64,000 nt of DNA, from the NCBI RefSeq assembly GCF_004364935.1, contig NZ_SOBT01000008.1, forward strand, positions 2,483,534 to 2,547,533, in the 5' to 3' direction. The position numbers were made by a program, and so were the translations under genes. The DNA comes from Panacagrimonas perspica (GTDB lineage: Bacteria; Pseudomonadota; Gammaproteobacteria; Nevskiales; Nevskiaceae). The notes under the pieces are model-generated. The model did no database searches. It had not been told where the DNA came from and saw nothing but the letters and a program-made list of their open reading frames with translations. Within the stretch, counting starts at the first letter, position 1; each line of letters starts with the position of its first letter. This document shows, piece after piece, positions 1-64,000 of this stretch.

Positions 1-1
1 C

Positions 2-418
2 GAAGCCGCGGCCCGGCTGCAGGGCGTCGCGTTGGGGCCGTATGCACTGCAGGCCGCCATCGCCGCGTGTCACGCCCGCGCACGCGCTGCCGACCAGACC
101 GACTGGATACGGATCGCTGCGCTGTACGCAGCACTGGCGACCGTCGTTCCCTCCCCCGTGGTCGAACTCAATCGCGCCGTCGCGGTGTCGATGGCCTTCG
201 GCCCGGCTGCCGGTTTGGAGCAGGTCGATCGACTCGTGTCCGAACCGACGCTGCGCCAGTACCACCTGCTGCCGAGCGTGCGCGGCGATCTGCTGTTCAA
301 GCTCGGCCGTCGTGACGAGGCGCGTGCGGAATTCGAACGCGCAGCGGAACTCACGCGCAACGAACGCGAGCGCAGCTTCCTGCAGAAGCGGGCGCAGGAG
401 TGCCTGGAGCAAGCCTGA
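2..418 (+). CDS. ECF RNA polymerase sigma factor, C-terminal part (DUF6596/TPR-like tail)
   Basis: The frame is open from the window edge, so the sigma-2 and sigma-4 DNA-binding regions lie outside. The visible 138 residues are the helical extension of large ECF sigma factors. They include WIRIAALYAAL, then VVELNRAVAVSMAFGPAAGLE and a closing TPR-like helix pair (LLFKLGRRDEARAEFERAAELT). This tail is typical of the sigma group genetically linked to YciI/DGPF-domain proteins, and such a protein is encoded 86 bases downstream on the same strand. The tail probably controls sigma activity; the signal is not known. Family assignment is good, the regulon cannot be inferred. Confidence 0.85.
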   Translation, partial: EAAARLQGVALGPYALQAAIAACHARARAADQTDWIRIAALYAALATVVPSPVVELNRAVAVSMAFGPAAGLEQVDRLVSEPTLRQYHLLPSVRGDLLFKLGRRDEARAEFERAAELTRNERERSFLQKRAQECLEQA

Positions 419-504
419 GCGGTTCGGCGCCGCGCACGCGTCTGGCGCGGTAGAGTTTCGGGCTGATCGCTGTTGCCCTCTTCGATTCGAAACAGGAACC
501 GACG

Positions 505-858
505 ATGTCTTCTTCCTACATGCTGCTGGTGGTCGAACAACCCAACGACCGGCGCAGCCGGCCTGCCGGTGAGGGCCAGGACCGCATGAACCGGATGGTG
601 CGCTGGGGTGAGAGCCTGAAAGCGCGAGGCGTGCTGGAGGCCAGCAACTCGCTGCGTTCCGAGGCCGTGCGCGTGCAGGTGCAGGACAGCCGCCGCAGCC
701 TGCTCGACGGCCCCTTCGCGGAAGCCAAGGAAATGATCGGCGGGTATTTCCTGCTGAACTGCGCGTCGCGCGACGAGGCCATCGGCATCGCCGGCGAATG
801 TCCCGCCGCGGAGTGGGCCACGATCGAGGTGCGGGAAATCGGTACCTGCGCGGACTAG
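505..858 (+). CDS. YciI/DGPF-domain protein
   Basis: A small cytoplasmic protein of 117 residues starting MSSSYMLLVVEQP. The hallmark of the family, LLDGPFAEAKEMIGGYFLL, lies near residues 70-90. YciI-like domains adopt a ferredoxin-like fold with a conserved His/Asp pair, but no general reaction is established. The gene follows an ECF sigma factor of the group that habitually has DGPF-domain neighbours, so it is probably an accessory or target of that regulator. Length is normal for a single-domain member. The ATG was chosen because the family begins with a strand such as KYMLL a few residues after the start. Confidence 0.85.
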   Translation: MSSSYMLLVVEQPNDRRSRPAGEGQDRMNRMVRWGESLKARGVLEASNSLRSEAVRVQVQDSRRSLLDGPFAEAKEMIGGYFLLNCASRDEAIGIAGECPAAEWATIEVREIGTCAD

Positions 859-940
859 TCCGGCGGCGGGCTACGCCGTTCGTGCCTTGCCACTGCCGGG
901 CCGCGCCTGCATCGTCGCGCACAGTCCTTCCGGATTCCGA

Positions 941-1951
941 ATGAGCGCCGCCTCCGTTACCGTCGATGCCAGGCAGTTGCTCGACTGGGCCCGCGACCCG
1001 ATGTCGGCTGCGCGCTTTTCAGCGCTCAGCGGGTGCACCTGCCTGCGGATCGACGCGGCCTCCGATCGTCTGGACGGTGAAGAGGCAGCCCTGGTGCGAT
1101 GCTGGTTGCGCGCCCTCGCTTGCCCGACGATTGCGATCGGAACATCGTCCGGCGCGCTCGCTGCGACCTGCGACGTCCATGTCGGCACGCGAGCCGAAGC
1201 CGAGGCGCTTGCGCACAACATCGAGCGGACTCCGCTTGCCGCCGCCCTGCTCGTGCAGGTCCTGCGCGCCGTCGAAGCAATGGCGGTCGAGGAAGGCCTG
1301 CTGGTCGAATCGCTCGCGTATTCGAGCCTGCAGGTCGGGCCCGAATTTCTCGCGTGGCGCGCTTCGTCCGCGCCATCGGCCGCGCAACCGGGCCTGGATC
1401 CGGGTCCTGCCGTAGAGGCTGGGCGCGAGCAGGATCGCCTGATGCTCGAACTCAATCGCCCATCACGCCGCAACGCGATGTCGGTCGAGATGCGCGATGG
1501 CCTGATCGAATCCCTGCAACTCGTGCTGGCCGACGACACGATCCGCCAGGTCGAGATCCGCGGGCGCGGGCGCTGCTTCAGCACCGGTGGCGATCTCGAT
1601 GAATTCGGCAGTGCGCCCGACCCTGCGACCGCGCACCTGGTGCGCCGCATCGCCCTGCCCGGGCGTCTTCTCGAAGCCTGCCGTGATCGCGTCAGCGTCC
1701 ATCTGCACGGCGCCTGCATCGGATCGGGCATCGAGTTCCCGGCGTTCGCGTCGCGCATCGTCGCGTCACCGGACGCCTGGTTCCAGTTGCCCGAGCTGCG
1801 CTACGGACTGATTCCCGGCGCCGGCGGTTGCGTGAGCATCACGCGCCGCATCGGGCGTCAGCGCACGGCGTGGCTGGCCTTGTCCGGCAAGCGGATCGAC
1901 GCGCGAACCGCATTGGAATGGGGCCTCGTGGACGCCATCAAGGCGCCGTAG
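941..1951 (+). CDS. Rearranged (tandem/permuted) enoyl-CoA hydratase/isomerase family protein
   Basis: 336 residues from the ATG at 941; a TTG at 887 in the same frame is possible but less likely. Residues 165-336 form a crotonase core: LNRPSRRNAM, oxyanion-hole segment RCFSTGGDL (211-219), GACIGSGIEF (257-266) and PELRYGLIPGAGG (284-296). Both canonical catalytic glutamates (about 265 and 285) are present. The core stops at EWGLVDAIKAP, where a normal crotonase continues into C-terminal trimerisation helices. A segment resembling exactly those helices lies at the N-terminus (about 83-140: AEAEALAHNIE...VEEGLLVESLAYSSL...FLAW). Before it is a shortened strand region ending in CDV. The protein therefore looks like a degenerate crotonase fused to a helix-less one. 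Substrate unknown. The TAG stop lies within the adjoining palindromic repeat. Confidence 0.8.
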   Translation: MSAASVTVDARQLLDWARDPMSAARFSALSGCTCLRIDAASDRLDGEEAALVRCWLRALACPTIAIGTSSGALAATCDVHVGTRAEAEALAHNIERTPLAAALLVQVLRAVEAMAVEEGLLVESLAYSSLQVGPEFLAWRASSAPSAAQPGLDPGPAVEAGREQDRLMLELNRPSRRNAMSVEMRDGLIESLQLVLADDTIRQVEIRGRGRCFSTGGDLDEFGSAPDPATAHLVRRIALPGRLLEACRDRVSVHLHGACIGSGIEFPAFASRIVASPDAWFQLPELRYGLIPGAGGCVSITRRIGRQRTAWLALSGKRIDARTALEWGLVDAIKAP

Positions 1952-2014
1952 CCCGGACGAAGTCCGGGGTTCTTCTCGCAGATCGAGCGGCACCCCGGGT
2001 TTCACCCGGGCTAC
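1948..2014. repeat. REP/BIME-like inverted pair of palindromic repeats
   Basis: Two 22-base units face each other. The unit at 1948-1969 reads GTAGCCCGGACGAAGTCCGG and two more bases. The unit at 1993-2014 is the reverse complement of GTAGCCCGGGTGAAACCCGG and two more. Each unit is itself a hairpin with a GA-containing loop, and 23 bases separate them. The same design recurs at 56196-56263 (pair) and 39542-39563 (single). The pair separates convergent genes and may act as a transcription or mRNA-decay barrier. The TAG in its first bases is the stop codon of the crotonase gene. Confidence 0.85.
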
Positions 2015-2016
2015 AA

Positions 2017-3399
2017 CTACGTCGGCAGGAACCACTTGAGCCGGTCGCGCAACTTCACGACCTCGCCGACGATGACCAGACTCGCGCCGTCGATGTCGCT
2101 GCGCGCCGCGACGAGGCCCGGCAGCGTGCCGAGCGAGCCGGTCACGACCTGCTGCGATTGCGTGGTGCCCTGTTCGATCAGCGCAGCAGGCCAGTCGGCC
2201 GGGAGGCCGTTGGCGACCAGTTGCGCGCACAACTCCGCCAGCGCCGTGCGCCCCATGTAGATGACCACGGTCTGGCCGGGCCGGGCGAGTGCGTCCCAGT
2301 GAAGATCGAGCTGGCCATCCTTGCGTCGATGACCGGTGACGAAGATGCAGGATTGGGCGTAGTCGCGATGCGTCAGCGGAATGCCGGAGTAAGCCGCGCA
2401 TCCATTGGCAGCGCTGATGCCGGGCACGATCTGGAACGGGATTCCCGCGGCGGCCAGCTCCTCGATCTCTTCGCCGCCGCGACCGAACACGAAAGGATCG
2501 CCGCCCTTCAGACGGAGCACGCGCTTGCCGGCCTGGGCGAGCCGAACCAGCTCTGCGTTGATGTCTTCCTGCGGCAGCGTGTGTTTCGCGCGACGCTTGC
2601 CGACGTAGATGCGTTCCGCGTCGCGGCGCACGAGGTCGAGGATCGCCGGCGAGATCAGCGCGTCATAGAGCACGACATCGCACTGCTGCATCAGCCGCAG
2701 CGCACGAAAGCTCAGCAGGTCTGGATCTCCCGGACCGGCGCCGACCAGATACACCTCGCCCCGCGCCGGCTTTCCGCCTACGAGGCTTTCGAGTTCGAAC
2801 ACGGCGGCGACCTCGTCGCCGGCCAGCAGTCGCTCCGGCCCGGGGCCGTCCAGAAAATCTTCCCACAGCAGACGTCGCTGCTCCACGGGCAAGGTCTTGA
2901 CCCTCGCACGATGCCGCTCCATGAACTCGGCCACCTTTCCGTAGGCGCCCGGCAGCAGGGCTTCGATGCGCTCCCGCAATCGCCGCGCCAGCACCGGGGC
3001 CGAGCCGCCGGTGGAGATCGCCACCGTGATGGGTCCGCGCTCGACGATGGAGGGCGTGATGTAGCGGCTGGCCTCCGGGTCGTCGACGACATTGCACAGC
3101 ACGCCGGCTGATTCCGCGGCTTCGGCGACCGTGCGATTGAGCGTGCGATCGTCGGTGGCGGCAATCGCCAAGCGCATGCCGACGAGCTGGGCGGGCTCGA
3201 ACGTCGACGCGATCAGCGAAGCCTTCGATTCGGCGACCAGCGCGGCCAGTTCCTCGTTGAGCTCGAGCGCGACGATGCGCGGCTTCGCGCCCGACTTCAG
3301 CAGCAGGCGGATCTTGCGTGCCGCGACTTCACCACCGCCGACCACCAGTACCGGCTGGTGCAGGAGGTCGACGAAGATCGGAAAGTAGGATTTGCCCAC
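2017..3399 (-). CDS. cysG: Siroheme synthase (precorrin-2 dehydrogenase/ferrochelatase + uroporphyrinogen-III C-methyltransferase)
   Basis: A 460-residue bifunctional enzyme that converts uroporphyrinogen III to siroheme, the prosthetic group of sulfite and nitrite reductases. The N-terminal half has the NAD-binding signature VLVVGGGEVAARKIRLLL (about 17-34) and the SIROHM/CysG dimerisation segment. The C-terminal half is the SAM-dependent methyltransferase, with VYLVGAGPGDPDLLSFRALR, DVVLYDALIS, RLKGGDPFVFGRGGEE and IPFQIVPGISAANG. Length equals the classical CysG fusion. It is the last gene of the minus-strand run that starts at dnaX and lies 3 bases after the SMR gene. Its likely client, a sulfite/nitrite reductase, is encoded at 26-28 kb. 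Confidence 0.95.
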   Translation of the reverse strand: MGKSYFPIFVDLLHQPVLVVGGGEVAARKIRLLLKSGAKPRIVALELNEELAALVAESKASLIASTFEPAQLVGMRLAIAATDDRTLNRTVAEAAESAGVLCNVVDDPEASRYITPSIVERGPITVAISTGGSAPVLARRLRERIEALLPGAYGKVAEFMERHRARVKTLPVEQRRLLWEDFLDGPGPERLLAGDEVAAVFELESLVGGKPARGEVYLVGAGPGDPDLLSFRALRLMQQCDVVLYDALISPAILDLVRRDAERIYVGKRRAKHTLPQEDINAELVRLAQAGKRVLRLKGGDPFVFGRGGEEIEELAAAGIPFQIVPGISAANGCAAYSGIPLTHRDYAQSCIFVTGHRRKDGQLDLHWDALARPGQTVVIYMGRTALAELCAQLVANGLPADWPAALIEQGTTQSQQVVTGSLGTLPGLVAARSDIDGASLVIVGEVVKLRDRLKWFLPT

Positions 3400-3402
3400 G
3401 GC

Positions 3403-3735
3403 TCAGTGCGCGACGCTGCGCGAGAACAGATTGATGACCATCACGCCGGCGACGATCAGCGTCATGCCGGCGAGCGCTGCGGGATCCAGCGACTGCTTGA
3501 ACAAGGCCCAGCCGGCCACCGAGATCAGCACGATGCCCACCCCCGACCACACCGCGTAGGCGATCCCCACCGGGATGCTCTTCAAGCTCAGCGAGAGGAA
3601 CCAGAACGCGATGCCATAACCGATCACGACCCCCACCGAGGGCAACGGCTCGGTGAAGCCCGCGCTCGCCGTCAGCGCGGAGGTTGCGATCACCTCGGCG
3701 ACTATCGCGATCGCAAGACAGGCCCAGGCGTTCAC
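3403..3735 (-). CDS. Small multidrug resistance (SMR) family exporter, EmrE/SugE-like
   Basis: 110 residues with four hydrophobic segments, the normal SMR size. The GTG start at 3735 puts the essential membrane glutamate at position 14 ([12 protein letters not shown]), exactly as in EmrE. Other family marks are the [27 protein letters not shown] block and the C-terminal helix [18 protein letters not shown]. Such proteins exchange protons for cationic drugs or guanidinium across the inner membrane; [12 protein letters not shown] is more EmrE/QacE-like than Gdx-like. The start overlaps the stop of the upstream small membrane protein by four bases (GTGA), which implies translational coupling. 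Substrate cannot be told from sequence. Confidence 0.92.
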
Positions 3736-4016
3736 GATGCGATGACGCGAAACAGCTTGAGCACACCGCTCGCAAAGGCCCCGACCCAGTTGCCGACGAA
3801 GTTCTCGAGCAGGACGAATCCGAGCACCGCCATGACGATCGCGAAGCCGGCGACCCAGCCGAACGATGGCACTCCGTCCAGCGCGAGTTGTGCCGCGGTC
3901 AGGCAAACGCCCGCCCAGAGCAGGCCGCCGAGCACCAGCGCAGAGCCTCCGGAGAGGAAAGCCAGCGCAACACGATCCATCAGAGTGGTTTCTTCGCGGT
4001 TGCGCGGCGTCGCCAT
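3732..4016 (-). CDS. Small two-helix inner-membrane protein, unknown function
   Basis: 94 residues. After a charged N-terminus ([15 protein letters not shown]) come a hydrophobic segment at about 16-45 ([20 protein letters not shown]) and a second at about 52-80 ([27 protein letters not shown]), ending in LKLFRVIAS. No catalytic motif is visible and I do not recognise a family. It begins 8 bases after ybaB and overlaps the SMR exporter by four bases, so it is made between a nucleoid protein and a drug pump. It may be a partner or assembly factor for the exporter; this rests only on the coupling. Confidence 0.75.
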
Positions 4017-4024
4017 GGGGAGCC

Positions 4025-4348
4025 TCAGAACCCGAGGTTCATCCCCGGCGGCAGACCCATGCCGCCGGTCACGGCAGCCATCTTTTCCTTGGTCACGGCG
4101 TCGAGCTTCTGCACGGCGTCGTTGATGGCGGCGGCGACGAGATCTTCGAGGAACTCCTTGTCCTCGCCGAGCGCTTCCTGCTTGATTTCCACCTTGCGCG
4201 CCTGGTGCCGACCGTCGAGCGTGACCTTGACCATGCCGGCTCCCGATTCGCCGGTGACCTCGATGCGCGCGATCTCTTCCTGCGCACGCTTGATGTTGTC
4301 CTGCACCTTCTGCGCCTGCTGCATGATCTGGCCGAGTGCGCCTTTCAT
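4025..4348 (-). CDS. ybaB: YbaB/EbfC family nucleoid-associated protein
   Basis: 107 residues starting [33 protein letters not shown], the typical amphipathic helix of this DNA-binding dimer. It is followed by the [19 protein letters not shown] strand pair and [22 protein letters not shown]. The C-terminus [13 protein letters not shown] is also a family hallmark. Position 22 bases downstream of dnaX is the classic arrangement. In most proteobacteria recR follows; here a small membrane protein does. The ATG at 4348 is chosen because it begins at the family's first helix; upstream in-frame sequence is a shadow of dnaX. Confidence 0.95.
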
Positions 4349-4370
4349 GTCCTGTCCTTGGGTCTCGTGA

Positions 4371-6020
4371 TTAATGGGGCTGGATCGAGCCAGGCCGTAC
4401 CACGGCCCCGAACTGATCCTTGAACGCACGCACCACCGGGTCATCGGCGATCGCGGCCTCGGCAACACGCTGCCGTTCCTGCGCGCGCTTCTGATCGAGC
4501 TGCGCGGGTGTGAGCGCGACCGCTTCTTCGGCCTGCGCCGGCTCGATGAGGAGTCGCACCTCGCGGCCGTACTGCGCCGCGAGCGCCTGTTCCATGGCGC
4601 TGCGTCGCGCCTCATGAAGCAGGAAGGCGGCCGATGCCGCGAGGCTGAGGCGGATCACGCCGTCCTTCTCGCCGAGCCAGGCACACTGGCGCGCGAGCTG
4701 GCGTCCGCCGCCGTCGAGCCCGAGCGTGTCGATGCGTTCGTCCCAGGGCAACTCGTGCGGCGGCACTCGCGGAACATTGACCGGCGGAGCCGGCGGCGTC
4801 GGTGCAGGTGGCGCCACGACGGGCGCCGCAGGCGCGGTCGCAGCAGCGCGCGCCACCGGCTCGGCGCGAGTCGTCTCGGGCGCTGAAGGCACCCGGCGCG
4901 GTGTTGCCGAAGGCGTTCCCGCCTTCGCGCCACCCGCGTCGTCCGGACGGAAGGCCAGCATGCGCAGCAAGGTCATCTCGAAACCGCAGCGCGGATCCGG
5001 CGCCCAGGGCAGGTCGCGCCGGCCACCGACCGCGATCTGATAGCAGAGCTGCACGTCCTCGGCCGCAATCTGCGCGACCAGGGCCACCAGTTCCGCATCG
5101 TCGTCGTCGGACGCCGCGTCCGGCAGCACCTGCAGCACCGCGATGCGCTGCAGATAGCCGGCAAGATCATTGAGCAGCGCCGAATAATCAGGTGCGCGCG
5201 TTTCCAGTTGCTGGATACCCGCGAGCAGCGCAGGACCATCACCCGAGGCGATGGCTGCAAGCAATGCGTAAAGCACCTGCCGGCCCGAGGTGCCCAGCAT
5301 GTCCTCGACCGGACCGCGCTCCAGCTTCGCGCCGCCCGCAAAAGCGATGGCCTGATCGACCAGCGACAGGCCGTCGCGCATCGAGCCGTCGGCCGACTTT
5401 GCGATCTCGCTGACGGCACCGATCTCGAAGGCGACGCCTTCCTGATCCAGCACCTTGGCGAGCTGCTCGCGGATCACCGCGACCGGCAGGCGCTTGAGAT
5501 TGAACTGCAGGCAACGGCTGAGCACGGTGATCGGCAGCTTCTGCGGATCCGTCGTCGCCAGGATGAACTTCACATGCGGCGGTGGCTCTTCCAAGGTCTT
5601 GAGCAACGCGTTGAACGCGCTCTTGGACAGCATGTGGACTTCGTCGATCAGATAGACCTTGTAGCGGCCTCGAACCGGTGCGTACTGGCTGTTGTCGATC
5701 AGCTCGCGCACGTTGTCGACGCCGGTGTTGCTCGCCGCGTCGATTTCCAGCAGGTCCACGAATCGGCCCGAATCCACTTCCTTGCAGGCCGAGCAGATGC
5801 CGCAGGGGGTGGCCGAAACGCCGGTCTCGCAGTTCAGGCCCTTGGCGACGATACGCGCCAGCGTGGTCTTGCCGACGCCGCGCGTGCCCGTGAGCAGGAT
5901 CGCCGGATGCAGCTTGTCACCGTCGAGCGCATGCGTCAGCGCCTTGACCACGTGGCCCTGCCCCATGACGTCGGCGAAGACGCGGGGACGCCACTTTCTA
6001 GCGAGGGCGAGATAGCTCAT
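4371..6020 (-). CDS. dnaX: DNA polymerase III subunits gamma/tau (clamp loader)
   Basis: 549 residues. The AAA+ clamp-loader domain begins [21 protein letters not shown], with Walker [10 protein letters not shown] (45-53), a zinc module of Cys 64, 73, 76 and 79, Walker B plus DEVH (126-129) and the SRC sensor/arginine-finger motif (168-170). A Pro/Ala-rich linker spans about 375-420. The C-terminal domain resembles the tau alpha-binding part ([26 protein letters not shown]). I found no A-rich slippery heptamer on the coding strand, so a separate gamma form made by frameshifting as in E. coli is not supported. First gene of the run with ybaB. Confidence 0.96.
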
Positions 6021-6212
6021 GCATCGATCAGGGTGGTGAAACGGGCTGTCCGGAAGGACGACGATTGAGGCACTTCCTGCGACACCGCCTTGCCTGATGA
6101 ACGCCGTCCCATCGGGCGGGCATTCATGCGGGAAAATCTTGTGTCGACGGCATGCCGAGATTGTCGCGGATGCGGCGCGTGGTCGCCAGCCACGCGCCGA
6201 CTGCCACCCGCC

Positions 6213-7034
6213 TCAGGCGGGGTGGCGCATCACCGTGTGGGTCTCCGGCACCGGGTAAGCCGCCGCACCGAAGGTCTCGCGGATCGTGCGGTTGGTGTCG
6301 AAATAAACCTGCCAGTAATGGTCAGTATGGCAATAAGGCCGCACCGCCAGCACCGGACCATAGGTGGTGAAATCGATGATCTCGACGTCCGGCGCGGGCG
6401 CGGTCATCACGTTGGGGATTTTCGCCAGCGCGGCCTTGAGTCGCGCCACGGCATCCGCGGTATCGACACTGTGCGCGAGTTGCGCCGTGCGATCGACCCG
6501 CCGGTAAGCGTTGGTCGAGTAGTTCTTGATCGTGTCGCCGAACACCTTCCCGTTGCCGACGATGGTCTGCACGTTGTCCGGCGTCAGGATCGTGGTGGCG
6601 AACAGGCCCACGGCTTCGACGGTGCCCTCGACGGTGCCAGCCAGCACGTAGTCGCCAACCTTGAATGGGCGCAGCACGATCATGAAGGCACCGGCCGCGA
6701 AGTTGGACAGCAGGCCGCTCCAGGCCATACCGATGGCAACGCCAGCCGCCGCGATCAGGGCCGCGAGGCTGGTGGTCTCGAAGCCGAAGTAGCCCAGGAT
6801 GGCCACGACGAGCACGATGTTGAGCACCACACCGACCACGTTGCCGACGTAGCGCAGCACCGTCGGGTCGACCTTCTGCCTGGTCAGCGCGTTCGTCACC
6901 ATGCGGATGACGAAAGAGATCATCCATCTGCCGACGATGTAGACGGCGATGGCACCCAGAACCTTGATCGCGAACGCTGCCAGGATGCCCCCCCACGCAC
7001 CGAATTTCTCGTTGAGTCCCGCAACGATTTCCAT
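6213..7034 (-). CDS. Small-conductance mechanosensitive channel, MscS family
   Basis: 273 residues, the length of minimal MscS (E. coli 286). Order: short periplasmic N-terminus, TM1 (about 18-42, ILAAFAIKVLGAIAVYIVGRWM), TM2 (about 62-83), pore helix TM3 rich in Gly/Ala (TTSLAALIAAAGVAIGMAWSGLLSNFAAG), then the beta domain (RPFKVGDYVLAGTVEGTVEAVGLFATTILTPDN) and the alpha/beta vestibule. MscS channels release osmolytes on hypoosmotic shock. The TM3 Gly-Ala packing and PDN motif are well conserved. Divergent from dnaX's upstream region; an inverted repeat around 6203-6226 overlaps the stop codon and could serve as its terminator. Confidence 0.95.
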   Translation of the reverse strand: MEIVAGLNEKFGAWGGILAAFAIKVLGAIAVYIVGRWMISFVIRMVTNALTRQKVDPTVLRYVGNVVGVVLNIVLVVAILGYFGFETTSLAALIAAAGVAIGMAWSGLLSNFAAGAFMIVLRPFKVGDYVLAGTVEGTVEAVGLFATTILTPDNVQTIVGNGKVFGDTIKNYSTNAYRRVDRTAQLAHSVDTADAVARLKAALAKIPNVMTAPAPDVEIIDFTTYGPVLAVRPYCHTDHYWQVYFDTNRTIRETFGAAAYPVPETHTVMRHPA

Positions 7035-7132
7035 GATTTTCCCTGTCCGAAGAGTGAAGTTCTAGTCTAGAGGCACAGCATCACGGGCTCCCCGGGGCGC
7101 GCAAAAAAATGGCACGGCTCGTACCGGCTTCG

Positions 7133-7162
7133 AAAAAGAAAACGCCGGCAGAAGCCGGCGTT
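7133..7162 (-). terminator. Rho-independent terminator of the AAA+ ATPase gene
   Basis: On the minus strand a perfect 9-bp stem (AACGCCGGC/GCCGGCGTT, 7141-7162) with a 4-base loop is followed by a T-rich tract read from 7140 to 7133. It starts 4 bases after the ATPase stop codon. Confidence 0.85.
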
Positions 7163-7166
7163 TCGA

Positions 7167-9212
7167 TCAATGCACCACGGCCTGGAAGCCGATCTCGCGC
7201 CGATTGTTGGGCTTGACCGTCACTTCCTGGCGCAGCATGCGCACCAGTTCGGCAGGATCGTTCTCGCTCCCCAGCAAGCGGGCCCGGTTGCGCACCACGG
7301 CGTAATCGCCGGGGGTGAGCATGTCGATCTCGCGCACAGCGGCCGGGGCGTCCAGGCCGAAGTAGTGGTGGAACGCCGTCGCGCGCTGCTCCGCCTTCAG
7401 GAAATTGAAACGCACCTTGAACGAGAAGCGGCGCAGCGCGGCTTCGTCGAGATGGCCCATCAGATTGGTGATGCACGCGAAAGGCAGTTCGTGCGATTCC
7501 ATCCACGTCAGCATCTCGTTGACCTGGCTGATCTCCCAGCCCTGGTGCGCGTGGCGACGATCGCCCAGCAACGAATCGGCTTCATCGAATACCAGGAACG
7601 CGCCGGACTCGCGCGCTTCGGCAAAAGCTTGCGCGATGTTGCGTTCGTTCTCGCCGACCCACTTCGACAGCAGGTCGGAAGCGCGCTTCTGGATCACTTC
7701 CATACCCAGTTCGTGCGCCAGCCAACGCACGTACGCCGACTTGCCGGTTCCCGGCGGACCGTACAGGCACATCGAGAACGCCCGTGTATCCAAGCCGACG
7801 AGTCGATTGCGAAGATTCGCCAGATCCAGATCCGCGTTGATCAGTGCAGGTTCGTAGCGCACCGAATGGACGGCCCGCGGCGGCGCCTCGGCTCCGCGCA
7901 TGACCTTGGCGATCGAGTGGACCGCGCGACGAATGTCCTGGAATCCACCGCTGGTGAGCCGCGCCGATCGCACCGCGCCGGCCGCCACTGCGGGAGGCGC
8001 GTCGAAGTCCTCGGCCAGGCGACGAATCTCCTCGGCGGGAACCTGCACCTGCTCACGCGCGAGAATGCGCTGCCAGACGCGCTCGCGAACGCGTGCGGGC
8101 GGCACCTTCATTTCAATGGCATAGGTCATGCGCCGCAGCACCGAAGGGCCCAGTGCGGACGGATCGTTCACCGTCCACAAGGTCGGCACCCGCGTCTCTT
8201 CGAACAGGCGGTGCATGAACACGCGCGACCCATAGCCGCTGCGATCGCCGTCGAACATGCCGTCGTTGTCGCCGCGCAGCAGATCTTCGGCTTCGTCGAA
8301 GAGCAGCAGCGCGTCGGACTGGTTCTCGAGCAGCTTCTGCGAGAGGCGGAACGAACCGATGCGCTGATCTCGCGAAGGCTCCTGCCCGCGATCGTCGGAT
8401 TGGCCGACACCGTAGAGCTTCAGGCCGAGCTTGGTGGCCAGCGTCTTGCAGAACTCGGTCTTGCCGGTGCCCGGCGGACCGTACAGAAGAATGTGGATGC
8501 CCTGGGCGCGTTCGCTGACGGCACGACCGAGCAGGTTGGCCGACAGTTCGCGATCGGCCGGAAGGTGGTCGTAGTCCTCCCACTCGAGGCTGTGCTTCAG
8601 CGGCTCGCCGAGCAAGGCGGCGCGTACATCCTCGATCGGCTGCGCCTGCGACTGCAGGAAACCGGTCAGCAAGGCCTGCGGCTGACAGTCGGACCGGTAG
8701 TCCGTCGTAAACAGGCCGCTTGCCAACAAACGACCGCGCGACGAGAGCGCTTCCACCACTTCGCCGCGCGTGATGCCCAGCATCGCGGAGAGCAGCGTCA
8801 CGACGCCGCTGTCGCCTACCCGCAATTCGTCGAGTTCCAGCGTCTCGAACAGGTCCTCGACCTGCGGCACGACCCGTTCGCGGACCAACGCCGACATCAC
8901 GGTTGCTTCGCTCTCGCTCAAGTTCAGCAGGCGGGCGACGGCGCCAAGATTGTGTTCCAGCGTGCTGGGCTCGACGGACTCGAGGGCCGCGAGACGTTCC
9001 GCGACGATCGCCGTCCAGCCCTCCGCATCGATCTTTCGAGTGTCGTCCTGCAGATCGAGCTCGAGATGCTCGGCCTCATCGCCGAGAAAACGCAGGAGGC
9101 CGTCCTGCGCCCAGCGAAAGCGTTCCAGCCGGCCACCGAGGTTGGCGATCCATCGAAGGACGACGCGCTGCTCAAAGGCTTCCATCATGGTTTGCTGCGG
9201 GGGGTCTGTCAC
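7167..9212 (-). CDS. Tandem AAA+ ATPase of unknown function
   Basis: 681 residues. A helical N-terminal domain of about 230 residues has no motif I recognise (RLLNLSESEATVMSALV, MLGITRGEVVEAL). Two AAA modules follow. Module 1 has Walker A GPPGTGKT (245-252), Walker B LLLFDEAED (302-310) and an arginine pair LRRM (359-362). Module 2 has GPPGTGKS (485-492), pore-loop-like SKWVGENERN (516-525), Walker B LVFDEAD (540-546) and ALRRFSFKVRF (592-602). The second pore loop resembles protein-threading ATPases such as Vps4 or p97-type D2, which suggests remodelling of proteins or complexes in the cytoplasm. Start: GTG at 9212, or ATG at 9188; neither has a clear ribosome site. Stand-alone unit between its terminator and the SRP RNA gene. 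Confidence 0.85.
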   Translation of the reverse strand: MTDPPQQTMMEAFEQRVVLRWIANLGGRLERFRWAQDGLLRFLGDEAEHLELDLQDDTRKIDAEGWTAIVAERLAALESVEPSTLEHNLGAVARLLNLSESEATVMSALVRERVVPQVEDLFETLELDELRVGDSGVVTLLSAMLGITRGEVVEALSSRGRLLASGLFTTDYRSDCQPQALLTGFLQSQAQPIEDVRAALLGEPLKHSLEWEDYDHLPADRELSANLLGRAVSERAQGIHILLYGPPGTGKTEFCKTLATKLGLKLYGVGQSDDRGQEPSRDQRIGSFRLSQKLLENQSDALLLFDEAEDLLRGDNDGMFDGDRSGYGSRVFMHRLFEETRVPTLWTVNDPSALGPSVLRRMTYAIEMKVPPARVRERVWQRILAREQVQVPAEEIRRLAEDFDAPPAVAAGAVRSARLTSGGFQDIRRAVHSIAKVMRGAEAPPRAVHSVRYEPALINADLDLANLRNRLVGLDTRAFSMCLYGPPGTGKSAYVRWLAHELGMEVIQKRASDLLSKWVGENERNIAQAFAEARESGAFLVFDEADSLLGDRRHAHQGWEISQVNEMLTWMESHELPFACITNLMGHLDEAALRRFSFKVRFNFLKAEQRATAFHHYFGLDAPAAVREIDMLTPGDYAVVRNRARLLGSENDPAELVRMLRQEVTVKPNNRREIGFQAVVH

Positions 9213-9435
9213 AGAAGGGGTGACGGCCTAAGAGTGGGGCCTGACTTCGCCAGTTCCAAGACGGCCCGCCCGTAACGGGGCCAAAGCAATGCTTAATCAG
9301 GAGTTTGGTCCGCCTGGGAAAAGCGGGCCGGTCAGCGGGCCGCGAGGCCAATCACTGGGGACATTTCCCTGCAAATGCTGTGGAAAAGTCCCTTAAGTCT
9401 ATGTCGGAAAAGACAAAAGACCGTTCATTGGAGAA

Positions 9436-9539
9436 GGTCCGCGCCAGCTTGCTCCGGCACCCGGCGAGACCGCTGCCGTTGCTCCCTTCCGGGCCTGGCG
9501 GGGTTCACGGTTTACCGTCGCGGAGGTCCGGCGCGGACC
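9436..9539 (-). ncRNA. ffs: Signal recognition particle RNA (4.5S RNA)
   Basis: Read on the minus strand, the two ends GGTCCGCGCC and GGCGCGGACC are perfectly complementary and close a long hairpin of about 104 nt. The apical part holds the universally conserved SRP core CCAGGCCCGGAAGGGAGCA, with the asymmetric loop and GGAA tetraloop that bind Ffh. This is the bacterial small SRP RNA, which guides nascent membrane proteins to FtsY and SecYEG. A T-rich run after the 3' end may terminate it. Exact ends could differ by a few bases. The rest of the 9213-9577 gap shows no gene. Confidence 0.93.
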
Positions 9540-9577
9540 AGCAACCATTATCCGCGATTTTTTCGCCGAGCAGTCGA

Positions 9578-10216
9578 TCAAGTTTCGTCGCGTTCACCGG
9601 CCTTCATATCGCTACTCACCTGCGCGAGCGGTTCGGCCGTGGTCGCGGCCCCGCCGGGCAGCTGCGCAGTAGCTGCGAGCTGGAGCACGTCGATGTTCGT
9701 GGCCGCCACCAACTCGGGGCTGGCGATGCGTGCGTTGACCTCGCGCACGATTTCTTCGCGCACGATGGGGCCGACGATGCGTAGATGCTCCAGGACTTCC
9801 GACGGCAGTCCGTGTCCGTCCACCTCGGTGCGAATCTGCGAATCCTTCACCGGATGCAGGATCAGCTTGAGGTTCAGGGGCGCGTACGTGCGCACGTCGA
9901 TGTTGAGCCGGATCTCCACCTTGAGCGTGAACTTCAGTCTCAGGTTGATCAGCTTGACCTCGAGCTTCAGGTCGCCCTCGATCAGCATCACGAAGCTCAC
10001 GTCCGGCAGCTTGTTCGTGATGGGCAACACGTCTACGTCCTGAAGCTGAAACACGTACGAGGCCACGAGCAGGTCCGCAGGGAACTTGCTGACCGAGCCT
10101 TCGATCATCGCCTTGAGCACGGTCTCGATCTCGCCGCGCAGACGTTCCGCCGTCACGACGTAGCGAACAAAGTTGTGGCCGAACTCGGCGTAGGAAATCG
10201 GTTTGCTCTGGTCCAT
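9578..10216 (-). CDS. Conserved-looking hypothetical protein of 212 residues
   Basis: I do not recognise the family. No signal peptide or membrane helix is apparent. The middle (about 75-150) is a run of alternating hydrophobic beta strands (KLEVKLINLRLKFTLKVEIRLNIDVRTYAPLNLKLILHP), suggestive of an elongated lipid- or ligand-binding sheet. A helical segment with VGPIVREEIVREVNARI follows, then a low-complexity Ala-rich tail. It starts 2 bases after tsaB, so the two are surely co-transcribed. The C-terminal tail ends opposite the SRP RNA region. Function is open. Confidence 0.7.
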   Translation of the reverse strand: MDQSKPISYAEFGHNFVRYVVTAERLRGEIETVLKAMIEGSVSKFPADLLVASYVFQLQDVDVLPITNKLPDVSFVMLIEGDLKLEVKLINLRLKFTLKVEIRLNIDVRTYAPLNLKLILHPVKDSQIRTEVDGHGLPSEVLEHLRIVGPIVREEIVREVNARIASPELVAATNIDVLQLAATAQLPGGAATTAEPLAQVSSDMKAGERDET

Positions 10217-10218
10217 GT

Positions 10219-10926
10219 TCAGTTCCGGGATGCGCGCAGCTGGACCTGTTCTTCGAGCGTGAGCGCGACCTTGTCGCGCAAGTACAGCGGGGCGAGATCG
10301 TCCGCGGCAAGGGTTCTGCCCGCCGCGAATTCAGGGAGTGCCAGCTTCAGTGCCGCTTGTGCCCGGGGAAGAGCCGCGCCGTCGACGTGCAGCACGTCGC
10401 CCGTCACACCCTGTCGCATCGTGGTTTCGTAAGTACCCCAGCCGGTGCCCACCGCATGCCAGGGACCTGCCGCGTCCTCCCGGAACTGATCCGGCGGCAT
10501 CACGCGCAGCGGGCCCATCGAACGACACAGGCCGCTCGCGTCCGCTTCGAACGCACCGACATAGATCTCGTTCATGCGCGCATCGATGCTCGCGATCACG
10601 CGCAGGGCCCCTTCATCGAGGGCCGCCTGCGCCAGCATGGTCAGCGAGCTGATGCCCACCACCGGCCGATCGAGCGACAGCGCCAGGCCTTTGACGAAGC
10701 CCACGCCGATACGGACACCGGCAAAGCTGCCGGGACCGATGCCGCAGACGAACCCGTCGAGCTGCGCGAACGACAGGCTCGCCTCGGCCATCAGGCCGTG
10801 CACCATCGGCAGCATCTGCTGCGTGTGCGAACGGCCGGCGATTTCGAACCGCGCCAGCATCCTCCCCTCGACGAGGATCGCGGCGGAGCAGGCTTCGGTA
10901 GCGGTATCGATTGCGAGCAAGCGCAT
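10219..10926 (-). CDS. tsaB: tRNA threonylcarbamoyladenosine biosynthesis protein TsaB
   Basis: 235 residues of the ASKHA fold. TsaB pairs with TsaD and TsaE to transfer threonylcarbamoyl to A37 of ANN-decoding tRNAs. Diagnostic segments are MRLLAIDTATEACSAAI (1-17), HTQQMLPMVHGLMAEA, GIGPGSFAGVRIGVGFVKGLA and IDARMNEIYVGAF. The phosphate-1 loop is present but the metal-binding histidines of the TsaD paralogue are absent, as expected for TsaB. The ATG at 10926 begins at the first strand; upstream codons are extraneous. In several gammaproteobacteria tsaB lies next to a DinG-type helicase, as here. Confidence 0.95.
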   Translation of the reverse strand: MRLLAIDTATEACSAAILVEGRMLARFEIAGRSHTQQMLPMVHGLMAEASLSFAQLDGFVCGIGPGSFAGVRIGVGFVKGLALSLDRPVVGISSLTMLAQAALDEGALRVIASIDARMNEIYVGAFEADASGLCRSMGPLRVMPPDQFREDAAGPWHAVGTGWGTYETTMRQGVTGDVLHVDGAALPRAQAALKLALPEFAAGRTLAADDLAPLYLRDKVALTLEEQVQLRASRN

Positions 10927-10950
10927 CGGATGAGAGCAGGTACGTGGCAA

Positions 10951-12858
10951 TTACAGGGTGCGCAACCACTCTAGCGCGCCTTCGCGATCCACCTGCGACA
11001 TGAACGGCAGCGCGGCCAGCATCCTGCGGCCATAGTTCTTCGTTTTCAGCCGGGGATCGCAGAGCACCAGAAGACCGCGGTCGGTCTCGTCGCGGATCAG
11101 GCGCCCGGCGCCCTGCCGCAGGCTGACGATCGCCTCCGGGAGCTGCACGTCGACGAAAGGATTGCCGCCGCGGCGTCGCAGCGCCTCGAGCCGCGCGTCG
11201 TATACCGGGTCACCCGGCGACGAGAACGGCAGCTTGTCGATGATGACCATCCGCAGCGCGCGACCTTTCACGTCCACGCCCTCCCAGAAGCTCTGGGTGC
11301 CGACGAGCACGCCGTCGCCGCTGGCCGCGAAACGTTCGACCAGGCGCGCGCGATCGTCCTCGCCCTGCACGAACAGCGGAACACGCAGCTGTGCGCGCAG
11401 CCTGTCGGCGATCTGCCGCAGCGCGCGATGACTGGTGCACAGCACGAAGGCTCCGCCACCGCTGCCCTCGATCAATCGCAGCGAGAGATCCGCCACACGA
11501 TCCGGATAATCGGGGGCGCTCGGCTCGGGCATCCCTTCCGGCAGGTACAGGCGGCCCTGGTTGGGGTAATCGAACGGGCTTTCGAGCGCGACGCCACGGG
11601 CATCCTCGACGCCGATCTGGCGCCGGAAATGCGCGAAATCGCCGCTCGCGGACAGCGTCGCCGACGTCATGATCCAGGCGCCGGGATGCGCCGCGAACAC
11701 GCGGCCGAAGCCCTGCCCCATATCCAGGGGCGTAGCGTGCAAGGTGCCACCGCGGCCCTGCGGCTCGGTCCAGCGCACCTGTTCTTCGTCCTGCTTTGCA
11801 GTGCAAATCGACAGCCGCGCCTGTAGCTGCCTCGCACGATCAGACAGAGCTTCGAGCGTCGTGCTGCGCTCGCGATGGGCTTCGAGCTCGGCGCACAGCG
11901 CATCGAGAGATTCCGCCACGGCTTCGACGGCGGGCGCCGCATCCCGCGCAACGAGGAATTCCTCGGTCGAGATTCGGGAATTGAGCTGCGCGAGCCGCGC
12001 CTCGAACTGGATGACTGGCGACGCCATCGCATTCGCCGCGAGGTGCAGGTCGGGCACATCGCCCTGCTCCGCCGCCGCCTTGAGGCTATCGTCGGCCAGA
12101 TCGCGCAACTGGCGGCTGGAGACGCGCGACCCGAAGAACTGGCCCGCCAAGTCAGGGAGCTGATGCGCCTCGTCGACGATCACGGCGTCGGCGCCGGGAA
12201 GAATTTCCCCGAATCCTTCTTCCTTCAACAGGACGTCGCTGAGCAGCACGTGGTGATTCACAACGACGAGGTCGGCGCCCATCGCGGCGCGGCGGCTCTT
12301 CACGACGAAGCAATTACTGAAATCCGGACACTTGGCGCCCAGGCAGTTGTCGGCGGTCGAGGTGATCTGATGCCGCAGCCGATCGTCTTCGATCAGGCGA
12401 CCCAGTTCCGATACTTCGCCGCGCTCCGTCGAATGCGACCAGCGTTCGATCTGCACCAGCCGCTCATCCACGCGTCGCGATGCCTGTGCGGAATCCTGCG
12501 CCGCGCGATTCATGCGGTAGACGCAAAGATAGTTGCTGCGTCCCTTGAGCATCGCGGTTCGCGCGGGCACGCGCAGCGCGTCCAGCAGGCGCGGCAGATC
12601 GCGCTCGAACAGCTGGTCCTGCAGATTCTTGGTGCCGGTGGACACGATCACGCGCCGGCCGGCCACCAGCGCGGGCACCAGGTACGCGAAAGTCTTCCCG
12701 GTTCCGGTTCCGGCCTCGATCAGGCGCAGGTCGGTCTGTTCGAAGGCCTGCGAGACCTCCATCGCCATGCGCGCCTGTACCAGGCGCGGCGTGAATCCGG
12801 GGATGGCCTTCGCGAGCGGACCGTCCGGCCCGAGGAGAAACGGAAGATCAGCCTCCAC
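10951..12858 (-). CDS. yoaA: ATP-dependent DNA helicase, DinG/YoaA family (iron-sulfur)
   Basis: 635 residues from the GTG at 12858. This start gives the normal N-terminus (LLGPDGPLAKAIPGFTPRLVQARMA) and overlaps the previous stop by 11 bases. It is a superfamily 2, XPD-like 5'-3' helicase. Motif I is EAGTGTGKT (48-56) and the DEAH box is at 229-232. Four cysteines for a [4Fe-4S] cluster lie at 112, 172, 177 and 183 (NCLGAKCPDFSNCF). C-terminal motifs include FWEGVDVKGRALRMVIIDKLPF and GAGRLIRDETDRG. YoaA helps DNA-damage tolerance together with the Pol III chi subunit in E. coli. The symbol is by similarity; DinG proper is less likely because of the short length. Confidence 0.92.
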   Translation of the reverse strand: MEADLPFLLGPDGPLAKAIPGFTPRLVQARMAMEVSQAFEQTDLRLIEAGTGTGKTFAYLVPALVAGRRVIVSTGTKNLQDQLFERDLPRLLDALRVPARTAMLKGRSNYLCVYRMNRAAQDSAQASRRVDERLVQIERWSHSTERGEVSELGRLIEDDRLRHQITSTADNCLGAKCPDFSNCFVVKSRRAAMGADLVVVNHHVLLSDVLLKEEGFGEILPGADAVIVDEAHQLPDLAGQFFGSRVSSRQLRDLADDSLKAAAEQGDVPDLHLAANAMASPVIQFEARLAQLNSRISTEEFLVARDAAPAVEAVAESLDALCAELEAHRERSTTLEALSDRARQLQARLSICTAKQDEEQVRWTEPQGRGGTLHATPLDMGQGFGRVFAAHPGAWIMTSATLSASGDFAHFRRQIGVEDARGVALESPFDYPNQGRLYLPEGMPEPSAPDYPDRVADLSLRLIEGSGGGAFVLCTSHRALRQIADRLRAQLRVPLFVQGEDDRARLVERFAASGDGVLVGTQSFWEGVDVKGRALRMVIIDKLPFSSPGDPVYDARLEALRRRGGNPFVDVQLPEAIVSLRQGAGRLIRDETDRGLLVLCDPRLKTKNYGRRMLAALPFMSQVDREGALEWLRTL

Positions 12859-13426
12859 CCAGGGAGCGCTCGATCTCGTCGACGCGAGCCTCCGCCTGGA
12901 CCGCCCCCAGCGAATCGCCCTTGCCCTGCAGGGCGCGCGCAATCGTCTTCCAGTTCTCGACCTCGACGTAGAGGTTGCCGCGAGCCAGGCTCGTGGACTT
13001 GCCGGCCACCGAGATGGCCTGGTCATACTGCTGCTGGTCGAGATAGACCTTGGCCAGTGCCGACCACACGAAGTAATTGCGCGGCTCGATGCGCTGCGCC
13101 CGCTCGAGCTGCGAGGCGGCGAGGTCGAGCTGCCCCTGCGTGCGCGCGTCGGCCGCCTTCCGCATCAGCGAAACCACGGCTTGGCCGCTGATGTTCTCCG
13201 CCGTACGTGGGAACGTCGGTGCGGCCGGCTTGACGGGTTCGATGACGACGGGCCCGGTCGAGCCCGACGTGCCGGGTATCGGCTGCATCGGCGGCTGGGT
13301 CGACGGGGGAACGGTCGAAACGGGCGGCTGCGGATACGGCACTCCGCCCTCGCGTGTCCCGGTCGAGGACGCGCAGGCGTTCAGCAGCAGGGCGGCCAAC
13401 ACGAGGGCGCCGAAGCGCAAGGTCAT
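12848..13426 (-). CDS. TPR-containing lipoprotein
   Basis: 192 residues. The N-terminus MTLRFGALVLAALLLNACASS is a type II signal peptide with lipobox LNAC, so the mature protein is anchored by Cys 18. With Ala-Ser-Ser after the Cys, outer-membrane sorting is expected. A Pro/Thr-rich linker (about 25-75) leads to a C-terminal TPR-like helical part (AQRIEPRNYFVWSALAKVYLDQQQYDQAISVAGKS). The start overlaps the mrcB stop by four bases (ATGA). The context suggests a helper of the penicillin-binding protein, comparable in position but not in sequence to LpoB; that is inference. Confidence 0.85.
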   Translation of the reverse strand: MTLRFGALVLAALLLNACASSTGTREGGVPYPQPPVSTVPPSTQPPMQPIPGTSGSTGPVVIEPVKPAAPTFPRTAENISGQAVVSLMRKAADARTQGQLDLAASQLERAQRIEPRNYFVWSALAKVYLDQQQYDQAISVAGKSTSLARGNLYVEVENWKTIARALQGKGDSLGAVQAEARVDEIERSLGGG

Positions 13427-15738
13427 TCGAAAATCTCCCGCAACCAGTCGAGCGGCGTGTTCACTGCGGACTTCGCACAGGGCGCGAACTCCGTCGGTGC
13501 ACGTCCTCGCAGATAGGGTAGCAAGACCGTGCTCTGGCAGCCCTCGTCCGCCTTCAAGCCCGTGTAGGTATCGGTGAGCTGCTCCTCGACATCTGGCGGC
13601 GGCACCATGTCCAGACCGCGTACCTGCAGATCCTTCATCACACGCGTCCACAGCACCAGGGCGCCGGAAGAACCAGTGAAGCCCATCGGCTTGTAGTCGT
13701 CGCGGCCCATCCAGACCACGGCGACGCGATCTGCGCCGAACCCGGCGAACCAGGAGTCGCGCAGGTCGTCGGTGGTGCCGGTCTTGCCGGCCAGCGACGT
13801 CCCCGGCGGTACCGCGGACAGCGCGGCGCGGCCGGTACCCAGCGAGATGACCTTCGTCATCGCCCAGTTGATTAGATAGGTGGGCCCTTCCGGCAGCGTC
13901 TGCTTGACCTTGATCGGGTAGCGGTTCAGCGCCTCGCCTTCCTTGGTGGTGACGCTGCGGATCGCCGACAGCTTGCTCTGGTATCCGCCCGCCGCCAGCG
14001 TGCCGTACATCTGCGCCACGTCGAGCGGCGCGATGTCGACCGCGCCGAGGAAGACGCTGGGATTCGGCTGTGCATCGCCGTAATACCCGGTGGCCTTCAT
14101 CGTCTCCAGCACCTTGGCCGCCCCGACCTCGAGACCGGCGCGCACCGTCGGCAGGTTGTACGACTGGGCCAGCGCCATGTAGAGCGGCTGCGGACCGTGC
14201 AGCTTCTTGTCGTAGTTCTGCGGCGCCCAGACCTGCTTGTTGGGCAACTTCATCGAGATTGGCTCGTCGTCGATGATGGTGTGCAGATTGAAGCGGTCCG
14301 GCTGCTGATGGAGCGCCGTCAGGAACACGAAGGGCTTGGCGAGCGAGCCGATGGATCGGCGCGAGTCGAGCGCGCGGTTGAAGCCGGCGTAGCGGAATTC
14401 CCGACCGCCGACGATCGCCAGGACTTCACCGCCGTCGACGCTGGTGACGACACCTGCAGTCTGCAAGGTGCCTTCCTTGAGCTTGCGGTCCTTCTCGAGC
14501 TTGGAGATGCCTTCCGACAGGTCACTTTCCAGCACTTCCTGCGTGCGCGGATCCAGGGTGGTGAAGATGCGCAGGCCTTCGTTGGTCAGGTCCACGTCCT
14601 GGTACTGGCCCTTCAGCTGGCGCCGGACCAAGTCCACGAACGCCGGATAGCGCTCGACGCTGCCGCCCTTGCCGCCCGCGATGCTCAGCGGCTCGGCCAC
14701 TGCCGACGTGTACTCGTCTTCGGAGATCAGGCCTTCTTCGAAGAACACCTTGAGCACCAGATCCCTGCGGGCCTTGGCCCGTTCGGGGTTGCGGCGCGGG
14801 TTGTAGGCCGAAGAACCCTTCACGACGCCGACGAGCAACGCGATCTCGTGGGTGCGCAGCTCGCTGATCGGCTTATTGAAATAGAAACGGCTGCCCAGGC
14901 CGAAGCCGTGCACGGCACGATCGCCGTCCTGACCCAGATGGATCTCGTTGAAGTAGGCCTCGAGAATCTCGTCCTTGCTGTAATGCGCCTCGAGCAGCAG
15001 CGCCATCAGCGCTTCCTTGGCCTTGCGCCGCAGATCGCGCTTGGGCGTCAGGAAGAAGTTCTTCACGAGCTGCTGCGTGATCGTGGAAGCGCCCTGCACC
15101 GCGTGCCCAGCCCTCAAGTTGGCCAAGGCGGCGCGCAGGATGCCGCGGACACTGATGCCGAAATGCTCGTAGAACCCGCGATCCTCGACGGCGACCAGGC
15201 CCTTGCGCAGCAGTTCGGGCACTTCGTCGAGTCGGACCAGCACGCGGTCCTCCCCCTGGGCCTGTGGATAGATGCTGCCGATCAGCATCGGGTCCAGCCG
15301 CACGATGTCGCGCGGCGCGTCCGCCTCGAGGTCCTGAATTTCGGCGATTCCCGCCTCGTCCATCTTCACGGCGATCTTGTACTGCGGCTGCGGCCCGTCC
15401 CAGAAGCGGAAAGCGCGCACCTCCACATCGATCCGGTCCTTGCTGGCGACGAAGGTGCCCGGCCCGTTCAGGACCTCGGACGGCCGGTAGCCGAGCCGTT
15501 CGAGTTCGTGGCGCAGTTCAGGGGCGTCGAGCTTGCGGCCGGGGTACAGGTCCTGGGCGGCGGCATAGACCTGCGCGGGCAACGCCCAGCGGCTGCCGGC
15601 GAAACGCGTACGGATTTCCTGGTCGAGCTGGATCAGGTAGCCGGACAGCAGCAGTCCGCCAACGCTGATCCCGATGACCAGGGCCGCAAGCGAGAACCAG
15701 AGGATTCGCCGAAAGAGGGGGGAAGACGGGCGCGCCAT
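13423..15738 (-). CDS. mrcB: Bifunctional penicillin-binding protein 1B
   Basis: 771 residues. A short cytoplasmic tail precedes a membrane anchor at 12-34 and a UB2H-like domain (about 60-140). The glycosyltransferase 51 domain has catalytic Glu in VAVEDRGFYEHFG (E185) and QGASTITQQLVKN (215-227). The transpeptidase domain has S465 in SLAK, SYN at 526-528 and KTGT at 652-655. It polymerises and cross-links peptidoglycan in the periplasm. The UB2H region marks the 1B class, whose activator in enterics is an outer-membrane lipoprotein; the translationally coupled downstream lipoprotein is a candidate counterpart. Confidence 0.95.
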   Translation of the reverse strand: MARPSSPLFRRILWFSLAALVIGISVGGLLLSGYLIQLDQEIRTRFAGSRWALPAQVYAAAQDLYPGRKLDAPELRHELERLGYRPSEVLNGPGTFVASKDRIDVEVRAFRFWDGPQPQYKIAVKMDEAGIAEIQDLEADAPRDIVRLDPMLIGSIYPQAQGEDRVLVRLDEVPELLRKGLVAVEDRGFYEHFGISVRGILRAALANLRAGHAVQGASTITQQLVKNFFLTPKRDLRRKAKEALMALLLEAHYSKDEILEAYFNEIHLGQDGDRAVHGFGLGSRFYFNKPISELRTHEIALLVGVVKGSSAYNPRRNPERAKARRDLVLKVFFEEGLISEDEYTSAVAEPLSIAGGKGGSVERYPAFVDLVRRQLKGQYQDVDLTNEGLRIFTTLDPRTQEVLESDLSEGISKLEKDRKLKEGTLQTAGVVTSVDGGEVLAIVGGREFRYAGFNRALDSRRSIGSLAKPFVFLTALHQQPDRFNLHTIIDDEPISMKLPNKQVWAPQNYDKKLHGPQPLYMALAQSYNLPTVRAGLEVGAAKVLETMKATGYYGDAQPNPSVFLGAVDIAPLDVAQMYGTLAAGGYQSKLSAIRSVTTKEGEALNRYPIKVKQTLPEGPTYLINWAMTKVISLGTGRAALSAVPPGTSLAGKTGTTDDLRDSWFAGFGADRVAVVWMGRDDYKPMGFTGSSGALVLWTRVMKDLQVRGLDMVPPPDVEEQLTDTYTGLKADEGCQSTVLLPYLRGRAPTEFAPCAKSAVNTPLDWLREIFE

Positions 15739-15784
15739 TTAAGCGCGCGATGATACCGGCAACGGCTTGCCAAAACCTGACCGC

Positions 15785-15808
15785 GCGGCCGGCGCGGGCG
15801 CCGGCCGC
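15785..15808 (-). terminator. Terminator hairpin at the end of the pst-phoU operon
   Basis: A perfect 10-bp GC stem (GCGGCCGGCG/CGCCGGCCGC) with a 4-base loop lies 8 bases past the phoU stop. Only a short TTTT follows, about 8 bases later, so it is a plausible rather than a textbook intrinsic terminator. Confidence 0.55.
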
Positions 15809-15815
15809 AGCATCC

Positions 15816-16535
15816 TTACGGGCTGCCCAGGACCTCGCGCTCCATGTCCTCCAGGGAGGTATGGCGCACATCCTTGCCCTTCACGAAATAGATGACGTAC
15901 TCGGCAATGTTCTTGGCGTGATCGCCGATCCGCTCCAGCGAGCGCACGCACCAGATCAGGTCGATGACGCGCCGGATCGCACGGGGCTCTTCCATCATGT
16001 AGGTGATGCACTGCCGCATCAGCGCTTCGTACTCGCGATCGATCTTGACGTCGTCCCGCACCGTGGAGAGCGCGGCCTCGGCGTCCATCCGGGCGAATGC
16101 GTCCAGGGCCGAGCGCACCATCTGCGACACCTGCCGCGACAGATGCTGCGTTTCCATCATGTGGTGGTTCAGCCGCTCCTGCCGCGACAGGTCGCGCGCC
16201 ATCTGCGCGATCTTGTGGGCTTCGTCGCCGATGCGCTCGAGATCAGTGATGGTCTTGATCACGGCGTAGACCAGTCGAAGGTCAGAGGCCGTCGGCTGGC
16301 GCCGCGCCAGGATGCGCGAGCACTCGTCGTCGATGACCATCTCGAGCTGGTCGACCTTGTCGTCGTTGGCGCGAACCTGATCGGCGAGATCGCCGTCGAG
16401 ATCCATCAGCGCCCGGGTGGCGTCGACGAGCTGCTGCTCGACCAGACCGCCCATGGCCAGTACGCGCTGACGCACGTCCTCGAGTTCGGCGTTGAACGCG
16501 CTGGAAATATGCGATTTGTAACCTGGAGTGCTCAT
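15816..16535 (-). CDS. phoU: Phosphate-signalling regulator PhoU
   Basis: 239 residues made of two three-helix PhoU repeats. Each carries the acidic metal-binding signature: EDEAHKI-like DLERIGDEAHKIAQMA (first) and SLERIGDHAKNIAEYVIYF (second). PhoU couples PstSCAB flux to PhoR/PhoB signalling and restrains phosphate uptake. Final gene of the minus-strand phosphate operon, 12 bases after pstB. Length matches the family. Confidence 0.97.
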   Translation of the reverse strand: MSTPGYKSHISSAFNAELEDVRQRVLAMGGLVEQQLVDATRALMDLDGDLADQVRANDDKVDQLEMVIDDECSRILARRQPTASDLRLVYAVIKTITDLERIGDEAHKIAQMARDLSRQERLNHHMMETQHLSRQVSQMVRSALDAFARMDAEAALSTVRDDVKIDREYEALMRQCITYMMEEPRAIRRVIDLIWCVRSLERIGDHAKNIAEYVIYFVKGKDVRHTSLEDMEREVLGSP

Positions 16536-16547
16536 GTCGAAGACCCG

Positions 16548-17393
16548 TTAGCCGTAGCGACCGGTGATGTAATCCTCGGTCTGCTTCTTCGAGGGCTTGG
16601 TGAACAACTGGTCGGTGCTGCCGTACTCGATCAGGTCGCCCACGTACATGAAGGCCGTGTAGTCGCTGACGCGCGCCGCCTGCTGCATGTTGTGGGTGAC
16701 GATGACGATCGTGTAGTCCTTCTTCAGCTCGTTGATCAGTTCCTCGACCTTGAGCGTGGAGATCGGATCGAGCGCCGAGCAGGGCTCGTCGAGCAGGATC
16801 ACGTCGGGGTGGATGGCGATGGCGCGCGCGATGATCAGGCGCTGCTGCTGACCGCCCGAAAGCCCCAGCGCGGAGTCGTCCAGACGATCCTTCGCCTCGT
16901 CCCACAGCGCGGCACCCTTGAGCGCCCACTCGACAGTCTCGTCGAGGATGCGCTTCTTGTTGATGCCGGCCAGACGCAGGCCGTAGGCCACGTTCTCGTA
17001 GATCGACTTCGGAAACGGGTTGGGCTTCTGGAACACCATGCCGACGCGGCGGCGAAGCATCGCGATGTCCACATCGCGGTCGTAGATGTTCTTGCCGTCC
17101 AGCCGGATCTCGCCCGTCGTGTGACAGCCGTCGATCAGGTCGTTCATTCGATTGAAGCAGCGCAGCAAGGTCGACTTGCCGCAGCCCGAAGGCCCGATGA
17201 AGGCTGTGACCTTCTTCTGGGGAATCTTCATCGTGACGCTCTTGAGCGCCTTCTTGTCGCCGTAGAACAGATCGAGCTTGTCGACTTCCAGCGCAATCGT
17301 TTCGTCTTCGAGTTTCACGCCTGCACGCTCTCGCTGCATGGACTCGATATCGATGCCATGCGTGATAGGGGTCCTATCCTGTACACCGGTCAT
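16548..17393 (-). CDS. pstB: Phosphate ABC transporter ATP-binding protein PstB
   Basis: 281 residues from the ATG at 17393; an internal ATG at 17339 is a possible alternative. Walker [10 protein letters not shown] (67-75), the Q-loop in [16 protein letters not shown], signature LSGGQQQR (178-185), Walker [13 protein letters not shown] (198-209) and the H-loop VTHNMQQA are all present. FQKPNPFP is characteristic of PstB. It powers high-affinity phosphate import with PstC and PstA. The N-terminal 25 residues are longer than in E. coli. It lies 56 bases after pstA. Confidence 0.97.
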
Positions 17394-17449
17394 GGGGGAA
17401 TTGTCCAAGGTGAGGTTGCCGAACGCGTCAGGCTTGTGAAAGGAGTCGA

Positions 17450-19180
17450 CTAGCCCTCGAGCGCCTTGTAGCGCTCGCGGAGCCGATTGCGGATGCCGAT
17501 GGCGGTGAGGTTCAGACCAATGATCACCAGCACCAGCAGGAAGGCCGTCGCGTAAACCAGCGGACGCGCGGCCTCGACGTTGGGCGACTGGAAGCCGACG
17601 TCGTAGATGTGGAAGCCCAGATGCATGAACTTGCGTTCGAGGTGCAGGAACGGCGCATTGCCGTCCAGCGGCAGCGACGGCGCGAGCTTGACGACGCCCA
17701 CCAGCATCAGCGGAGCGACTTCGCCGGCTGCGCGCGCGATGGCCAGGATCAGGCCGGTCATCATCGCCGGCGAGGCCATGGGCAGGACCACGCGCCACAG
17801 CGTCTCGGCCTTGGTGGCGCCCAGCGCCAGGCTCGCCTCGCGGATCGACCGGGGAATGCGCGACAGGCCTTCCTCTGTAGCCACGATCACCACCGGCAAG
17901 GTCAGCAGCGCCAGCGTCAGCGAGGACCAGAGGATGCCCGGCGTGCCGAACGTCGGTGACGGCAGGCCTTCGGAATAGAACGCCTTGTCGATGCTCGACC
18001 CGACGAAGTAGACGAAGAAACCAAGACCGAACATGCCGTAGACGATCGACGGAACGCCCGCGAGATTGTTCACGGCAATGCGGATGATCTGTGTCACCGG
18101 GCCCTGCTTGGCGTACTCGCGCAAGTAGAGCGCGGCGAGCACGCCGAACGGCATGACCACCACGGACATGATCATTACCATCATCACGGTGCCGAAAATG
18201 GCTGGGAAGATGCCGCCTTCGGTATTGGCCTCGCGCGGATCGTCGGACACGAACTCCCACACCTTGGACCCGAAGAAGCCGAGCTTCGAGAACAGGCCCA
18301 TCTCGTTGGGGCGATAGCCGCGCACGACTCGCGCCAGCGGAATCTCGACTTCCTTGCCGTCGACCGTCTTCATCACCAGCGCGTCGCGCGACAGGTCCTT
18401 GCGGATGGCGTCGAGCTCGAGACGCAGCTTCTCGTAGTCGGCGTCCTGTTCCTTGCGACGCTCGTCGAGCTTGGCGTAGTCCGCGGGATCGTTCTCGCGC
18501 GTATGACCGTCGATCTGCAGGCGCTTCTCCGACAGGCGCAGGTGCTCGATGCGGTAATTGATCGCACCGATCTCGTTCTTCTCGATCTCTTCGATCTTGC
18601 TACGAAGGTCGGTCGCGCGATCCTGCAAGGGCTGATAGGCGGCCCAGGCTTCCGGCCCCGTCGCCACGATCACGCCATCGGTCTTCACCGCGTGCAGGAA
18701 ACCGTGGAAGTTGCCCCACTCCACCCGCTCCAGCACCACCGCGTCTTCGGGATAGCTGCGTTGCACCAGCCAGTCGGACAGCACCGGCCGGAAGTCAGCG
18801 CCCAGGAGGTCGCGGTTGGCGACCTTGATCAGGAGACGGTCGTACAGGAGCTGCGCCTCGTCGACCTTGAGGCCTGCGTTCTTCAGGCGCGCGCTCGTGA
18901 CTTCTTCTGTGCTGCGGATCTCCGCAAGGATCGGCTCCGCCGGCTCGCCCGGTGCGGTGTATTGGCCCTGGACGACATCCGCCGGCCAGAAATGCGGCAA
19001 CCCGCGTGCGGCCGTCAGGATCAGCAGCGCCAGCGTGATCATGAATGCCACCGAGATCGCCGCCGCCGTGAGCCAGACGTACGGAGAACCCGACTTCACA
19101 TAGGCGCGCACACCTTCCGTATCCCGGGCAACCAGGGACTTGGGCATCGCGGCTGCGATTTCTTCCGCTGCGGTCGTCAT
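17450..19180 (-). CDS. pstA: Phosphate ABC transporter permease PstA, with large periplasmic insertion
   Basis: 576 residues against about 290-300 in E. coli. After the first membrane helix (about 34-60) comes a charged, largely helical insertion to about residue 310, with a likely coiled coil ([30 protein letters not shown]). The MetI-type permease domain follows: [28 protein letters not shown], the coupling loop [29 protein letters not shown] and closing helices. Pseudomonads have similarly long PstA proteins. The start overlaps the pstC stop by four bases. Confidence 0.94.
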
Positions 19181-21438
19181 AGCGAGCTGTACTTCTTGCG
19201 CAGGCGGCTACGAACGACTTCCGCGAGCGTGTTCAGGAAGAAGGTGAAGAAGAACAACACGAGTCCGGCCAGGAACAGCAGGCGGAAGTGCGTGCTGCCG
19301 ACTTCGGATTCCGGCATCTCGACCGCGACGTTGGCAGCCAGCGTACGCATGCCCGAGAACAGACTGAGATCCATGACGGCGGTGTTGCCGGTTGCCATCA
19401 GCACGATCATCGTCTCGCCGACCGCGCGACCCATGCCGATCATGATTGCCGAGAAGATGCCCGGGCTTGCCGTCGGCAGCACGACACCGATCAGCGTCTG
19501 CCAGGGCGTGGCTCCCAACGCCAGCGAACCGAGCGACAGATGCTTGGGCACCGAGAAGATCGCGTCCTCCGCGATCGAGAAGATCACGGGGATCACCGCA
19601 ATGCCCATCGCGATGCCCACGACCAGCGAATTGCGCTGGATGTAGCTGATACCCAGCGTGTGATCCATCCAGCTCTGCATGTTGCCGCCGAAGAACAGCG
19701 CCTCGATCGGATGAGCCAGCATGAAGCAGCCCCAGATGACGAACGAGATCACCGGGATCAGCAGCGCGGCTTCCCAGCCGGGCGGAACTCGCAGGCGGAT
19801 GGCACGCGGCATGCGCGTCCACAGAAATCCGAAGATCGGGATGGAGGTCGGCAACAACAACAAGCACAGGAACATGCCTGGCAGGTTGGTCTCGACGAAC
19901 GGCGCCAGCCACAGGCCGGCGAGGAAGCCGAGAATCACCGAGGGCAGCGCCGCGAGCACCTCGACCGAGGGCTTCACGACCTGGCGCATCTCCGGCGACA
20001 TGAAATTCGCCGTGAAGATCGCGCCCATCACCGCGAGCGGGATGGCGAAGATCATCGCGTAGAACGCGCCTTTCAACGTGCCCAGCGCCAGCGGCGTCAG
20101 GCTGAACTTGGGTTCGAAGTCCGACGTGGCGGACGAGGACTGGTACAGGAACTTCGGCTCGTCGTAGCTCTCGTACCAGACCTTGCCCCACAGCGCGGAG
20201 AAGGACACCTCCGGGTGTTCGTTATGGACTTCGCTGACGCGAAGCTGGCCGTCAGCAGACAGGGCCATCATCACGCGGGCGCGCGGATTGAAGACCAGGC
20301 GCTCCACCGGCGAATCGAAAACCTTCTCCTCGTGCACCCGGCTGCCGGACGTGGCGTAGAACAAGCTCACTTTTCCGGACTCATCGCCGACCGCAAATCC
20401 GCGACGACGCTGCTCGGGGCCGATCGCGGTCACCGGGGAATTGCCGACCTTGAACTCGCGGACCTTCGCCAGGTACCACTCGCTTTCGTTGCGGCGTGCC
20501 GGGAACCACTGCGTCACCTTGCCGTTGTCCTGCGCAACGACGATGGAGATGCCGCCGGCGAGGTAGCGCGCTTCGGTGATCTTCGCGCCCGCTTCCTTCA
20601 CCTCGACCAGCTCGGGCGCTTCCGATCCCTTGAGGCGGTAGAACGCAATTTTTCCGGCTGCGCGATCGATGACGTAGAGCCAGTGCAGCAAGGGCTCGAG
20701 CAGCAGGACGTCGGGCTTCACCGCCGGCGTGAACGTCTGGACCGCCGATTCCGTCATCGTGATGTCGCCGAACAGCGAAGTCTCCTGCGCGAAGACTTTG
20801 AGGTTCAGCGCACCGTTGGCATCGGCGCCGACGAGCATCAGCGAGTCACCTTCGTCGCGCGCAACGAAACTCGTCGCAGGACCGCTCATGAAGGCCAGAG
20901 GGGCATTGCCTTTGGGGAACGACAGACCCGGTGTGATCAGGCGCTTGTCGTTCGGATACGTCACCTTGTACTCGTGCGCGAACACCAGCACCGATCCGTC
21001 TTCGAGGGCGCCCGCAAGCAGGCCGCGCTCGGTCGCCACCGAACTGATCGACTGCAGCTTGCGCCCGGCCAGCGGCAGGGTCTCCGTTCCGCGAACAGTT
21101 CCTTCATGGAGGTCGAAGAACGTGACTTCGCCGCTCTCTTCGGCGCGCATGCCGATTTCGCCCTGCTCCTCCGCCGCCAGGTAGAGCGTACGACCGCCTG
21201 CCCCCGGTATGGCGAAGGTCTTGCGTTCCTCGACATGCGCACCGGCGAACAGCGGTGCGACCTCCTGAGCGAGGTAGACGAAGATCAGAAGCAAGGCGCC
21301 GATCACACCCAGGCCGCCGACGAGCACGACATAGCGGGCCAGTCGGTCCTTTACGTATCGCGCCTGGAATCCGCCACGTCCCGCCGTGATGGATCGCGGC
21401 AGTTCGGCCGCCGAAGCCGGTGTCTGAGCAGTGCTCAT
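19177..21438 (-). CDS. pstC: Phosphate ABC transporter permease PstC, with large periplasmic insertion
   Basis: 753 residues, more than twice the E. coli protein. The first helix is at about 36-57. A roughly 380-residue insertion follows, rich in short beta repeats (GRTLYLAAEEQGEIGMRAEESGEVTFFDL, GKVTQWFPARRNE, GFAVGDESGKVSLFY) that look like propeller blades. From about 445 the MetI permease domain begins (LALGTLKGAFYAMIFAIPLAVMGAIFTANFMSPEMRQ), with the coupling loop SLGSLALGATPWQTLIGVVLPTASPGIFSA. Extended PstC proteins are known in pseudomonads; the insertion's role is not established. Likely transcribed with the porin upstream. Confidence 0.93.
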   Translation of the reverse strand: MSTAQTPASAAELPRSITAGRGGFQARYVKDRLARYVVLVGGLGVIGALLLIFVYLAQEVAPLFAGAHVEERKTFAIPGAGGRTLYLAAEEQGEIGMRAEESGEVTFFDLHEGTVRGTETLPLAGRKLQSISSVATERGLLAGALEDGSVLVFAHEYKVTYPNDKRLITPGLSFPKGNAPLAFMSGPATSFVARDEGDSLMLVGADANGALNLKVFAQETSLFGDITMTESAVQTFTPAVKPDVLLLEPLLHWLYVIDRAAGKIAFYRLKGSEAPELVEVKEAGAKITEARYLAGGISIVVAQDNGKVTQWFPARRNESEWYLAKVREFKVGNSPVTAIGPEQRRRGFAVGDESGKVSLFYATSGSRVHEEKVFDSPVERLVFNPRARVMMALSADGQLRVSEVHNEHPEVSFSALWGKVWYESYDEPKFLYQSSSATSDFEPKFSLTPLALGTLKGAFYAMIFAIPLAVMGAIFTANFMSPEMRQVVKPSVEVLAALPSVILGFLAGLWLAPFVETNLPGMFLCLLLLPTSIPIFGFLWTRMPRAIRLRVPPGWEAALLIPVISFVIWGCFMLAHPIEALFFGGNMQSWMDHTLGISYIQRNSLVVGIAMGIAVIPVIFSIAEDAIFSVPKHLSLGSLALGATPWQTLIGVVLPTASPGIFSAIMIGMGRAVGETMIVLMATGNTAVMDLSLFSGMRTLAANVAVEMPESEVGSTHFRLLFLAGLVLFFFTFFLNTLAEVVRSRLRKKYSSL

Positions 21439-21527
21439 GGCCGCAAGATAGTCGTCAATTTAATAGTTGGCGGCACGATCGCCGCCACTTCCCTTTCCAT
21501 AGCGTCCAGCCATTCTGGGCGCTGTGG

Positions 21528-21560
21528 AAAAGGGTCCGGCTCGGGGCTGCCGTGCCGGAC
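21528..21560 (-). terminator. Partial terminator/processing hairpin between porin and pstC
   Basis: Minus-strand stem GTCCGGC/GCCGGAC (21534-21560) with a 13-base loop, followed by CCTTTTCC. The T-run is short, so read-through into pstC is expected; it may attenuate rather than stop transcription. Confidence 0.5.
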
Positions 21561-21572
21561 CAAGACACTACC

Positions 21573-22934
21573 TCAGAAGCTGAGCTGAGTACGCAGCGTG
21601 AAGGCGTCGGGCTTGTCCTTGCCAGCCGTACCACCCAGGTCCGCTTCGGCCTTGTAGTAGTTCAGCATGAAGCGCACACCCGGATTCACGTACCAGTTGA
21701 CGCCGAGCGTCACCTGCGTGACTTCGCACTTGTCGGCCGCGGCAGCACCGGAAACGCCGGTCACCGAGCAAAGTGCGTTCGAATCGGATTCATCCTTGCT
21801 CTCGATCGATTCGTAGCGGGCAACGGCTTCCCAGGCGCCGAAGGTGTTGATCGGCTTCGGCGAACCAAAAGCGCCGCGATCCTTCTTGTACGGCTTCTTT
21901 TCGCCGGTGATGAACCAGCTGAGCTGCGCGTAGTAGGCATCGATGTCGGCGTCTTCACGATCACCGGCTGCACCGGACGCATCTTCCAGCGTCGCCATCG
22001 CATATTCGGCCTGCGCCGTCAGCGGACCGAACGAGGCTGCCAACTCGACAGCCAGCGTGTCCTGATTGCCGCAAGCCACGACGGCCGTGTTCGAGCATCC
22101 GCCGACACCAGCGTTGCCGAACGTGATCGCCTGGCCGCGACGGCCGCCGTACGTGAACCCCGGCGTGGCAGCCGCGGATCCGACGTCTTCGGAATCGATG
22201 TGATACGAGACGGCGACATGCACCGTCTGGCCTTCCGCCGACATCGGGAACCAGTAACCGCGTCCGCCGTAGGTAAGTCCTTCAGTGGTGATGTTCGACG
22301 AACCCAGCTGCATCACGTCGAAGCCATAACCGAACTGATCAGCGATGATGCCCTTGTACCCGACGCCCATCAGATACTGGCGGCCGTTATAGATGCCCGA
22401 CGCCGAGGTGACAGGGCGCTCCGCGAACGTGATTTCGTTCGAGCTCGTGAGTTCTTCCATACCGCGGTAGGGCTTGAACTGACCGATCGTCAGCTTGCCC
22501 GGACCGACATTGGTCGCGACCCACATTTCGCGATTGCCGGAGGCGCCCGTGTTGCTCAGGGTGCACGCGATCGTCGGCGTACCGCCAGCGGCTGGCACGG
22601 CCGTGGACGTGCAAGCCGCGGTGCCGGCTTCGGCTGCGAAGTCGTGCTCGTACTTGTATTCCCATCCGTACAGTTTGCCCGTCAGGGTCAGGTACTCGCG
22701 GCGGAACGCGGTACCGCCACGGTTGTTCAGACCGGACGAGCCGAACGCGGCATCATCATCCGGGGAGAACGTGTAAGCGTCGAAGTGGATACGACCGTTG
22801 ATGTTGGCCTCGAAGCGGCCGTCCTCGGTCTTGATCTTGATGCCGCCCTTGGTCTCGGCGGGATCCGCATGCGCCACGCCCATGCTGCTCCCGACAAACA
22901 CGGCGAGGGCGCCGTACTGCATCAGCTTGTTCAT
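21573..22934 (-). CDS. Phosphate-selective outer-membrane porin, OprO/OprP family
   Basis: 453 residues with signal peptide MNKLMQYGALAVFVGSSMGVAHA. The mature part starts with the family's GGIKIKTEDGRFEANINGRIHFDAYTF strand and GTAFRREYLTLTGKLYGWEYKYEHDF. It has many amphipathic strands and ends in the C-terminal Phe (LRTQLSF) needed for barrel assembly. OprP-type trimers let phosphate or polyphosphate cross the outer membrane. Insertions containing Cys pairs (ACTSTA...IACTLS, GGCSNTAVVACG, LCSVTG...DKCEV) are unusual for porins and could form loop disulfides. It lies between pstS and pstC on the same strand, which supports the phosphate role. Confidence 0.92.
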   Translation of the reverse strand: MNKLMQYGALAVFVGSSMGVAHADPAETKGGIKIKTEDGRFEANINGRIHFDAYTFSPDDDAAFGSSGLNNRGGTAFRREYLTLTGKLYGWEYKYEHDFAAEAGTAACTSTAVPAAGGTPTIACTLSNTGASGNREMWVATNVGPGKLTIGQFKPYRGMEELTSSNEITFAERPVTSASGIYNGRQYLMGVGYKGIIADQFGYGFDVMQLGSSNITTEGLTYGGRGYWFPMSAEGQTVHVAVSYHIDSEDVGSAAATPGFTYGGRRGQAITFGNAGVGGCSNTAVVACGNQDTLAVELAASFGPLTAQAEYAMATLEDASGAAGDREDADIDAYYAQLSWFITGEKKPYKKDRGAFGSPKPINTFGAWEAVARYESIESKDESDSNALCSVTGVSGAAAADKCEVTQVTLGVNWYVNPGVRFMLNYYKAEADLGGTAGKDKPDAFTLRTQLSF

Positions 22935-22965
22935 TTTTTGTGCTCCCAGTTGATTCTGTTCGGTC

Positions 22966-22998
22966 GTCCGCGGTCCACCACTTGCGGTGGCCGCGGAC
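22966..22998 (-). promoter_or_regulatory. Intercistronic stem-loop after pstS
   Basis: Arms GTCCGCGG-t-CCACC and GGTGG-CCGCGGAC form a 13-bp stem with one bulge, 21 bases after the pstS stop and 31 before the porin start. There is no T-run. Such hairpins after binding-protein genes typically protect the upstream message and give it higher output. Confidence 0.6.
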
Positions 22999-23019
22999 GT
23001 CATGCGTCTTGGAGGGGTG

Positions 23020-23994
23020 TTACTGGATGCCCAGGTCCGTGCGGAACTTCGCGGCGACCTTCTCGGGCAGCGGCACGTAGCCGTCCTTCTCGACCACTTC
23101 CTGGCCCTGCTTGGACAGGACCATCTTGAAGAACTCGGCTTCCATCGGAGACAGCGGCTTGTTCGGCGCCTTGTTGGCGTAGACGAACAGCACGCGAGAG
23201 AGCGGGTACTTGCCGCTGATCGCGTTCTCGTGCGTCGCTTCGATGAAAGGGTCGCCTTCCTTCTGCGCCAGCGGCAGCGCTCGGACACCCGACGTCTTGT
23301 AGCCGATGCCCGAGTAACCGATGGCATCGAGACCGGTCGAGATCGACTGCACGACCGAAGCCGATCCCGGCTGCTCGTTCACACCGGTCTTGAAGTCACC
23401 CTTGCACAGCGCGTGTTCCTTGAAATACCCGTAGGTACCGGAAACCGAGTTGCGCCCGTAGAGCTGGATTGCTTTCGGAGCGAGGTCGCCGGTCACGCCC
23501 ACGTCACTCCAGCGCTTGGCGTCCTTGCCGGCGCCGCACTTGCGCGTGGCCGAGAAGATCGCGTCGACCTGGGGGATCGAAAGACCCTTGATGGCGTTGT
23601 CCTTGTTCACGAACACGGCCAGCGCGTCGATGGCGACGCCCACGCCGGTCGGCTTGTAACCGTACTTCTGCTCGAAAGCTTGGATTTCCTGGTCCTTCAT
23701 CGCTCGCGACATCGGACCAAAGTTGGCCGTGCCCTCGGTGAGGGCCGGCGGCGCGGTGGAAGAGCCCGCGCCCTGGATCTGGATGTTGACGTTCGGGTAG
23801 TAACGCTTGAACTGCTCGGCCCACAGCGTCATCAGGTTGTTCAGCGTGTCGGAGCCGACGCTGCTGAAGTTGCCCGAGACACCCGAGGCGGGCTTGTACT
23901 CCGGGAGGCCCGGATCGACTGCTGCTGCGAACAGCGGGGTTGCAGACACGGCGGTGGCTACGCCGATGGCCAGCGCAAGCTTCCGAAAGTTCAT
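23020..23994 (-). CDS. pstS: Periplasmic phosphate-binding protein PstS
   Basis: 324 residues from the ATG at 23994, with signal peptide [25 protein letters not shown]. The mature protein has the PstS-like ligand motifs [41 protein letters not shown] and [17 protein letters not shown], plus [15 protein letters not shown] near the end. It captures phosphate in the periplasm and delivers it to PstCA. The motif set resembles the Pseudomonas-type PstS/DING branch ([11 protein letters not shown]) more than E. coli PstS. A Pho box lies about 85 bases upstream. First gene of the phosphate operon. Confidence 0.95.
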
Positions 23995-24078
23995 ATGGGA
24001 CGATGTCCTTGGGTTTTCTGAGGTCGGTGTGACGGCGCGCATCGTGGGCGCGGACCAAGAAAACCGTGTGAAGGACAG

Positions 24079-24096
24079 GTGACGGTTGTGTTACAG
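24079..24096 (-). promoter_or_regulatory. Pho box (PhoB binding site) for pstS
   Basis: The minus-strand 18-mer CTGTAACACAACCGTCAC matches the consensus CTGTCATAWAWCTGTCAY at 14 of 18 positions, with both 7-base half-repeats 11 bases apart. It ends about 85 bases before the pstS start, the usual place. I could not pick a convincing -10 box. Confidence 0.8.
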
Positions 24097-24177
24097 CGAC
24101 CCAGAACGCGCACGCGATCGGCGAAGCCCCCGACGTAGTCATCGGCCCCGCTCTCCAGGTAGTTCCGCTGGAAGCGG

Positions 24178-24984
24178 TTAAATCCTCGCGCCGACAGCCT
24201 TAGCGGCCATCGTGGAGCCGATGAAGATCAGCAGCACCGAGATCGTCCGCTTGAGGCCCTTGTCATCGAGCCGGAACGCGATGCGCGTTCCGAGCCATAT
24301 GCCAGGTAGCGCGCCGAGCAGCAGGAAGCCCAGCATCGAATAGTTCACCGTGCCCAGCCCGGCATGGCCGAGCCCCGCAATGCCGGTGATCAGCACAGCG
24401 TGGGCAAGGTCACTGCCGACCAGGCGGATCGGGGCATGCGTCGGGTAAAGGATCAGCAGCAACATCATTCCGATGACACCCGCGCCGACCGACGAGATGG
24501 TCACGAGGGCCCCGATCAGCACCCCGCAGACGACCGTGAGCGCACGCTGATGACGAACGAGGAACCCTGGGCCGCTGCCCGCCCGCTCGCCCTTGTTGAT
24601 CAATCTCAGAAGGGGCTCCTGCAGCAGGGTGAACGTCGCGGTGAGGACAATCGCGCCCGCTAGCGTCAGCTTGATCAGCTGATCAATTCCCGGACCCGCT
24701 GCCTGATGCCGCAGGAAGAGCAGTGTGATCAGTGCCGCCGGCACGCTACCCACCGAGAGCCAGCCCACGATCTTCCAGTCGACGGTCCCGCGCCGGCCAT
24801 GCAGGACGACCCCGAAAGCCTTGCTGACCGAGGCATAGAGAAGATCGGTTCCAACGGCCACCGCTGGGGAGATTCCATAAAACAGGATCAGGATCGGGGT
24901 CATCAGCGACCCACCGCCCACCCCGGTGGCGCCTACGGCAGTCCCGACGACCAAGCCTGCAAGGGAAAAGGCGAAACCATCCAT
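24178..24984 (-). CDS. TauE/SafE (TSUP) family membrane permease
   Basis: 268 residues with about eight hydrophobic helices. Family marks are LVVGTAVGATGVGGGSLMTPILILFYGISPAVAVGTDLLYASVSKAFG at the N-terminus and the repeated second half TISSVGAGVIGMMLLLILYP...RLVGSDLAHAVLITGIAGLGH. TSUP proteins move small sulfur or organic anions such as sulfite, sulfoacetate or thiosulfate. Divergent to a CysB-type regulator and the sulfite reductase genes, so sulfate or sulfite transport is the likely task. Direction of transport is not determined. Confidence 0.9.
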   Translation of the reverse strand: MDGFAFSLAGLVVGTAVGATGVGGGSLMTPILILFYGISPAVAVGTDLLYASVSKAFGVVLHGRRGTVDWKIVGWLSVGSVPAALITLLFLRHQAAGPGIDQLIKLTLAGAIVLTATFTLLQEPLLRLINKGERAGSGPGFLVRHQRALTVVCGVLIGALVTISSVGAGVIGMMLLLILYPTHAPIRLVGSDLAHAVLITGIAGLGHAGLGTVNYSMLGFLLLGALPGIWLGTRIAFRLDDKGLKRTISVLLIFIGSTMAAKAVGARI

Positions 24985-25045
24985 GCCGAAGTGTTATGAC
25001 TTAAGGGAATAACTGCCTACGCTAATGGTTTTTAAAGTGGATTAA

Positions 25046-26167
<1,122 letters not shown>

Positions 26168-26286
26168 TGGTCCCTTCTTCTTATTCCCAGTCCTTCTTAC
26201 GATATGCCCTCAACGCGCTATAGCGGCGATTAGCCGCCTGATAGCCTTCGCGCCCGCCTACCCAGTGGGATATCTCGGAAGGTTCG

Positions 26287-27954
26287 ATGTACCGCTACGA
26301 CCAGTACGACCAGACGCTCGTCGACGAGCGAGTCTCCCAGTTTCGGGATCAGACCGAGCGCTTCCTTGCCGGAAAGCTTCCGGAGGAGGAATTCCGGGCC
26401 TTGCGGCTACGTAATGGCCTGTACATCCAGCGCTTTGCGCCGATGCTGCGCATCAGCATCCCGTACGGCCTGCTGTCCAGCGAGCAGGTCCATACGCTGG
26501 CCCACGTCGCTCGCACCTATGACAAGGGCTACGGCCACTTCACGACGCGCCAGAACATGCAGTTCAACTGGCCCGACCTCGCGCGCGTGCCGGACATTCT
26601 CGCGGACCTCGCGAAGGTGCAGATGCATGCCATTCAGACGTCCGGCAACTGCATCCGCAACATCACCTCCGACCACCTGGCCGGTGTCGCTCGCGACGAA
26701 CTCGTCGATCCGCGACCCTACTGCGAACTGACGCGCCAGTGGGCGACGTTCCATCCGGAGTTCAACTGGCTGCCGCGCAAGTTCAAGATCGCCTTCACGG
26801 CCTCTCAGAGCGATCGCGCCGCCATTCGCGTTCACGACATCGGAATTCAGATCGTGCGCAACGAGGCGGGCGAACTCGGATACACCGTTTACGTCGGCGG
26901 CGGTCTTGGCCGAACGCCGATCATCGGTGTGAAGACCGCTGATTTCGTCCCCGAACTGGATCTGCTGTCGTATCTCGAAGCAGTGCTGCGGGTTTACAAC
27001 CTGCTTGGTCGCCGCGACAACATCTACAAGGCGCGCATCAAGATCCTCGTCAAGGAGACCGGCGCCGAGAAGTTTCGTCAGATGGTCGACGAAGAATGGG
27101 AGCGCATCAGACACGGCGAATTGCGCCTCGACGGCACGGAGATCGAGCGCATGCGCGCTCATTTCACGCTGCCCGATTACGAATCACTGCCGGCGGTCGA
27201 CGCGAGCTACGAAAGCAAGCTGCGTGAGGATTCCGCGTTCGCTGCGTGGGCCCGGCGAAATCTGCACCCGCACCGCCAGCCCGGCTACGCCGTCGTCTTT
27301 GTTTCGCTCAAGGCCAACGGCATCGCCCCTGGCGACATCACGGCAGAGCAGATGGACGCCGTTGCGCAGCTGGCGGATCGCTATTCATTCGGCGAGATTC
27401 GTGCGACCCACGACCAGAATCTCGTACTCGCCGACGTAAAGCTCTCGGACGTGTTCGCGGTCTGGCAGCAGCTGCGCTCGCTGAATCTGGCGACGCCGAA
27501 CATCGGGCTGCTCACCGACCTGATCTGCTGCCCGGGCCTCGACTTCTGCTCGCTCGCCAACGCAAGCTCCATCAGCGTCGCGCAGGACATCTTCGATCGC
27601 TTCGAGAGTCTCGACGACCAGCACGACATCGGTCCGATCAAGGTCAAGATGTCGGGCTGCATGAACGGCTGCGGACATCACACGGTCGGGCACATCGGCA
27701 TTCTTGGCGTCGATAAGAAGGGCGAGGAGTGGTATCAGGTCACGCTCGGTGGATCTGCCGAGAACGATGCGAGCCTGGGCGATCGCACCGGCCCATCGTT
27801 CTCGCGCGAGGACATCGGTGATGCCGTTCAGCGGATCATCGAGGTGTACCTGGAACGCCGCGACAGCGAAGACGAAACCTTTCTCGGCGCTTACAGGCGC
27901 ATCGGCATGGCGCCGTTCAAGGCTCGCCTCTACCCAGCGACGGCCGCAGCATGA
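26287..27954 (+). CDS. cysI: Nitrite/sulfite reductase, siroheme-iron-sulfur hemoprotein
   Basis: 555 residues with two ferredoxin-like half-domains. The siroheme/[4Fe-4S] ligands are Cys 415 and 421 (CCPGLDFC) and Cys 458 and 462 (SGCMNGCGHH), the canonical CX5C-CX3C spacing. Other blocks are YDKGYGHFTTRQNMQFNWP and HAIQTSGNCIRNITSDHLAG. The enzyme reduces sulfite to sulfide for cysteine synthesis; the DUF934 neighbour and CysB upstream favour sulfite over nitrite. A GGAAGG ribosome site precedes the ATG. A dyad GCGGC/GCCGC at 26223-26237 lies in its leader. The symbol is by role; the sequence is of the single-subunit ferredoxin-linked type rather than E. coli CysI. Confidence 0.93.
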   Translation: MYRYDQYDQTLVDERVSQFRDQTERFLAGKLPEEEFRALRLRNGLYIQRFAPMLRISIPYGLLSSEQVHTLAHVARTYDKGYGHFTTRQNMQFNWPDLARVPDILADLAKVQMHAIQTSGNCIRNITSDHLAGVARDELVDPRPYCELTRQWATFHPEFNWLPRKFKIAFTASQSDRAAIRVHDIGIQIVRNEAGELGYTVYVGGGLGRTPIIGVKTADFVPELDLLSYLEAVLRVYNLLGRRDNIYKARIKILVKETGAEKFRQMVDEEWERIRHGELRLDGTEIERMRAHFTLPDYESLPAVDASYESKLREDSAFAAWARRNLHPHRQPGYAVVFVSLKANGIAPGDITAEQMDAVAQLADRYSFGEIRATHDQNLVLADVKLSDVFAVWQQLRSLNLATPNIGLLTDLICCPGLDFCSLANASSISVAQDIFDRFESLDDQHDIGPIKVKMSGCMNGCGHHTVGHIGILGVDKKGEEWYQVTLGGSAENDASLGDRTGPSFSREDIGDAVQRIIEVYLERRDSEDETFLGAYRRIGMAPFKARLYPATAAA

Positions 27955-28457
27955 GCGCCCTGCTGCGCGTCGATGGTGGCTCGGCAATCACGTACGCGCC
28001 GATTGGTGACGACGATGCCGTGCCGGAAAACGGAGCCGTCCTCGTGAGCTTCGCGCGTTGGGAACGGGATCGCGCGCAACTCGATGCACGCAAGGCGCCG
28101 CTGGCCATCCAACTACCGAACACTGCGGACATCGCGACGATCGATCCGGCCGTGCTGAAAGCGGATTTGATCGTTCTTCAATTCCCTTCGTTCGGCGATG
28201 GTCGCGGATATTCGCAAGCGCGCCTGCTTCGCGATGCGCGTGGTTACAAGGGCGAGCTTCGTGCAACCGGCGCCGCTGTCGTGCGCGATCAATTGCTCGG
28301 AATGGTCCGCTGCGGCATCGACAGCTTCGAACTGCGTGCCGACCAATCGCCCGAGTCGTGCATGGAAGCGTTGAAGGATTTCTCGATCGCTTACCAACCT
28401 CCTGCAGACGATCTTCCGCAGATCCGAAGCCTGCGGCGCCGAAGCATGTCGACGTGA
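27951..28457 (+). CDS. DUF934 protein linked to sulfite reduction
   Basis: 168 residues, soluble. DUF934 features are AIQLPNTADI, VLKADLIVLQFPSFGDGRGYSQARLLRDARGYKGELRATGAAVVRDQLLGMVRCGIDSFEL. The family always sits next to the siroheme sulfite reductase in proteobacteria and is thought to serve it, perhaps as an electron-transfer or assembly partner; the mechanism is not settled. It overlaps the reductase stop by four bases (ATGA). Length is normal. Confidence 0.9.
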   Translation: MSALLRVDGGSAITYAPIGDDDAVPENGAVLVSFARWERDRAQLDARKAPLAIQLPNTADIATIDPAVLKADLIVLQFPSFGDGRGYSQARLLRDARGYKGELRATGAAVVRDQLLGMVRCGIDSFELRADQSPESCMEALKDFSIAYQPPADDLPQIRSLRRRSMST

Positions 28458-28485
28458 GCCTCAACTGAACCAAGATGAATCGTTG

Positions 28486-28509
28486 AGCGACCGCTTTTTC
28501 GCGGTCGTT
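28486..28509 (+). terminator. Hairpin ending the sulfite reductase operon
   Basis: AGCGACCGC/GCGGTCGTT form a 9-bp stem (one wobble) around TTTTTC, 28 bases after the DUF934 stop. No T-run follows, so it may rely on Rho or simply protect the message. Confidence 0.5.
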
Positions 28510-28609
28510 CATGGTGTTGTCATAGAAGAACCCATCCGCTCTAATTGATTGGATGCAGCGCAAAAGCGCTCGCAGTTCAAGCACATCAATAAGGTGGGGA
28601 AAGAACGCC

Positions 28610-29425
28610 ATGAAGCTCAAAGCCGTCGCGGCAACGTTTGCCCTGAACGCGATCTCCCTGGCTGTCGTCACTGCGAACGCGCAGGGCTCAGCCATCTCCG
28701 TGCCGCAGTCGGCGCCCAACTCTTACGCGGGTGCCAGCTTCGGTTCGCCGCTGGCATTCGGTGCGGATTGGGGAGCCGTCGGTATCGGCGTCTACGGCCA
28801 GACCCTGCCGAACAAATTCAACGGCGCCAAGTTGGATACCGACGAAGATTTCGACGGCAGCGCCGCGATCGTCTTCGGCCTCGGCGATGCCGATAAATAC
28901 GTAGGCCTGGAAACGGCGATCGTGACCACGTCGCTGACCGGGTCCGAGAAGTTGACCGGCAACGACTCCGATGAATTCGGCGAGTCCGGTGGCCTGTCCT
29001 TCAAGCTCCACACCAATGTTCCGGGCGGTGCAGCTCTTGCCATCGGCGTCATCGGCACCGGCCGCTGGGGTGAAGCGGAAGAACAGAATGAGTCGAGCGT
29101 CTTCGCAAATGCGACGAAGGTGTTCTCCATCGACACCGGATCGAGCAAGCATGCGTTGGTAGCGAACATCGGCATCGGCGACGGCTCCTTCACGAGCAGC
29201 CTGCGCGACGATGGCGTCAACGTGTTCGGCTCGCTGGCGTTCTATGTCACCCGGCAGCTTTCGCTCATCGCAGACCACAACGGTCGATTCACCAATCTTG
29301 CAGTGTCCGCAGCCCCGATCAGAGGCATCCCGCTCGTCGTGACGCTTGGCGCCGTGAACGTCGGCGAGCGCTTCGATTCCGACATGCAGTTCGGCGGCAC
29401 TCTCGGCTACACGCTCAGCTTCTGA
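28610..29425 (+). CDS. Exported, probably outer-membrane protein of unknown function
   Basis: 271 residues. The N-terminus MKLKAVAATFALNAISLAVVTANAQ is a Sec signal peptide. The rest alternates hydrophobic and polar residues with many Gly and ends GGTLGYTLSF; a C-terminal Phe is the signal for barrel insertion. About 8-10 strands would fit. I do not recognise a family. The start at 28610 is preceded by GGGGAAAG. It is followed 25 bases later by another small exported protein, so the two are probably one operon. Role unknown. Confidence 0.75.
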   Translation: MKLKAVAATFALNAISLAVVTANAQGSAISVPQSAPNSYAGASFGSPLAFGADWGAVGIGVYGQTLPNKFNGAKLDTDEDFDGSAAIVFGLGDADKYVGLETAIVTTSLTGSEKLTGNDSDEFGESGGLSFKLHTNVPGGAALAIGVIGTGRWGEAEEQNESSVFANATKVFSIDTGSSKHALVANIGIGDGSFTSSLRDDGVNVFGSLAFYVTRQLSLIADHNGRFTNLAVSAAPIRGIPLVVTLGAVNVGERFDSDMQFGGTLGYTLSF

Positions 29426-29450
29426 GCGAACTGAATAACTGGAGATTCAA

Positions 29451-29729
29451 ATGTCTTCCAATTTTCTCAAGTCGGTCGCGTTTCTCGCCATGACCATGGC
29501 TGGTACGGCTGCGATGGCACAGACGGACGGCGGCGCCACCACCGGTGGCGTAAGCCTCAGCGGCAATCTCGGCGGGCTGAACTCCGACTTCGCGGGTGGT
29601 ACTGCAGCCGGTTCGAACACCGGAAAAACGGGCGGCCTGATCTCGTCGATCGACAAGGCCATGGGCGGAAGCGGCGGCGAGAAAAAGCAGGATACGACTG
29701 CCGGCTGCGGCAAGCTGAAGTGCGATTGA
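29451..29729 (+). CDS. Small secreted Gly/Thr/Ser-rich protein
   Basis: 92 residues with signal peptide MSSNFLKSVAFLAMTMAGTAAMAQ, cleaved after AMA. The mature part is about 68 residues, nearly all Gly, Ser, Thr, Asn and Asp, and ends TTAGCGKLKCD with two Cys four residues apart. No family is recognised. A possible disulfide or lipid/metal role for the Cys pair is speculative. It follows the putative outer-membrane protein by 25 bases and converges with serS across a hairpin. Confidence 0.7.
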   Translation: MSSNFLKSVAFLAMTMAGTAAMAQTDGGATTGGVSLSGNLGGLNSDFAGGTAAGSNTGKTGGLISSIDKAMGGSGGEKKQDTTAGCGKLKCD

Positions 29730-29753
29730 TCGACGGCTCAATCGCTGAGGCGG

Positions 29754-31491
<1,738 letters not shown>

Positions 31492-31495
<4 letters not shown>

Positions 31496-32787
31496 GCGCC
31501 GTCCTTCTTGCGAGGGCGCAACGCGGCGAGGCGTTCGGCGATGCGCCCTTCCATGCCGCGCGCCGTCGGCACATAGAACTGGGTACCCGCGAGCGCATCG
31601 GGCAGGAACTGCTGCCCCGCCGCATGCGCGTCGGCTTCGGCATGGTCGTATCGATACTCCTTGCCGTAGCCGAGATCCTTCATCAGCTTGGTCGGTGCAT
31701 TGCGGATATGCATCGGCACCTCGAGAGAGCCGTGCTGTTCCACCGCGGCGCGGGCCGCTCCATAAGCCGCATAGACCGCATTGCTCTTCGGCACGCCGGC
31801 CAGATACACCAGTGCCTGCGCGATCGCGAGTTCGCCTTCCGGGCTGCCGAGCCTTTCGTAGGCATCCCAGGCATCCAGGCAAAGCCTCATCGCGCCAGGC
31901 TCGGCCAAACCGATATCCTCGTAGGCCATGCGCGTCACGCGGCGCGCGATGTAACGCGGATCCGCTCCGCCGTCGATCATGCGCGCAAACCAGTACAACG
32001 CCGCGTCGGGATCGCTTCCGCGCACCGACTTGTGCAGTGCCGAGATCTGGTCGTAGAAGTTCTCGCCCTGCTTGTCGAAGCGACGCAGGCCGCGGCCGAT
32101 CAACTTTTCCAGAAGCGCGTCGGACTTCTCGCCCGCTGCTCGCGACAACTCCACGGCGGTCTCGAGCAGGATCAGCGCACGGCGAGCGTCGCCGTCGGCA
32201 GCCTCGGCGATGCGATCCAGCCATGACTCGGGCAGCGCGTCGGCACTCAGCCCCAGCCCGCGATCCGCATCGACGAACGCCCGTCGCAACAGGTCGAGAA
32301 CCGCCGCGTGATCGAGCGACCGCAGCACGAACACGCGAAGTCGCGACAACAGAGCACCGTTCAACTCGAAGCTGGGATTCTCCGTCGTCGCACCGACCAG
32401 CAGCAGCGTGCCGTCCTCGACGAACGGCAACAGCGCGTCCTGCTGCCCCTTGTTGAAGCGATGGATTTCGTCGATGAACAGAACCGTGCGCCGCGCCGTG
32501 AGGCCCTGCGCCTCGGCCTGCGCGTGTGCCACCGATTCGCGGATGTCCTTGACGCCCGCCAGCACCGCGGACAGCGTCAGGAACAGCGCATCCACGTGCT
32601 GCGCGATCAGGCGCGCGAGCGTGGTCTTGCCGACACCGGGAGGTCCCCAGAACACCAGCGACGGGATGCGTCCGGATTCAAGCAAGACTCGCAGCGGCGC
32701 GCCCTGCCCCAGCACATGCTCCTGCCCCACCACCTCGTCGATCGAGCGCGGTCGCATGCGCTCCGCAAGTGGCGCCTGAGGCTTCAT
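31492..32787 (-). CDS. rarA: Replication-associated recombination protein A (MgsA/RarA, AAA+)
   Basis: 431 residues. Walker A GPPGVGKTT (48-56) and Walker B/DEIHRFN (106-112) are clear. Sensor 1 GATTENPSFELNGALLSRLRVF and the C-terminal tetramerisation block (SALHKSVRGSDPDAALYWFARMIDGGADPRYIARRVTRMAYEDIGLA) confirm RarA rather than RuvB. It acts at stalled replication forks. The start overlaps the lolA stop by four bases (ATGA), and its own stop overlaps crcB. Length is typical. Confidence 0.96.
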
Positions 32788-33425
32788 CGCGCGCTTGCAG
32801 CACCCTCGACGACTTCGACGCCCTTGGGCGGCGTGAACGTGAACTGCGCGTCCGGAATCGGTCCGTTGACCTTCACGTCGCGCAGCTCGACCACCGTGTT
32901 GCCACCCAGCGGATCGGAGAAACGCAGCTTCTGCGGCACGCCCGCCTTCAGCCACAGCTCGATGGACTTGAAGTCGCTCTGTTCGGACTTGGGTTCCAGC
33001 GAGACGACGCGCAGGCCGTCCTTCTCGCCCAGATCCTTGGTCCTGAAGTTCTCCGCCAGCTTGGCTTTCTGCGCCAGCAATTCCGCGGGCGTACCCGCGA
33101 GCGTCTCGCCGGCCGGGCGGACCGTGACCTGCTTCAGGTCCGGGTCGTAGGCCCAGATCTTCTGGCCGTCGCAGACCATGAGCTGCTCGTAAGGCTGATC
33201 GTAGGACCAACGAAAACGCCCGGGCCGCGAGATCGCGACCATGCCCGCCCCGGAGGACACCAACTCGCCGTGCTCGTCGGTCTGCGTCTGCACGAAGCGG
33301 CCGTTGAGCGTGCGCACGTTCTCGACGAACTGGCGCAGCTCCTCGTCGGCCGAGCCGGCACGCGCCGGATCCGCAGCGAGCAAAACGCCGAACAGGCCGA
33401 CGGCAAACAGAAACTTCTGGAGCAT
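32784..33425 (-). CDS. lolA: Outer-membrane lipoprotein carrier protein LolA
   Basis: 213 residues with signal peptide MLQKFLFAVGLFGVLLAADPARA. The mature chaperone has the half-barrel signatures LNGRFVQTQTDEHG, GRFRWSYDQPYEQLMVCDGQKIWAYDPDLKQVTVRP and LWLKAGVPQKLRFSDPLGGNTVVELRDVKVN. It carries lipoproteins across the periplasm from LolCDE to LolB. Between ftsK and rarA, as in many gammaproteobacteria. An ATG further upstream in frame would give a spurious leader; 33425 starts exactly at the signal peptide. Confidence 0.95.
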   Translation of the reverse strand: MLQKFLFAVGLFGVLLAADPARAGSADEELRQFVENVRTLNGRFVQTQTDEHGELVSSGAGMVAISRPGRFRWSYDQPYEQLMVCDGQKIWAYDPDLKQVTVRPAGETLAGTPAELLAQKAKLAENFRTKDLGEKDGLRVVSLEPKSEQSDFKSIELWLKAGVPQKLRFSDPLGGNTVVELRDVKVNGPIPDAQFTFTPPKGVEVVEGAASAR

Positions 33426-33553
33426 GGAGACGGAACCTGGTTTCGAATGGCGGCGAGGAATCGCCGCCGGCGGCGCGATCGGTAGGAGCGTCATCCGCCG
33501 CACCGGGAGCAGCAGCATGCGGGACGCCAGCTTAAGCAGCGCGGAATGCACGC

Positions 33554-35962
33554 CTAGTCGCGTCCGCCAGGGGCCAGGATGTCGCGGTTGCCGCCGGGGC
33601 CACTCGGACCGACCAGGCCCGAGGACTCCATCTGTTCGACCATTCTCGCGGCGCGGTTGTAGCCGATCTTCAGACGCCGCTGCACCCAGCTCACGCTGGC
33701 CTTGCGCTCCTGCAGCACCATGGCCACCGCCTGGTCGTACAGCGGATCGGACTCCGCATCGTCACCGCCTTCGCCCGGCTGGGGCGCCTGCGGCTCGTCG
33801 GCGCAGATGTCTTCGATGTAATCCGGCGGCGCCACCTGCTTGAGGTAGGCGACGACCTTGTGAACCTCGTGATCGTCGACAAAAGCACCGTGCACGCGAG
33901 CGACGGTCGAGGCGCCGATCGGGCGATACAGCATGTCGCCGTGACCCAGCAGCGTCTCGGCGCCCTGCTGATCCAAGATCGTGCGGCTGTCGACGCGCGA
34001 CGCCACCTGGAACGCGATGCGTGACGGAATGTTCGCCTTGATCAGGCCCGTGATGACGTCGACGCTCGGGCGCTGCGTGGCGACGATCAGGTGAACGCCG
34101 GCGGCACGTGCCTTCTGCGCCAGGCGCGCAATCAGCTCTTCCACCTTCTTGCCCACGACCATCATCATGTCGGCGAGCTCATCGATGACGACGACGATGT
34201 GCGGCAGCGGCGCCAGCGCTTCGGGCTCCGGCAGCGGACCGTCGCCGCCACTGCTGAACATGTCCGGTGCGATCTTCAGCGGATCGCGGATCGGCAAGCC
34301 GGCCGCCTCGGCGTCCTCGATCTTCTTGTTCATGCCCGCGAGATTGCGCACGCCGAGCTGCGTCATCAGGCGATAGCGCCGCTCCATCTCGGCCACGCAC
34401 CAGCGCAAGGCGTTGGCGGCGTCCTTCATGTCGGTGACCACCGGCGTCAGCAGGTGCGGAATGTCGGCGTAAACGGACAACTCCAGCATCTTCGGGTCGA
34501 TGAAGATGAAGCGCACCTGATCGCGCGTGGCCTTGTACAGCATCGACAGGATCATCACGTTGATCGCCACCGACTTGCCGGCGCCGGTGGTGCCGGCCAC
34601 CAGCAGATGCGGCATGCGACCCAGGTCCACCGAGACCGGATTGCCCGCGATGTCCTTGCCCAGCGCCATCGACAGCGGCGACGTCGAATTCTTGTACGCG
34701 GGCGATTCCAGGATTTCGCGCAACGCCACCATCTCGCGCTTGGTATTCGGAATCTCGAGACCCACGTACGGCTTGCCCTCGATGACTTCGATGACACGCA
34801 CGCGCGACACCGAAAGCGAGCGGGCGAGATCGTTCGAGAGGTTCGTGATCTGCGCGCCTTTGACGCCGGGCGCCGGCTGCAGCTCGAAACGCGTGATGAC
34901 GGGACCGGGCGTGGCCGCGACGACCTGACACTTGATGCCGAAGTCAGCGAGATGCCTCTCGACGTCGCGCGACAGCTTCTCGAGTTCTTCGTTGGTGTAG
35001 CGCTTGCCGCTGGCCCTCGGCGGATCGAGCAGGGCAACCGACGGGATCGGGTCGCCACGAAACGCGGTGGACGATTCGAGCTTCACCGGCTTGCGCGGAG
35101 CGCGGGGCGCCCGCGGCGCAGCCGGCTCGACGGCGAGATCGATGTCCGGTTCGGCGGCGCCCAGGCGCATCGGCACCGCGTCATCGGCAAAGCCGCTCAG
35201 GCCCAGTTGGGTCTCGGGTTCAACCAGCGGCACCGGCCGGGCGGCCTCCCCCAGGTCCGGAGCCTTGCGCCGTGATCCGCGCGCAGGCTTGGACGCGGCT
35301 TCCGGATCCGCCTGTCCGGCGAGTTCGAGCAGCGGATCGCGCTCGATCGATTTCTCTCGGCGCTTCGGCACTAAGCGCATCACCAGGCCGCCCACGCGAT
35401 CGACGACGCCGACCCACGAGAACATCAACGCCAGCGGCGCGGCCGACAAGAACAGCGTCAGCAGGCTCAGGCTGGCCCCGAGCGGCTTGAGCGCCGTCAC
35501 GAACCAGGCGCCGATGACCTGCCCGGAAATGCCACCGCCACCCTGCGGCGGGAACGAGGGCCAGACGCCGGCGTGCAGCGCACATAACCCGGCCAGCGCC
35601 ACCAGCATCACCATCCACGCGGCGATGCGCACCAGCACCGGCATCGGCGTCGTGGCCGGCGCTCCACGGTAGATGCGCACGCCCGCCACGCAGACACCCC
35701 AGGGCAGGAAGAACGCAACGTAGCCGAACAGGCTGAGCATCACGTCCGCCGTCCACGCACCCAGCGGCCCGACGAGGTTCTGCACCGGCGTTCCGGCGCC
35801 GGACGAGGTCCAGCCCGGATCGTTCGGATCGAAGCTGATCAGCGCGACCAGCAGGAAGAGCGTGATGCCGATGCAGGCAAGAAGCCCGGCCTCGCGAGGC
35901 AGTCTTTCCAACCAGCCCGGATCCGCCGCGACCGCTGTGGCCTGGGATTTGCTTTTGGACAA
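33554..35962 (-). CDS. ftsK: DNA translocase FtsK
   Basis: 802 residues. Four to five N-terminal membrane helices (about 25-210) anchor it at the septum. A short linker with [13 protein letters not shown] leads to the alpha/beta motor: Walker A GTTGAGKS (457-464), Walker [16 protein letters not shown], and [42 protein letters not shown]. The gamma winged helix (about 738-790, [41 protein letters not shown]) reads KOPS and activates XerCD at dif. The linker is much shorter than in E. coli (1329 residues) and similar to Pseudomonas. First gene of the cluster down to serS. Confidence 0.97.
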
Positions 35963-36164
35963 AGGGGTACGTCGCTGAACCGAAAGGTGGAATCCGGCGC
36001 CATGAAGGCGGTCTGCCGCCGGCGATGGACGAGCGGTCGGCGCAAGCGGATGACGGGCACGAGTATAGCAACGGTAAAGCTGCGGCCATCTTGAAAACGG
36101 CCGTTAAAGTGGCATACAGGGTGTGTCGAAAAGATGGTTACCGAGGAACTGCTGGAGAACGCTC

Positions 36165-36491
36165 ATGCATACGAAGCACTTCGTCCTGACACTGGATGGT
36201 GGCATCCGGGAATTCACGCCCGAGCAGGCTGCGATGGTCGCGGCCGGCACCAATATCCTTCCCGAATTCGCAGACCGGCGCGTGCGCTATCTGCAGGTCA
36301 CGGTGGATAACGAGAGCGGCAACGAGCTGAAGATCCAGACAGCCGGCGCCGCGATCGAGTTCGACCACGGCGGCAAGATGACCCAGGCGGGTCCGCCTTC
36401 GGCCGAAGAGCAGATCAGCCGTTTCGAGCACGACGCGGTCGTGCAATGGGCCATCAAGGACATCCCCAACGCTGCCCCGACGTTCCACTGA
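36165..36491 (+). CDS. Hypothetical protein of 108 residues
   Basis: No family recognised, no signal peptide. Sequence begins MHTKHFVLTLDGGIREFTPEQAAMVAAGTNILPEFADRRVRYLQV and has a beta-strand-rich middle (YLQVTVDNESGNELKIQTAGAAIEFDHGG), then a helical end with EEQISRFEHDAVVQWAIKDI. It lies 18 bases before the acyltransferase gene on the same strand, in one probable transcript with aat and bpt, and diverges from ftsK. A weak promoter-like TTGAAA at 36091 precedes it. Co-transcription suggests a link to protein N-terminal modification, without direct evidence. Confidence 0.65.
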   Translation: MHTKHFVLTLDGGIREFTPEQAAMVAAGTNILPEFADRRVRYLQVTVDNESGNELKIQTAGAAIEFDHGGKMTQAGPPSAEEQISRFEHDAVVQWAIKDIPNAAPTFH

Positions 36492-36509
36492 CGAGATACC
36501 CTCCCATCG

Positions 36510-37682
36510 GTGCGAACCCGGCATGTGCAGCGACTGGGTGATGTCGCGGCCGCCGATTGGGACGGGCTGTTCGATGGCGGCTATCCGTTCACTCGCCACG
36601 CTTGGCTATCCGCGCTGGAAAAGCATGGATGCGTCTCCGACACCGAGGGCTGGCAGCCGCATCACCTGATCGCAGAAGACGACGCGGGACGGCCCATCGG
36701 CGCCGTCCCGCTGTACCTGAAGCATCATTCATACGGCGAGTTCGTTTTTGACTTCGCGTGGGCCAATGCCTCGCACGAACTCGGCAAACCCTACTACCCG
36801 AAGCTGCTCTGCGCGATTCCGTTCGTGCCCTCGGTCGGGCCCCGCATCGGCGTGAGCGAAGAATCGGTGCGCCCCGCGATCGCGAGTTATCTGGCGAGAC
36901 TGCCCGAGGCCGAAAAGCTGTCCTCGATCCATGCGCTCTTCGCCGCCGACGTGGACGCCGCCGCCCTGGATGCGCAGGGGCTGATCGAACGCAACGACAC
37001 CCAGTTCCAATGGGACGACCGCGGCTATGGCGACATGGCCGGTTTCCTTGCGAGCCTGACCAGCGAGAAGCGCAAGAAGCTGCAGCGCGAACGTCGCCGC
37101 GTCGCCGAGGCGGGCATCGGCTTCGAGGTCGCGCGTGGGCGCGAGTTGTCGGAGTCCGCGTGGGATCTGGTCTACCGGCTGTACATCAACACTTACCTGG
37201 AACGTGGGCAGTCGCCCTACTTCACGCGCGACTTCCTGGCCGAGATCGGCCGCCACCCGGACCTGGACATGCGACTGGTGTTCGCCGTCCATGAAGGACG
37301 CCGCGTCGCGGTGGCCATCACGCTGGTCGGCGGCGATACGCTGTACGGCCGCCACTGGGGCGCCGAAGCGCACTACCACTCGCTGCACTTCGAGTGCTGC
37401 TATTACCAGGGCATCGAGCTGTGCCTGCGCGAAGGGTTGAAGCGCTTCGACGCCGGCACCCAGGGCGCCCACAAGCATGGCCGCGGGTTCGAGCCGGTCC
37501 GCACCCGTTCCCTGCACCGGATGTCCGACCCGCGCCTGCATCAGGCGGTGGCGCATTTCCTCGCGCGGGAGCGGCGCGCGGTGGCGGCGCGGGAGTCCGA
37601 ATTCATGCAACATACGGCCTATCGCGCAGAGTCCCCGGCGCGAGTCGAAGCTGACCGAGCGCAGAGCCGATTCGATGGATAA
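36510..37682 (+). CDS. Predicted N-acyltransferase, DUF482/COG3146 (GNAT/FemAB-like)
   Basis: 390 residues from GTG 36510. The family's markers are present: N-terminal PFTRHAWLSALEKHGCVSDTEGWQPHHLIAEDD, VFDFAWANASHELGKPYYPKLLCAIPFVPSVGPRI, then MAGFLASLTSEKRKKLQRERRRVAEAGIGFEV and the acceptor-end block YGRHWGAEAHYHSLHFECCYYQGIELCLREGLKRFDAGTQGAHKHGRGFEP. Two GNAT lobes as in Fem aminoacyl-tRNA transferases are plausible. The reaction is not established. The stop lies 8 bases inside the aat start, so expression is coupled to the leucyl/phenylalanyl transferase gene. Context hints at aminoacyl- or acyl-transfer to proteins or cell-wall precursors. Confidence 0.85.
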   Translation: MRTRHVQRLGDVAAADWDGLFDGGYPFTRHAWLSALEKHGCVSDTEGWQPHHLIAEDDAGRPIGAVPLYLKHHSYGEFVFDFAWANASHELGKPYYPKLLCAIPFVPSVGPRIGVSEESVRPAIASYLARLPEAEKLSSIHALFAADVDAAALDAQGLIERNDTQFQWDDRGYGDMAGFLASLTSEKRKKLQRERRRVAEAGIGFEVARGRELSESAWDLVYRLYINTYLERGQSPYFTRDFLAEIGRHPDLDMRLVFAVHEGRRVAVAITLVGGDTLYGRHWGAEAHYHSLHFECCYYQGIELCLREGLKRFDAGTQGAHKHGRGFEPVRTRSLHRMSDPRLHQAVAHFLARERRAVAARESEFMQHTAYRAESPARVEADRAQSRFDG

Positions 37683-38418
37683 CCCGATCCGGCTGCATTG
37701 GCTGGATCCACGCGATCCGCAGCAGCCTTTCCCGCCAGCGCATCTGGCCATGCGTGATCCCAACGGCTTGCTCGCCATCGGCGGCGACCTGTCGGTGGCG
37801 CGCCTGATCCGCGCGTACTCGCAGGGCATCTTCCCCTGGTACAACCCGGACGAGCCCATCCTCTGGTGGAGTCCGGATCCGCGTGCGGTGCTGATTCCGG
37901 AAGATCTGCACGTCTCGCGTTCGCTCGACAAATCGGTGCGCCGCGCCGACTACGCCGTCAGCCTGGATCTGGCCTTCGGCGACGTGCTCACCGAATGCAG
38001 CGGTCCGCGCGCGCGCAGCCGCGGCACCTGGCTGGGCTCGGAAATGCGCGAGGCGTATGCGCAGCTCCATGCACGCGGCTATGCGCACTCGGTCGAGGTC
38101 TGGCGGGACGGCGCCCTGATCGGCGGGCTATACGGCGTGGCACTGGGCCGGGTGTTCTTCGGCGAGTCGATGTTCAGCCGCGCCTCGGACGCCTCCAAGC
38201 TGGCGCTGTACTGGCTGGCGCAACAGATGATCGCCTGGGACTTCGGACTCATCGATTGCCAGGTCGGCTCGGCACATCTCAGGAGCCTTGGCGCAACCGA
38301 CGTGTCGCGCGAACGCTTCCTGAATCTGCTGCGCACCGCCGTGGCACGGTCGCCGCGTACCGGCCAGTGGCGTTTCGACATCGCGCTGCCCTCGTCGCGC
38401 GAGCACCTGCCGGCATGA
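37675..38418 (+). CDS. aat: Leucyl/phenylalanyl-tRNA-protein transferase
   Basis: 247 residues. Diagnostic blocks: FPPAHLAMRDPNGLLAIGGDLSVARLIRAYSQGIFPWYNPDEPILWWSPDPRAVL, GTWLGSEMREAYAQLHARGYAHSVEVWRDGALIGGLYGVALGRVFFGESMFS and SKLALYWLAQQM. It transfers Leu or Phe from tRNA to proteins with N-terminal Arg or Lys, making degrons for ClpS. The gene overlaps the preceding acyltransferase by 8 bases. The partner transferase bpt follows 97 bases later, and clpA and clpS lie just beyond infA. Confidence 0.97.
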   Translation: MDNPIRLHWLDPRDPQQPFPPAHLAMRDPNGLLAIGGDLSVARLIRAYSQGIFPWYNPDEPILWWSPDPRAVLIPEDLHVSRSLDKSVRRADYAVSLDLAFGDVLTECSGPRARSRGTWLGSEMREAYAQLHARGYAHSVEVWRDGALIGGLYGVALGRVFFGESMFSRASDASKLALYWLAQQMIAWDFGLIDCQVGSAHLRSLGATDVSRERFLNLLRTAVARSPRTGQWRFDIALPSSREHLPA

Positions 38419-38515
38419 GCGCGCCCCGACACGGTGCCGCGCAGCGTGGGTGCGCCAGGGGCGCGACCTGCTCACGGCGACGCTCGGGTGCCGCCTGCAG
38501 GCCGAAGGTGCCCCA

Positions 38516-39223
38516 GTGAGCGCGCGCGTCCGCCTGTTCCTGTCCACCGAGCATCCCTGCGGGTACCTGCCCGCGCGGGCCGCGCGCAGCCTGTTCGTGG
38601 ACCCGGACTACATCCTCAATCCGCAGCGCTACGAAAGCCTGCTCGAGCAGGGCTTCCGCCGCGGCGGCAATCACGTCTACCGGCCGCGCTGCGAGTCCTG
38701 CCGCTCGTGCATCCCGGCGCGCGTGAAGGTCCTGGACTTCCTGCCCACCCGCACGCAGCGCCGCTGCGAGCAACGCAACGCCGATCTGCACCTGCACATC
38801 CGCAAGGACATCACCGACGAGCAGTTCACGCTCTACCAGCGCTATCTGCGGGCGCGACATGACGGCGGCGGCATGAATCCGGAAGACAAGTCCGGGTTCC
38901 ACAATTTCCTGAACTGCGGCTGGGGCGCCACCGAATTCTGGGAATTCAGCCTGGACCAGCGCCTGCTCGCCTGCGCCGTGGTGGACCGCGTGCCGCAGGG
39001 CCTGTCGGCCGTCTACACCTTCTTCGACCCCGACGAGACCGCCCGCGGCCTGGGCACCTATGCCGTGCTCAGCCAGATCCGGGCGGCCCGGTCGATGGGC
39101 CTGCAGTTCGTCTACCTGGGCTACTGGGTGCCGGACAGCCCGAAGATGGACTACAAGAAGAGCTTCCGGCCGCTGGAGGTCCTCGGGACCCAGGGCTGGG
39201 AAGGCCTGGCCGAGGAGTCCTGA
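38516..39223 (+). CDS. bpt: Aspartate/glutamate leucyltransferase (arginyltransferase-like)
   Basis: 235 residues from GTG 38516; an in-frame GTG at 38450 would add 22 residues unlike the family. It carries [47 protein letters not shown] (paired CxxC), FEF-like [20 protein letters not shown] and [27 protein letters not shown]. Bpt attaches Leu to N-terminal Asp or Glu, feeding ClpS. The order aat-bpt-infA-(clpA-clpS) equals that of Pseudomonas. The N-terminal Cys cluster is typical of Ate/Bpt. Confidence 0.95.
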
Positions 39224-39315
39224 AGGCCGGAAATCCCGGGGCGTGGTTGAACCGTTCGGGTCCAGCCCGGATAATGCCCGCCCTTTTAGCGACCGGATTG
39301 AAACGCCCCCAGAGC

Positions 39316-39534
39316 ATGGCCAAAGAAGACCACATCGAAATGCCCGGCATCGTCGCCGAGACGCTGCCCAATACGACCTTCCGCGTGAAGCTGGAGAACG
39401 GGCATGTGGTCACGGCGCACATCTCCGGTCGCATGCGCAAGAACTACATCCGCATCCTCACCGGCGACAAGGTGACGGTACAGCTGACGCCCTACGACCT
39501 CACCAAGGGTCGCATCACGTTCCGCGACAAATAA
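39316..39534 (+). CDS. infA: Translation initiation factor IF-1
   Basis: 72 residues, the standard length. [72 protein letters not shown] shows the OB fold with the family's GxxxExLPNxxFRV and [12 protein letters not shown] blocks, given here in part. IF-1 binds the 30S A site with IF-2 and IF-3. A strong terminator follows after a single palindromic repeat. Confidence 0.98.
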
Positions 39535-39541
39535 GCCGACC

Positions 39542-39563
39542 GTAGCCCGGACGAAGTCCGGGA
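39542..39563. repeat. Single REP-like palindromic repeat
   Basis: GTAGCCCGGACGAAGTCCGG plus two bases is one unit of the repeat seen at 1948-2014 and 56196-56263. It starts 8 bases after the infA stop and directly precedes the terminator. Confidence 0.8.
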
Positions 39564-39570
39564 TACCCAA

Positions 39571-39598
39571 GAAAAAGCCCGCTTTCGCGGGCTTTTTC
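39571..39598. terminator. Bidirectional Rho-independent terminator of infA and clpA
   Basis: GAAAAAGCCCG-CTTT-CGGGCTTTTTC: GC stem flanked by A and T runs on both sides, so it works for infA (plus) and for clpA (minus), whose stop is 16 bases away. Confidence 0.95.
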
Positions 39599-39613
39599 GT
39601 TGCTGCATCCGGC

Positions 39614-41896
39614 TCAGACCGGTTCCAGCGCCACCGTCTTTTCGCGCGCTTCCAGCTCGAAGTCGATCTTTCCGTCCTTAACCGACACGTGCACGCGACC
39701 GCCGTGCGCCAGCTTGCCGAACAGCAGCTCCTCGGCCAGCGGACGCTTGAGGTTCTCCTGGATGACGCGAGCCATCGGACGGGCGCCCATCTTGGGATCG
39801 TAGCCCCGCTCGCCCAGCCAGACGCGTGCGTCCTCGTCGATGTCCAGCACCACACCCTTGGACGCGAGCTGCTCTTCGAGCTGCAGCAGGAACTTGTCCA
39901 CCACGCGCGCGATCTCGGTGCGGCCCAGCGCCGCGAACGGGATCACCGCGTCCAGGCGGTTGCGGAATTCCGGCGTGAACATCTTGCGGATGACTTCCAG
40001 CGCGTCGGTCAGATGGCTCTGCTCGGCGAAGCCCATCGAACGGCGCGAAGACTCCTCGGCACCGGCGTTGGTGGTCATCACCAGGATCACGTTGCGGAAA
40101 TCGGCCTTGCGACCGTTGTTGTCCGTCAGCGTGCCGTGGTCCATGACCTGCAGCAGCAGGTTGAACACGTCCGGATGCGCCTTCTCGATCTCGTCGAGCA
40201 GGATCACGCAGTGCGGGTGCTTGATGACCTGCTCGGTCAGCAGGCCGCCCTGGTCGAAGCCGACGTAACCCGGGGGCGCACCGATCAGGCGCGACACCGT
40301 ATGCCGCTCCATGTACTCGGACATGTCGAAGCGGATCAGCTCGATGCCCAGCAGGCTGGCGAGCTGGCGCGTGACTTCCGTCTTGCCCACGCCCGTCGGG
40401 CCGGCGAGCAGGAAGTTGCCGATCGGCTTGTCGGGGTTGCCGAGGCCCGAACGCGACAGCTTGATACTGGCCGTGAGCTGCTCGATGGCGGCGTCCTGGC
40501 CGAAGATCACGAGCTTGAGGTCACGCTCCAGCGTGGCGAGGCGGTCACGATCGTTGTTGGACACGCTCTTGGCCGGGATGCGCGCGATCTTGGCCACCGT
40601 CTCCTCGATGTCGCGCACCTGCACCGTCTTGCGGCGCTTGGACTCGGGCAGCAGGCGCAGGCGCGCTGCCGCCTCGTCGATGACGTCGATGGCCTTGTCC
40701 GGCAGCAGGCGGTCGGTGATGTGGCGCGCCGACAGTTCCACCGCCGAGCGCAGCGCCCCGCGGGTGTACTGCACGGCGTGGTGCTCCTCGAAGCGCGTGC
40801 GCAGGCCTTCGAGGATCTTCACCGCATCCTCGACGCTGGGCTCGGTCACGTCGATCTTCTGGAAGCGACGCGCCAGCGCGCGATCCTTCTCGAAGACACC
40901 GCGATATTCCTGGTACGTGGTCGAACCGATGCAGCGCAGCGTGCCGCCGGCGAGCAGCGGCTTGAGCAGGTTGGACGCATCCATGACGCCGCCGCTGGCG
41001 GCGCCGGCACCGATGATCATGTGGATCTCGTCGATGAACACGATCGCACCCGGCATCTGGGTGAGTTCGGTCATGACGGCCTTGAAGCGCTTCTCGAAAT
41101 CACCGCGGTACTTGGTGCCGGCGATCAGGCTGCCGAGGTCGAGCGAGAACACGATCGAGCCCTTCAGCAGCTCGGGCACCTTGTCCTCGACGATCAGCCA
41201 GGCCAGGCCTTCGGCGATCGCCGTCTTGCCGACGCCCGCCTCGCCGACCAGCAACGGGTTGTTCTTGCGGCGGCGGCACAGCGTCTGCATAACGCGCTCG
41301 ATCTCGTGCTCGCGCCCGATCAGCGGATCGATCTGGCCGCGCGTGGCGCGCTCGTTGAGATTGACGGCGAACTGTTCCAGCGCCGTCTTGCCCTGCGCCG
41401 TCTTGCCGTCTTCCTTTTCCTCGCTTTCCTGCGAGTTCTCGGACGGCTGCTGCGCGCTCGGGTTGTTCTTGGCGATGCCGTGCGAGATGAAGTTCACGAC
41501 GTCGAGGCGGCTGACACCCTGCTCGCCCAGCAGGTACACCGCGTGGGTGTCCTTCTCGGCGAACATCGCGACCAGCACGTTGAGCGTGGTGACCTGCTTC
41601 TTCCCCGCGGCCTGCACGTGGTAGATCGCCCGCTGCAGCACGCGCTGGAACGACAGCGTCGGCTGCACCTCGGTCTGGTCTCCGCCGCGCGTGGCGTGGA
41701 TGTTGTGGCGGATGTAGTCGCGCAGTTGCTGCTCGAGCTTCTCGAGGTCCGCCCCGCTCGCGGTGAGGACCTCCGAGACATTGGCGTCGGAAAGCAGTGC
41801 CAGCAGCAGGTGCTCGACGGTGAGCAGCTCGTGGCCTTCGCCGCGGGCAGCGAGAAACGCGGCATCCAGCGCTTTTTGAAGTTCGTCAGACAGCAT
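39614..41896 (-). CDS. clpA: ATP-dependent Clp protease ATP-binding subunit ClpA
   Basis: 760 residues. The N-domain that binds ClpS (MLSDELQKALDAAFLAARGEGHELLTVEHLLLALLSD) is intact. An acidic linker (SENSQESEEKEDG) separates it from D1, with Walker A GEAGVGKTAIAEG and Walker B VFIDEIHMIIGAG. D2 has GPTGVGKTEVTRQ, pore loop GAPPGYVGFDQGG and DEIEKAHPDVFNLLLQ. It unfolds N-degron and ssrA substrates into ClpP. Downstream of clpS on the same strand, with 60 bases between. No clpP in the window. Confidence 0.97.
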   Translation of the reverse strand: MLSDELQKALDAAFLAARGEGHELLTVEHLLLALLSDANVSEVLTASGADLEKLEQQLRDYIRHNIHATRGGDQTEVQPTLSFQRVLQRAIYHVQAAGKKQVTTLNVLVAMFAEKDTHAVYLLGEQGVSRLDVVNFISHGIAKNNPSAQQPSENSQESEEKEDGKTAQGKTALEQFAVNLNERATRGQIDPLIGREHEIERVMQTLCRRRKNNPLLVGEAGVGKTAIAEGLAWLIVEDKVPELLKGSIVFSLDLGSLIAGTKYRGDFEKRFKAVMTELTQMPGAIVFIDEIHMIIGAGAASGGVMDASNLLKPLLAGGTLRCIGSTTYQEYRGVFEKDRALARRFQKIDVTEPSVEDAVKILEGLRTRFEEHHAVQYTRGALRSAVELSARHITDRLLPDKAIDVIDEAAARLRLLPESKRRKTVQVRDIEETVAKIARIPAKSVSNNDRDRLATLERDLKLVIFGQDAAIEQLTASIKLSRSGLGNPDKPIGNFLLAGPTGVGKTEVTRQLASLLGIELIRFDMSEYMERHTVSRLIGAPPGYVGFDQGGLLTEQVIKHPHCVILLDEIEKAHPDVFNLLLQVMDHGTLTDNNGRKADFRNVILVMTTNAGAEESSRRSMGFAEQSHLTDALEVIRKMFTPEFRNRLDAVIPFAALGRTEIARVVDKFLLQLEEQLASKGVVLDIDEDARVWLGERGYDPKMGARPMARVIQENLKRPLAEELLFGKLAHGGRVHVSVKDGKIDFELEAREKTVALEPV

Positions 41897-41956
41897 GATC
41901 GGCTCCCTCGGGATCCAACATGAACGATTCGCACATGAACGACTTGTATGGGCTCA

Positions 41957-42283
41957 TCAGGCTTTTTCCAGCACGGTCAGCAGCGGGTGCTGATGCTGGC
42001 GCGCGTAGGCATTGACCTGCGCGGTCTTGGTCTCGGCGATCTCGGCGGGATAGACACCGGCGACGCCGCGGCCCTTGGTATGCACGTGCAGCATGATCTG
42101 CACCGCCGATTCACGGGTGTGGTGGAAGAACTGCTGCAAAACCTGGACCACGAACTCCATCGGCGTGAAGTCGTCGTTCACCACAACAACCTTGAACATC
42201 GGAGGTTGTTTGGTCTTCGGCTTGGCCGCCTCGACGACATTGTCGAGTTCCGAGCCCGGAGGGATTCGGGGTGTGTCGCTCAT
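41957..42283 (-). CDS. clpS: ClpS adaptor for N-degron recognition
   Basis: 108 residues. The folded core has PPMFKVVVVNDDFTPMEFVVQVLQQFFHHTRESAVQIMLHVHTKGRGVAGVYPAEIAETKTAQVNAYARQHQHPLL. It contains the NDDFTPMEFV pocket segment (Asp and Met that gate the N-degron pocket) and the HxxGxG(V/A)xG binding loop. ClpS delivers Leu/Phe/Trp/Tyr N-termini to ClpA and blocks other ClpA substrates. The flexible N-terminal extension (about 25 residues) that enters ClpA is also present. Confidence 0.96.
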   Translation of the reverse strand: MSDTPRIPPGSELDNVVEAAKPKTKQPPMFKVVVVNDDFTPMEFVVQVLQQFFHHTRESAVQIMLHVHTKGRGVAGVYPAEIAETKTAQVNAYARQHQHPLLTVLEKA

Positions 42284-42782
42284 GGGTTCCAGTCTAGCGC
42301 GGGGCGAACCGGTTGGGTTCTGAAATCCCGCCTGCCGAGGATGGCGCTGTTCGCTCCCTTTTCAAGTGAATGACGCGGTGCTGCGTCGCCTGTGGTTTAT
42401 CACAACATCCAAGAGCCGTTCCAAGTCCATCGAAAGAACTTCACTGTCCATCGGCTCGCGGTCGCAAGCAAGGACCTCGTCGGGCGCCGCGCGTTCCCGG
42501 ATGTGCCTGAAATCCGCGTTGAGGATTCTTGCCCTCGGATGTCCCGCCGGCGCGAGGCCGCCGTTGATCCGGGCTGCCGCGACGGGCCGGGAAGCGTAGG
42601 CTTGGAGCCGCGTCGCCCGTGCTCGAACGGCTTCCGCAGACGGAACAGCGGATCACTCGACACCCGGGCCCTGGGCGCGAGGCCCTGCACCCGAGTTCAG
42701 GGCAGCTTCATCGTCTCCGAAAAAGCTTCGTTCCATGCCGGGTCCGGAATCGGGCCTGCCGCACTCCAGGGAGTACCGCGAC
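42284..42782. other. 499-base gap with no recognised gene
   Basis: Between clpS (minus) and the DUF2937 gene (plus). Open frames here show no known motif, no plausible start context and Arg/Ser-rich translations typical of non-coding GC-rich DNA. The cold-shock gene cspD, often found beside clpS, is not present. The promoters of both flanking genes must lie here; TAGACT (42292-42297 region, minus) is a possible -10 for clpS. Confidence 0.6.
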
Positions 42783-43295
42783 ATGAGCTTCTTCACCCGC
42801 CTGCTGTTCATCGCCATCGCCGCAGGCACCTTGCTGGTGGGCATCCAGTTGCCCAACTTCGTCGACCAGTACGAGAAGCGGCTCGACGCCCACTTCATCG
42901 AGGTGCAGACCAACCTCAAGCCCTTCCAGGACATCGCCAACCAGTTTCACAACGGGTCGATGGAAGAGCTGATTCTCAAGCACAAGCGCAGCGACGACCC
43001 GACCTTCAACATGGAAGGCGACGCGATCGACAAGATGTACCGGCGCTTCCAGCGTTTCGCCAATGAACGAGGCCAGCTGCAGACCGCGTTGCCTCAGCAG
43101 CTCCTGTTCATCGCATCGCGCGCGGATCGGGAACTGGTCGCGGAGACGCGCCAGAACTATTCCTTCGGCCTGCTGCTGAACACCGAGGCGGTCATCACCG
43201 GCTTCGTGCTGATGTTCTGCGTGATCGTCGTGCTCGAGCTGATGGCGGCAGTGATCCGCACATTGCTCCGACCCGCCCGGGGCCCGCTGGACTAA
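42783..43295 (+). CDS. DUF2937 family inner-membrane protein
   Basis: 170 residues with an N-terminal helix (FFTRLLFIAIAAGTLLVGIQLPNFVDQYEKRL) and a C-terminal one (TEAVITGFVLMFCVIVVLELMAAVIRTLL). The roughly 100-residue helical, periplasmic middle has Gln-rich FQDIANQFHNGSMEELILKHKRSDDPTF. The bracketed topology and the LP.FVDQYxxRLxAH segment fit DUF2937. Function of the family is unknown. The ATG at 42783 begins the first helix. It stands alone, converging on the crotonase gene. Confidence 0.8.
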   Translation: MSFFTRLLFIAIAAGTLLVGIQLPNFVDQYEKRLDAHFIEVQTNLKPFQDIANQFHNGSMEELILKHKRSDDPTFNMEGDAIDKMYRRFQRFANERGQLQTALPQQLLFIASRADRELVAETRQNYSFGLLLNTEAVITGFVLMFCVIVVLELMAAVIRTLLRPARGPLD

Positions 43296-43306
43296 GGTCG
43301 AGAACG

Positions 43307-43349
43307 CCGGGCCGCGGGATGAGCGAAATCCCACAGCCACCCGGCCCGG
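43307..43349. terminator. Possible convergent terminator stem
   Basis: Outer arms CCGGGCC (43307-43313) and GGCCCGG (43343-43349) enclose a smaller GGGAT/ATCCC pair. It falls in the 69-base gap between convergent genes. No T-run; low certainty. Confidence 0.35.
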
Positions 43350-43364
43350 AGCAGTCCCAGCGGC

Positions 43365-44105
43365 TTACTTGACCTTCACCGCCGCCAGCCGCTCGGCACT
43401 GTCCGACGGCTGGCCGAACGGCATGTCGCGTTCGTAGCGAAGGGCCTTCTCGCGCGACGTGTTGCGACCGGCGTGCAGCAAGGTCTTGTTGATGCGATGG
43501 CTCTGCGACGAATTCGCGGCGACCTGCGCCGCGATCCGACCGATGCGGGCGTCGAGTTCGGCTTCCGCCACCGATTCGTCGACGAGGCCGATCGCCGCAG
43601 CCGCCGCACCGTCGAGAATCTCGCAGCTGAACATCAGTCGCTTGGCCGTCGCCATGCCGACGCGCTCGGGCAAGCGCACCGACAGTCCCCAGACCGGCAC
43701 GAGCCCCCACTTCGCGTGGGTGTCGCCGATCTTCACGTTGCTCGCCGCCACCAGCAGATCGCAGCCCAGCGCCAGCTCGAGCCCACCGGTCAGGCAGTGA
43801 CCCTGCAGCCGCCCGATCGTGGGCTGTGGCAGTGCTTCGAGCAGATCGATGGTCTCGGCTTCTTCGTAACGTGAATCGAGCGCGTTGCCGCCGGCGAGCG
43901 CCTCGAGATCATGGCCGGCACAGAAGCTGCGACCGGCGCCGGCGAGCACCACGCAGCCGACGCCATCATCCTTCGCGATGGCCGCGAGATGCACGCGCAG
44001 TTCCCGCAGCACGCCGGCCGTCAGCGCGTTGAGCTTGTCGGGCCGGTTGAGCGTCAACGTGACGACGCGGCCGGCCTGCGACCTTAGAACCTGAGCGTCG
44101 GTCAT
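43365..44105 (-). CDS. Crotonase (enoyl-CoA hydratase/isomerase) family enzyme
   Basis: 246 residues from ATG 44105, full crotonase length. LNRPDKLNALTAG, RSFCAGHDLEAL (oxyanion hole) and GHCLTGGLELALGCDLLVAAS with Glu 110 are conserved. The second canonical Glu is replaced: the matching segment reads GDTHAKWGLVPVWG, with His near 130. Ordinary hydration using two Glu is thus unlikely; isomerase, hydrolase or another crotonase chemistry is possible. It follows the LLM oxidoreductase by 8 bases, so they form an operon and may share a pathway. Confidence 0.9.
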   Translation of the reverse strand: MTDAQVLRSQAGRVVTLTLNRPDKLNALTAGVLRELRVHLAAIAKDDGVGCVVLAGAGRSFCAGHDLEALAGGNALDSRYEEAETIDLLEALPQPTIGRLQGHCLTGGLELALGCDLLVAASNVKIGDTHAKWGLVPVWGLSVRLPERVGMATAKRLMFSCEILDGAAAAAIGLVDESVAEAELDARIGRIAAQVAANSSQSHRINKTLLHAGRNTSREKALRYERDMPFGQPSDSAERLAAVKVK

Positions 44106-44113
44106 GACCCGCC

Positions 44114-45313
44114 TCAGCCGCGGATCTTGCTCGTGAAGTTCGGCCACACCTTGGTGGTCATCAGTTCGAAGCTGCGCATGAGCTGCGCGTGCGGGACGTG
44201 GTTGTAGATGAACAGCCAGAAGTAATCGACAGGCAGTTCCTTGAACAGTTTCTCGAGCTTGCGATTGACCGTGTCGGGGCTGCCATAGATCACCAGGCCG
44301 CGCTCGGCCGTCGCCTCGAAGCTGTTGGGCACGGTGAACGGGTTCTTCTCCTCCGGCGTCGCGATGGCCGCGTTGAAGCCGAACGGCTGGAAGAAATTGC
44401 ACCAGATGAACGCACCGGCATCGCGCGCGATGGCCTCGGCTTCCGCGTCGGTATCGGCCACGATGATCTCGCGGCTCATCGCCATGCCCTGACCGAACTT
44501 GTAGTCCTTGCCGGCCTTCTGCGCGGCCTTCTGGCCGGCGAGGAAATCCGCCTTGATGATCTCCGGATGCGTGCGGATGGTCACCGGCACGACGCCGCGC
44601 TCCATCGCCCAGGTGATCGAGCGTTCGGACACCGCGAAGGGCATGAACAGGTCCGGGATCTGGTTGTTGTAGAGACCGGGCGCGATGCCGATCTCCTGGA
44701 TGATCCCCTTGTCGTCGATGCCCTTGCCGTACTTGCGGCTGGTCTCGGCCGCGGGCCAGCTGATGTTCGGCGTCGGGATCTGCCAGTGCTTGCCCTTGTG
44801 GGAGAACGTGTCGTTCTTCCACGCCTTCATCATGATCTCGAAGTGCTCCTCGAACAGCTCGCGCTTGAGCTCTTCGTATTCCTCGCCCTGGCCGGGCTCG
44901 CCCAGGCCGTGGTGCTGGCCGAGCACGTTGACCCAGCGTCCCTGGTAGCCGCGCGCGAAGCCGGCGAACACGCGGCCCTGCAGCATCTGCGAAGCGATGG
45001 CGATGTCTTCGGCGCGATTGATCGGATTGAGGCAGGGCAGCACGTTGCCGAGCTGTCCGAACTTCATGCGCTTGGTGCGCAGGCCGAAATAGAGATTGAG
45101 CAGGACCGGGTTGGTCGAGACTTCCTCGCCTTCGATGTGGAAATGGTGCTCGGTGGTGCCGCAGCCGTAGTAGCCGTGGTCATCCATGTAGGCGAGCTGC
45201 TCGGACAACTCGGACAACATGCGCTGGTACAGGTCCGTGCGCTTGCCCGCCATGCCCTGCTCGATCTCTTCCTTGCGACCCAGGCTCGGAAGATAAAAGG
45301 CGCCCACTTCCAT
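44114..45313 (-). CDS. LLM class (luciferase-like) flavin-dependent monooxygenase
   Basis: 399 residues of the bacterial luciferase TIM barrel. MEVGAFYLPSLGRKEEIEQG, TTEHHFHIEGEEVSTNPVLLNLYFGLRTKRMKFGQLGNVLPCLNPINRAEDIAIASQMLQGRVFAGFARGYQGRW and GSPDTVNRKLEKLFKE are typical of the family. TEHHF is the metal/flavin-side strand and GRVFAGFARGY the phosphate-binding one. Such enzymes use reduced FMN to oxygenate organic substrates; the substrate here is unknown. A perfect 18-bp palindrome stands 70-88 bases upstream. It is co-transcribed with a crotonase, hinting at degradation of an acyl or cyclic compound. Confidence 0.9.
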   Translation of the reverse strand: MEVGAFYLPSLGRKEEIEQGMAGKRTDLYQRMLSELSEQLAYMDDHGYYGCGTTEHHFHIEGEEVSTNPVLLNLYFGLRTKRMKFGQLGNVLPCLNPINRAEDIAIASQMLQGRVFAGFARGYQGRWVNVLGQHHGLGEPGQGEEYEELKRELFEEHFEIMMKAWKNDTFSHKGKHWQIPTPNISWPAAETSRKYGKGIDDKGIIQEIGIAPGLYNNQIPDLFMPFAVSERSITWAMERGVVPVTIRTHPEIIKADFLAGQKAAQKAGKDYKFGQGMAMSREIIVADTDAEAEAIARDAGAFIWCNFFQPFGFNAAIATPEEKNPFTVPNSFEATAERGLVIYGSPDTVNRKLEKLFKELPVDYFWLFIYNHVPHAQLMRSFELMTTKVWPNFTSKIRG

Positions 45314-45382
45314 ATCCGTCTCCTCTGACGATCCGGCCCCGATGGTGGCGCATCGAGACGAGGGTCGGAACGCGGGAGAACC

Positions 45383-45400
45383 CTACCCCTGCAGGGGTAG
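45383..45400. promoter_or_regulatory. Perfect 18-bp palindrome, operator candidate for the LLM-crotonase operon
   Basis: CTACCCCTGCAGGGGTAG is self-complementary over all 18 bases with no loop. It lies 70 bases upstream of the LLM ATG and 4 bases after the cyclase stop. The absence of a loop and of a T-run argues for a dimeric DNA-binding site over a terminator. Confidence 0.55.
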
Positions 45401-45404
45401 CCGG

Positions 45405-47672
45405 TTACTTGTGGTGAAAGGTATACACACCGTCCCATGCCGGGCCGGGCGGTTTGCTGCGCAATTCGCGGATGCGTTCGATGAACAGTTCGTAGATGCG
45501 GTGCGGTCGTTCCGAGCGGCTCAGGTCCAGCAGCTCCGCCTCGGCCTCGTCCCAGCGTTGCCGCCGGTACAGGATCATTGCGCCCCGGTGTCGCGCCAGA
45601 TCGTGGCGCAGCGCCGGATCGAGCGCTTCCTTGGGGCCCAGCGGCTCGTAGATGCCGACCGGCTCGGCCCGCCCCTTCACGCGCACGAAATCCACTTCGC
45701 GGAACGACCAGTCCTGCGGCGCCGCGGCGCGCGTCCACTCGGTGCACAGGATCGAAACGCCGTATTCCTTGGTCAGGCTCTCGACGCGCGACCCCAGGTT
45801 CACCGCGTCACCGATGACGGTATAGGCGACGCGGAATTCCGAGCCCATGTTGCCCACGTGCATCTTTCCGGTGTTGACGCCGACGCCCACGTACAGCGGC
45901 GGCCATCCGCGCCTGGCGAATGCGTCGTCGAGCCCGCGCACGGCGCGCACCAGTTCCATGCCGGCTTCCAGCGCGCGCTGCGCGTGCTGTTCGTCGGTCA
46001 TCGGCGCGCCCCAGAACGCCATGATCGCGTCACCCATGTACTTGTCGATGGTGCCGCGATGGCGCTGGATCACCTCGGTCTGGCGGGTGAGGAATGCGTT
46101 CATCAGCGCCGACAGGTCGCGCACTTCCATCTTTTCGGAAATGTCGGTAAAGCCGCGCACGTCGGTGAACAGCACGCTCATCTCGCGTGATTCGCCCTCC
46201 ATGCTGATGGCCTGGCCGGACGCGGACATTTCCTCCACCACTTCGGGCGGAACGTACTGGCCGAACTTGAGCTGCGTATCGCGCGCACGCCGCGATTCGA
46301 ACAGATACCCGACCAGCAGGTGTCCCATGAGCAGGACCAGCGTGAACACCACCGGCACGCCCAGCGGCATCACGAAGTTCGACGCCGTCCACATCCACAT
46401 GGCCAGTGCGATCACGGCCGCGATCACGCCGACGGCGAGACCCGCGCCGGCCAGCGGCGAGAGCCGCGGGAACGCCAGGCCCACGACCAGCACGATCACC
46501 AGCAGGACGCTGACCTCGATACCGTTGTAGTAAGGCGCCTTGCGCTTGATGCGGCCTTCGAGCATTCCCGAGACGAGGTTGGCGTGCACCTCGACTCCGG
46601 CGTAGTTCTGTCCTACCGGCGTGCTCCGCAGATCGAACAGGCCGGCCGCGCTGGTACCCAGCAGCACGATCCTGTCGCGCAGCAGCGTCTCGTCGACGCG
46701 ACCATGCAGCACGTCGGTCACCGACAGATAGCGGAACGAACCGAAACGGCCGCGATACGGAACCAGCGCCGCCACGGTGCCATCCACCGGAACGACCAGA
46801 TCGCCGACGACGAGGTTCTCGATGTTCAGCGAGGTACGGACATCGGGCGGCGAGAACTGCAGCTCGACCGGCGGATTGCCGAGCGAAAGCCGCGTCAGCG
46901 CCAGCGCCAGCGACGGATACAGCGCACCGGCATACTTCTGCACGAGCGGAACGCGCCGGAAAACGCCGTCGGCGTCGAGCAGGGGATTGTCGAAATAGCC
47001 GCAGTGCGGCGTCGCGCCCTGCAGTCCCGGCAGGTTACCGGTGAAGCCGAGCGCGCTGGCGAAATCGACCGCGTAGAGCGCGGCCGCGTTGTCCTTTACC
47101 AGCGGAGCGCACAACGCGCCGCTGATCGGCGTGTCGCCCGGCATCAGCGCGGGCTTGAAGAAATAGGCCAGCACCACCGCACGACCCTTCAGGGCCTCGG
47201 CGAAGCGGCGATCGTTGTCGAACTGCGGCGCCAGGACAGCGACGCGCTTGGCAAACCCAGGCAGATCCGCGAGCTCTTCGGCGGCCAGACGTTCCAGCAG
47301 GGCCGCGCCGGAACTGCGGTCCGGTTCGGAAAACAGGATGTCCGAGCCGAGCGCGCGGATGTGATAGCGATCGAACAGCAGGTCGAGCAGCTCGGCGAGA
47401 CGGTCGCGTGGCAGCGGCCAGCCCTCGGCCGCCAAAGTCCTGTCGTCCATGTCGAGGATCACGACCTTGTCGTCGACCGTGTTCTGCAACGTCAGGCGGA
47501 TACGCTCGTCGTAGGTCCAAGCCTCGATCTGCGTCAGCAGGCCCATCGGGGCGTAACCGGCGCTGTGCAGGACGAACAACGCGAAGACGAACAGTCCCAA
47601 GCCCAGGCGTATGGCCCAGCGCCGAACCTTGTGCTTCGCCCCGAGTCCGAGTCCGAGTCCCCTCATTCCCAT
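45405..47672 (-). CDS. CHASE2-domain adenylate/guanylate cyclase
   Basis: 755 residues. A first helix (about 20-40) is followed by a periplasmic CHASE2 sensor (about 45-340; DKVVILDMDDRTLAAEGWPLPRDRLAELLDLL, FDLRSTPVGQNYAGVEVHANLVSGML). Three more helices (about 355-440) lead to a class III cyclase domain (about 495-690). The metal Asp lie in FTDVRGFTDIS (about 505) and YMGDAIMAFWG; the transition-state residues are in YTVIGDAVNLGSRVESL. So it should be active and make cAMP or cGMP on an extracytoplasmic signal. Start at ATG 47672; a second ATG lies at 47666. It is divergent from gspC. Confidence 0.93.
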   Translation of the reverse strand: MGMRGLGLGLGAKHKVRRWAIRLGLGLFVFALFVLHSAGYAPMGLLTQIEAWTYDERIRLTLQNTVDDKVVILDMDDRTLAAEGWPLPRDRLAELLDLLFDRYHIRALGSDILFSEPDRSSGAALLERLAAEELADLPGFAKRVAVLAPQFDNDRRFAEALKGRAVVLAYFFKPALMPGDTPISGALCAPLVKDNAAALYAVDFASALGFTGNLPGLQGATPHCGYFDNPLLDADGVFRRVPLVQKYAGALYPSLALALTRLSLGNPPVELQFSPPDVRTSLNIENLVVGDLVVPVDGTVAALVPYRGRFGSFRYLSVTDVLHGRVDETLLRDRIVLLGTSAAGLFDLRSTPVGQNYAGVEVHANLVSGMLEGRIKRKAPYYNGIEVSVLLVIVLVVGLAFPRLSPLAGAGLAVGVIAAVIALAMWMWTASNFVMPLGVPVVFTLVLLMGHLLVGYLFESRRARDTQLKFGQYVPPEVVEEMSASGQAISMEGESREMSVLFTDVRGFTDISEKMEVRDLSALMNAFLTRQTEVIQRHRGTIDKYMGDAIMAFWGAPMTDEQHAQRALEAGMELVRAVRGLDDAFARRGWPPLYVGVGVNTGKMHVGNMGSEFRVAYTVIGDAVNLGSRVESLTKEYGVSILCTEWTRAAAPQDWSFREVDFVRVKGRAEPVGIYEPLGPKEALDPALRHDLARHRGAMILYRRQRWDEAEAELLDLSRSERPHRIYELFIERIRELRSKPPGPAWDGVYTFHHK

Positions 47673-47860
47673 TTCTTCTTTTTTTACGCCCCACCGATCC
47701 CCAGCAGCTTTGTACACACTCTGCAAAGCTCGCGCCGCATTGTGTCGGGCTTCGGGCCAGCGTGGTAGCCGCCGGCAATCTCGCAACCGGACCACTGCGT
47801 CCGCTCCAGACAACCCTGAACAACAGCCGGCGCGCACAACGCGCGGGTTATGATTCGCTA

Positions 47861-48751
47861 ATGCCCTCCAGCCTTCGCACGCCCCCCGCCCTGCTGCGCG
47901 CCTATGAACGTCATGCACGTTCGCTTCCGCGCTTCGCGGAGGTCGTGCTGGTGATCCTGCTGGCGCATGCGGCGGCCATCCTGGCGTGGCAGCTTCTTCC
48001 GAAGCCGCAGGCCCTGGTCTGGCAGGCGCCCCGCGCGGCCACTCCGGCGCCGGGCAGCATGGGTGCAGCGCCGACCGGGCCGAACATCGACCTGATCGCC
48101 GACTCGCACCTGTTCGGCGAGGCCGCAGTGGTGGCCGATCCGGCGCTCAGCGAACTTGCTGGTGCACCGGACACGCGGCTGGACCTGACGCTGCTCGGCA
48201 TCCTGTCCGCCACGATCGAGCGCGGGTCGCGCGCCCTGATCGGCACGTCCAACGGCGAAGAGAAGCCTTACGCGATCGGCGACGACGTGGTGCGTGGCGT
48301 GCGGCTCCAGGCGATCTTCGCGGACCGCGTGATCCTCGCCCGCGGAAGCCAGCTCGAGGCGTTGCGCCTGAACAAGGACGCTCCGTCGCAGGGCCTGCCG
48401 CTGGCCGCCGTCGAGCAGCCGGTGCCGGCCACCGACACCGGCCGCATGCTCACGACAATCCGGCAGGAACTGCTCAACGATCCGAGCCGCGCCTCCGAGT
48501 ACATCCGCATCCAGCCCGCATCCAGCGGAGGTCAGCTGAAGGGGTATCGCCTGTACCCGGGCCGCGATCGCGGCGCGTTCAACGCCGTGGGCCTTCGTCC
48601 TGGAGATTTGGTCACACAGGTCAATGGCATACAATTGAACGATGCCAACACTGCCCTGCAGATGCTGGGGCAGTTGAGCCAGGCCGGCAGCGTATCGCTG
48701 GTAGTGGAACGCGGTGGACAGCAGCAGACCGTGAACGTCAATTTCAATTGA
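47861..48751 (+). CDS. gspC: Type II secretion system protein GspC
   Basis: 296 residues. A short cytoplasmic tail, one membrane helix (about 26-46, VVLVILLAHAAAILAWQLLP) and then the homology region (about 75-170; DLIADSHLFGEA, LTLLGILSATIERGSRALIGTSNGEEKPYAIGDDVVRGVRLQAIFADRVILARGSQLEAL). The C-terminal PDZ-like domain contains LYPGRDRGAFNAVGLRPGDLVTQVNGIQL. GspC links the inner-membrane platform to the secretin GspD. First of four gsp genes, 4 bases before gspD. A helical PDZ is typical. Confidence 0.95.
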   Translation: MPSSLRTPPALLRAYERHARSLPRFAEVVLVILLAHAAAILAWQLLPKPQALVWQAPRAATPAPGSMGAAPTGPNIDLIADSHLFGEAAVVADPALSELAGAPDTRLDLTLLGILSATIERGSRALIGTSNGEEKPYAIGDDVVRGVRLQAIFADRVILARGSQLEALRLNKDAPSQGLPLAAVEQPVPATDTGRMLTTIRQELLNDPSRASEYIRIQPASSGGQLKGYRLYPGRDRGAFNAVGLRPGDLVTQVNGIQLNDANTALQMLGQLSQAGSVSLVVERGGQQQTVNVNFN

Positions 48752-48755
48752 TCGA

Positions 48756-50987
48756 ATGAAGAAACTTCTCGCGGGATTGCTCACGCTGACCCTGTTCGGT
48801 ACGACCCTGGCAGCACGTGCCGATGTCACGCTGAACCTCAAGGACGCCGATATCGCGACCTTGATCCAGACCGTCAGCGAGGTCACGGGCAAGAATTTCA
48901 TCGTCGACCCGCGCGTCAAGGGCAAGGTCACGGTGGTGTCGTCCAGCCCGATGAACGAGGCCGGCCTTTACGAGACCTTCCTCGCCGTTCTCCAGGTGCA
49001 GGGGTTCGCCGCCATTCCGGCCGGCGACACGATCAAGATCGTGCCCGAGACCAATGCCCGGCAGGACGGCGGCGGCTACAACTCGGGCGGCTCCGGTCTT
49101 CCGATCGACGAGATCGTGACGCACGTCTACGCGATCCAGAACGTGTCGGCTGCGCAGCTCGTGCCGATCCTGCGTCCGCTGGTTCCGCAGTGGGGTCACC
49201 TGGCCGCGTATGCCGGCAGCAACATGCTGATCATCTCGGATCGTGCCGCCAACGTGGTGCGCCTCGAGAAGCTGATCCGCCAGATCGACCTTTCGGGCGA
49301 TCGCGGCATCGAGATCGTGAAGCTCGAATATGCCGGCGCCACCGAAGTGGTGCGGGTGCTGACCTCGCTGGCCCAGGGCGACAAGCAGGGACAGCAGGAC
49401 CCCTCGCAGCGCCAGATCGCCGTCATCGCCGACGAGCGCTCCAACGCCGTGCTGGTGGCCGGCGACCGTACCGAGCGCGTCAAGCTGCTCGAGATCATCA
49501 AGCAACTCGATGTGCCCGTCGGGGAAGACGGTGCGACGCAGGTCGTGTACCTGAAGTACGCCGACTCCGAGAACCTCGCGCCGATCCTCGAAGGCTACGC
49601 ACAGCAGGTCAACAAGGGTCCTGCCGGCGCCCAGGCCGCGCAGGCGGCGGCAACCGCGGCAGGTCCGAACGCCAACGGCGTGCGCGTGCTGGCGGACAAG
49701 GACACCAATGCGCTGATCATCACCGCGCCGCCCAAGACGATGCGTCAGGTTCGCGACGTCATCGCGCAGCTCGACATCCGCCGCGCGCAGGTTCTGGTGG
49801 AAGGCATCATCGCGGAAGTCAGCGCGAGCAAATCCAGCGCGCTGGGCATCGACTGGGCCGTCTTCAACGGCGACCGGATTGCCGCGGCGGGTCTGCTCGA
49901 CCCGGCGACCCTGGCGGCCGTGCAGGCGCTGGGTACTGTGACCGGCAGCAGCTCCAGCTCGTCCAACAGCGATCTGGCGGCGCTCGGCCTGCTCGGCAAC
50001 GGCATCAACATCGGAGGCGGCCGCGTGGGCGGCAACGGCACCAGCTTTGCGCTGCTTCTCAAGGCCATCAAGGGCGATGGCGACTCCAACGTGCTCTCGA
50101 CGCCGACGCTGGTGACGATGGACAACGAGGAAGCGGAAATCTCGGTGGGCCAGGAAGTGCCGTTCCTCACCGGCTCGTTCAGCAATACCGGCTCGAGTAA
50201 CGGCTCGTCGCTCAACCCCTTCCAGACGATCGAACGCAAAGACGTGGGCCTGACCTTGGGCATCACGCCGCAGATCAACGAAGGCGACAACATCAAGCTC
50301 AAGCTCAAGCTCGAGGTTTCGAGCCTGGTCACCGGCTCGACCGGCGGCGCCGTCGACCTGGTCACCAACAAGCGCACGCTGACCAACACGGTGAGCGTCG
50401 AGGACGGGCAGGTCCTGGTGCTGGGCGGCCTGATCGACGAGAACATGAACGACACGCAGCGCGGCGTGCCGTTCCTCAGTGACATCCCGCTGATCGGCTC
50501 GCTGTTCCGCTATCGCTCGGTGGGCAACAACAAGCGCAACCTGATGGTGTTCATCAAGCCGGCGATCCTGCGCAAGCAGATGGAAGGCGACTACTACTCG
50601 CGGCTCAAGTACAACTCGATCCGCGACCTGCAGATGTCCACCAGCTCGGGCGGCAACAACGCCGTGCCGTTGGCAGGCGCCCAGCGCATCCTGCTCGAAC
50701 CCTTCGACAAGTACGTCGCCCGTGACGCCGAGGTCCGCCAGCGTGCACAAGCCGCGGCAGCGGCCGAAGCGGCCGCCAAGCTGACGCCGCCGTCGCCGGG
50801 CGCTGTTGCACCGGACACGGCCGCCCCTGTCGCGCCGACGACGGATCTTCCGCCGGTGGATACGGCGCCGTCGTCGCCCCCGCCGTCGAGCCCGACGCTG
50901 CCGCCCATCGAACTCGCGCCGCCGCCGGCGGAGCCCGCGCCCCCCGCCGACGACGCGCAGATCGCGCCCCCGCCGCCACAACCCTAG
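48756..50987 (+). CDS. gspD: Type II secretion secretin GspD
   Basis: 743 residues with signal peptide MKKLLAGLLTLTLFGTTLAARA. N0 and three N repeats follow (VTLNLKDADIATLIQTVSEVTGKNFIVDPRVKGKVTVVSS...; DERSNAVLVAGDRTERVKLLEIIKQLD). The secretin core has VLSTPTLVTMDNEEAEISVGQEVPFLTG and VEDGQVLVLGGLIDE. A Pro/Ala-rich tail of about 65 residues extends past the core. The dodeca- to pentadecameric channel lets folded exoproteins cross the outer membrane. The tail may bind a pilotin, but no S-domain motif is recognisable. Confidence 0.96.
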   Translation: MKKLLAGLLTLTLFGTTLAARADVTLNLKDADIATLIQTVSEVTGKNFIVDPRVKGKVTVVSSSPMNEAGLYETFLAVLQVQGFAAIPAGDTIKIVPETNARQDGGGYNSGGSGLPIDEIVTHVYAIQNVSAAQLVPILRPLVPQWGHLAAYAGSNMLIISDRAANVVRLEKLIRQIDLSGDRGIEIVKLEYAGATEVVRVLTSLAQGDKQGQQDPSQRQIAVIADERSNAVLVAGDRTERVKLLEIIKQLDVPVGEDGATQVVYLKYADSENLAPILEGYAQQVNKGPAGAQAAQAAATAAGPNANGVRVLADKDTNALIITAPPKTMRQVRDVIAQLDIRRAQVLVEGIIAEVSASKSSALGIDWAVFNGDRIAAAGLLDPATLAAVQALGTVTGSSSSSSNSDLAALGLLGNGINIGGGRVGGNGTSFALLLKAIKGDGDSNVLSTPTLVTMDNEEAEISVGQEVPFLTGSFSNTGSSNGSSLNPFQTIERKDVGLTLGITPQINEGDNIKLKLKLEVSSLVTGSTGGAVDLVTNKRTLTNTVSVEDGQVLVLGGLIDENMNDTQRGVPFLSDIPLIGSLFRYRSVGNNKRNLMVFIKPAILRKQMEGDYYSRLKYNSIRDLQMSTSSGGNNAVPLAGAQRILLEPFDKYVARDAEVRQRAQAAAAAEAAAKLTPPSPGAVAPDTAAPVAPTTDLPPVDTAPSSPPPSSPTLPPIELAPPPAEPAPPADDAQIAPPPPQP

Positions 50988-51001
50988 CAGCGAGCCCTTT
51001 C

Positions 51002-52489
51002 ATGGAGCCGCTGCGGCGCCCACCTTTCGCGTTTGCCAAGCGTCACGGCCTGATCGTGACCGAGGATCGTGGCGATCACGTCATCGTGATGGCACGCCCC
51101 GGCACCAGTGTCGATGCGCTCCAGGAGGCGCGTCGGTTCGTCGGCCGCCCGGTGCGGCTGCAGCGGGTCAATGCCGACGAGTTCGATGCACTGCTGTCGC
51201 GTACCTACGAAGGCCAGACCGGTGCCGCGGCCAGCCTGATGGATGGACTCGATGCCGAAGACAGCGATCTGGACGCGCTCGCGCAGGCGCTGTCCGAAAA
51301 CCAGGATCTTCTCGAGTCCAATGACGATGCCCCGGTCATCCGGTTCATCAACGGACTGCTGGTCGAGGCGATCAAGGAAAACGCCTCGGACATCCACATC
51401 GAAAGTTTCGAGAGCCGCCTGCAGGTGCGCTTTCGCGTCGACGGCGTGCTGCGCGAGGTGATGCAGCCGCCGCGCGCGCTTGCGCCGCGACTGGTGTCGC
51501 GCATCAAGGTCATGGCCAAGCTCGACATCGCGGAAAAACGCCTGCCGCAGGACGGCCGCATCAGCCGCGCATTCGGCGGCCGCAAGGTGGACGTGCGCGT
51601 CAGCACGATCCCGACCGGTACCAATCTCGAACGCGTCGTGATGCGTATTCTCGACAAGCAGGCCGAGCGTCTCGACCTCGGCGAGCTGGGCCTGGACGAC
51701 GCGCAGATCGAAGTGCTGAACCGGATCATCTTCCGGCCGTACGGCATCCTGCTGGTCACCGGCCCCACCGGATCGGGCAAGACGACGACGCTGTATTCGG
51801 CGCTCTCGGTGCTCAACGACCGCTCGCGCAACATCATGACGGTCGAAGATCCCATCGAGTACTACATCGACGGCGTCGGGCAGACCCAGGTCAACACCAA
51901 GGTGGAGATGACGTTCGCGCGGGGGCTTCGCGCGATCCTTCGCCAGGATCCCGACGTCGTGATGGTCGGCGAAATCCGTGACCTCGACACCGCGCAGATC
52001 GCGGTCCAGGCCAGCCAGACCGGCCATCTCGTGCTCTCGACGCTGCATACCAACACCGCCGTCGGCGCGGTGACGCGTCTGCGCGACATGGGCGTCGAGC
52101 CCTATCAGCTCTCGTCTTCGCTGGTGGGCCTGATGGCGCAGCGCCTCGTGCGCACGCTGTGCCCGCACTGCAAGCAGCCGTACGACCCGAGCCTCGCCGA
52201 AGTCGAGCAGCTCGGCATCGCGCCGGCGCGGCACGGCACGTTCCAGCTCTTCAAGTCGGTGGGCTGCCCGCTGTGCCGCCACACCGGCTTCCTGGGCCGC
52301 AGCGGCATCCAGGAAATCATCGATATCGATCGGCAGATCGAGTCGATGATCCATGACAACGCCAGCGAGCAGTCGCTCGAGAGTTATGCTCGCTCGAAGG
52401 GTCCGGGCATCGTGCAATCGGGGCGCAACAAGGTGCTGCGCGGCGAAACGACGATGCGCGAGGTCCTGCGCGTGACGATCGAAGAATGA
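51002..52489 (+). CDS. gspE: Type II secretion ATPase GspE
   Basis: 495 residues. The N-terminal domain (1-105) precedes the two-lobed ATPase: Walker A GPTGSGKT (254-261), the Asp box (EDPIEY), Walker B VVMVGEIRD (319-327) and His box GHLVLSTLHTN. A tetracysteine zinc module is at 387, 390, 422 and 425 (CPHC, CPLC). It powers the assembly of the pseudopilus from the cytoplasm. ATG at 51002 starts MEPLRRPPFAFAKRHG, 14 bases after gspD. Normal GspE size. Confidence 0.97.
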   Translation: MEPLRRPPFAFAKRHGLIVTEDRGDHVIVMARPGTSVDALQEARRFVGRPVRLQRVNADEFDALLSRTYEGQTGAAASLMDGLDAEDSDLDALAQALSENQDLLESNDDAPVIRFINGLLVEAIKENASDIHIESFESRLQVRFRVDGVLREVMQPPRALAPRLVSRIKVMAKLDIAEKRLPQDGRISRAFGGRKVDVRVSTIPTGTNLERVVMRILDKQAERLDLGELGLDDAQIEVLNRIIFRPYGILLVTGPTGSGKTTTLYSALSVLNDRSRNIMTVEDPIEYYIDGVGQTQVNTKVEMTFARGLRAILRQDPDVVMVGEIRDLDTAQIAVQASQTGHLVLSTLHTNTAVGAVTRLRDMGVEPYQLSSSLVGLMAQRLVRTLCPHCKQPYDPSLAEVEQLGIAPARHGTFQLFKSVGCPLCRHTGFLGRSGIQEIIDIDRQIESMIHDNASEQSLESYARSKGPGIVQSGRNKVLRGETTMREVLRVTIEE

Positions 52490-52499
52490 CGAAAAGCTA

Positions 52500-53717
52500 A
52501 TGTCCGCGTTCGAATACACCGCTCTGACCGCCTCCGGCGGGCAGGAACGCGGGCTGATCGAAGGCGACACCGCGCGCCACGCGCGCAGTGCCCTGCGCGA
52601 CCGCGGCCTGATGCCGCTGGAGATCCGCGAGGTCCAGGAGCGCTCGGCGCAGCAGTCGCAGCTGTTCGGCGGCGGTGGCGGCAGCATCAGCACCACCGAA
52701 CTCACGCTGTTCACGCGGCAGCTCGCTACCCTCGTGCGCTCCGGCCTGCCGCTGGACGAAGCGCTGGCCGCCGTATCGCAGCAGAGCGAATCCAAGCGCG
52801 TGAAGCGCATCGCGCTGGGCGTACGCTCCTCGGTGCTCGAAGGCTCGAGCCTGGCGCAGGCGCTCAATCAGTTTCCCAACGCGTTTCCGCCGCTGTTCCG
52901 CGCAACGGTCGAGGCCGGTGAACAATCCGGCAAGCTCGACTACATCCTCGAGCGTCTCGCCGAATACGTGGAACGACGCCAGGAACTGCAGCAGAAGGTC
53001 CTGCTGGCCTCGCTCTATCCGGTCATCCTGACCGTGGTGGCGATCGGCGTCGTCGTGCTGCTGCTGGCCTACGTGGTACCGCAGGTCGTCGGCGTTTACG
53101 GCGACATCAAGCAAGAGTTGCCTGGCCTTACGAAAGGCCTGATCGCTCTCAGCGACTTCGTGCGCGACTACGGTCTCTACGTGGGTGCTGCGCTGATCGC
53201 GGCGCTGTTCGTTTTCAGCCGGATGATGCGCAACGAGGATTTCCGGCGAAAGGTGCACCACATCCAGTTGCGCCTCCCGCTGATCGGCCGCCTCACGCGC
53301 GGCGCCAATACGGGCCGCTTCACGCGCACGCTGGGCATCCTTTTCGGGAGCGGCGTGCCGATCCTCGACGCGATGCGGATCGGAACCCAGGTCGTGTCGA
53401 ACGTGCCGATGCGGGACGCCATCGATATCGCGACGAGCAAGGTGCGCGAAGGCGCGCCGCTGGCGCGATCTCTGGGCGAGAGCAAGCTGTTCCCGCCGAT
53501 CGCGTTGCACCTGATCGCCAGCGGCGAATCTTCGGGACGACTCGACGAGATGCTCGACAACGCCGCGCGCAACCAGGAGCGCGAAGTCGAAACCCTGATC
53601 GGCGCCCTCGTCGCGATTCTCGGGCCGGTGCTGATCCTCGCGATGGGCGGAATCGTGTTGCTGATCGTGCTCGCGATCCTGCTGCCGATCTTCGATCTGA
53701 ACCAGCTCGTCAAATAA
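52500..53717 (+). CDS. gspF: Type II secretion inner-membrane platform protein GspF
   Basis: 405 residues. N-terminal soluble region (MSAFEYTALTASGGQERGLIEGDTARHARSALRDRGLMPLEI), then two copies of the T2SF domain, each ending in membrane helices (LFTRQLATLVRSGLPLDEALAAV...; FTRTLGILFGSGVPILDAMRIGTQVV). Three helices (about 170-195, 220-240 and 375-400). It sits under the secretin and binds GspE. 10 bases after gspE; last gsp gene in this locus, followed by a hairpin. Confidence 0.96.
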   Translation: MSAFEYTALTASGGQERGLIEGDTARHARSALRDRGLMPLEIREVQERSAQQSQLFGGGGGSISTTELTLFTRQLATLVRSGLPLDEALAAVSQQSESKRVKRIALGVRSSVLEGSSLAQALNQFPNAFPPLFRATVEAGEQSGKLDYILERLAEYVERRQELQQKVLLASLYPVILTVVAIGVVVLLLAYVVPQVVGVYGDIKQELPGLTKGLIALSDFVRDYGLYVGAALIAALFVFSRMMRNEDFRRKVHHIQLRLPLIGRLTRGANTGRFTRTLGILFGSGVPILDAMRIGTQVVSNVPMRDAIDIATSKVREGAPLARSLGESKLFPPIALHLIASGESSGRLDEMLDNAARNQEREVETLIGALVAILGPVLILAMGGIVLLIVLAILLPIFDLNQLVK

Positions 53718-53725
53718 TCGAGGCG

Positions 53726-53747
53726 CTGCGCACGTGCTCGTGCGCAG
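53726..53747. terminator. Hairpin between gspF and plsX (convergent)
   Basis: CTGCGCACG-TGCT-CGTGCGCAG, a perfect 9-bp stem, in the 60-base gap between convergent gene ends. No T-run, so strength is uncertain. Confidence 0.5.
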
Positions 53748-53777
53748 GGATCAAAAGGAAAACGGGTGCGCCGCGAC

Positions 53778-54809
53778 TCAGGCCGCGCGAACGTCCACGG
53801 AAGTCTTGAGCGCCTCGCCCAGCAGGGCGCTGATCCGGTGCGGCACGTTTTCCTTGACCTCGCGGATACCGACGCGGATCGCGTTGGCGAAACCCACGAC
53901 GTCGGCGCTGCCGTGCGACTTGACGACCGTACCGTTGAGTCCGAGCAGCGTCGCGCCGTTGTAGTAGCGGGGATCGATGCGCTTGCTCAAGGCCTTGAGC
54001 GCCGGCATGGCGGCGACGGCCGCCATCTTGTGCAGGATCGAGGCCGAGAACTCTTCCTTCAGGAACTGGCGGATCATCTTGGCCACGCCCTCGCCCGTCT
54101 TGAGCGCCACGTTGCCGACGAAACCGTCGCAGACGACGAGGTCGACTTCCGACAGGAAGATGCCGTCGCCTTCGATGAAGCCGATGTAGTTGAGGCTGGA
54201 CGCCTGCAGCATCGTGGCCGCGCCGCGGATGATGTCGTTGCCCTTGATCTCTTCCGATCCGATGTTGAGCAGCGCCACCTTGGGGTGCGCATTGCCCTGC
54301 ATGGCGGTGATCAGCGCCGAGCCCATCACGGCGAACTGAAAGAGCTGCTCGGACGTGCACTCGGCGTTGGCGCCGAGATCGAGCATGTGGACGTAGCCGT
54401 TCACCGATGGGATCGCCGAGACGATGGCGGGGCGATCGATGCCCGGCAGCGTCTTGAGGACGAACTTTGCGGTCGCCATCAGGGCGCCGGTATTGCCGGC
54501 GGAGACCATCGCCTGGGCCTGGCCTTCGTGGACGAGGTCGATCGCGACACGCATCGACGAGTCCTTCTTGCTGCGCAGGACCTTGGACGGACTCTCGTCC
54601 ATGGCCACCGTCTCGGTCGTGTGCCGGATGCTCCGGCGCGAGTCGGGACCGGCCTTCTGCTTGCGCAGTTCAGCCTCGATCTGCGGCTGGTCGCCGACCA
54701 GCACGATCTGAAGATCGGGATCTTCCTGCAGACATGACAGAGCGGCGGGCACGGTCACGCTCAGACCGTGGTCGCCGCTCATCACATCTACGGACAGCGT
54801 GACCGGCAC
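53778..54809 (-). CDS. plsX: Phosphate acyltransferase PlsX
   Basis: 343 residues from GTG 54809. Blocks: LSVDVMSGDHGLSVTVPAALSCL (usually DxMGGD; Gly is Ser here), IVLVGDQPQIEAEL, SPSKVLRSKKDSSMRVAIDLVHEGQAQAMVSAGNTGALMATAKFVLKTLPGIDRPAI, VALLNIGSEEIKGND and VVCDGFVGNVALKTGEG. PlsX makes acyl-phosphate from acyl-ACP for the first step of phospholipid synthesis. It follows yceD-rpmF in the classic order. fabH, which normally follows plsX, is absent; the next gene is gspF, facing it. Confidence 0.96.
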   Translation of the reverse strand: MPVTLSVDVMSGDHGLSVTVPAALSCLQEDPDLQIVLVGDQPQIEAELRKQKAGPDSRRSIRHTTETVAMDESPSKVLRSKKDSSMRVAIDLVHEGQAQAMVSAGNTGALMATAKFVLKTLPGIDRPAIVSAIPSVNGYVHMLDLGANAECTSEQLFQFAVMGSALITAMQGNAHPKVALLNIGSEEIKGNDIIRGAATMLQASSLNYIGFIEGDGIFLSEVDLVVCDGFVGNVALKTGEGVAKMIRQFLKEEFSASILHKMAAVAAMPALKALSKRIDPRYYNGATLLGLNGTVVKSHGSADVVGFANAIRVGIREVKENVPHRISALLGEALKTSVDVRAA

Positions 54810-54832
54810 AGCGCGAGCCGACCGGTCCGGGC

Positions 54833-55027
54833 TTACTCGGACGCGGTTTCCGGCGCGGCCTTGTCGATCACCTTCTTGCCGCGGTAATAACCGTCGGCCG
54901 TCACGTGATGACGCAGGTGGGTCTCACCCGAGGTCGGATCGACCGACAGGGCGGGAGCGGTGAGCGCATCGTGGGCGCGGCGGTGGCCGCGGGTCGAACG
55001 GGATTTGCGAGATTTCTGGACTGCCAT
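54833..55027 (-). CDS. rpmF: 50S ribosomal protein bL32
   Basis: 64 residues: [54 protein letters not shown] is diagnostic of bL32, including [17 protein letters not shown] and the GYYRGKKV end. It lacks the zinc Cys pairs, as in the C-minus form common in gammaproteobacteria. 1 base after yceD and 23 before plsX; these three are usually one operon. Confidence 0.97.
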
Positions 55028-55028
55028 A

Positions 55029-55541
55029 TCACTTCCTTCGGGCTGGGGTCACGCCCTTCAAACTCAAACTTTTCAGTGCTGCCAGCGGGCTTGGTCTTGC
55101 GACCTCATCCGATGGCTCGTCCGACGGCGGGCGTGCATTCTCGCACGCCGGACACCTCGGCATCATGGGCAAGGCCAACAACACCTCGTCCTCGACAATC
55201 TCATGCAGCATCAGGCTGTCGTCGTGAACCAGCAACGGTTCACCATGGGCCATCAGCCGCTCTTCCTCTTCCTCGCTCATGGCCAGCGCCAGCTTCACCG
55301 GCGCGTCCAGCGACCAGGAAAAACCTTCGCTGCAGACCCGGCATTCCAGCTGTACCACGCCAGCGATCCGGCCCTCGATCCAGCGTCGGCGCGCCGTATC
55401 GGTCCATATGCGCAAGTCGGCGCTCAGACCTTCCGGTGACAGATCGCGCAGGCGATCCAGTCCCGCAGCGTCCACCGGGCCGGTATAGCGCTCGTCTCGT
55501 GCAAGAGCGCGAGAGGCGCTGATCTGGACAGGAATGGTCAT
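55029..55541 (-). CDS. yceD: YceD/DUF177 family protein (23S rRNA accumulation)
   Basis: 170 residues. Family signature [28 protein letters not shown] with Cys-x2-Cys, and [24 protein letters not shown] near the end, where another CxxC is found. YceD orthologues are needed for normal 23S rRNA levels in some bacteria and plants. Location right before rpmF is diagnostic. Start at ATG 55541, which begins the first strand ([13 protein letters not shown]); an upstream ATG at 55601 overlaps the divergent maf region. Confidence 0.92.
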
Positions 55542-55609
55542 GGCGGGGCCGCCAAAAAGGGCGCGAATGGTAGATTCGCCGTCCTCCCAAGTCAAAGCCA
55601 CGATTCCGC

Positions 55610-56188
55610 ATGACGCCCCTGATCCTGGCTTCCACCTCGCGCTTCCGCGCCGAACTGCTGGTCCGCCTGCGCCAGCCGTTCGGACAGGCCGCCCCGGATG
55701 TCGACGAGACGCCCAAGCCCGGCGAGACGGCCGAAAAACTCGCGGCGCGCCTGGCGCGGGCCAAGGCCCAGTCGGTTTTCGCGAAACGGCCTGACGCCTG
55801 CGTCATCGGCTCGGACCAGTCCGCGACGTGCATGAACCGGTTGATCGGAAAGCCCGGCAGCCGGGAAGCCGCCTGCGAACAGCTCGCCTTCATGGCCGGC
55901 CGGACGGTGAGCTTCGCCACCGGCGTCGCGCTGGTGCACCCGGATCTGCCGCGACCGCTCGCGGGCCTGGACATCACGCTGGTGAAGCTGCGACGGCTCA
56001 AGGCCGCCGAGATCGAGCGCTATGTCGGAGCCGAACCGGCGCTCGATTGCGCCGGCGGCTTCATGGCCGAGGGGCTGGGCATTTCGTTGTTCGAGGAGAT
56101 CCAGTCGCGCGATCCGACCGGCCTGATCGGTCTGCCGCTGATCCTGACGGCTCGGTTGCTGCGCAAGGCCGGTTACACACTGCCCTGA
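55610..56188 (+). CDS. yceF: Maf family nucleotide pyrophosphatase (YceF type)
   Basis: 192 residues. MTPLILASTSRFRAELLVRL is the Maf P-loop-like start (LAStSxxRxxLL), PDVDETPKPGETAEKLAARLARAKA and VIGSDQSATCMNRLIGKPG follow, with the catalytic Asp in GSDQ. The GSDQ (not GADT) and the cluster with yceD-rpmF-plsX favour the YceF subfamily, which hydrolyses 7-methyl-GTP. ATG 55610 lies 68 bases from the divergent yceD. Confidence 0.93.
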   Translation: MTPLILASTSRFRAELLVRLRQPFGQAAPDVDETPKPGETAEKLAARLARAKAQSVFAKRPDACVIGSDQSATCMNRLIGKPGSREAACEQLAFMAGRTVSFATGVALVHPDLPRPLAGLDITLVKLRRLKAAEIERYVGAEPALDCAGGFMAEGLGISLFEEIQSRDPTGLIGLPLILTARLLRKAGYTLP

Positions 56189-56195
56189 GCGCTGC

Positions 56196-56263
56196 GTAGC
56201 CCGGGCGAAACCCGGGATCCTGCTCCGATCAGAGAGAAAAACCCCGGGTTTCACCCGGGCTAC
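56196..56263. repeat. REP/BIME-like inverted pair of palindromic repeats
   Basis: Units at 56196-56217 (GTAGCCCGGGCGAAACCCGG plus two) and 56242-56263 (inverted, as at 1993-2014) with 24 bases between. It separates the convergent maf and HAD genes, the same kind of place as the first pair. Confidence 0.85.
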
Positions 56264-56280
56264 GGGGAGGGGCGGACGCC

Positions 56281-56946
56281 TCAGCCCCTCAACCAACGCG
56301 GCAGGTCCGCCACGGATTCGATCAGCGCCATCGCGCCGGCCGCAAGAATCCGCTGCGGCGCGTGCACGCCGCAGGTCACGCCCAGCATCGGCATGCCGAT
56401 CGCGCGCGCCATCGCCGCGTCGTACTCGGTGTCGCCGATCATCAGCGCCCGCTCGACCGGCACGCGCAGTTCATCGAGCAGCTCGCTCAGCATCAGCGGA
56501 TCCGGCTTGTTGGCGGTCTCGTCCGCAGTACGGGTAGCCGCGAACAGCGACCGGATCGACGCGTGGGATTTGAACGAGCGCTCCAGGCCCGGACGGGGCT
56601 TGCCGGTGGCGACGGCCAAGGTCAGCCCGCTTTGCGCCAGCTCGACGAGCGCTTGCTCCGTGCCGGTGAACAACGGCGCCTCGTTGTGCGGCTTTCCGGC
56701 GAAGGTGGCGCGATAGCCCATCAGCAGCTTGATCAGCTCGCCGGTATCGATCTCGGGATACAGCTTCTGCATCCCGTCGGTCATGCCCAGGCCGATGAGC
56801 TCTCCGATCGCCGAATCGCTGCGCGGCGGCAGGCCCAGATCGGTGATCGCCGCCTGCATGCTGCGCACGATCAGGGATTCGGAATCCGACAGCGTGCCGT
56901 CCCAGTCGAAGATCAGCAGGTCGAACCGCCGCGCCGCCGACGTCAT
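56281..56946 (-). CDS. HAD-superfamily phosphatase, phosphoglycolate phosphatase-like
   Basis: 221 residues. Motif I LLIFDWDGTLSDSE (about 10-23, DWDGT at 14-18), motif II TGKPRPGLERSF with the Thr, and motif III/IV RALMIGDTEYDAAMARAIGMPMLGVTCG are all present. The cap is the helical C1 type (SMQAAITDLGLP...). Substrates of this branch are small sugar or glycolate phosphates; not determinable here. The start overlaps the stop of the upstream gene by four bases. In pseudomonads a similar HAD gene follows rluC. Confidence 0.93.
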   Translation of the reverse strand: MTSAARRFDLLIFDWDGTLSDSESLIVRSMQAAITDLGLPPRSDSAIGELIGLGMTDGMQKLYPEIDTGELIKLLMGYRATFAGKPHNEAPLFTGTEQALVELAQSGLTLAVATGKPRPGLERSFKSHASIRSLFAATRTADETANKPDPLMLSELLDELRVPVERALMIGDTEYDAAMARAIGMPMLGVTCGVHAPQRILAAGAMALIESVADLPRWLRG

Positions 56947-58355
56947 GGGGCTCGCAACGGCAGCGGCGTGGAGAATTCCTTGTTCTTGCCGATGAAGCTG
57001 AAGCCCAGCGTCTGGGCCTTGGCGTCGTAGGCGTACGGCCGCCCCGTGTTCGGATCCTTGAATCGCTCACCCAGCGATTTGATCTGGGCCGGTGTCGAAT
57101 CCGTCGTTGCGCCATTGCGCCGCAGTTCGAGCTGCAGGCCCACCATTCCTTGCAGGGCCACCAGATTGCACTGGCGACCGAGGTACTGGGTGTACATGCG
57201 GCGGCTGTCCGCGCTCGCGTGCATCAGGCGGCCGATCGGGTTGTAGCCCCACTCGTACCAGCGCAGGCCCGAGCCCGAAGGCGGCGGCAGGGCTTCCGCC
57301 TTTTCGACGGCCGCCTTCACGTCGACGCAACCCTTCTTCTCGATCGCGAGGATCGCTTCGAGATCGGCCAGGCTGCGCAGCGTGGTTTCGTTCTTCTTCA
57401 CCAGCAACCGGTACCACCAGGACTGCGCACTGGGAAAATCCCTGCGCACTACCGGATCGTCCGGGTTGCTGATGCGCTCCCACAGCGCGGCCTGCATCCT
57501 GAACTCGGAGGCGAACGGACCGGCGAGGCTGATTTCCGCACCCTGCAAAGGCCGCACGATCGACTCGATCGATTCCAGCCCCGGGCCCTCCAGCGTCGGC
57601 AGCTCGCGAATCAGTTCGGACGCGAACAGCAGATGCGCGGCGTAGGCACGCGAGGCGACGAGCTTGTCGACGAGGCTGACGTTGCGCGCCGCAAGCACGC
57701 GCCGCCACACGCCAGCGGACCGTCCGAGCGCAACGACCGCAGGTTCCACCGAGCCTTCTTCGGCCGCGAGCGCCAATACCGACAGGTTGACCAGACCCAC
57801 CCGGAACGCCAGGTTGTCCATCGGATCGTCGGCCGTCGTGACGCGCGGGTCGACGTAGCGCGGATACGTCTCGAGTTCGTGATACCGCAGCAGCAGCGGA
57901 CTCAGGCGCATGACCAGCGGCTGGAATCCTTCCCGTTGCGCCCGGCTGTTGCGCAGGCAGTGGTAGGCGCCTTCCACGGTCCCCGTGCTGCACAGGACCA
58001 CCTTCTCTTCATCGAAAGCGGCGAACGGCCGGTCCAGGGCCTCGGCATACGTCTTGGGCAGCGGCCGGCCGCCTTTGGCGACGATCCCGGCATAGGCATC
58101 GAGCGCCGCAGCGCCGCGTTCATGGGCCGGCTCTTCACCGGAGATCGAGAAGCCCAGGATCGCGAGAAACAGGTTCTCGGAGTCGGGCACCGCTTCGGGC
58201 TTGGCGTCGAGCAGCGTCTGCGCGGTCGGCGTCAACGGCTCGTCCCACCAGTTGTAGCTGCCCCAGGCCAGCAACGGCAGCACGAACACGCACAGGAACA
58301 CCACGCCCGGCTTGCGGCGCGTCTGCCCCGGGACGCGCAGGATATGACCGGCCAT
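56943..58355 (-). CDS. Unknown membrane-anchored protein of 470 residues
   Basis: I do not recognise the family. One N-terminal hydrophobic anchor (about 16-36, PGVVFLCVFVLPLLAWGSYNWW) and a long periplasmic, mostly helical domain rich in Leu and Ala. Recurrent features include FSISGEEPAHERGAAALDAY and the conserved-looking GLRWYEWGYNPIGRLMHASADSRRMYTQYLGRQCNLVALQGMVGLQLELRRNG. It ends with a segment resembling a sequence-final strand (GRPYAYDAKAQTLGFSFIGK). It overlaps rluC by 1 base (TGATG) and the HAD gene by 4, so all three are coupled. Function open. Confidence 0.75.
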   Translation of the reverse strand: MAGHILRVPGQTRRKPGVVFLCVFVLPLLAWGSYNWWDEPLTPTAQTLLDAKPEAVPDSENLFLAILGFSISGEEPAHERGAAALDAYAGIVAKGGRPLPKTYAEALDRPFAAFDEEKVVLCSTGTVEGAYHCLRNSRAQREGFQPLVMRLSPLLLRYHELETYPRYVDPRVTTADDPMDNLAFRVGLVNLSVLALAAEEGSVEPAVVALGRSAGVWRRVLAARNVSLVDKLVASRAYAAHLLFASELIRELPTLEGPGLESIESIVRPLQGAEISLAGPFASEFRMQAALWERISNPDDPVVRRDFPSAQSWWYRLLVKKNETTLRSLADLEAILAIEKKGCVDVKAAVEKAEALPPPSGSGLRWYEWGYNPIGRLMHASADSRRMYTQYLGRQCNLVALQGMVGLQLELRRNGATTDSTPAQIKSLGERFKDPNTGRPYAYDAKAQTLGFSFIGKNKEFSTPLPLRAP

Positions 58356-59356
58356 CAGCGGACTCCCGGCAGGCGAGCCAGCACGTCGCGCAGCTCATCG
58401 GGCATCGCGGCGCTGAGCAGCAGCTTGGAGAACGCCCCGTCGGCGGCGAGCTTCAGGAAATGGGAGTGCAGGAACATGCGCTTGAGTCCCTTGTCCCGGA
58501 TCGCCTTGTCGAATCCGCGATCGCCGTACTTGCGATCGCCGGCCACGGGGTGACCCAGCGCCAGCGCATGCACGCGGATCTGGTGTGTGCGGCCCGAAAA
58601 GATCTGGACCTCGCAGAGCGTGGCGTCCCGGTAGCGGGCCTGCGGAGAGAAGCGCGAGTGCGAGGGCTTGCCGTCCTCGTCGTCGACCTCGGTGTAGCGC
58701 TCGCCGTTGTCGAGCTGCGCCTTGACCAGTGCCGCATCGACATCGCGGTCCTCGCCTTTCCAGCGGCCGACCACCAGCGCGAAGTAGCGCTTCTCGGTGG
58801 TCCCTTCCTTGAAGGCCTTCTGCGCCCGCAGCAGGGCTGCGCGGGATTTGGCCAGCAACAGCACCCCGCTGGTGTCGCGGTCGAGCCGATGGCACAGCTC
58901 GACGAACTCGTATTTCTCCCAGGCGCGGATCGCCTCGATGACCCCGTAGGCCAGCCCGCTGCCGCCGTGGCTGGCGTAACCGGCCGGCTTGTCGAGCGCC
59001 AGGTAATGCTCGTCCTCGTGGATCACGGCGGCGCGCAGCCGGTTCAGGACCTCGTCCGGCGGCCTCACGGTCTCGCCCTTCTCGGCCATCCGGACCGGCG
59101 GGATGCGGACCTCGTCGCCCTCGGCGAGCTTGCGTTCGGGCTTGACCCGGCCTCCGTTGACCCTCACCTGCCCTGATCGCAACAGCCTGTAAACATGGGA
59201 TTTGGGTACGCCCGGCAGCTCACGCAGCAGGTAGTTGTCGATACGTTGCCCGGTTTCGCGGGGACCGGCCTTGGCGTGGCGCACGCCGGTCTTGGGTTCT
59301 ACGGGCTTGGAAGGAGTCGTCACGGAGTGGTTTGGTCTGGAGCGGTCCGGCGTCAT
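58355..59356 (-). CDS. rluC: 23S rRNA pseudouridine synthase RluC
   Basis: 333 residues. An S4 RNA-binding domain (about 36-88, QRIDNYLLRELPGVPKSHVYRLLRSGQVRVNGGRVKPERKL) is followed by the RluA-type catalytic domain. Its catalytic Asp is 159 in HRLDRDTSG (156-164). Other motifs are YASHGGSGLAYGVIEAIR and the C-terminal GRTHQIRVHALALGHPVAGDRKYG. It modifies U955, U2504 and U2580 of 23S rRNA (E. coli numbering). Divergent from rne, the classical arrangement. A 20-residue N-terminal extension precedes the S4 domain. Confidence 0.95.
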   Translation of the reverse strand: MTPDRSRPNHSVTTPSKPVEPKTGVRHAKAGPRETGQRIDNYLLRELPGVPKSHVYRLLRSGQVRVNGGRVKPERKLAEGDEVRIPPVRMAEKGETVRPPDEVLNRLRAAVIHEDEHYLALDKPAGYASHGGSGLAYGVIEAIRAWEKYEFVELCHRLDRDTSGVLLLAKSRAALLRAQKAFKEGTTEKRYFALVVGRWKGEDRDVDAALVKAQLDNGERYTEVDDEDGKPSHSRFSPQARYRDATLCEVQIFSGRTHQIRVHALALGHPVAGDRKYGDRGFDKAIRDKGLKRMFLHSHFLKLAADGAFSKLLLSAAMPDELRDVLARLPGVR

Positions 59357-59786
59357 GGTGACCCGGGGTGATGGCGTTGAAGATAAAGCGGGGTCCGGGG
59401 ACCTCGAGGCGCGAATGTCGCCCTAGCCCCTGGATCGGTCCTGTGCCAACAGAACCGGGTCTGTGGCAATATGTTTGGCACTCCGAGGCTTAGGTATCCC
59501 TGCTACCGGAGTTTGTCACCCGGTGAACCGCGTTTTGCGATGCGCCGCCCGTGATAGGAATAAAACACGATGGCTGCCAGCCTCCCGCGAGCGAAAACTA
59601 GATTAACCGCTATGCGGGCGGTTGGACACGTTGTGCGCCAGCCCGGTCAACCGGCGGTGCATCGCGGCCAGTACCAGAAACCTGGGCTCCTGCCAGGCTT
59701 CGGGTCACAACGACAAGACGCGCCTCACGCGCCTACCCGTTCATCCCTTGCCTTGCGGTCGAGCTCTCAACCAGACCGCTATTCAA
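59357..59786 (+). promoter_or_regulatory. rluC-rne divergent region and long rne leader
   Basis: 430 bases with no convincing gene. Between 59444 and 59468 a dyad TGCCAACAGA...TCTGTGGCA can fold with one bulge; TTTGGCAC (59474-59481) is a competing partner for GTGCCAA. In E. coli the long rne leader contains hairpins through which RNase E limits its own synthesis. A similar role is likely here, though sequence is not conserved with it. A TGATAGGAAT (-10-like) occurs near 59551. Confidence 0.5.
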
Positions 59787-62700
59787 ATGAAACGTATCTT
59801 GATCAACGCGACGCAGGCCGAAGAGCTGCGCGTGGCCATCGTCGATGGCCAGAAACTACATGACCTCGACATAGAACTCGCTTCCAAAGAACAAAAGAAG
59901 GGCAATCTCTACAAGGGTCGCATCACGCGGGTCGAGCCTTCGCTCGAAGCCTGCTTCGTCGAATACGGATCGGAACGCCACGGCTTCCTTCCCATCAAGG
60001 AAATCGCGCGCAGCTGCGTCAACGGCCAGGGTCCGATCAAGGACCTCGTGCGTGAAGGCCTCGAGCTGATCGTCCAGGTCGAGAAGGAAGAACGCGGCAA
60101 CAAGGGCGCGGCGCTGACGACCTACGTCTCGCTCGCCGGCCGCTACCTCGTGCTGATGCCGAACAACCCCAAGGCGGGCGGTGTATCCCGCCGCGCCGAA
60201 GGCGACGAGCGCGAGGAGGCCAAGGCCGCCCTCGACGCGATGAACCTGCCGGACGGCATGGGCGTGATCGTGCGTTCCAATGGCGTGGGCCGCACCGCCG
60301 AGGAACTGCAGTGGGACGCGGACTATCTCGTCGAGATCTGGACCGCCATCGACAACGCCGCCCGCGAACAGCGCGCGCCGTTCCTGATCTATCAGGAAAA
60401 CAACATCATCCTGCGTGCATTGCGCGACTACCTGCGCCCGGACATCGGCGAGGTGCTGGTCGACAATCCCGAGGTCTACGAACAGGCGCGCACGCACCTG
60501 GCGGCCGTGATGCCCCAACAGCTCGCCCGCCTGAAGCTGTACAAGGACGAGACCCCGCTGTTCTCGCGCTACCAGATCGAAAGCCAGATCGAACTCGCGC
60601 ACGAACGCCAGATCCGCCTGCCCTCCGGCGGCTCGATCGTCATCGACCGCACCGAGGCGCTGACGTCGATCGACATCAACTCGGCCAAGGCCACCGGCGG
60701 CGGCGGCATCGAAGAGACGGCGTTCAACACCAACCTGGAAGCGGCGGACGAGATCGCCCGCCAGCTTCGCCTGCGCGACCTCGGCGGCCTGATCGTGATC
60801 GATTTCATCGACATGAACAGCGCGCGCAACCAGAAGGACGTGGAGAAGCGCCTCGAGCGCGCCTGCGAGATCGATCGCGCGCGCATCCAGTACGGACGCC
60901 TCTCCCGTTTCGGCCTGATGGAGATGTCGCGTCAGCGCCTGCGCCCGAGCCTGGGCGAGCACACCCAGATCTCCTGCCCGCGCTGCGAAGGCAGCGGCCA
61001 GATCCGCTCGGTCGAGTCGCTGGCGCTTTCGATCCTGCGCCTGATCGAAGAAGAGTCGATGAAGGACCGCACCGCGCGCGTCATCGCGCAGCTGCCGGTC
61101 GACGTCGGCACTTTCCTGCTCAACGAGAAGCGCGCCCAGGTGCGCGAGATCGAAGGCCGCAACCGCGTGTCGATCACCATCGTCCCGAATCCGACGATGC
61201 AGACGCCGGCCTACGAACTGCGCCGCGTGCGCGGCGATCAGCTCGCGCTGGAAGCCAACAGCGGCGTCAGCCACGAGCTGGCGCAGGATTTCGAAGCCGA
61301 GGCCGTAGAGGACCTTGCCGACGGCAAGACGCCTCCCAAGCCCACGCCGAAGCCTGCGGTCGAGCAGATCCTGCCGTCGGCGCCTGCGCCGATCGTCGAG
61401 GCGCCGGTCGCCGCACCGGTCGTGGCGCCCGTGTTCACGATGGCGCCCATCGCGCCGGAAGGATTCTTCGCCCGCCTGCTGTGGCTGTTCGGCTTCATGC
61501 CGCGGCCGCGCGAAAAGAAGGCCAAGAAGGTCATCGAGGCCGACGACAACGCCAAGCAGGCGCGCGACGAGTCGCGCCGCCCGTCGCAGCGTGGTGATCA
61601 GCGCCGTGACGGCGGCCGCCGCGATGAACAACGCCGTGGTGACCGCGATCGCCGTCCGGATCGGGGCGATGCCCGCCGCGAGCAGGGTCGTGACTCGAAT
61701 CGCGATGCCAAGGTCGAAGCCACCCCGAACGCCCCGCGCGACGCCAATCGCGAGCGTGGCGGTGGTGGTGGCGGCAACAAGCCGCAGCAGCAGCAACCCC
61801 GGCGTGATGGCGCGCAGGGGCCGCGCGAAGACCGCCAGCCCAACGAGCAGCGCAATCCGCAGCAGCCGCGCCCGCCCAAGCAGCCCCAGCAACCGCAGAC
61901 GCCCAAGCCGCCCCGGCCGCCGGTCGTCGAGGAAGGATCCGACGAGCGCGATGAACGCGATGCCGCGTCCGGCGCGGGTGCTCCCGCCGGCAACGGTGAA
62001 CGCGCCGAGGGTGGCCCGCGTCAGGGTCGTGGTCGTCGCGGCCGTCGTGGTCGTGGTCGAGGCGAAGGCGGCGAAAGCGCGCCGACGCAGGCAGGCGCCG
62101 AGGACGCAGCATCGGATTCCGCGATCACGCGCGATTCGCTGCCGGCCGACCTCGCCGCTGCGCTGGGTCGAGGTGCGGCAGCCGGCTTCGTAGCCACCGA
62201 GCTGGCCCCGTCGGATCGCATCGCGGCACCCGAGGCCACGAGCGAGTCGCCGTCGATCGTCCGCGCGGAGAACGATCCGTTCGAAGCCAGCCCGTTCGAG
62301 GCCGCAGCTCCCTCGCCGGAGGCATCCGAAACGGCGAATCCGTTCGAGGTCGCGCGCGACGCGTCACGCGAACTGCAGATGGCCGAGGCGGCGCACAGCG
62401 CACCCCCGGCTCAGGTCGAAGCACCCCCGCCGTTCGTGCGCACGCTGGATCTGCCGCTGCACGAGGCCGAAGAAGCGGTTGCGGCCGCACCGTCGGTCCA
62501 GGTCGCCGAGCCGCAGCCGGTGGCGCACGTGGCCGCACCGCCCGCCGAAGTCGTGGAGCCGAAGATCGTGGCCGCCGCCCCGGCGCCCGAAGCAACGGCC
62601 ACGCAGGTGCGCAGCTTCGTGAACCGTTTCGAGCAGGTCGAGACGCGCTTCCCGCCGCCGCCCGTCGAAGCGCACGAGGAGCCGGCCCCGGCAGCGGTCG

Positions 62701-62849
62701 CCGCCGAGCCGGCCCCCGTTGCGGTCGTCGCCGAGGTCGAGGTCGTGACCCCGCCCGTCGCGGTTGCCGAGCCGCAACCGGAAGTGGCGGAAGTGGCGCC
62801 TTCGTCGCCTGAGGATTTCGAACAGGTCGAGACCCGCCGGGACGCCTGA
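59787..62849 (+). CDS. rne: Ribonuclease E
   Basis: 1020 residues. The catalytic half (1-510) starts [24 protein letters not shown] and has the S1 domain (about 35-120). The DNase I-like subdomain has catalytic Asp 296 (TSIDINSA) and 342 (DFIDMNSAR). The zinc link is CPRC (397-400). An amphipathic membrane-targeting helix (557-575, [18 protein letters not shown]) leads to a long disordered Arg/Pro/Gln/Asn-rich and then Ala/Pro/Glu-rich scaffold. RNase E starts mRNA decay and processes rRNA and tRNA. The C-half probably holds degradosome partners' sites, but I could not name them. [12 protein letters not shown] and [10 protein letters not shown] repeat at the end. Confidence 0.97.
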
Positions 62850-62872
62850 GGATCCAGCCAGACGCTCCATCG

Positions 62873-62903
62873 ACGCCGGCACGCCATGCGTGCCGGCGTT
62901 TTT
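62873..62903 (+). terminator. Rho-independent terminator of rne
   Basis: ACGCCGGCACGC-CAT-GCGTGCCGGCGT, a perfect 12-bp stem, followed at once by TTTTT. It lies 24 bases after the rne stop. Confidence 0.95.
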
Positions 62904-62956
62904 CGTTGGCGAAGGCGGTGACCGAAAACCGTCATCGCCCTCCGCCTGGGGCTGGA

Positions 62957-64000
62957 ATGAACCCTGCAGGCCTCTACACCGCACCGCGACATTCCGTCGC
63001 CAAGCCGGCGGGCCACTGGGCGTGTTTCCCCCGGCGGGCCATCCGGCCCGATCTTCGCGAGACCTGCATGGACGGCGACACAGTCATCACGGGAATGCCG
63101 TTTGCCGGCGAGGCGCACGCCTCGCGCCATCAGATCGTCCTGCGCCAGTTGTCGACGTGGTCGCCCGGCGCATTGGCCGCGCTGATCCACATCGATCTGC
63201 GCAACGTGCGCGACATCAACCGGCTCTCCGGCGCCGCGGAAGGCGACCGCCTGATCCGTCGCGTCGAACATGCCCTCCAGCAATGGAGTGCCGGCAAGGC
63301 CGTCACCAGCCGCCTGTGGAGCAACGAGTTCGTCGCCGCCAAGGCGGTGGACCACACGCAGACTGCAGGAGAGGAAGCCGCCCAGCTACGCGATCTGCTC
63401 AGCGAGCTGCACTACGACTCCGCCGTGGGACCCGCTCGCGTCGGCGTCTCGCTCGGCTTGTCGATCTATCGTCAGGGAGACGACTGGACCCGCGTCCTCG
63501 CCGAGGCCGGGCAAGCCTGCGTGCTGGCAAAGCGTCGCGGCCTGAACCAGATCGTCCGCTTCGGCAGCGGCGTGGTGGAAATGCCGATCTACAGTCCGTC
63601 CGCCGTCACCGAATTCCGCAGCCTGATGAAAGCGGGGCGCTTGAGTCTGCACGCGCAGCCGATCATGGACATCAGCGGCGAAGAACCACGCCTGGCCAAG
63701 GCCGAGTTCCTGATCCGCATGGAGCGCAACGGCGTCTACATGCCGCTCGCGGCCGGCGTCATCGAAACGCTGGAAAACTACGGTCTCGCAGCGGAGCTCG
63801 ATCGCTTCAGTTCGACGTTCCTGCTCGACTGGCTCGACACGCAGCCCGCCATCCTGGATCGCGTCCACGGCCTGTCGATGAACCTTTCGGGCGCCAGCCT
63901 CGTCGACGGCCGCTTCATGGACGATCTCTACCGGGACGTCAGGAACGCGCGTCTGCCTGCCGGCAAGCTCTGCTTCGAAATCACCGAGACCGCCGCGATC
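62957..64000 (+). CDS. GGDEF-EAL domain protein (degenerate GGDEF), partial
   Basis: Open to the window edge; 348 residues visible from ATG 62957, or 311 from the ATG at 63068 in the same frame. A GGDEF-like domain (ALAALIHIDLRNVRDINRLSGAAEGDRLIRRVEHAL) has its signature reduced to LWSNEF, so it should not make c-di-GMP. The EAL-like domain begins LHAQPIMDISG, with AEFLIRM for the EAL motif (Glu kept), NLSGASL and FEITETAA. The Glu of the first motif and EITET remain, so c-di-GMP binding or phosphodiesterase activity is possible. No membrane segment appears in this part. Confidence 0.85.
   Translation, partial: MNPAGLYTAPRHSVAKPAGHWACFPRRAIRPDLRETCMDGDTVITGMPFAGEAHASRHQIVLRQLSTWSPGALAALIHIDLRNVRDINRLSGAAEGDRLIRRVEHALQQWSAGKAVTSRLWSNEFVAAKAVDHTQTAGEEAAQLRDLLSELHYDSAVGPARVGVSLGLSIYRQGDDWTRVLAEAGQACVLAKRRGLNQIVRFGSGVVEMPIYSPSAVTEFRSLMKAGRLSLHAQPIMDISGEEPRLAKAEFLIRMERNGVYMPLAAGVIETLENYGLAAELDRFSSTFLLDWLDTQPAILDRVHGLSMNLSGASLVDGRFMDDLYRDVRNARLPAGKLCFEITETAAI

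What the first reader, a model, noticed from the sequence alone, without database searches (positions are those of the whole stretch)
36510..38418. A predicted N-acyltransferase is translationally coupled to aat in the N-degron gene cluster
Seen: the DUF482-type gene ends 8 bases inside aat; bpt, infA, clpA and clpS follow. Known: Aat and Bpt share a GNAT-like fold with Fem transferases and use aminoacyl-tRNA. Inference: the coupled protein may be another protein N-terminal (or lysine) modifier, possibly using aminoacyl-tRNA or acyl-CoA, that makes or blocks ClpS degrons. The adjoining 108-residue gene may belong to it.
Basis: partly seen in the sequence, partly recalled or inferred. Interest (0 to 1): 0.6.

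Follow-up and report, generated by a model that had tools for sequence, protein, structure and literature searches.

The report
FemX-fold transferase coupled to aat
A widespread bacterial enzyme of unknown function, predicted to be shaped like enzymes that hand amino acids from tRNA to other molecules, overlaps a gene for tagging proteins for degradation here and in many relatives, which makes it a good but unproven candidate for another tagging enzyme.

Summary
A PF04339 (FemAB_like, DUF482/COG3146) gene, 36510-37682, overlaps aat by 8 bases; a 108-codon gene ends 18 bases upstream; bpt and infA follow; clpA and clpS face them on the other strand. Of 299 sampled Pseudomonadota genomes 172 hold a strong PF04339 match, and all 172 also hold aat. 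Direct contact with aat is a lineage trait: 62 of the 80 nearest named loci, but 8 of 70 examined class members. One locus (L168) keeps the pair without the other window genes. In 11 of 20 loci picked from other classes the gene faces clpA-clpS instead. AlphaFold (pLDDT 94.6) gives a double-GNAT fold whose best PDB matches are FemX, streptothricin aminoacyl-tRNA-dependent synthases and MprF. An invariant Lys322 lies about where such enzymes carry their catalytic lysine. So: probably an amide-forming, aminoacyl-tRNA-dependent transferase of unknown acceptor; a role in making or blocking N-degrons is plausible but unshown. A cell-wall role looks unlikely, as Arabidopsis has a homologue. The small upstream protein was found in 1 of 299 genomes (this one) and beside the gene in 22 fetched loci; no recognisable fold.

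The parts
36165..36491 (+). ORF of 108 codons, no known family; accessory gene upstream of the transferase
   Evidence: homologues just upstream of the PF04339 gene in 22 fetched loci; in 1 of 299 Pseudomonadota genomes, this one; model pLDDT 87.2, no fold match
36510..37682 (+). PF04339 FemAB_like (DUF482/COG3146) predicted transferase, 390 aa
   Evidence: PF04339 E 3.4e-129, PF13480 E 5.4e-14; AlphaFold pLDDT 94.6; FemX, Sba18/Sbb17 and MprF best folds
37062..37109 (+). codons for the basic helix, residues 185-200 (SEKRKKLQRERRRVAE), a candidate tRNA-contacting helix
   Evidence: helix 185-200 in the model; R188 171 of 171, K189 170 of 171; role inferred from PMC12945691 section 7
37356..37361 (+). 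codons for W283-G284, invariant
   Evidence: 171 of 171; G284 aligns with FemX G258 in a non-significant profile match
37473..37475 (+). codon for Lys322, candidate catalytic lysine
   Evidence: 171 of 171; lies at the conserved Lys of PF13480 proteins L177 and L178 but one column off in the alignment made
37675..37682 (+). 8-base overlap of the PF04339 gene and aat
37675..38418 (+). aat, leucyl/phenylalanyl-tRNA-protein transferase, 247 aa
   Evidence: PF03588 8.8e-72, TIGR00667 2.5e-63
38516..39223 (+). bpt (bacterial ate-type aminoacyl-tRNA-protein transferase); an earlier in-frame start exists at 38450
   Evidence: ATE_N 2.1e-23 and ATE_C 7.3e-41 for the frame from 38450
39316..39534 (+). 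infA, IF-1
   Evidence: TIGR00008 1.5e-34
39572..39597 (.). symmetric A-tract/GC stem/T-tract hairpin between the convergent infA and clpA, possibly a shared terminator
   Evidence: read by eye; the scan did not list it
39614..41896 (-). clpA
   Evidence: Clp_N 8.5e-10, AAA_2 3.1e-65, ClpB_D2-small 1.2e-25
41957..42283 (-). clpS, the only PF02617 match in this genome
   Evidence: PF02617 1e-34

Best explanation
The gene encodes a soluble FemX-fold transferase. Two GNAT-like domains enclose a cleft; an amino acid on the 3' end of an aminoacyl-tRNA is probably passed to an amine to form an amide, with Lys322 placed about as Lys305 is in FemX and the basic helix 185-200 touching the tRNA. The acceptor is unknown. 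Because the gene overlaps aat here and is linked to clpA-clpS elsewhere, a protein N-terminus (or another protein amine) is the acceptor I would test first. Shown here: gene order, overlap, family, predicted fold, invariant residues, co-occurrence with aat. Inferred: co-transcription, tRNA as donor, lysine role, any protein acceptor, any effect on ClpS/ClpAP degradation.
For: Fold: pLDDT 94.6; Foldseek ranks 1-10 are FemX and the synthases Sbb17/Sba18 (9.3e-13 to 8.8e-10); VIA Z 19.7 FemX (rmsd 4.8-4.9, 294-297 aligned), 19.6 Sba18 (3.5, 267), 19.6 MprF (3.3, 265), then 16.3 for an uncharacterised protein and 13-15 for acetyl- and myristoyl-CoA enzymes. Lys322, W283, G284 and R188 are the same in 171 of 171 sequences, some genomes counted twice; Lys322 falls at the lysine of PF13480 proteins L177 and L178, one column off; FemX Lys305 and DhpH-C Lys329 are the published catalytic lysines (PMC12945691 section 7). 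Linkage: aat directly downstream in 62 of 80 named loci; clpA within about 5 kb and clpS within about 7 kb in 11 of 20 loci of other classes; the pair without the other window genes in L168. All 172 strong carriers have aat; none of the 27 genomes without aat has a PF04339 match.
Against: Sequence match to FemX is not significant (E 0.035; 0.21), and profile comparison with Aat and Bpt finds nothing. Foldseek also ranks acetyl-CoA-type tandem GNATs close behind (clavulanate-pathway protein 1.4e-9, rank 11; VipF 4.7e-9, rank 15). R281-x-x-G284 is invariant too and resembles the first half of the CoA-binding motif of GNATs (motif recalled), although the last Gly/Ala is not kept. Elsewhere the gene sits by unrelated genes (NAD synthase in L120; DUF3309, DUF2790 and ABC-transporter genes on a P. 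aeruginosa plasmid). Arabidopsis has a homologue though a 2010 study found no Aat gene there (passages). Co-occurrence with aat is not corrected for descent, and the listed aat-less genomes are mostly small.
Confidence: 0.45

Rival explanations
1. Inherited gene order: the enzyme has an unrelated housekeeping job, and sits before aat only because one block (rarA-lolA-ftsK-[trxB-like or ORF108]-PF04339-aat-[bpt]-infA / clpA-clpS) was kept in part of the Gammaproteobacteria.
For: Only 8 of 70 examined class members have the direct contact, 3 of 20 in the first batch read; most contacts come with the same flanking genes; the gene occurs in other contexts.
Against: A second linkage, to clpA-clpS, outside the class, although both could descend from one ancestral order; the pair without the other window genes in L168; tight spacing with repeated 4-base overlaps; 172 of 172 carriers have aat.
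Confidence: 0.4
2. An acyl-CoA- or acyl-ACP-dependent N-acyltransferase acting on a small molecule or a protein, as the name 'predicted N-acyltransferase' suggests.
For: GNAT fold; acetyl-CoA tandem GNATs among the Foldseek hits; invariant R281-x-x-G284; the cotton homologue of At2g23390 was named acyl-CoA N-acyltransferase, and its silencing gave sterile plants, which the authors tie to lipid and jasmonate metabolism (PMC4488762, passages).
Against: The closest folds are tRNA-dependent; the last Gly/Ala of the CoA motif is not conserved (A in 18 of 67); I saw no enzyme assay in the passages of the cotton paper.
Confidence: 0.3
3. A modifier of protein N-termini or lysines that caps, and so blocks, N-degrons rather than making them.
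For: Same linkage evidence; N-myristoyltransferases, which modify protein N-termini, are among the lower fold matches (Z about 13).
Against: No acceptor evidence at all.
Confidence: 0.15
4. Peptidoglycan branching enzyme, as the Pfam description says.
For: Pfam text 'Peptidogalycan biosysnthesis/recognition'; FemX is the top fold match.
Against: Strong matches in 172 of 299 Pseudomonadota, which in general have no amino-acid cross-bridges (recalled); a homologue in Arabidopsis; no cell-wall gene recognised among the few neighbours that were put to Pfam or came annotated.
Confidence: 0.05

Closest known systems
PF04339 FemAB_like (DUF482, COG3146)
   Same: full-length match, E 3.4e-129; this is a typical member
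   Different: no established function found for the family; the working prediction 'pterin-dependent enzyme' for COG3146 is listed as invalidated after a test with the Xanthomonas campestris protein (PMC3223725 Table 3, passage)
FemX/FemABX transferases and the streptothricin-type aminoacyl-tRNA-dependent synthases (Sbb17, Sba18)
   Same: double-GNAT fold, a basic helix early in domain 2, a lysine after strand 312-314
   Different: 9-18% identity in the VIA alignments; no significant sequence match; acceptor unknown here
Aat and Bpt
   Same: neighbours in one run of genes; both match the GNAT profile PF13480 that also matches the PF04339 protein (Aat 0.0091, Bpt 1.8e-4, PF04339 protein 5.4e-14)
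   Different: separate Pfam families; profile-profile comparison negative
MprF / L-PGS synthase domain
   Same: VIA Z 18.0-19.6; aminoacyl-tRNA donor (recalled)
   Different: MprF has an added membrane part and a lipid acceptor (recalled); here 390 residues, with 1-355 spanned by the double-GNAT matches

Membership tests
PF04339 FemAB_like | profile match above the curated cut-off over the whole length | tested here: met
   431.6 bits against a cut-off of 27, profile 3-368 of 369
FemABX-type aminoacyl-tRNA transferases | two GNAT domains with the substrate cleft between them | tested here: met
   predicted model; VIA Z 19.7 to FemX over 294-297 residues; the cleft itself was not inspected
FemABX-type aminoacyl-tRNA transferases | catalytic lysine (FemX Lys305, DhpH-C Lys329) | tested here: inconclusive
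   Lys322 171 of 171, at the PF13480 lysine of L177 and L178 but one column off; the FemX profile alignments stop short of it
FemABX-type aminoacyl-tRNA transferases | positively charged helix of domain 2 contacting the tRNA | tested here: inconclusive
   a basic helix 185-200 exists; it was not superposed on FemX's helix
FemABX-type aminoacyl-tRNA transferases | significant sequence kinship with FemX | tested here: inconclusive
   best E 0.035 and 0.21
FemABX-type aminoacyl-tRNA transferases | transfer from aminoacyl-tRNA | not testable with these tools
   needs an assay
Aat (PF03588) or Bpt (PF04376/PF04377) | match to the family profile | tested here: not met
   only PF04339 and PF13480 match at E up to 1; hhalign against A2 and A3 negative
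acyl-CoA-dependent GNAT | pyrophosphate-binding motif [QR]xxGx[GA] between strand 4 and helix 3 (recalled) | tested here: inconclusive
   R281 and G284 invariant; residue 286 varies, most often A 18, D 8, S 7, E 5, I 5 of 67
N-degron pathway component | changes which proteins ClpS binds | not testable with these tools
   needs a mutant and proteomics

The most novel reading that the evidence does not exclude
Probability: 0.1. Interest if true: 0.9.

Novelty: new member of a known kind. Interest (0 to 1): 0.45.

Why it matters
PF04339 is a widespread family without an established function (172 of 299 sampled Pseudomonadota; also in one cyanobacterial control genome, and Arabidopsis). A FemX-like predicted fold, an invariant candidate catalytic lysine and links to aat and to clpA-clpS give it a concrete, testable hypothesis. 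If right, bacterial and perhaps plastid N-degron tagging would have an unrecognised branch.

Tried and rejected
Cell-wall role: see rivals. Gene fusion: a long open frame (1063 residues) over aat in G186 runs antisense to other genes and is no sign of a fusion. Kinship with Aat or Bpt by profile comparison: negative; Aat and Bpt structures are not among the 50 rows shown by VIA, which excludes nothing. ORF108: no significant Pfam, NCBIfam or PDB sequence match; model pLDDT 87.2, Foldseek best E 0.14, best VIA Z 6.7, rmsd 2.7, 65 aligned: uninformative. Cysteine 297 as nucleophile: rejected, Ala in 3 of 171. Plasmid copies: 16 plasmid records match; in the one opened, pHOU1-1 of P. aeruginosa, the neighbours look chromosomal. 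Literature: searches for DUF482, COG3146, PF04339, At2g23390 or the Pfam name, aat+bpt+N-end rule+gene cluster+acyltransferase, ClpS+Aat+acyltransferase+operon, four of N-degron/ClpS/Bpt/Aat/N-terminal modification, and FemAB+ClpS listed no paper that I could see tying this family to the N-degron pathway; most hits were seen as listings only. Passages were read of PMC3223725, PMC8976061, PMC4488762, PMC3531887, PMC12419801 (nothing of use) and PMC2988409; one whole section and passages of PMC12945691.

Limits: the presence test (Fisher p 1.6e-11) ignores descent; 18 of the 20 listed aat-less genomes are of 2.2 Mb or less (7 more not listed). Eight weak PF04339 genomes (E above 1e-12) were dropped before that count; all eight have aat. 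For the contact count, 72 class members have a strong match; 65 had an aat position, 5 more (G078, G136, G142, G169, G194) were judged from 20-kb loci without aat, and 2 (G175, G238) were not examined; 27 of the 65 have the genes on different contigs and counted as not adjacent. Loci L152-L171 were chosen partly because contact was already known and were not used for rates. Other phyla could not be sampled; only 14 named control genomes speak for them.

Full report
Observation. The window holds, on the plus strand, ORF108 (36165-36491), a PF04339 gene (36510-37682), aat (37675-38418), bpt (38516-39223) and infA (39316-39534), then clpA and clpS on the minus strand. The PF04339 gene and aat share bases 37675-37682, 8 in all. 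The gaps are 18 bases (ORF108 to PF04339) and 97 (aat to bpt, unless bpt starts at 38450), so one transcript is likely; that is inference. A symmetric hairpin at 39572-39597 lies between infA and clpA (by eye; not listed by the scan). clpA and clpS are neighbours, not operon members.

Family and spread. PF04339 has one match in this genome. In 299 Pseudomonadota genomes of at least 90% completeness, 180 have a match; 172 are strong (eight weak ones dropped). All 172 have aat, against 100 of the other 127; Fisher p 1.6e-11, uncorrected for descent. Of 14 named control genomes, PF04339 is in Caulobacter vibrioides and Synechococcus elongatus; aat in these two, Escherichia coli and Deinobacterium; ClpS in these four and Corynebacterium; ATE_C in Caulobacter alone. 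Arabidopsis At2g23390 is listed under COG3146 (PMC3223725); it was detected in a soluble chloroplast proteome study, whose table gives its location as 'M' (PMC3531887, passage), so its place is not firm. A 2010 study found no Aat candidate in Arabidopsis (PMC2988409, passages).

Neighbourhood. Among the 80 nearest named loci (a set biased to close relatives), 62 have aat directly downstream on the same strand; of the 18 others, 9 (all labelled Alphaproteobacteria, Parvibaculum or Parvibaculaceae) have clpA-clpS facing the gene. In the even sample, 8 of 70 examined class members have direct contact (G000, G031, G042, G090, G145, G182, G228, G230); two more have aat about 1.6 and 2.9 kb away (G094, G248); six genomes of one family have it 13.6-20 kb away (G019, G082, G171, G178, G190, G284); the rest are far or on other contigs. 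In L168 (G182) none of the other eight window genes searched for lies in the 20 kb read. Of 20 loci picked from 100 other-class genomes, 11 have clpA and clpS within about 5 and 7 kb, facing the gene (L133, L136, L140-L142, L144-L149), and 2 have aat in the 20 kb (L133, L148). In L141 the order is RidA-like, GDPD, PF04339, HIT, then clpA-clpS facing. Elsewhere it lies by an NAD synthase (L120) or, on a P. aeruginosa plasmid, between a DUF3309 gene and DUF2790 and ABC-transporter genes. So two links to the N-degron set exist, but neither is universal; both may descend from one ancestral arrangement, since in each the gene faces clpA-clpS.

ORF108. Its homologues lie upstream of the PF04339 gene in 22 fetched loci, from Nevskiales, Salinisphaera and a few loci with other labels. 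A whole-genome search finds it in 1 of 299 Pseudomonadota genomes, this one. In 29 other loci a thioredoxin-reductase-like gene (Pyr_redox_2 in L050) lies near the PF04339 gene, in most just upstream; the two sets do not overlap. ORF108 has an invariant FEHD motif in 18 aligned sequences and no recognisable fold. It is an accessory, not a required partner.

Structure and mechanism. AlphaFold with 67 sequences gives pLDDT 94.6, pTM 0.91. Foldseek's ten best are FemX and the streptothricin aminoacyl-tRNA-dependent synthases Sbb17/Sba18 (9.3e-13 to 8.8e-10); tandem acetyl-CoA GNATs follow from rank 11. VIA gives Z 18.0-19.7 for FemX, FemA, Sba18/Sbb17 and MprF/L-PGS, 16.3 for an uncharacterised Bacteroides protein, and 13-15 for acetyl- and myristoyl-CoA enzymes. 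Sequence profiles reach FemX and Sba18 only weakly (E 0.035 and 0.25; 0.21 and 0.15 with the C-terminal domain). In 171 sequences (some genomes twice), W48, G76, E77, F80, D81, P97, P104, P107, R161, R188, G280, R281, W283, G284, H293, F294, G316, Q318, G319, H321, K322, R325 and P329 are unchanged; a further relative, L179, has Gln for H321. A 2026 review says FemX-type enzymes have two GNAT domains, a positively charged helix of domain 2 proposed to meet the tRNA acceptor stem, and one catalytic lysine (FemX Lys305; DhpH-C Lys329, with Trp284, Asn325 and Phe328 contributing) (PMC12945691, section 7). The PF04339 protein has a basic helix 185-200 and Lys322 in a short helix (320-325) after strand 312-314; Lys322 falls at the lysine of two PF13480 proteins, L177 of this genome and L178 of a congener, one column off in the alignment. 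I take this as support, not proof, for a tRNA-dependent, amide-forming reaction. Against it stands the invariant R281-x-x-G284, half of a CoA motif. The argolaphos protein AlpO, annotated COG3146, was called a peptide aminoacyl-tRNA ligase by its authors, who add that more experiments are needed (PMC8976061, passages).

Verdict. Observation confirmed. The N-degron role is a fair hypothesis with circumstantial support only. The protein is an ordinary member of a known family of unknown function; what this report adds is the combined fold, residue and linkage case.

Noticed in passing
L152, L153 (G019, G178) and G082, G171, G190, G284: In one gammaproteobacterial family (f5) the PF04339 gene lies 13.6-20 kb from aat in six sampled genomes; aat-bpt are together in L152 and L153. 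Looks like a loosened link.
   Followed up: partly
36165-36491; loci: ORF108 and a thioredoxin-reductase-like gene occur next to the PF04339 gene in different lineages, with no locus among those read holding both.
   Followed up: partly
L177 (G000:C1:698049-698489): The same genome has a separate PF13480 protein (480-residue open frame) with a TGRDLSKLRWGP stretch, another possible Fem-like transferase.
   Followed up: no
36510-39223: All three consecutive enzymes (PF04339 protein, Aat, Bpt) match one GNAT profile, PF13480, at E 5.4e-14, 0.0091 and 1.8e-4.
   Followed up: partly
L141, L136, L145: In these other-class loci a RidA-like gene and a GDPD-like gene precede the PF04339 gene, which faces clpA-clpS; in L141 an HIT gene follows (families by profile in L141 only).
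   Followed up: partly
G190, G284, G082: PF04339 is matched in two pieces in one open frame, suggesting an insertion near profile position 167 (G190, G284) or 270 (G082).
   Followed up: no
H1 (NZ_CP042268.1 64004-65128): A P. aeruginosa plasmid carries a copy with what look like chromosomal neighbours (acetate symporter, ppiA); the wider plasmid was not read.
   Followed up: partly
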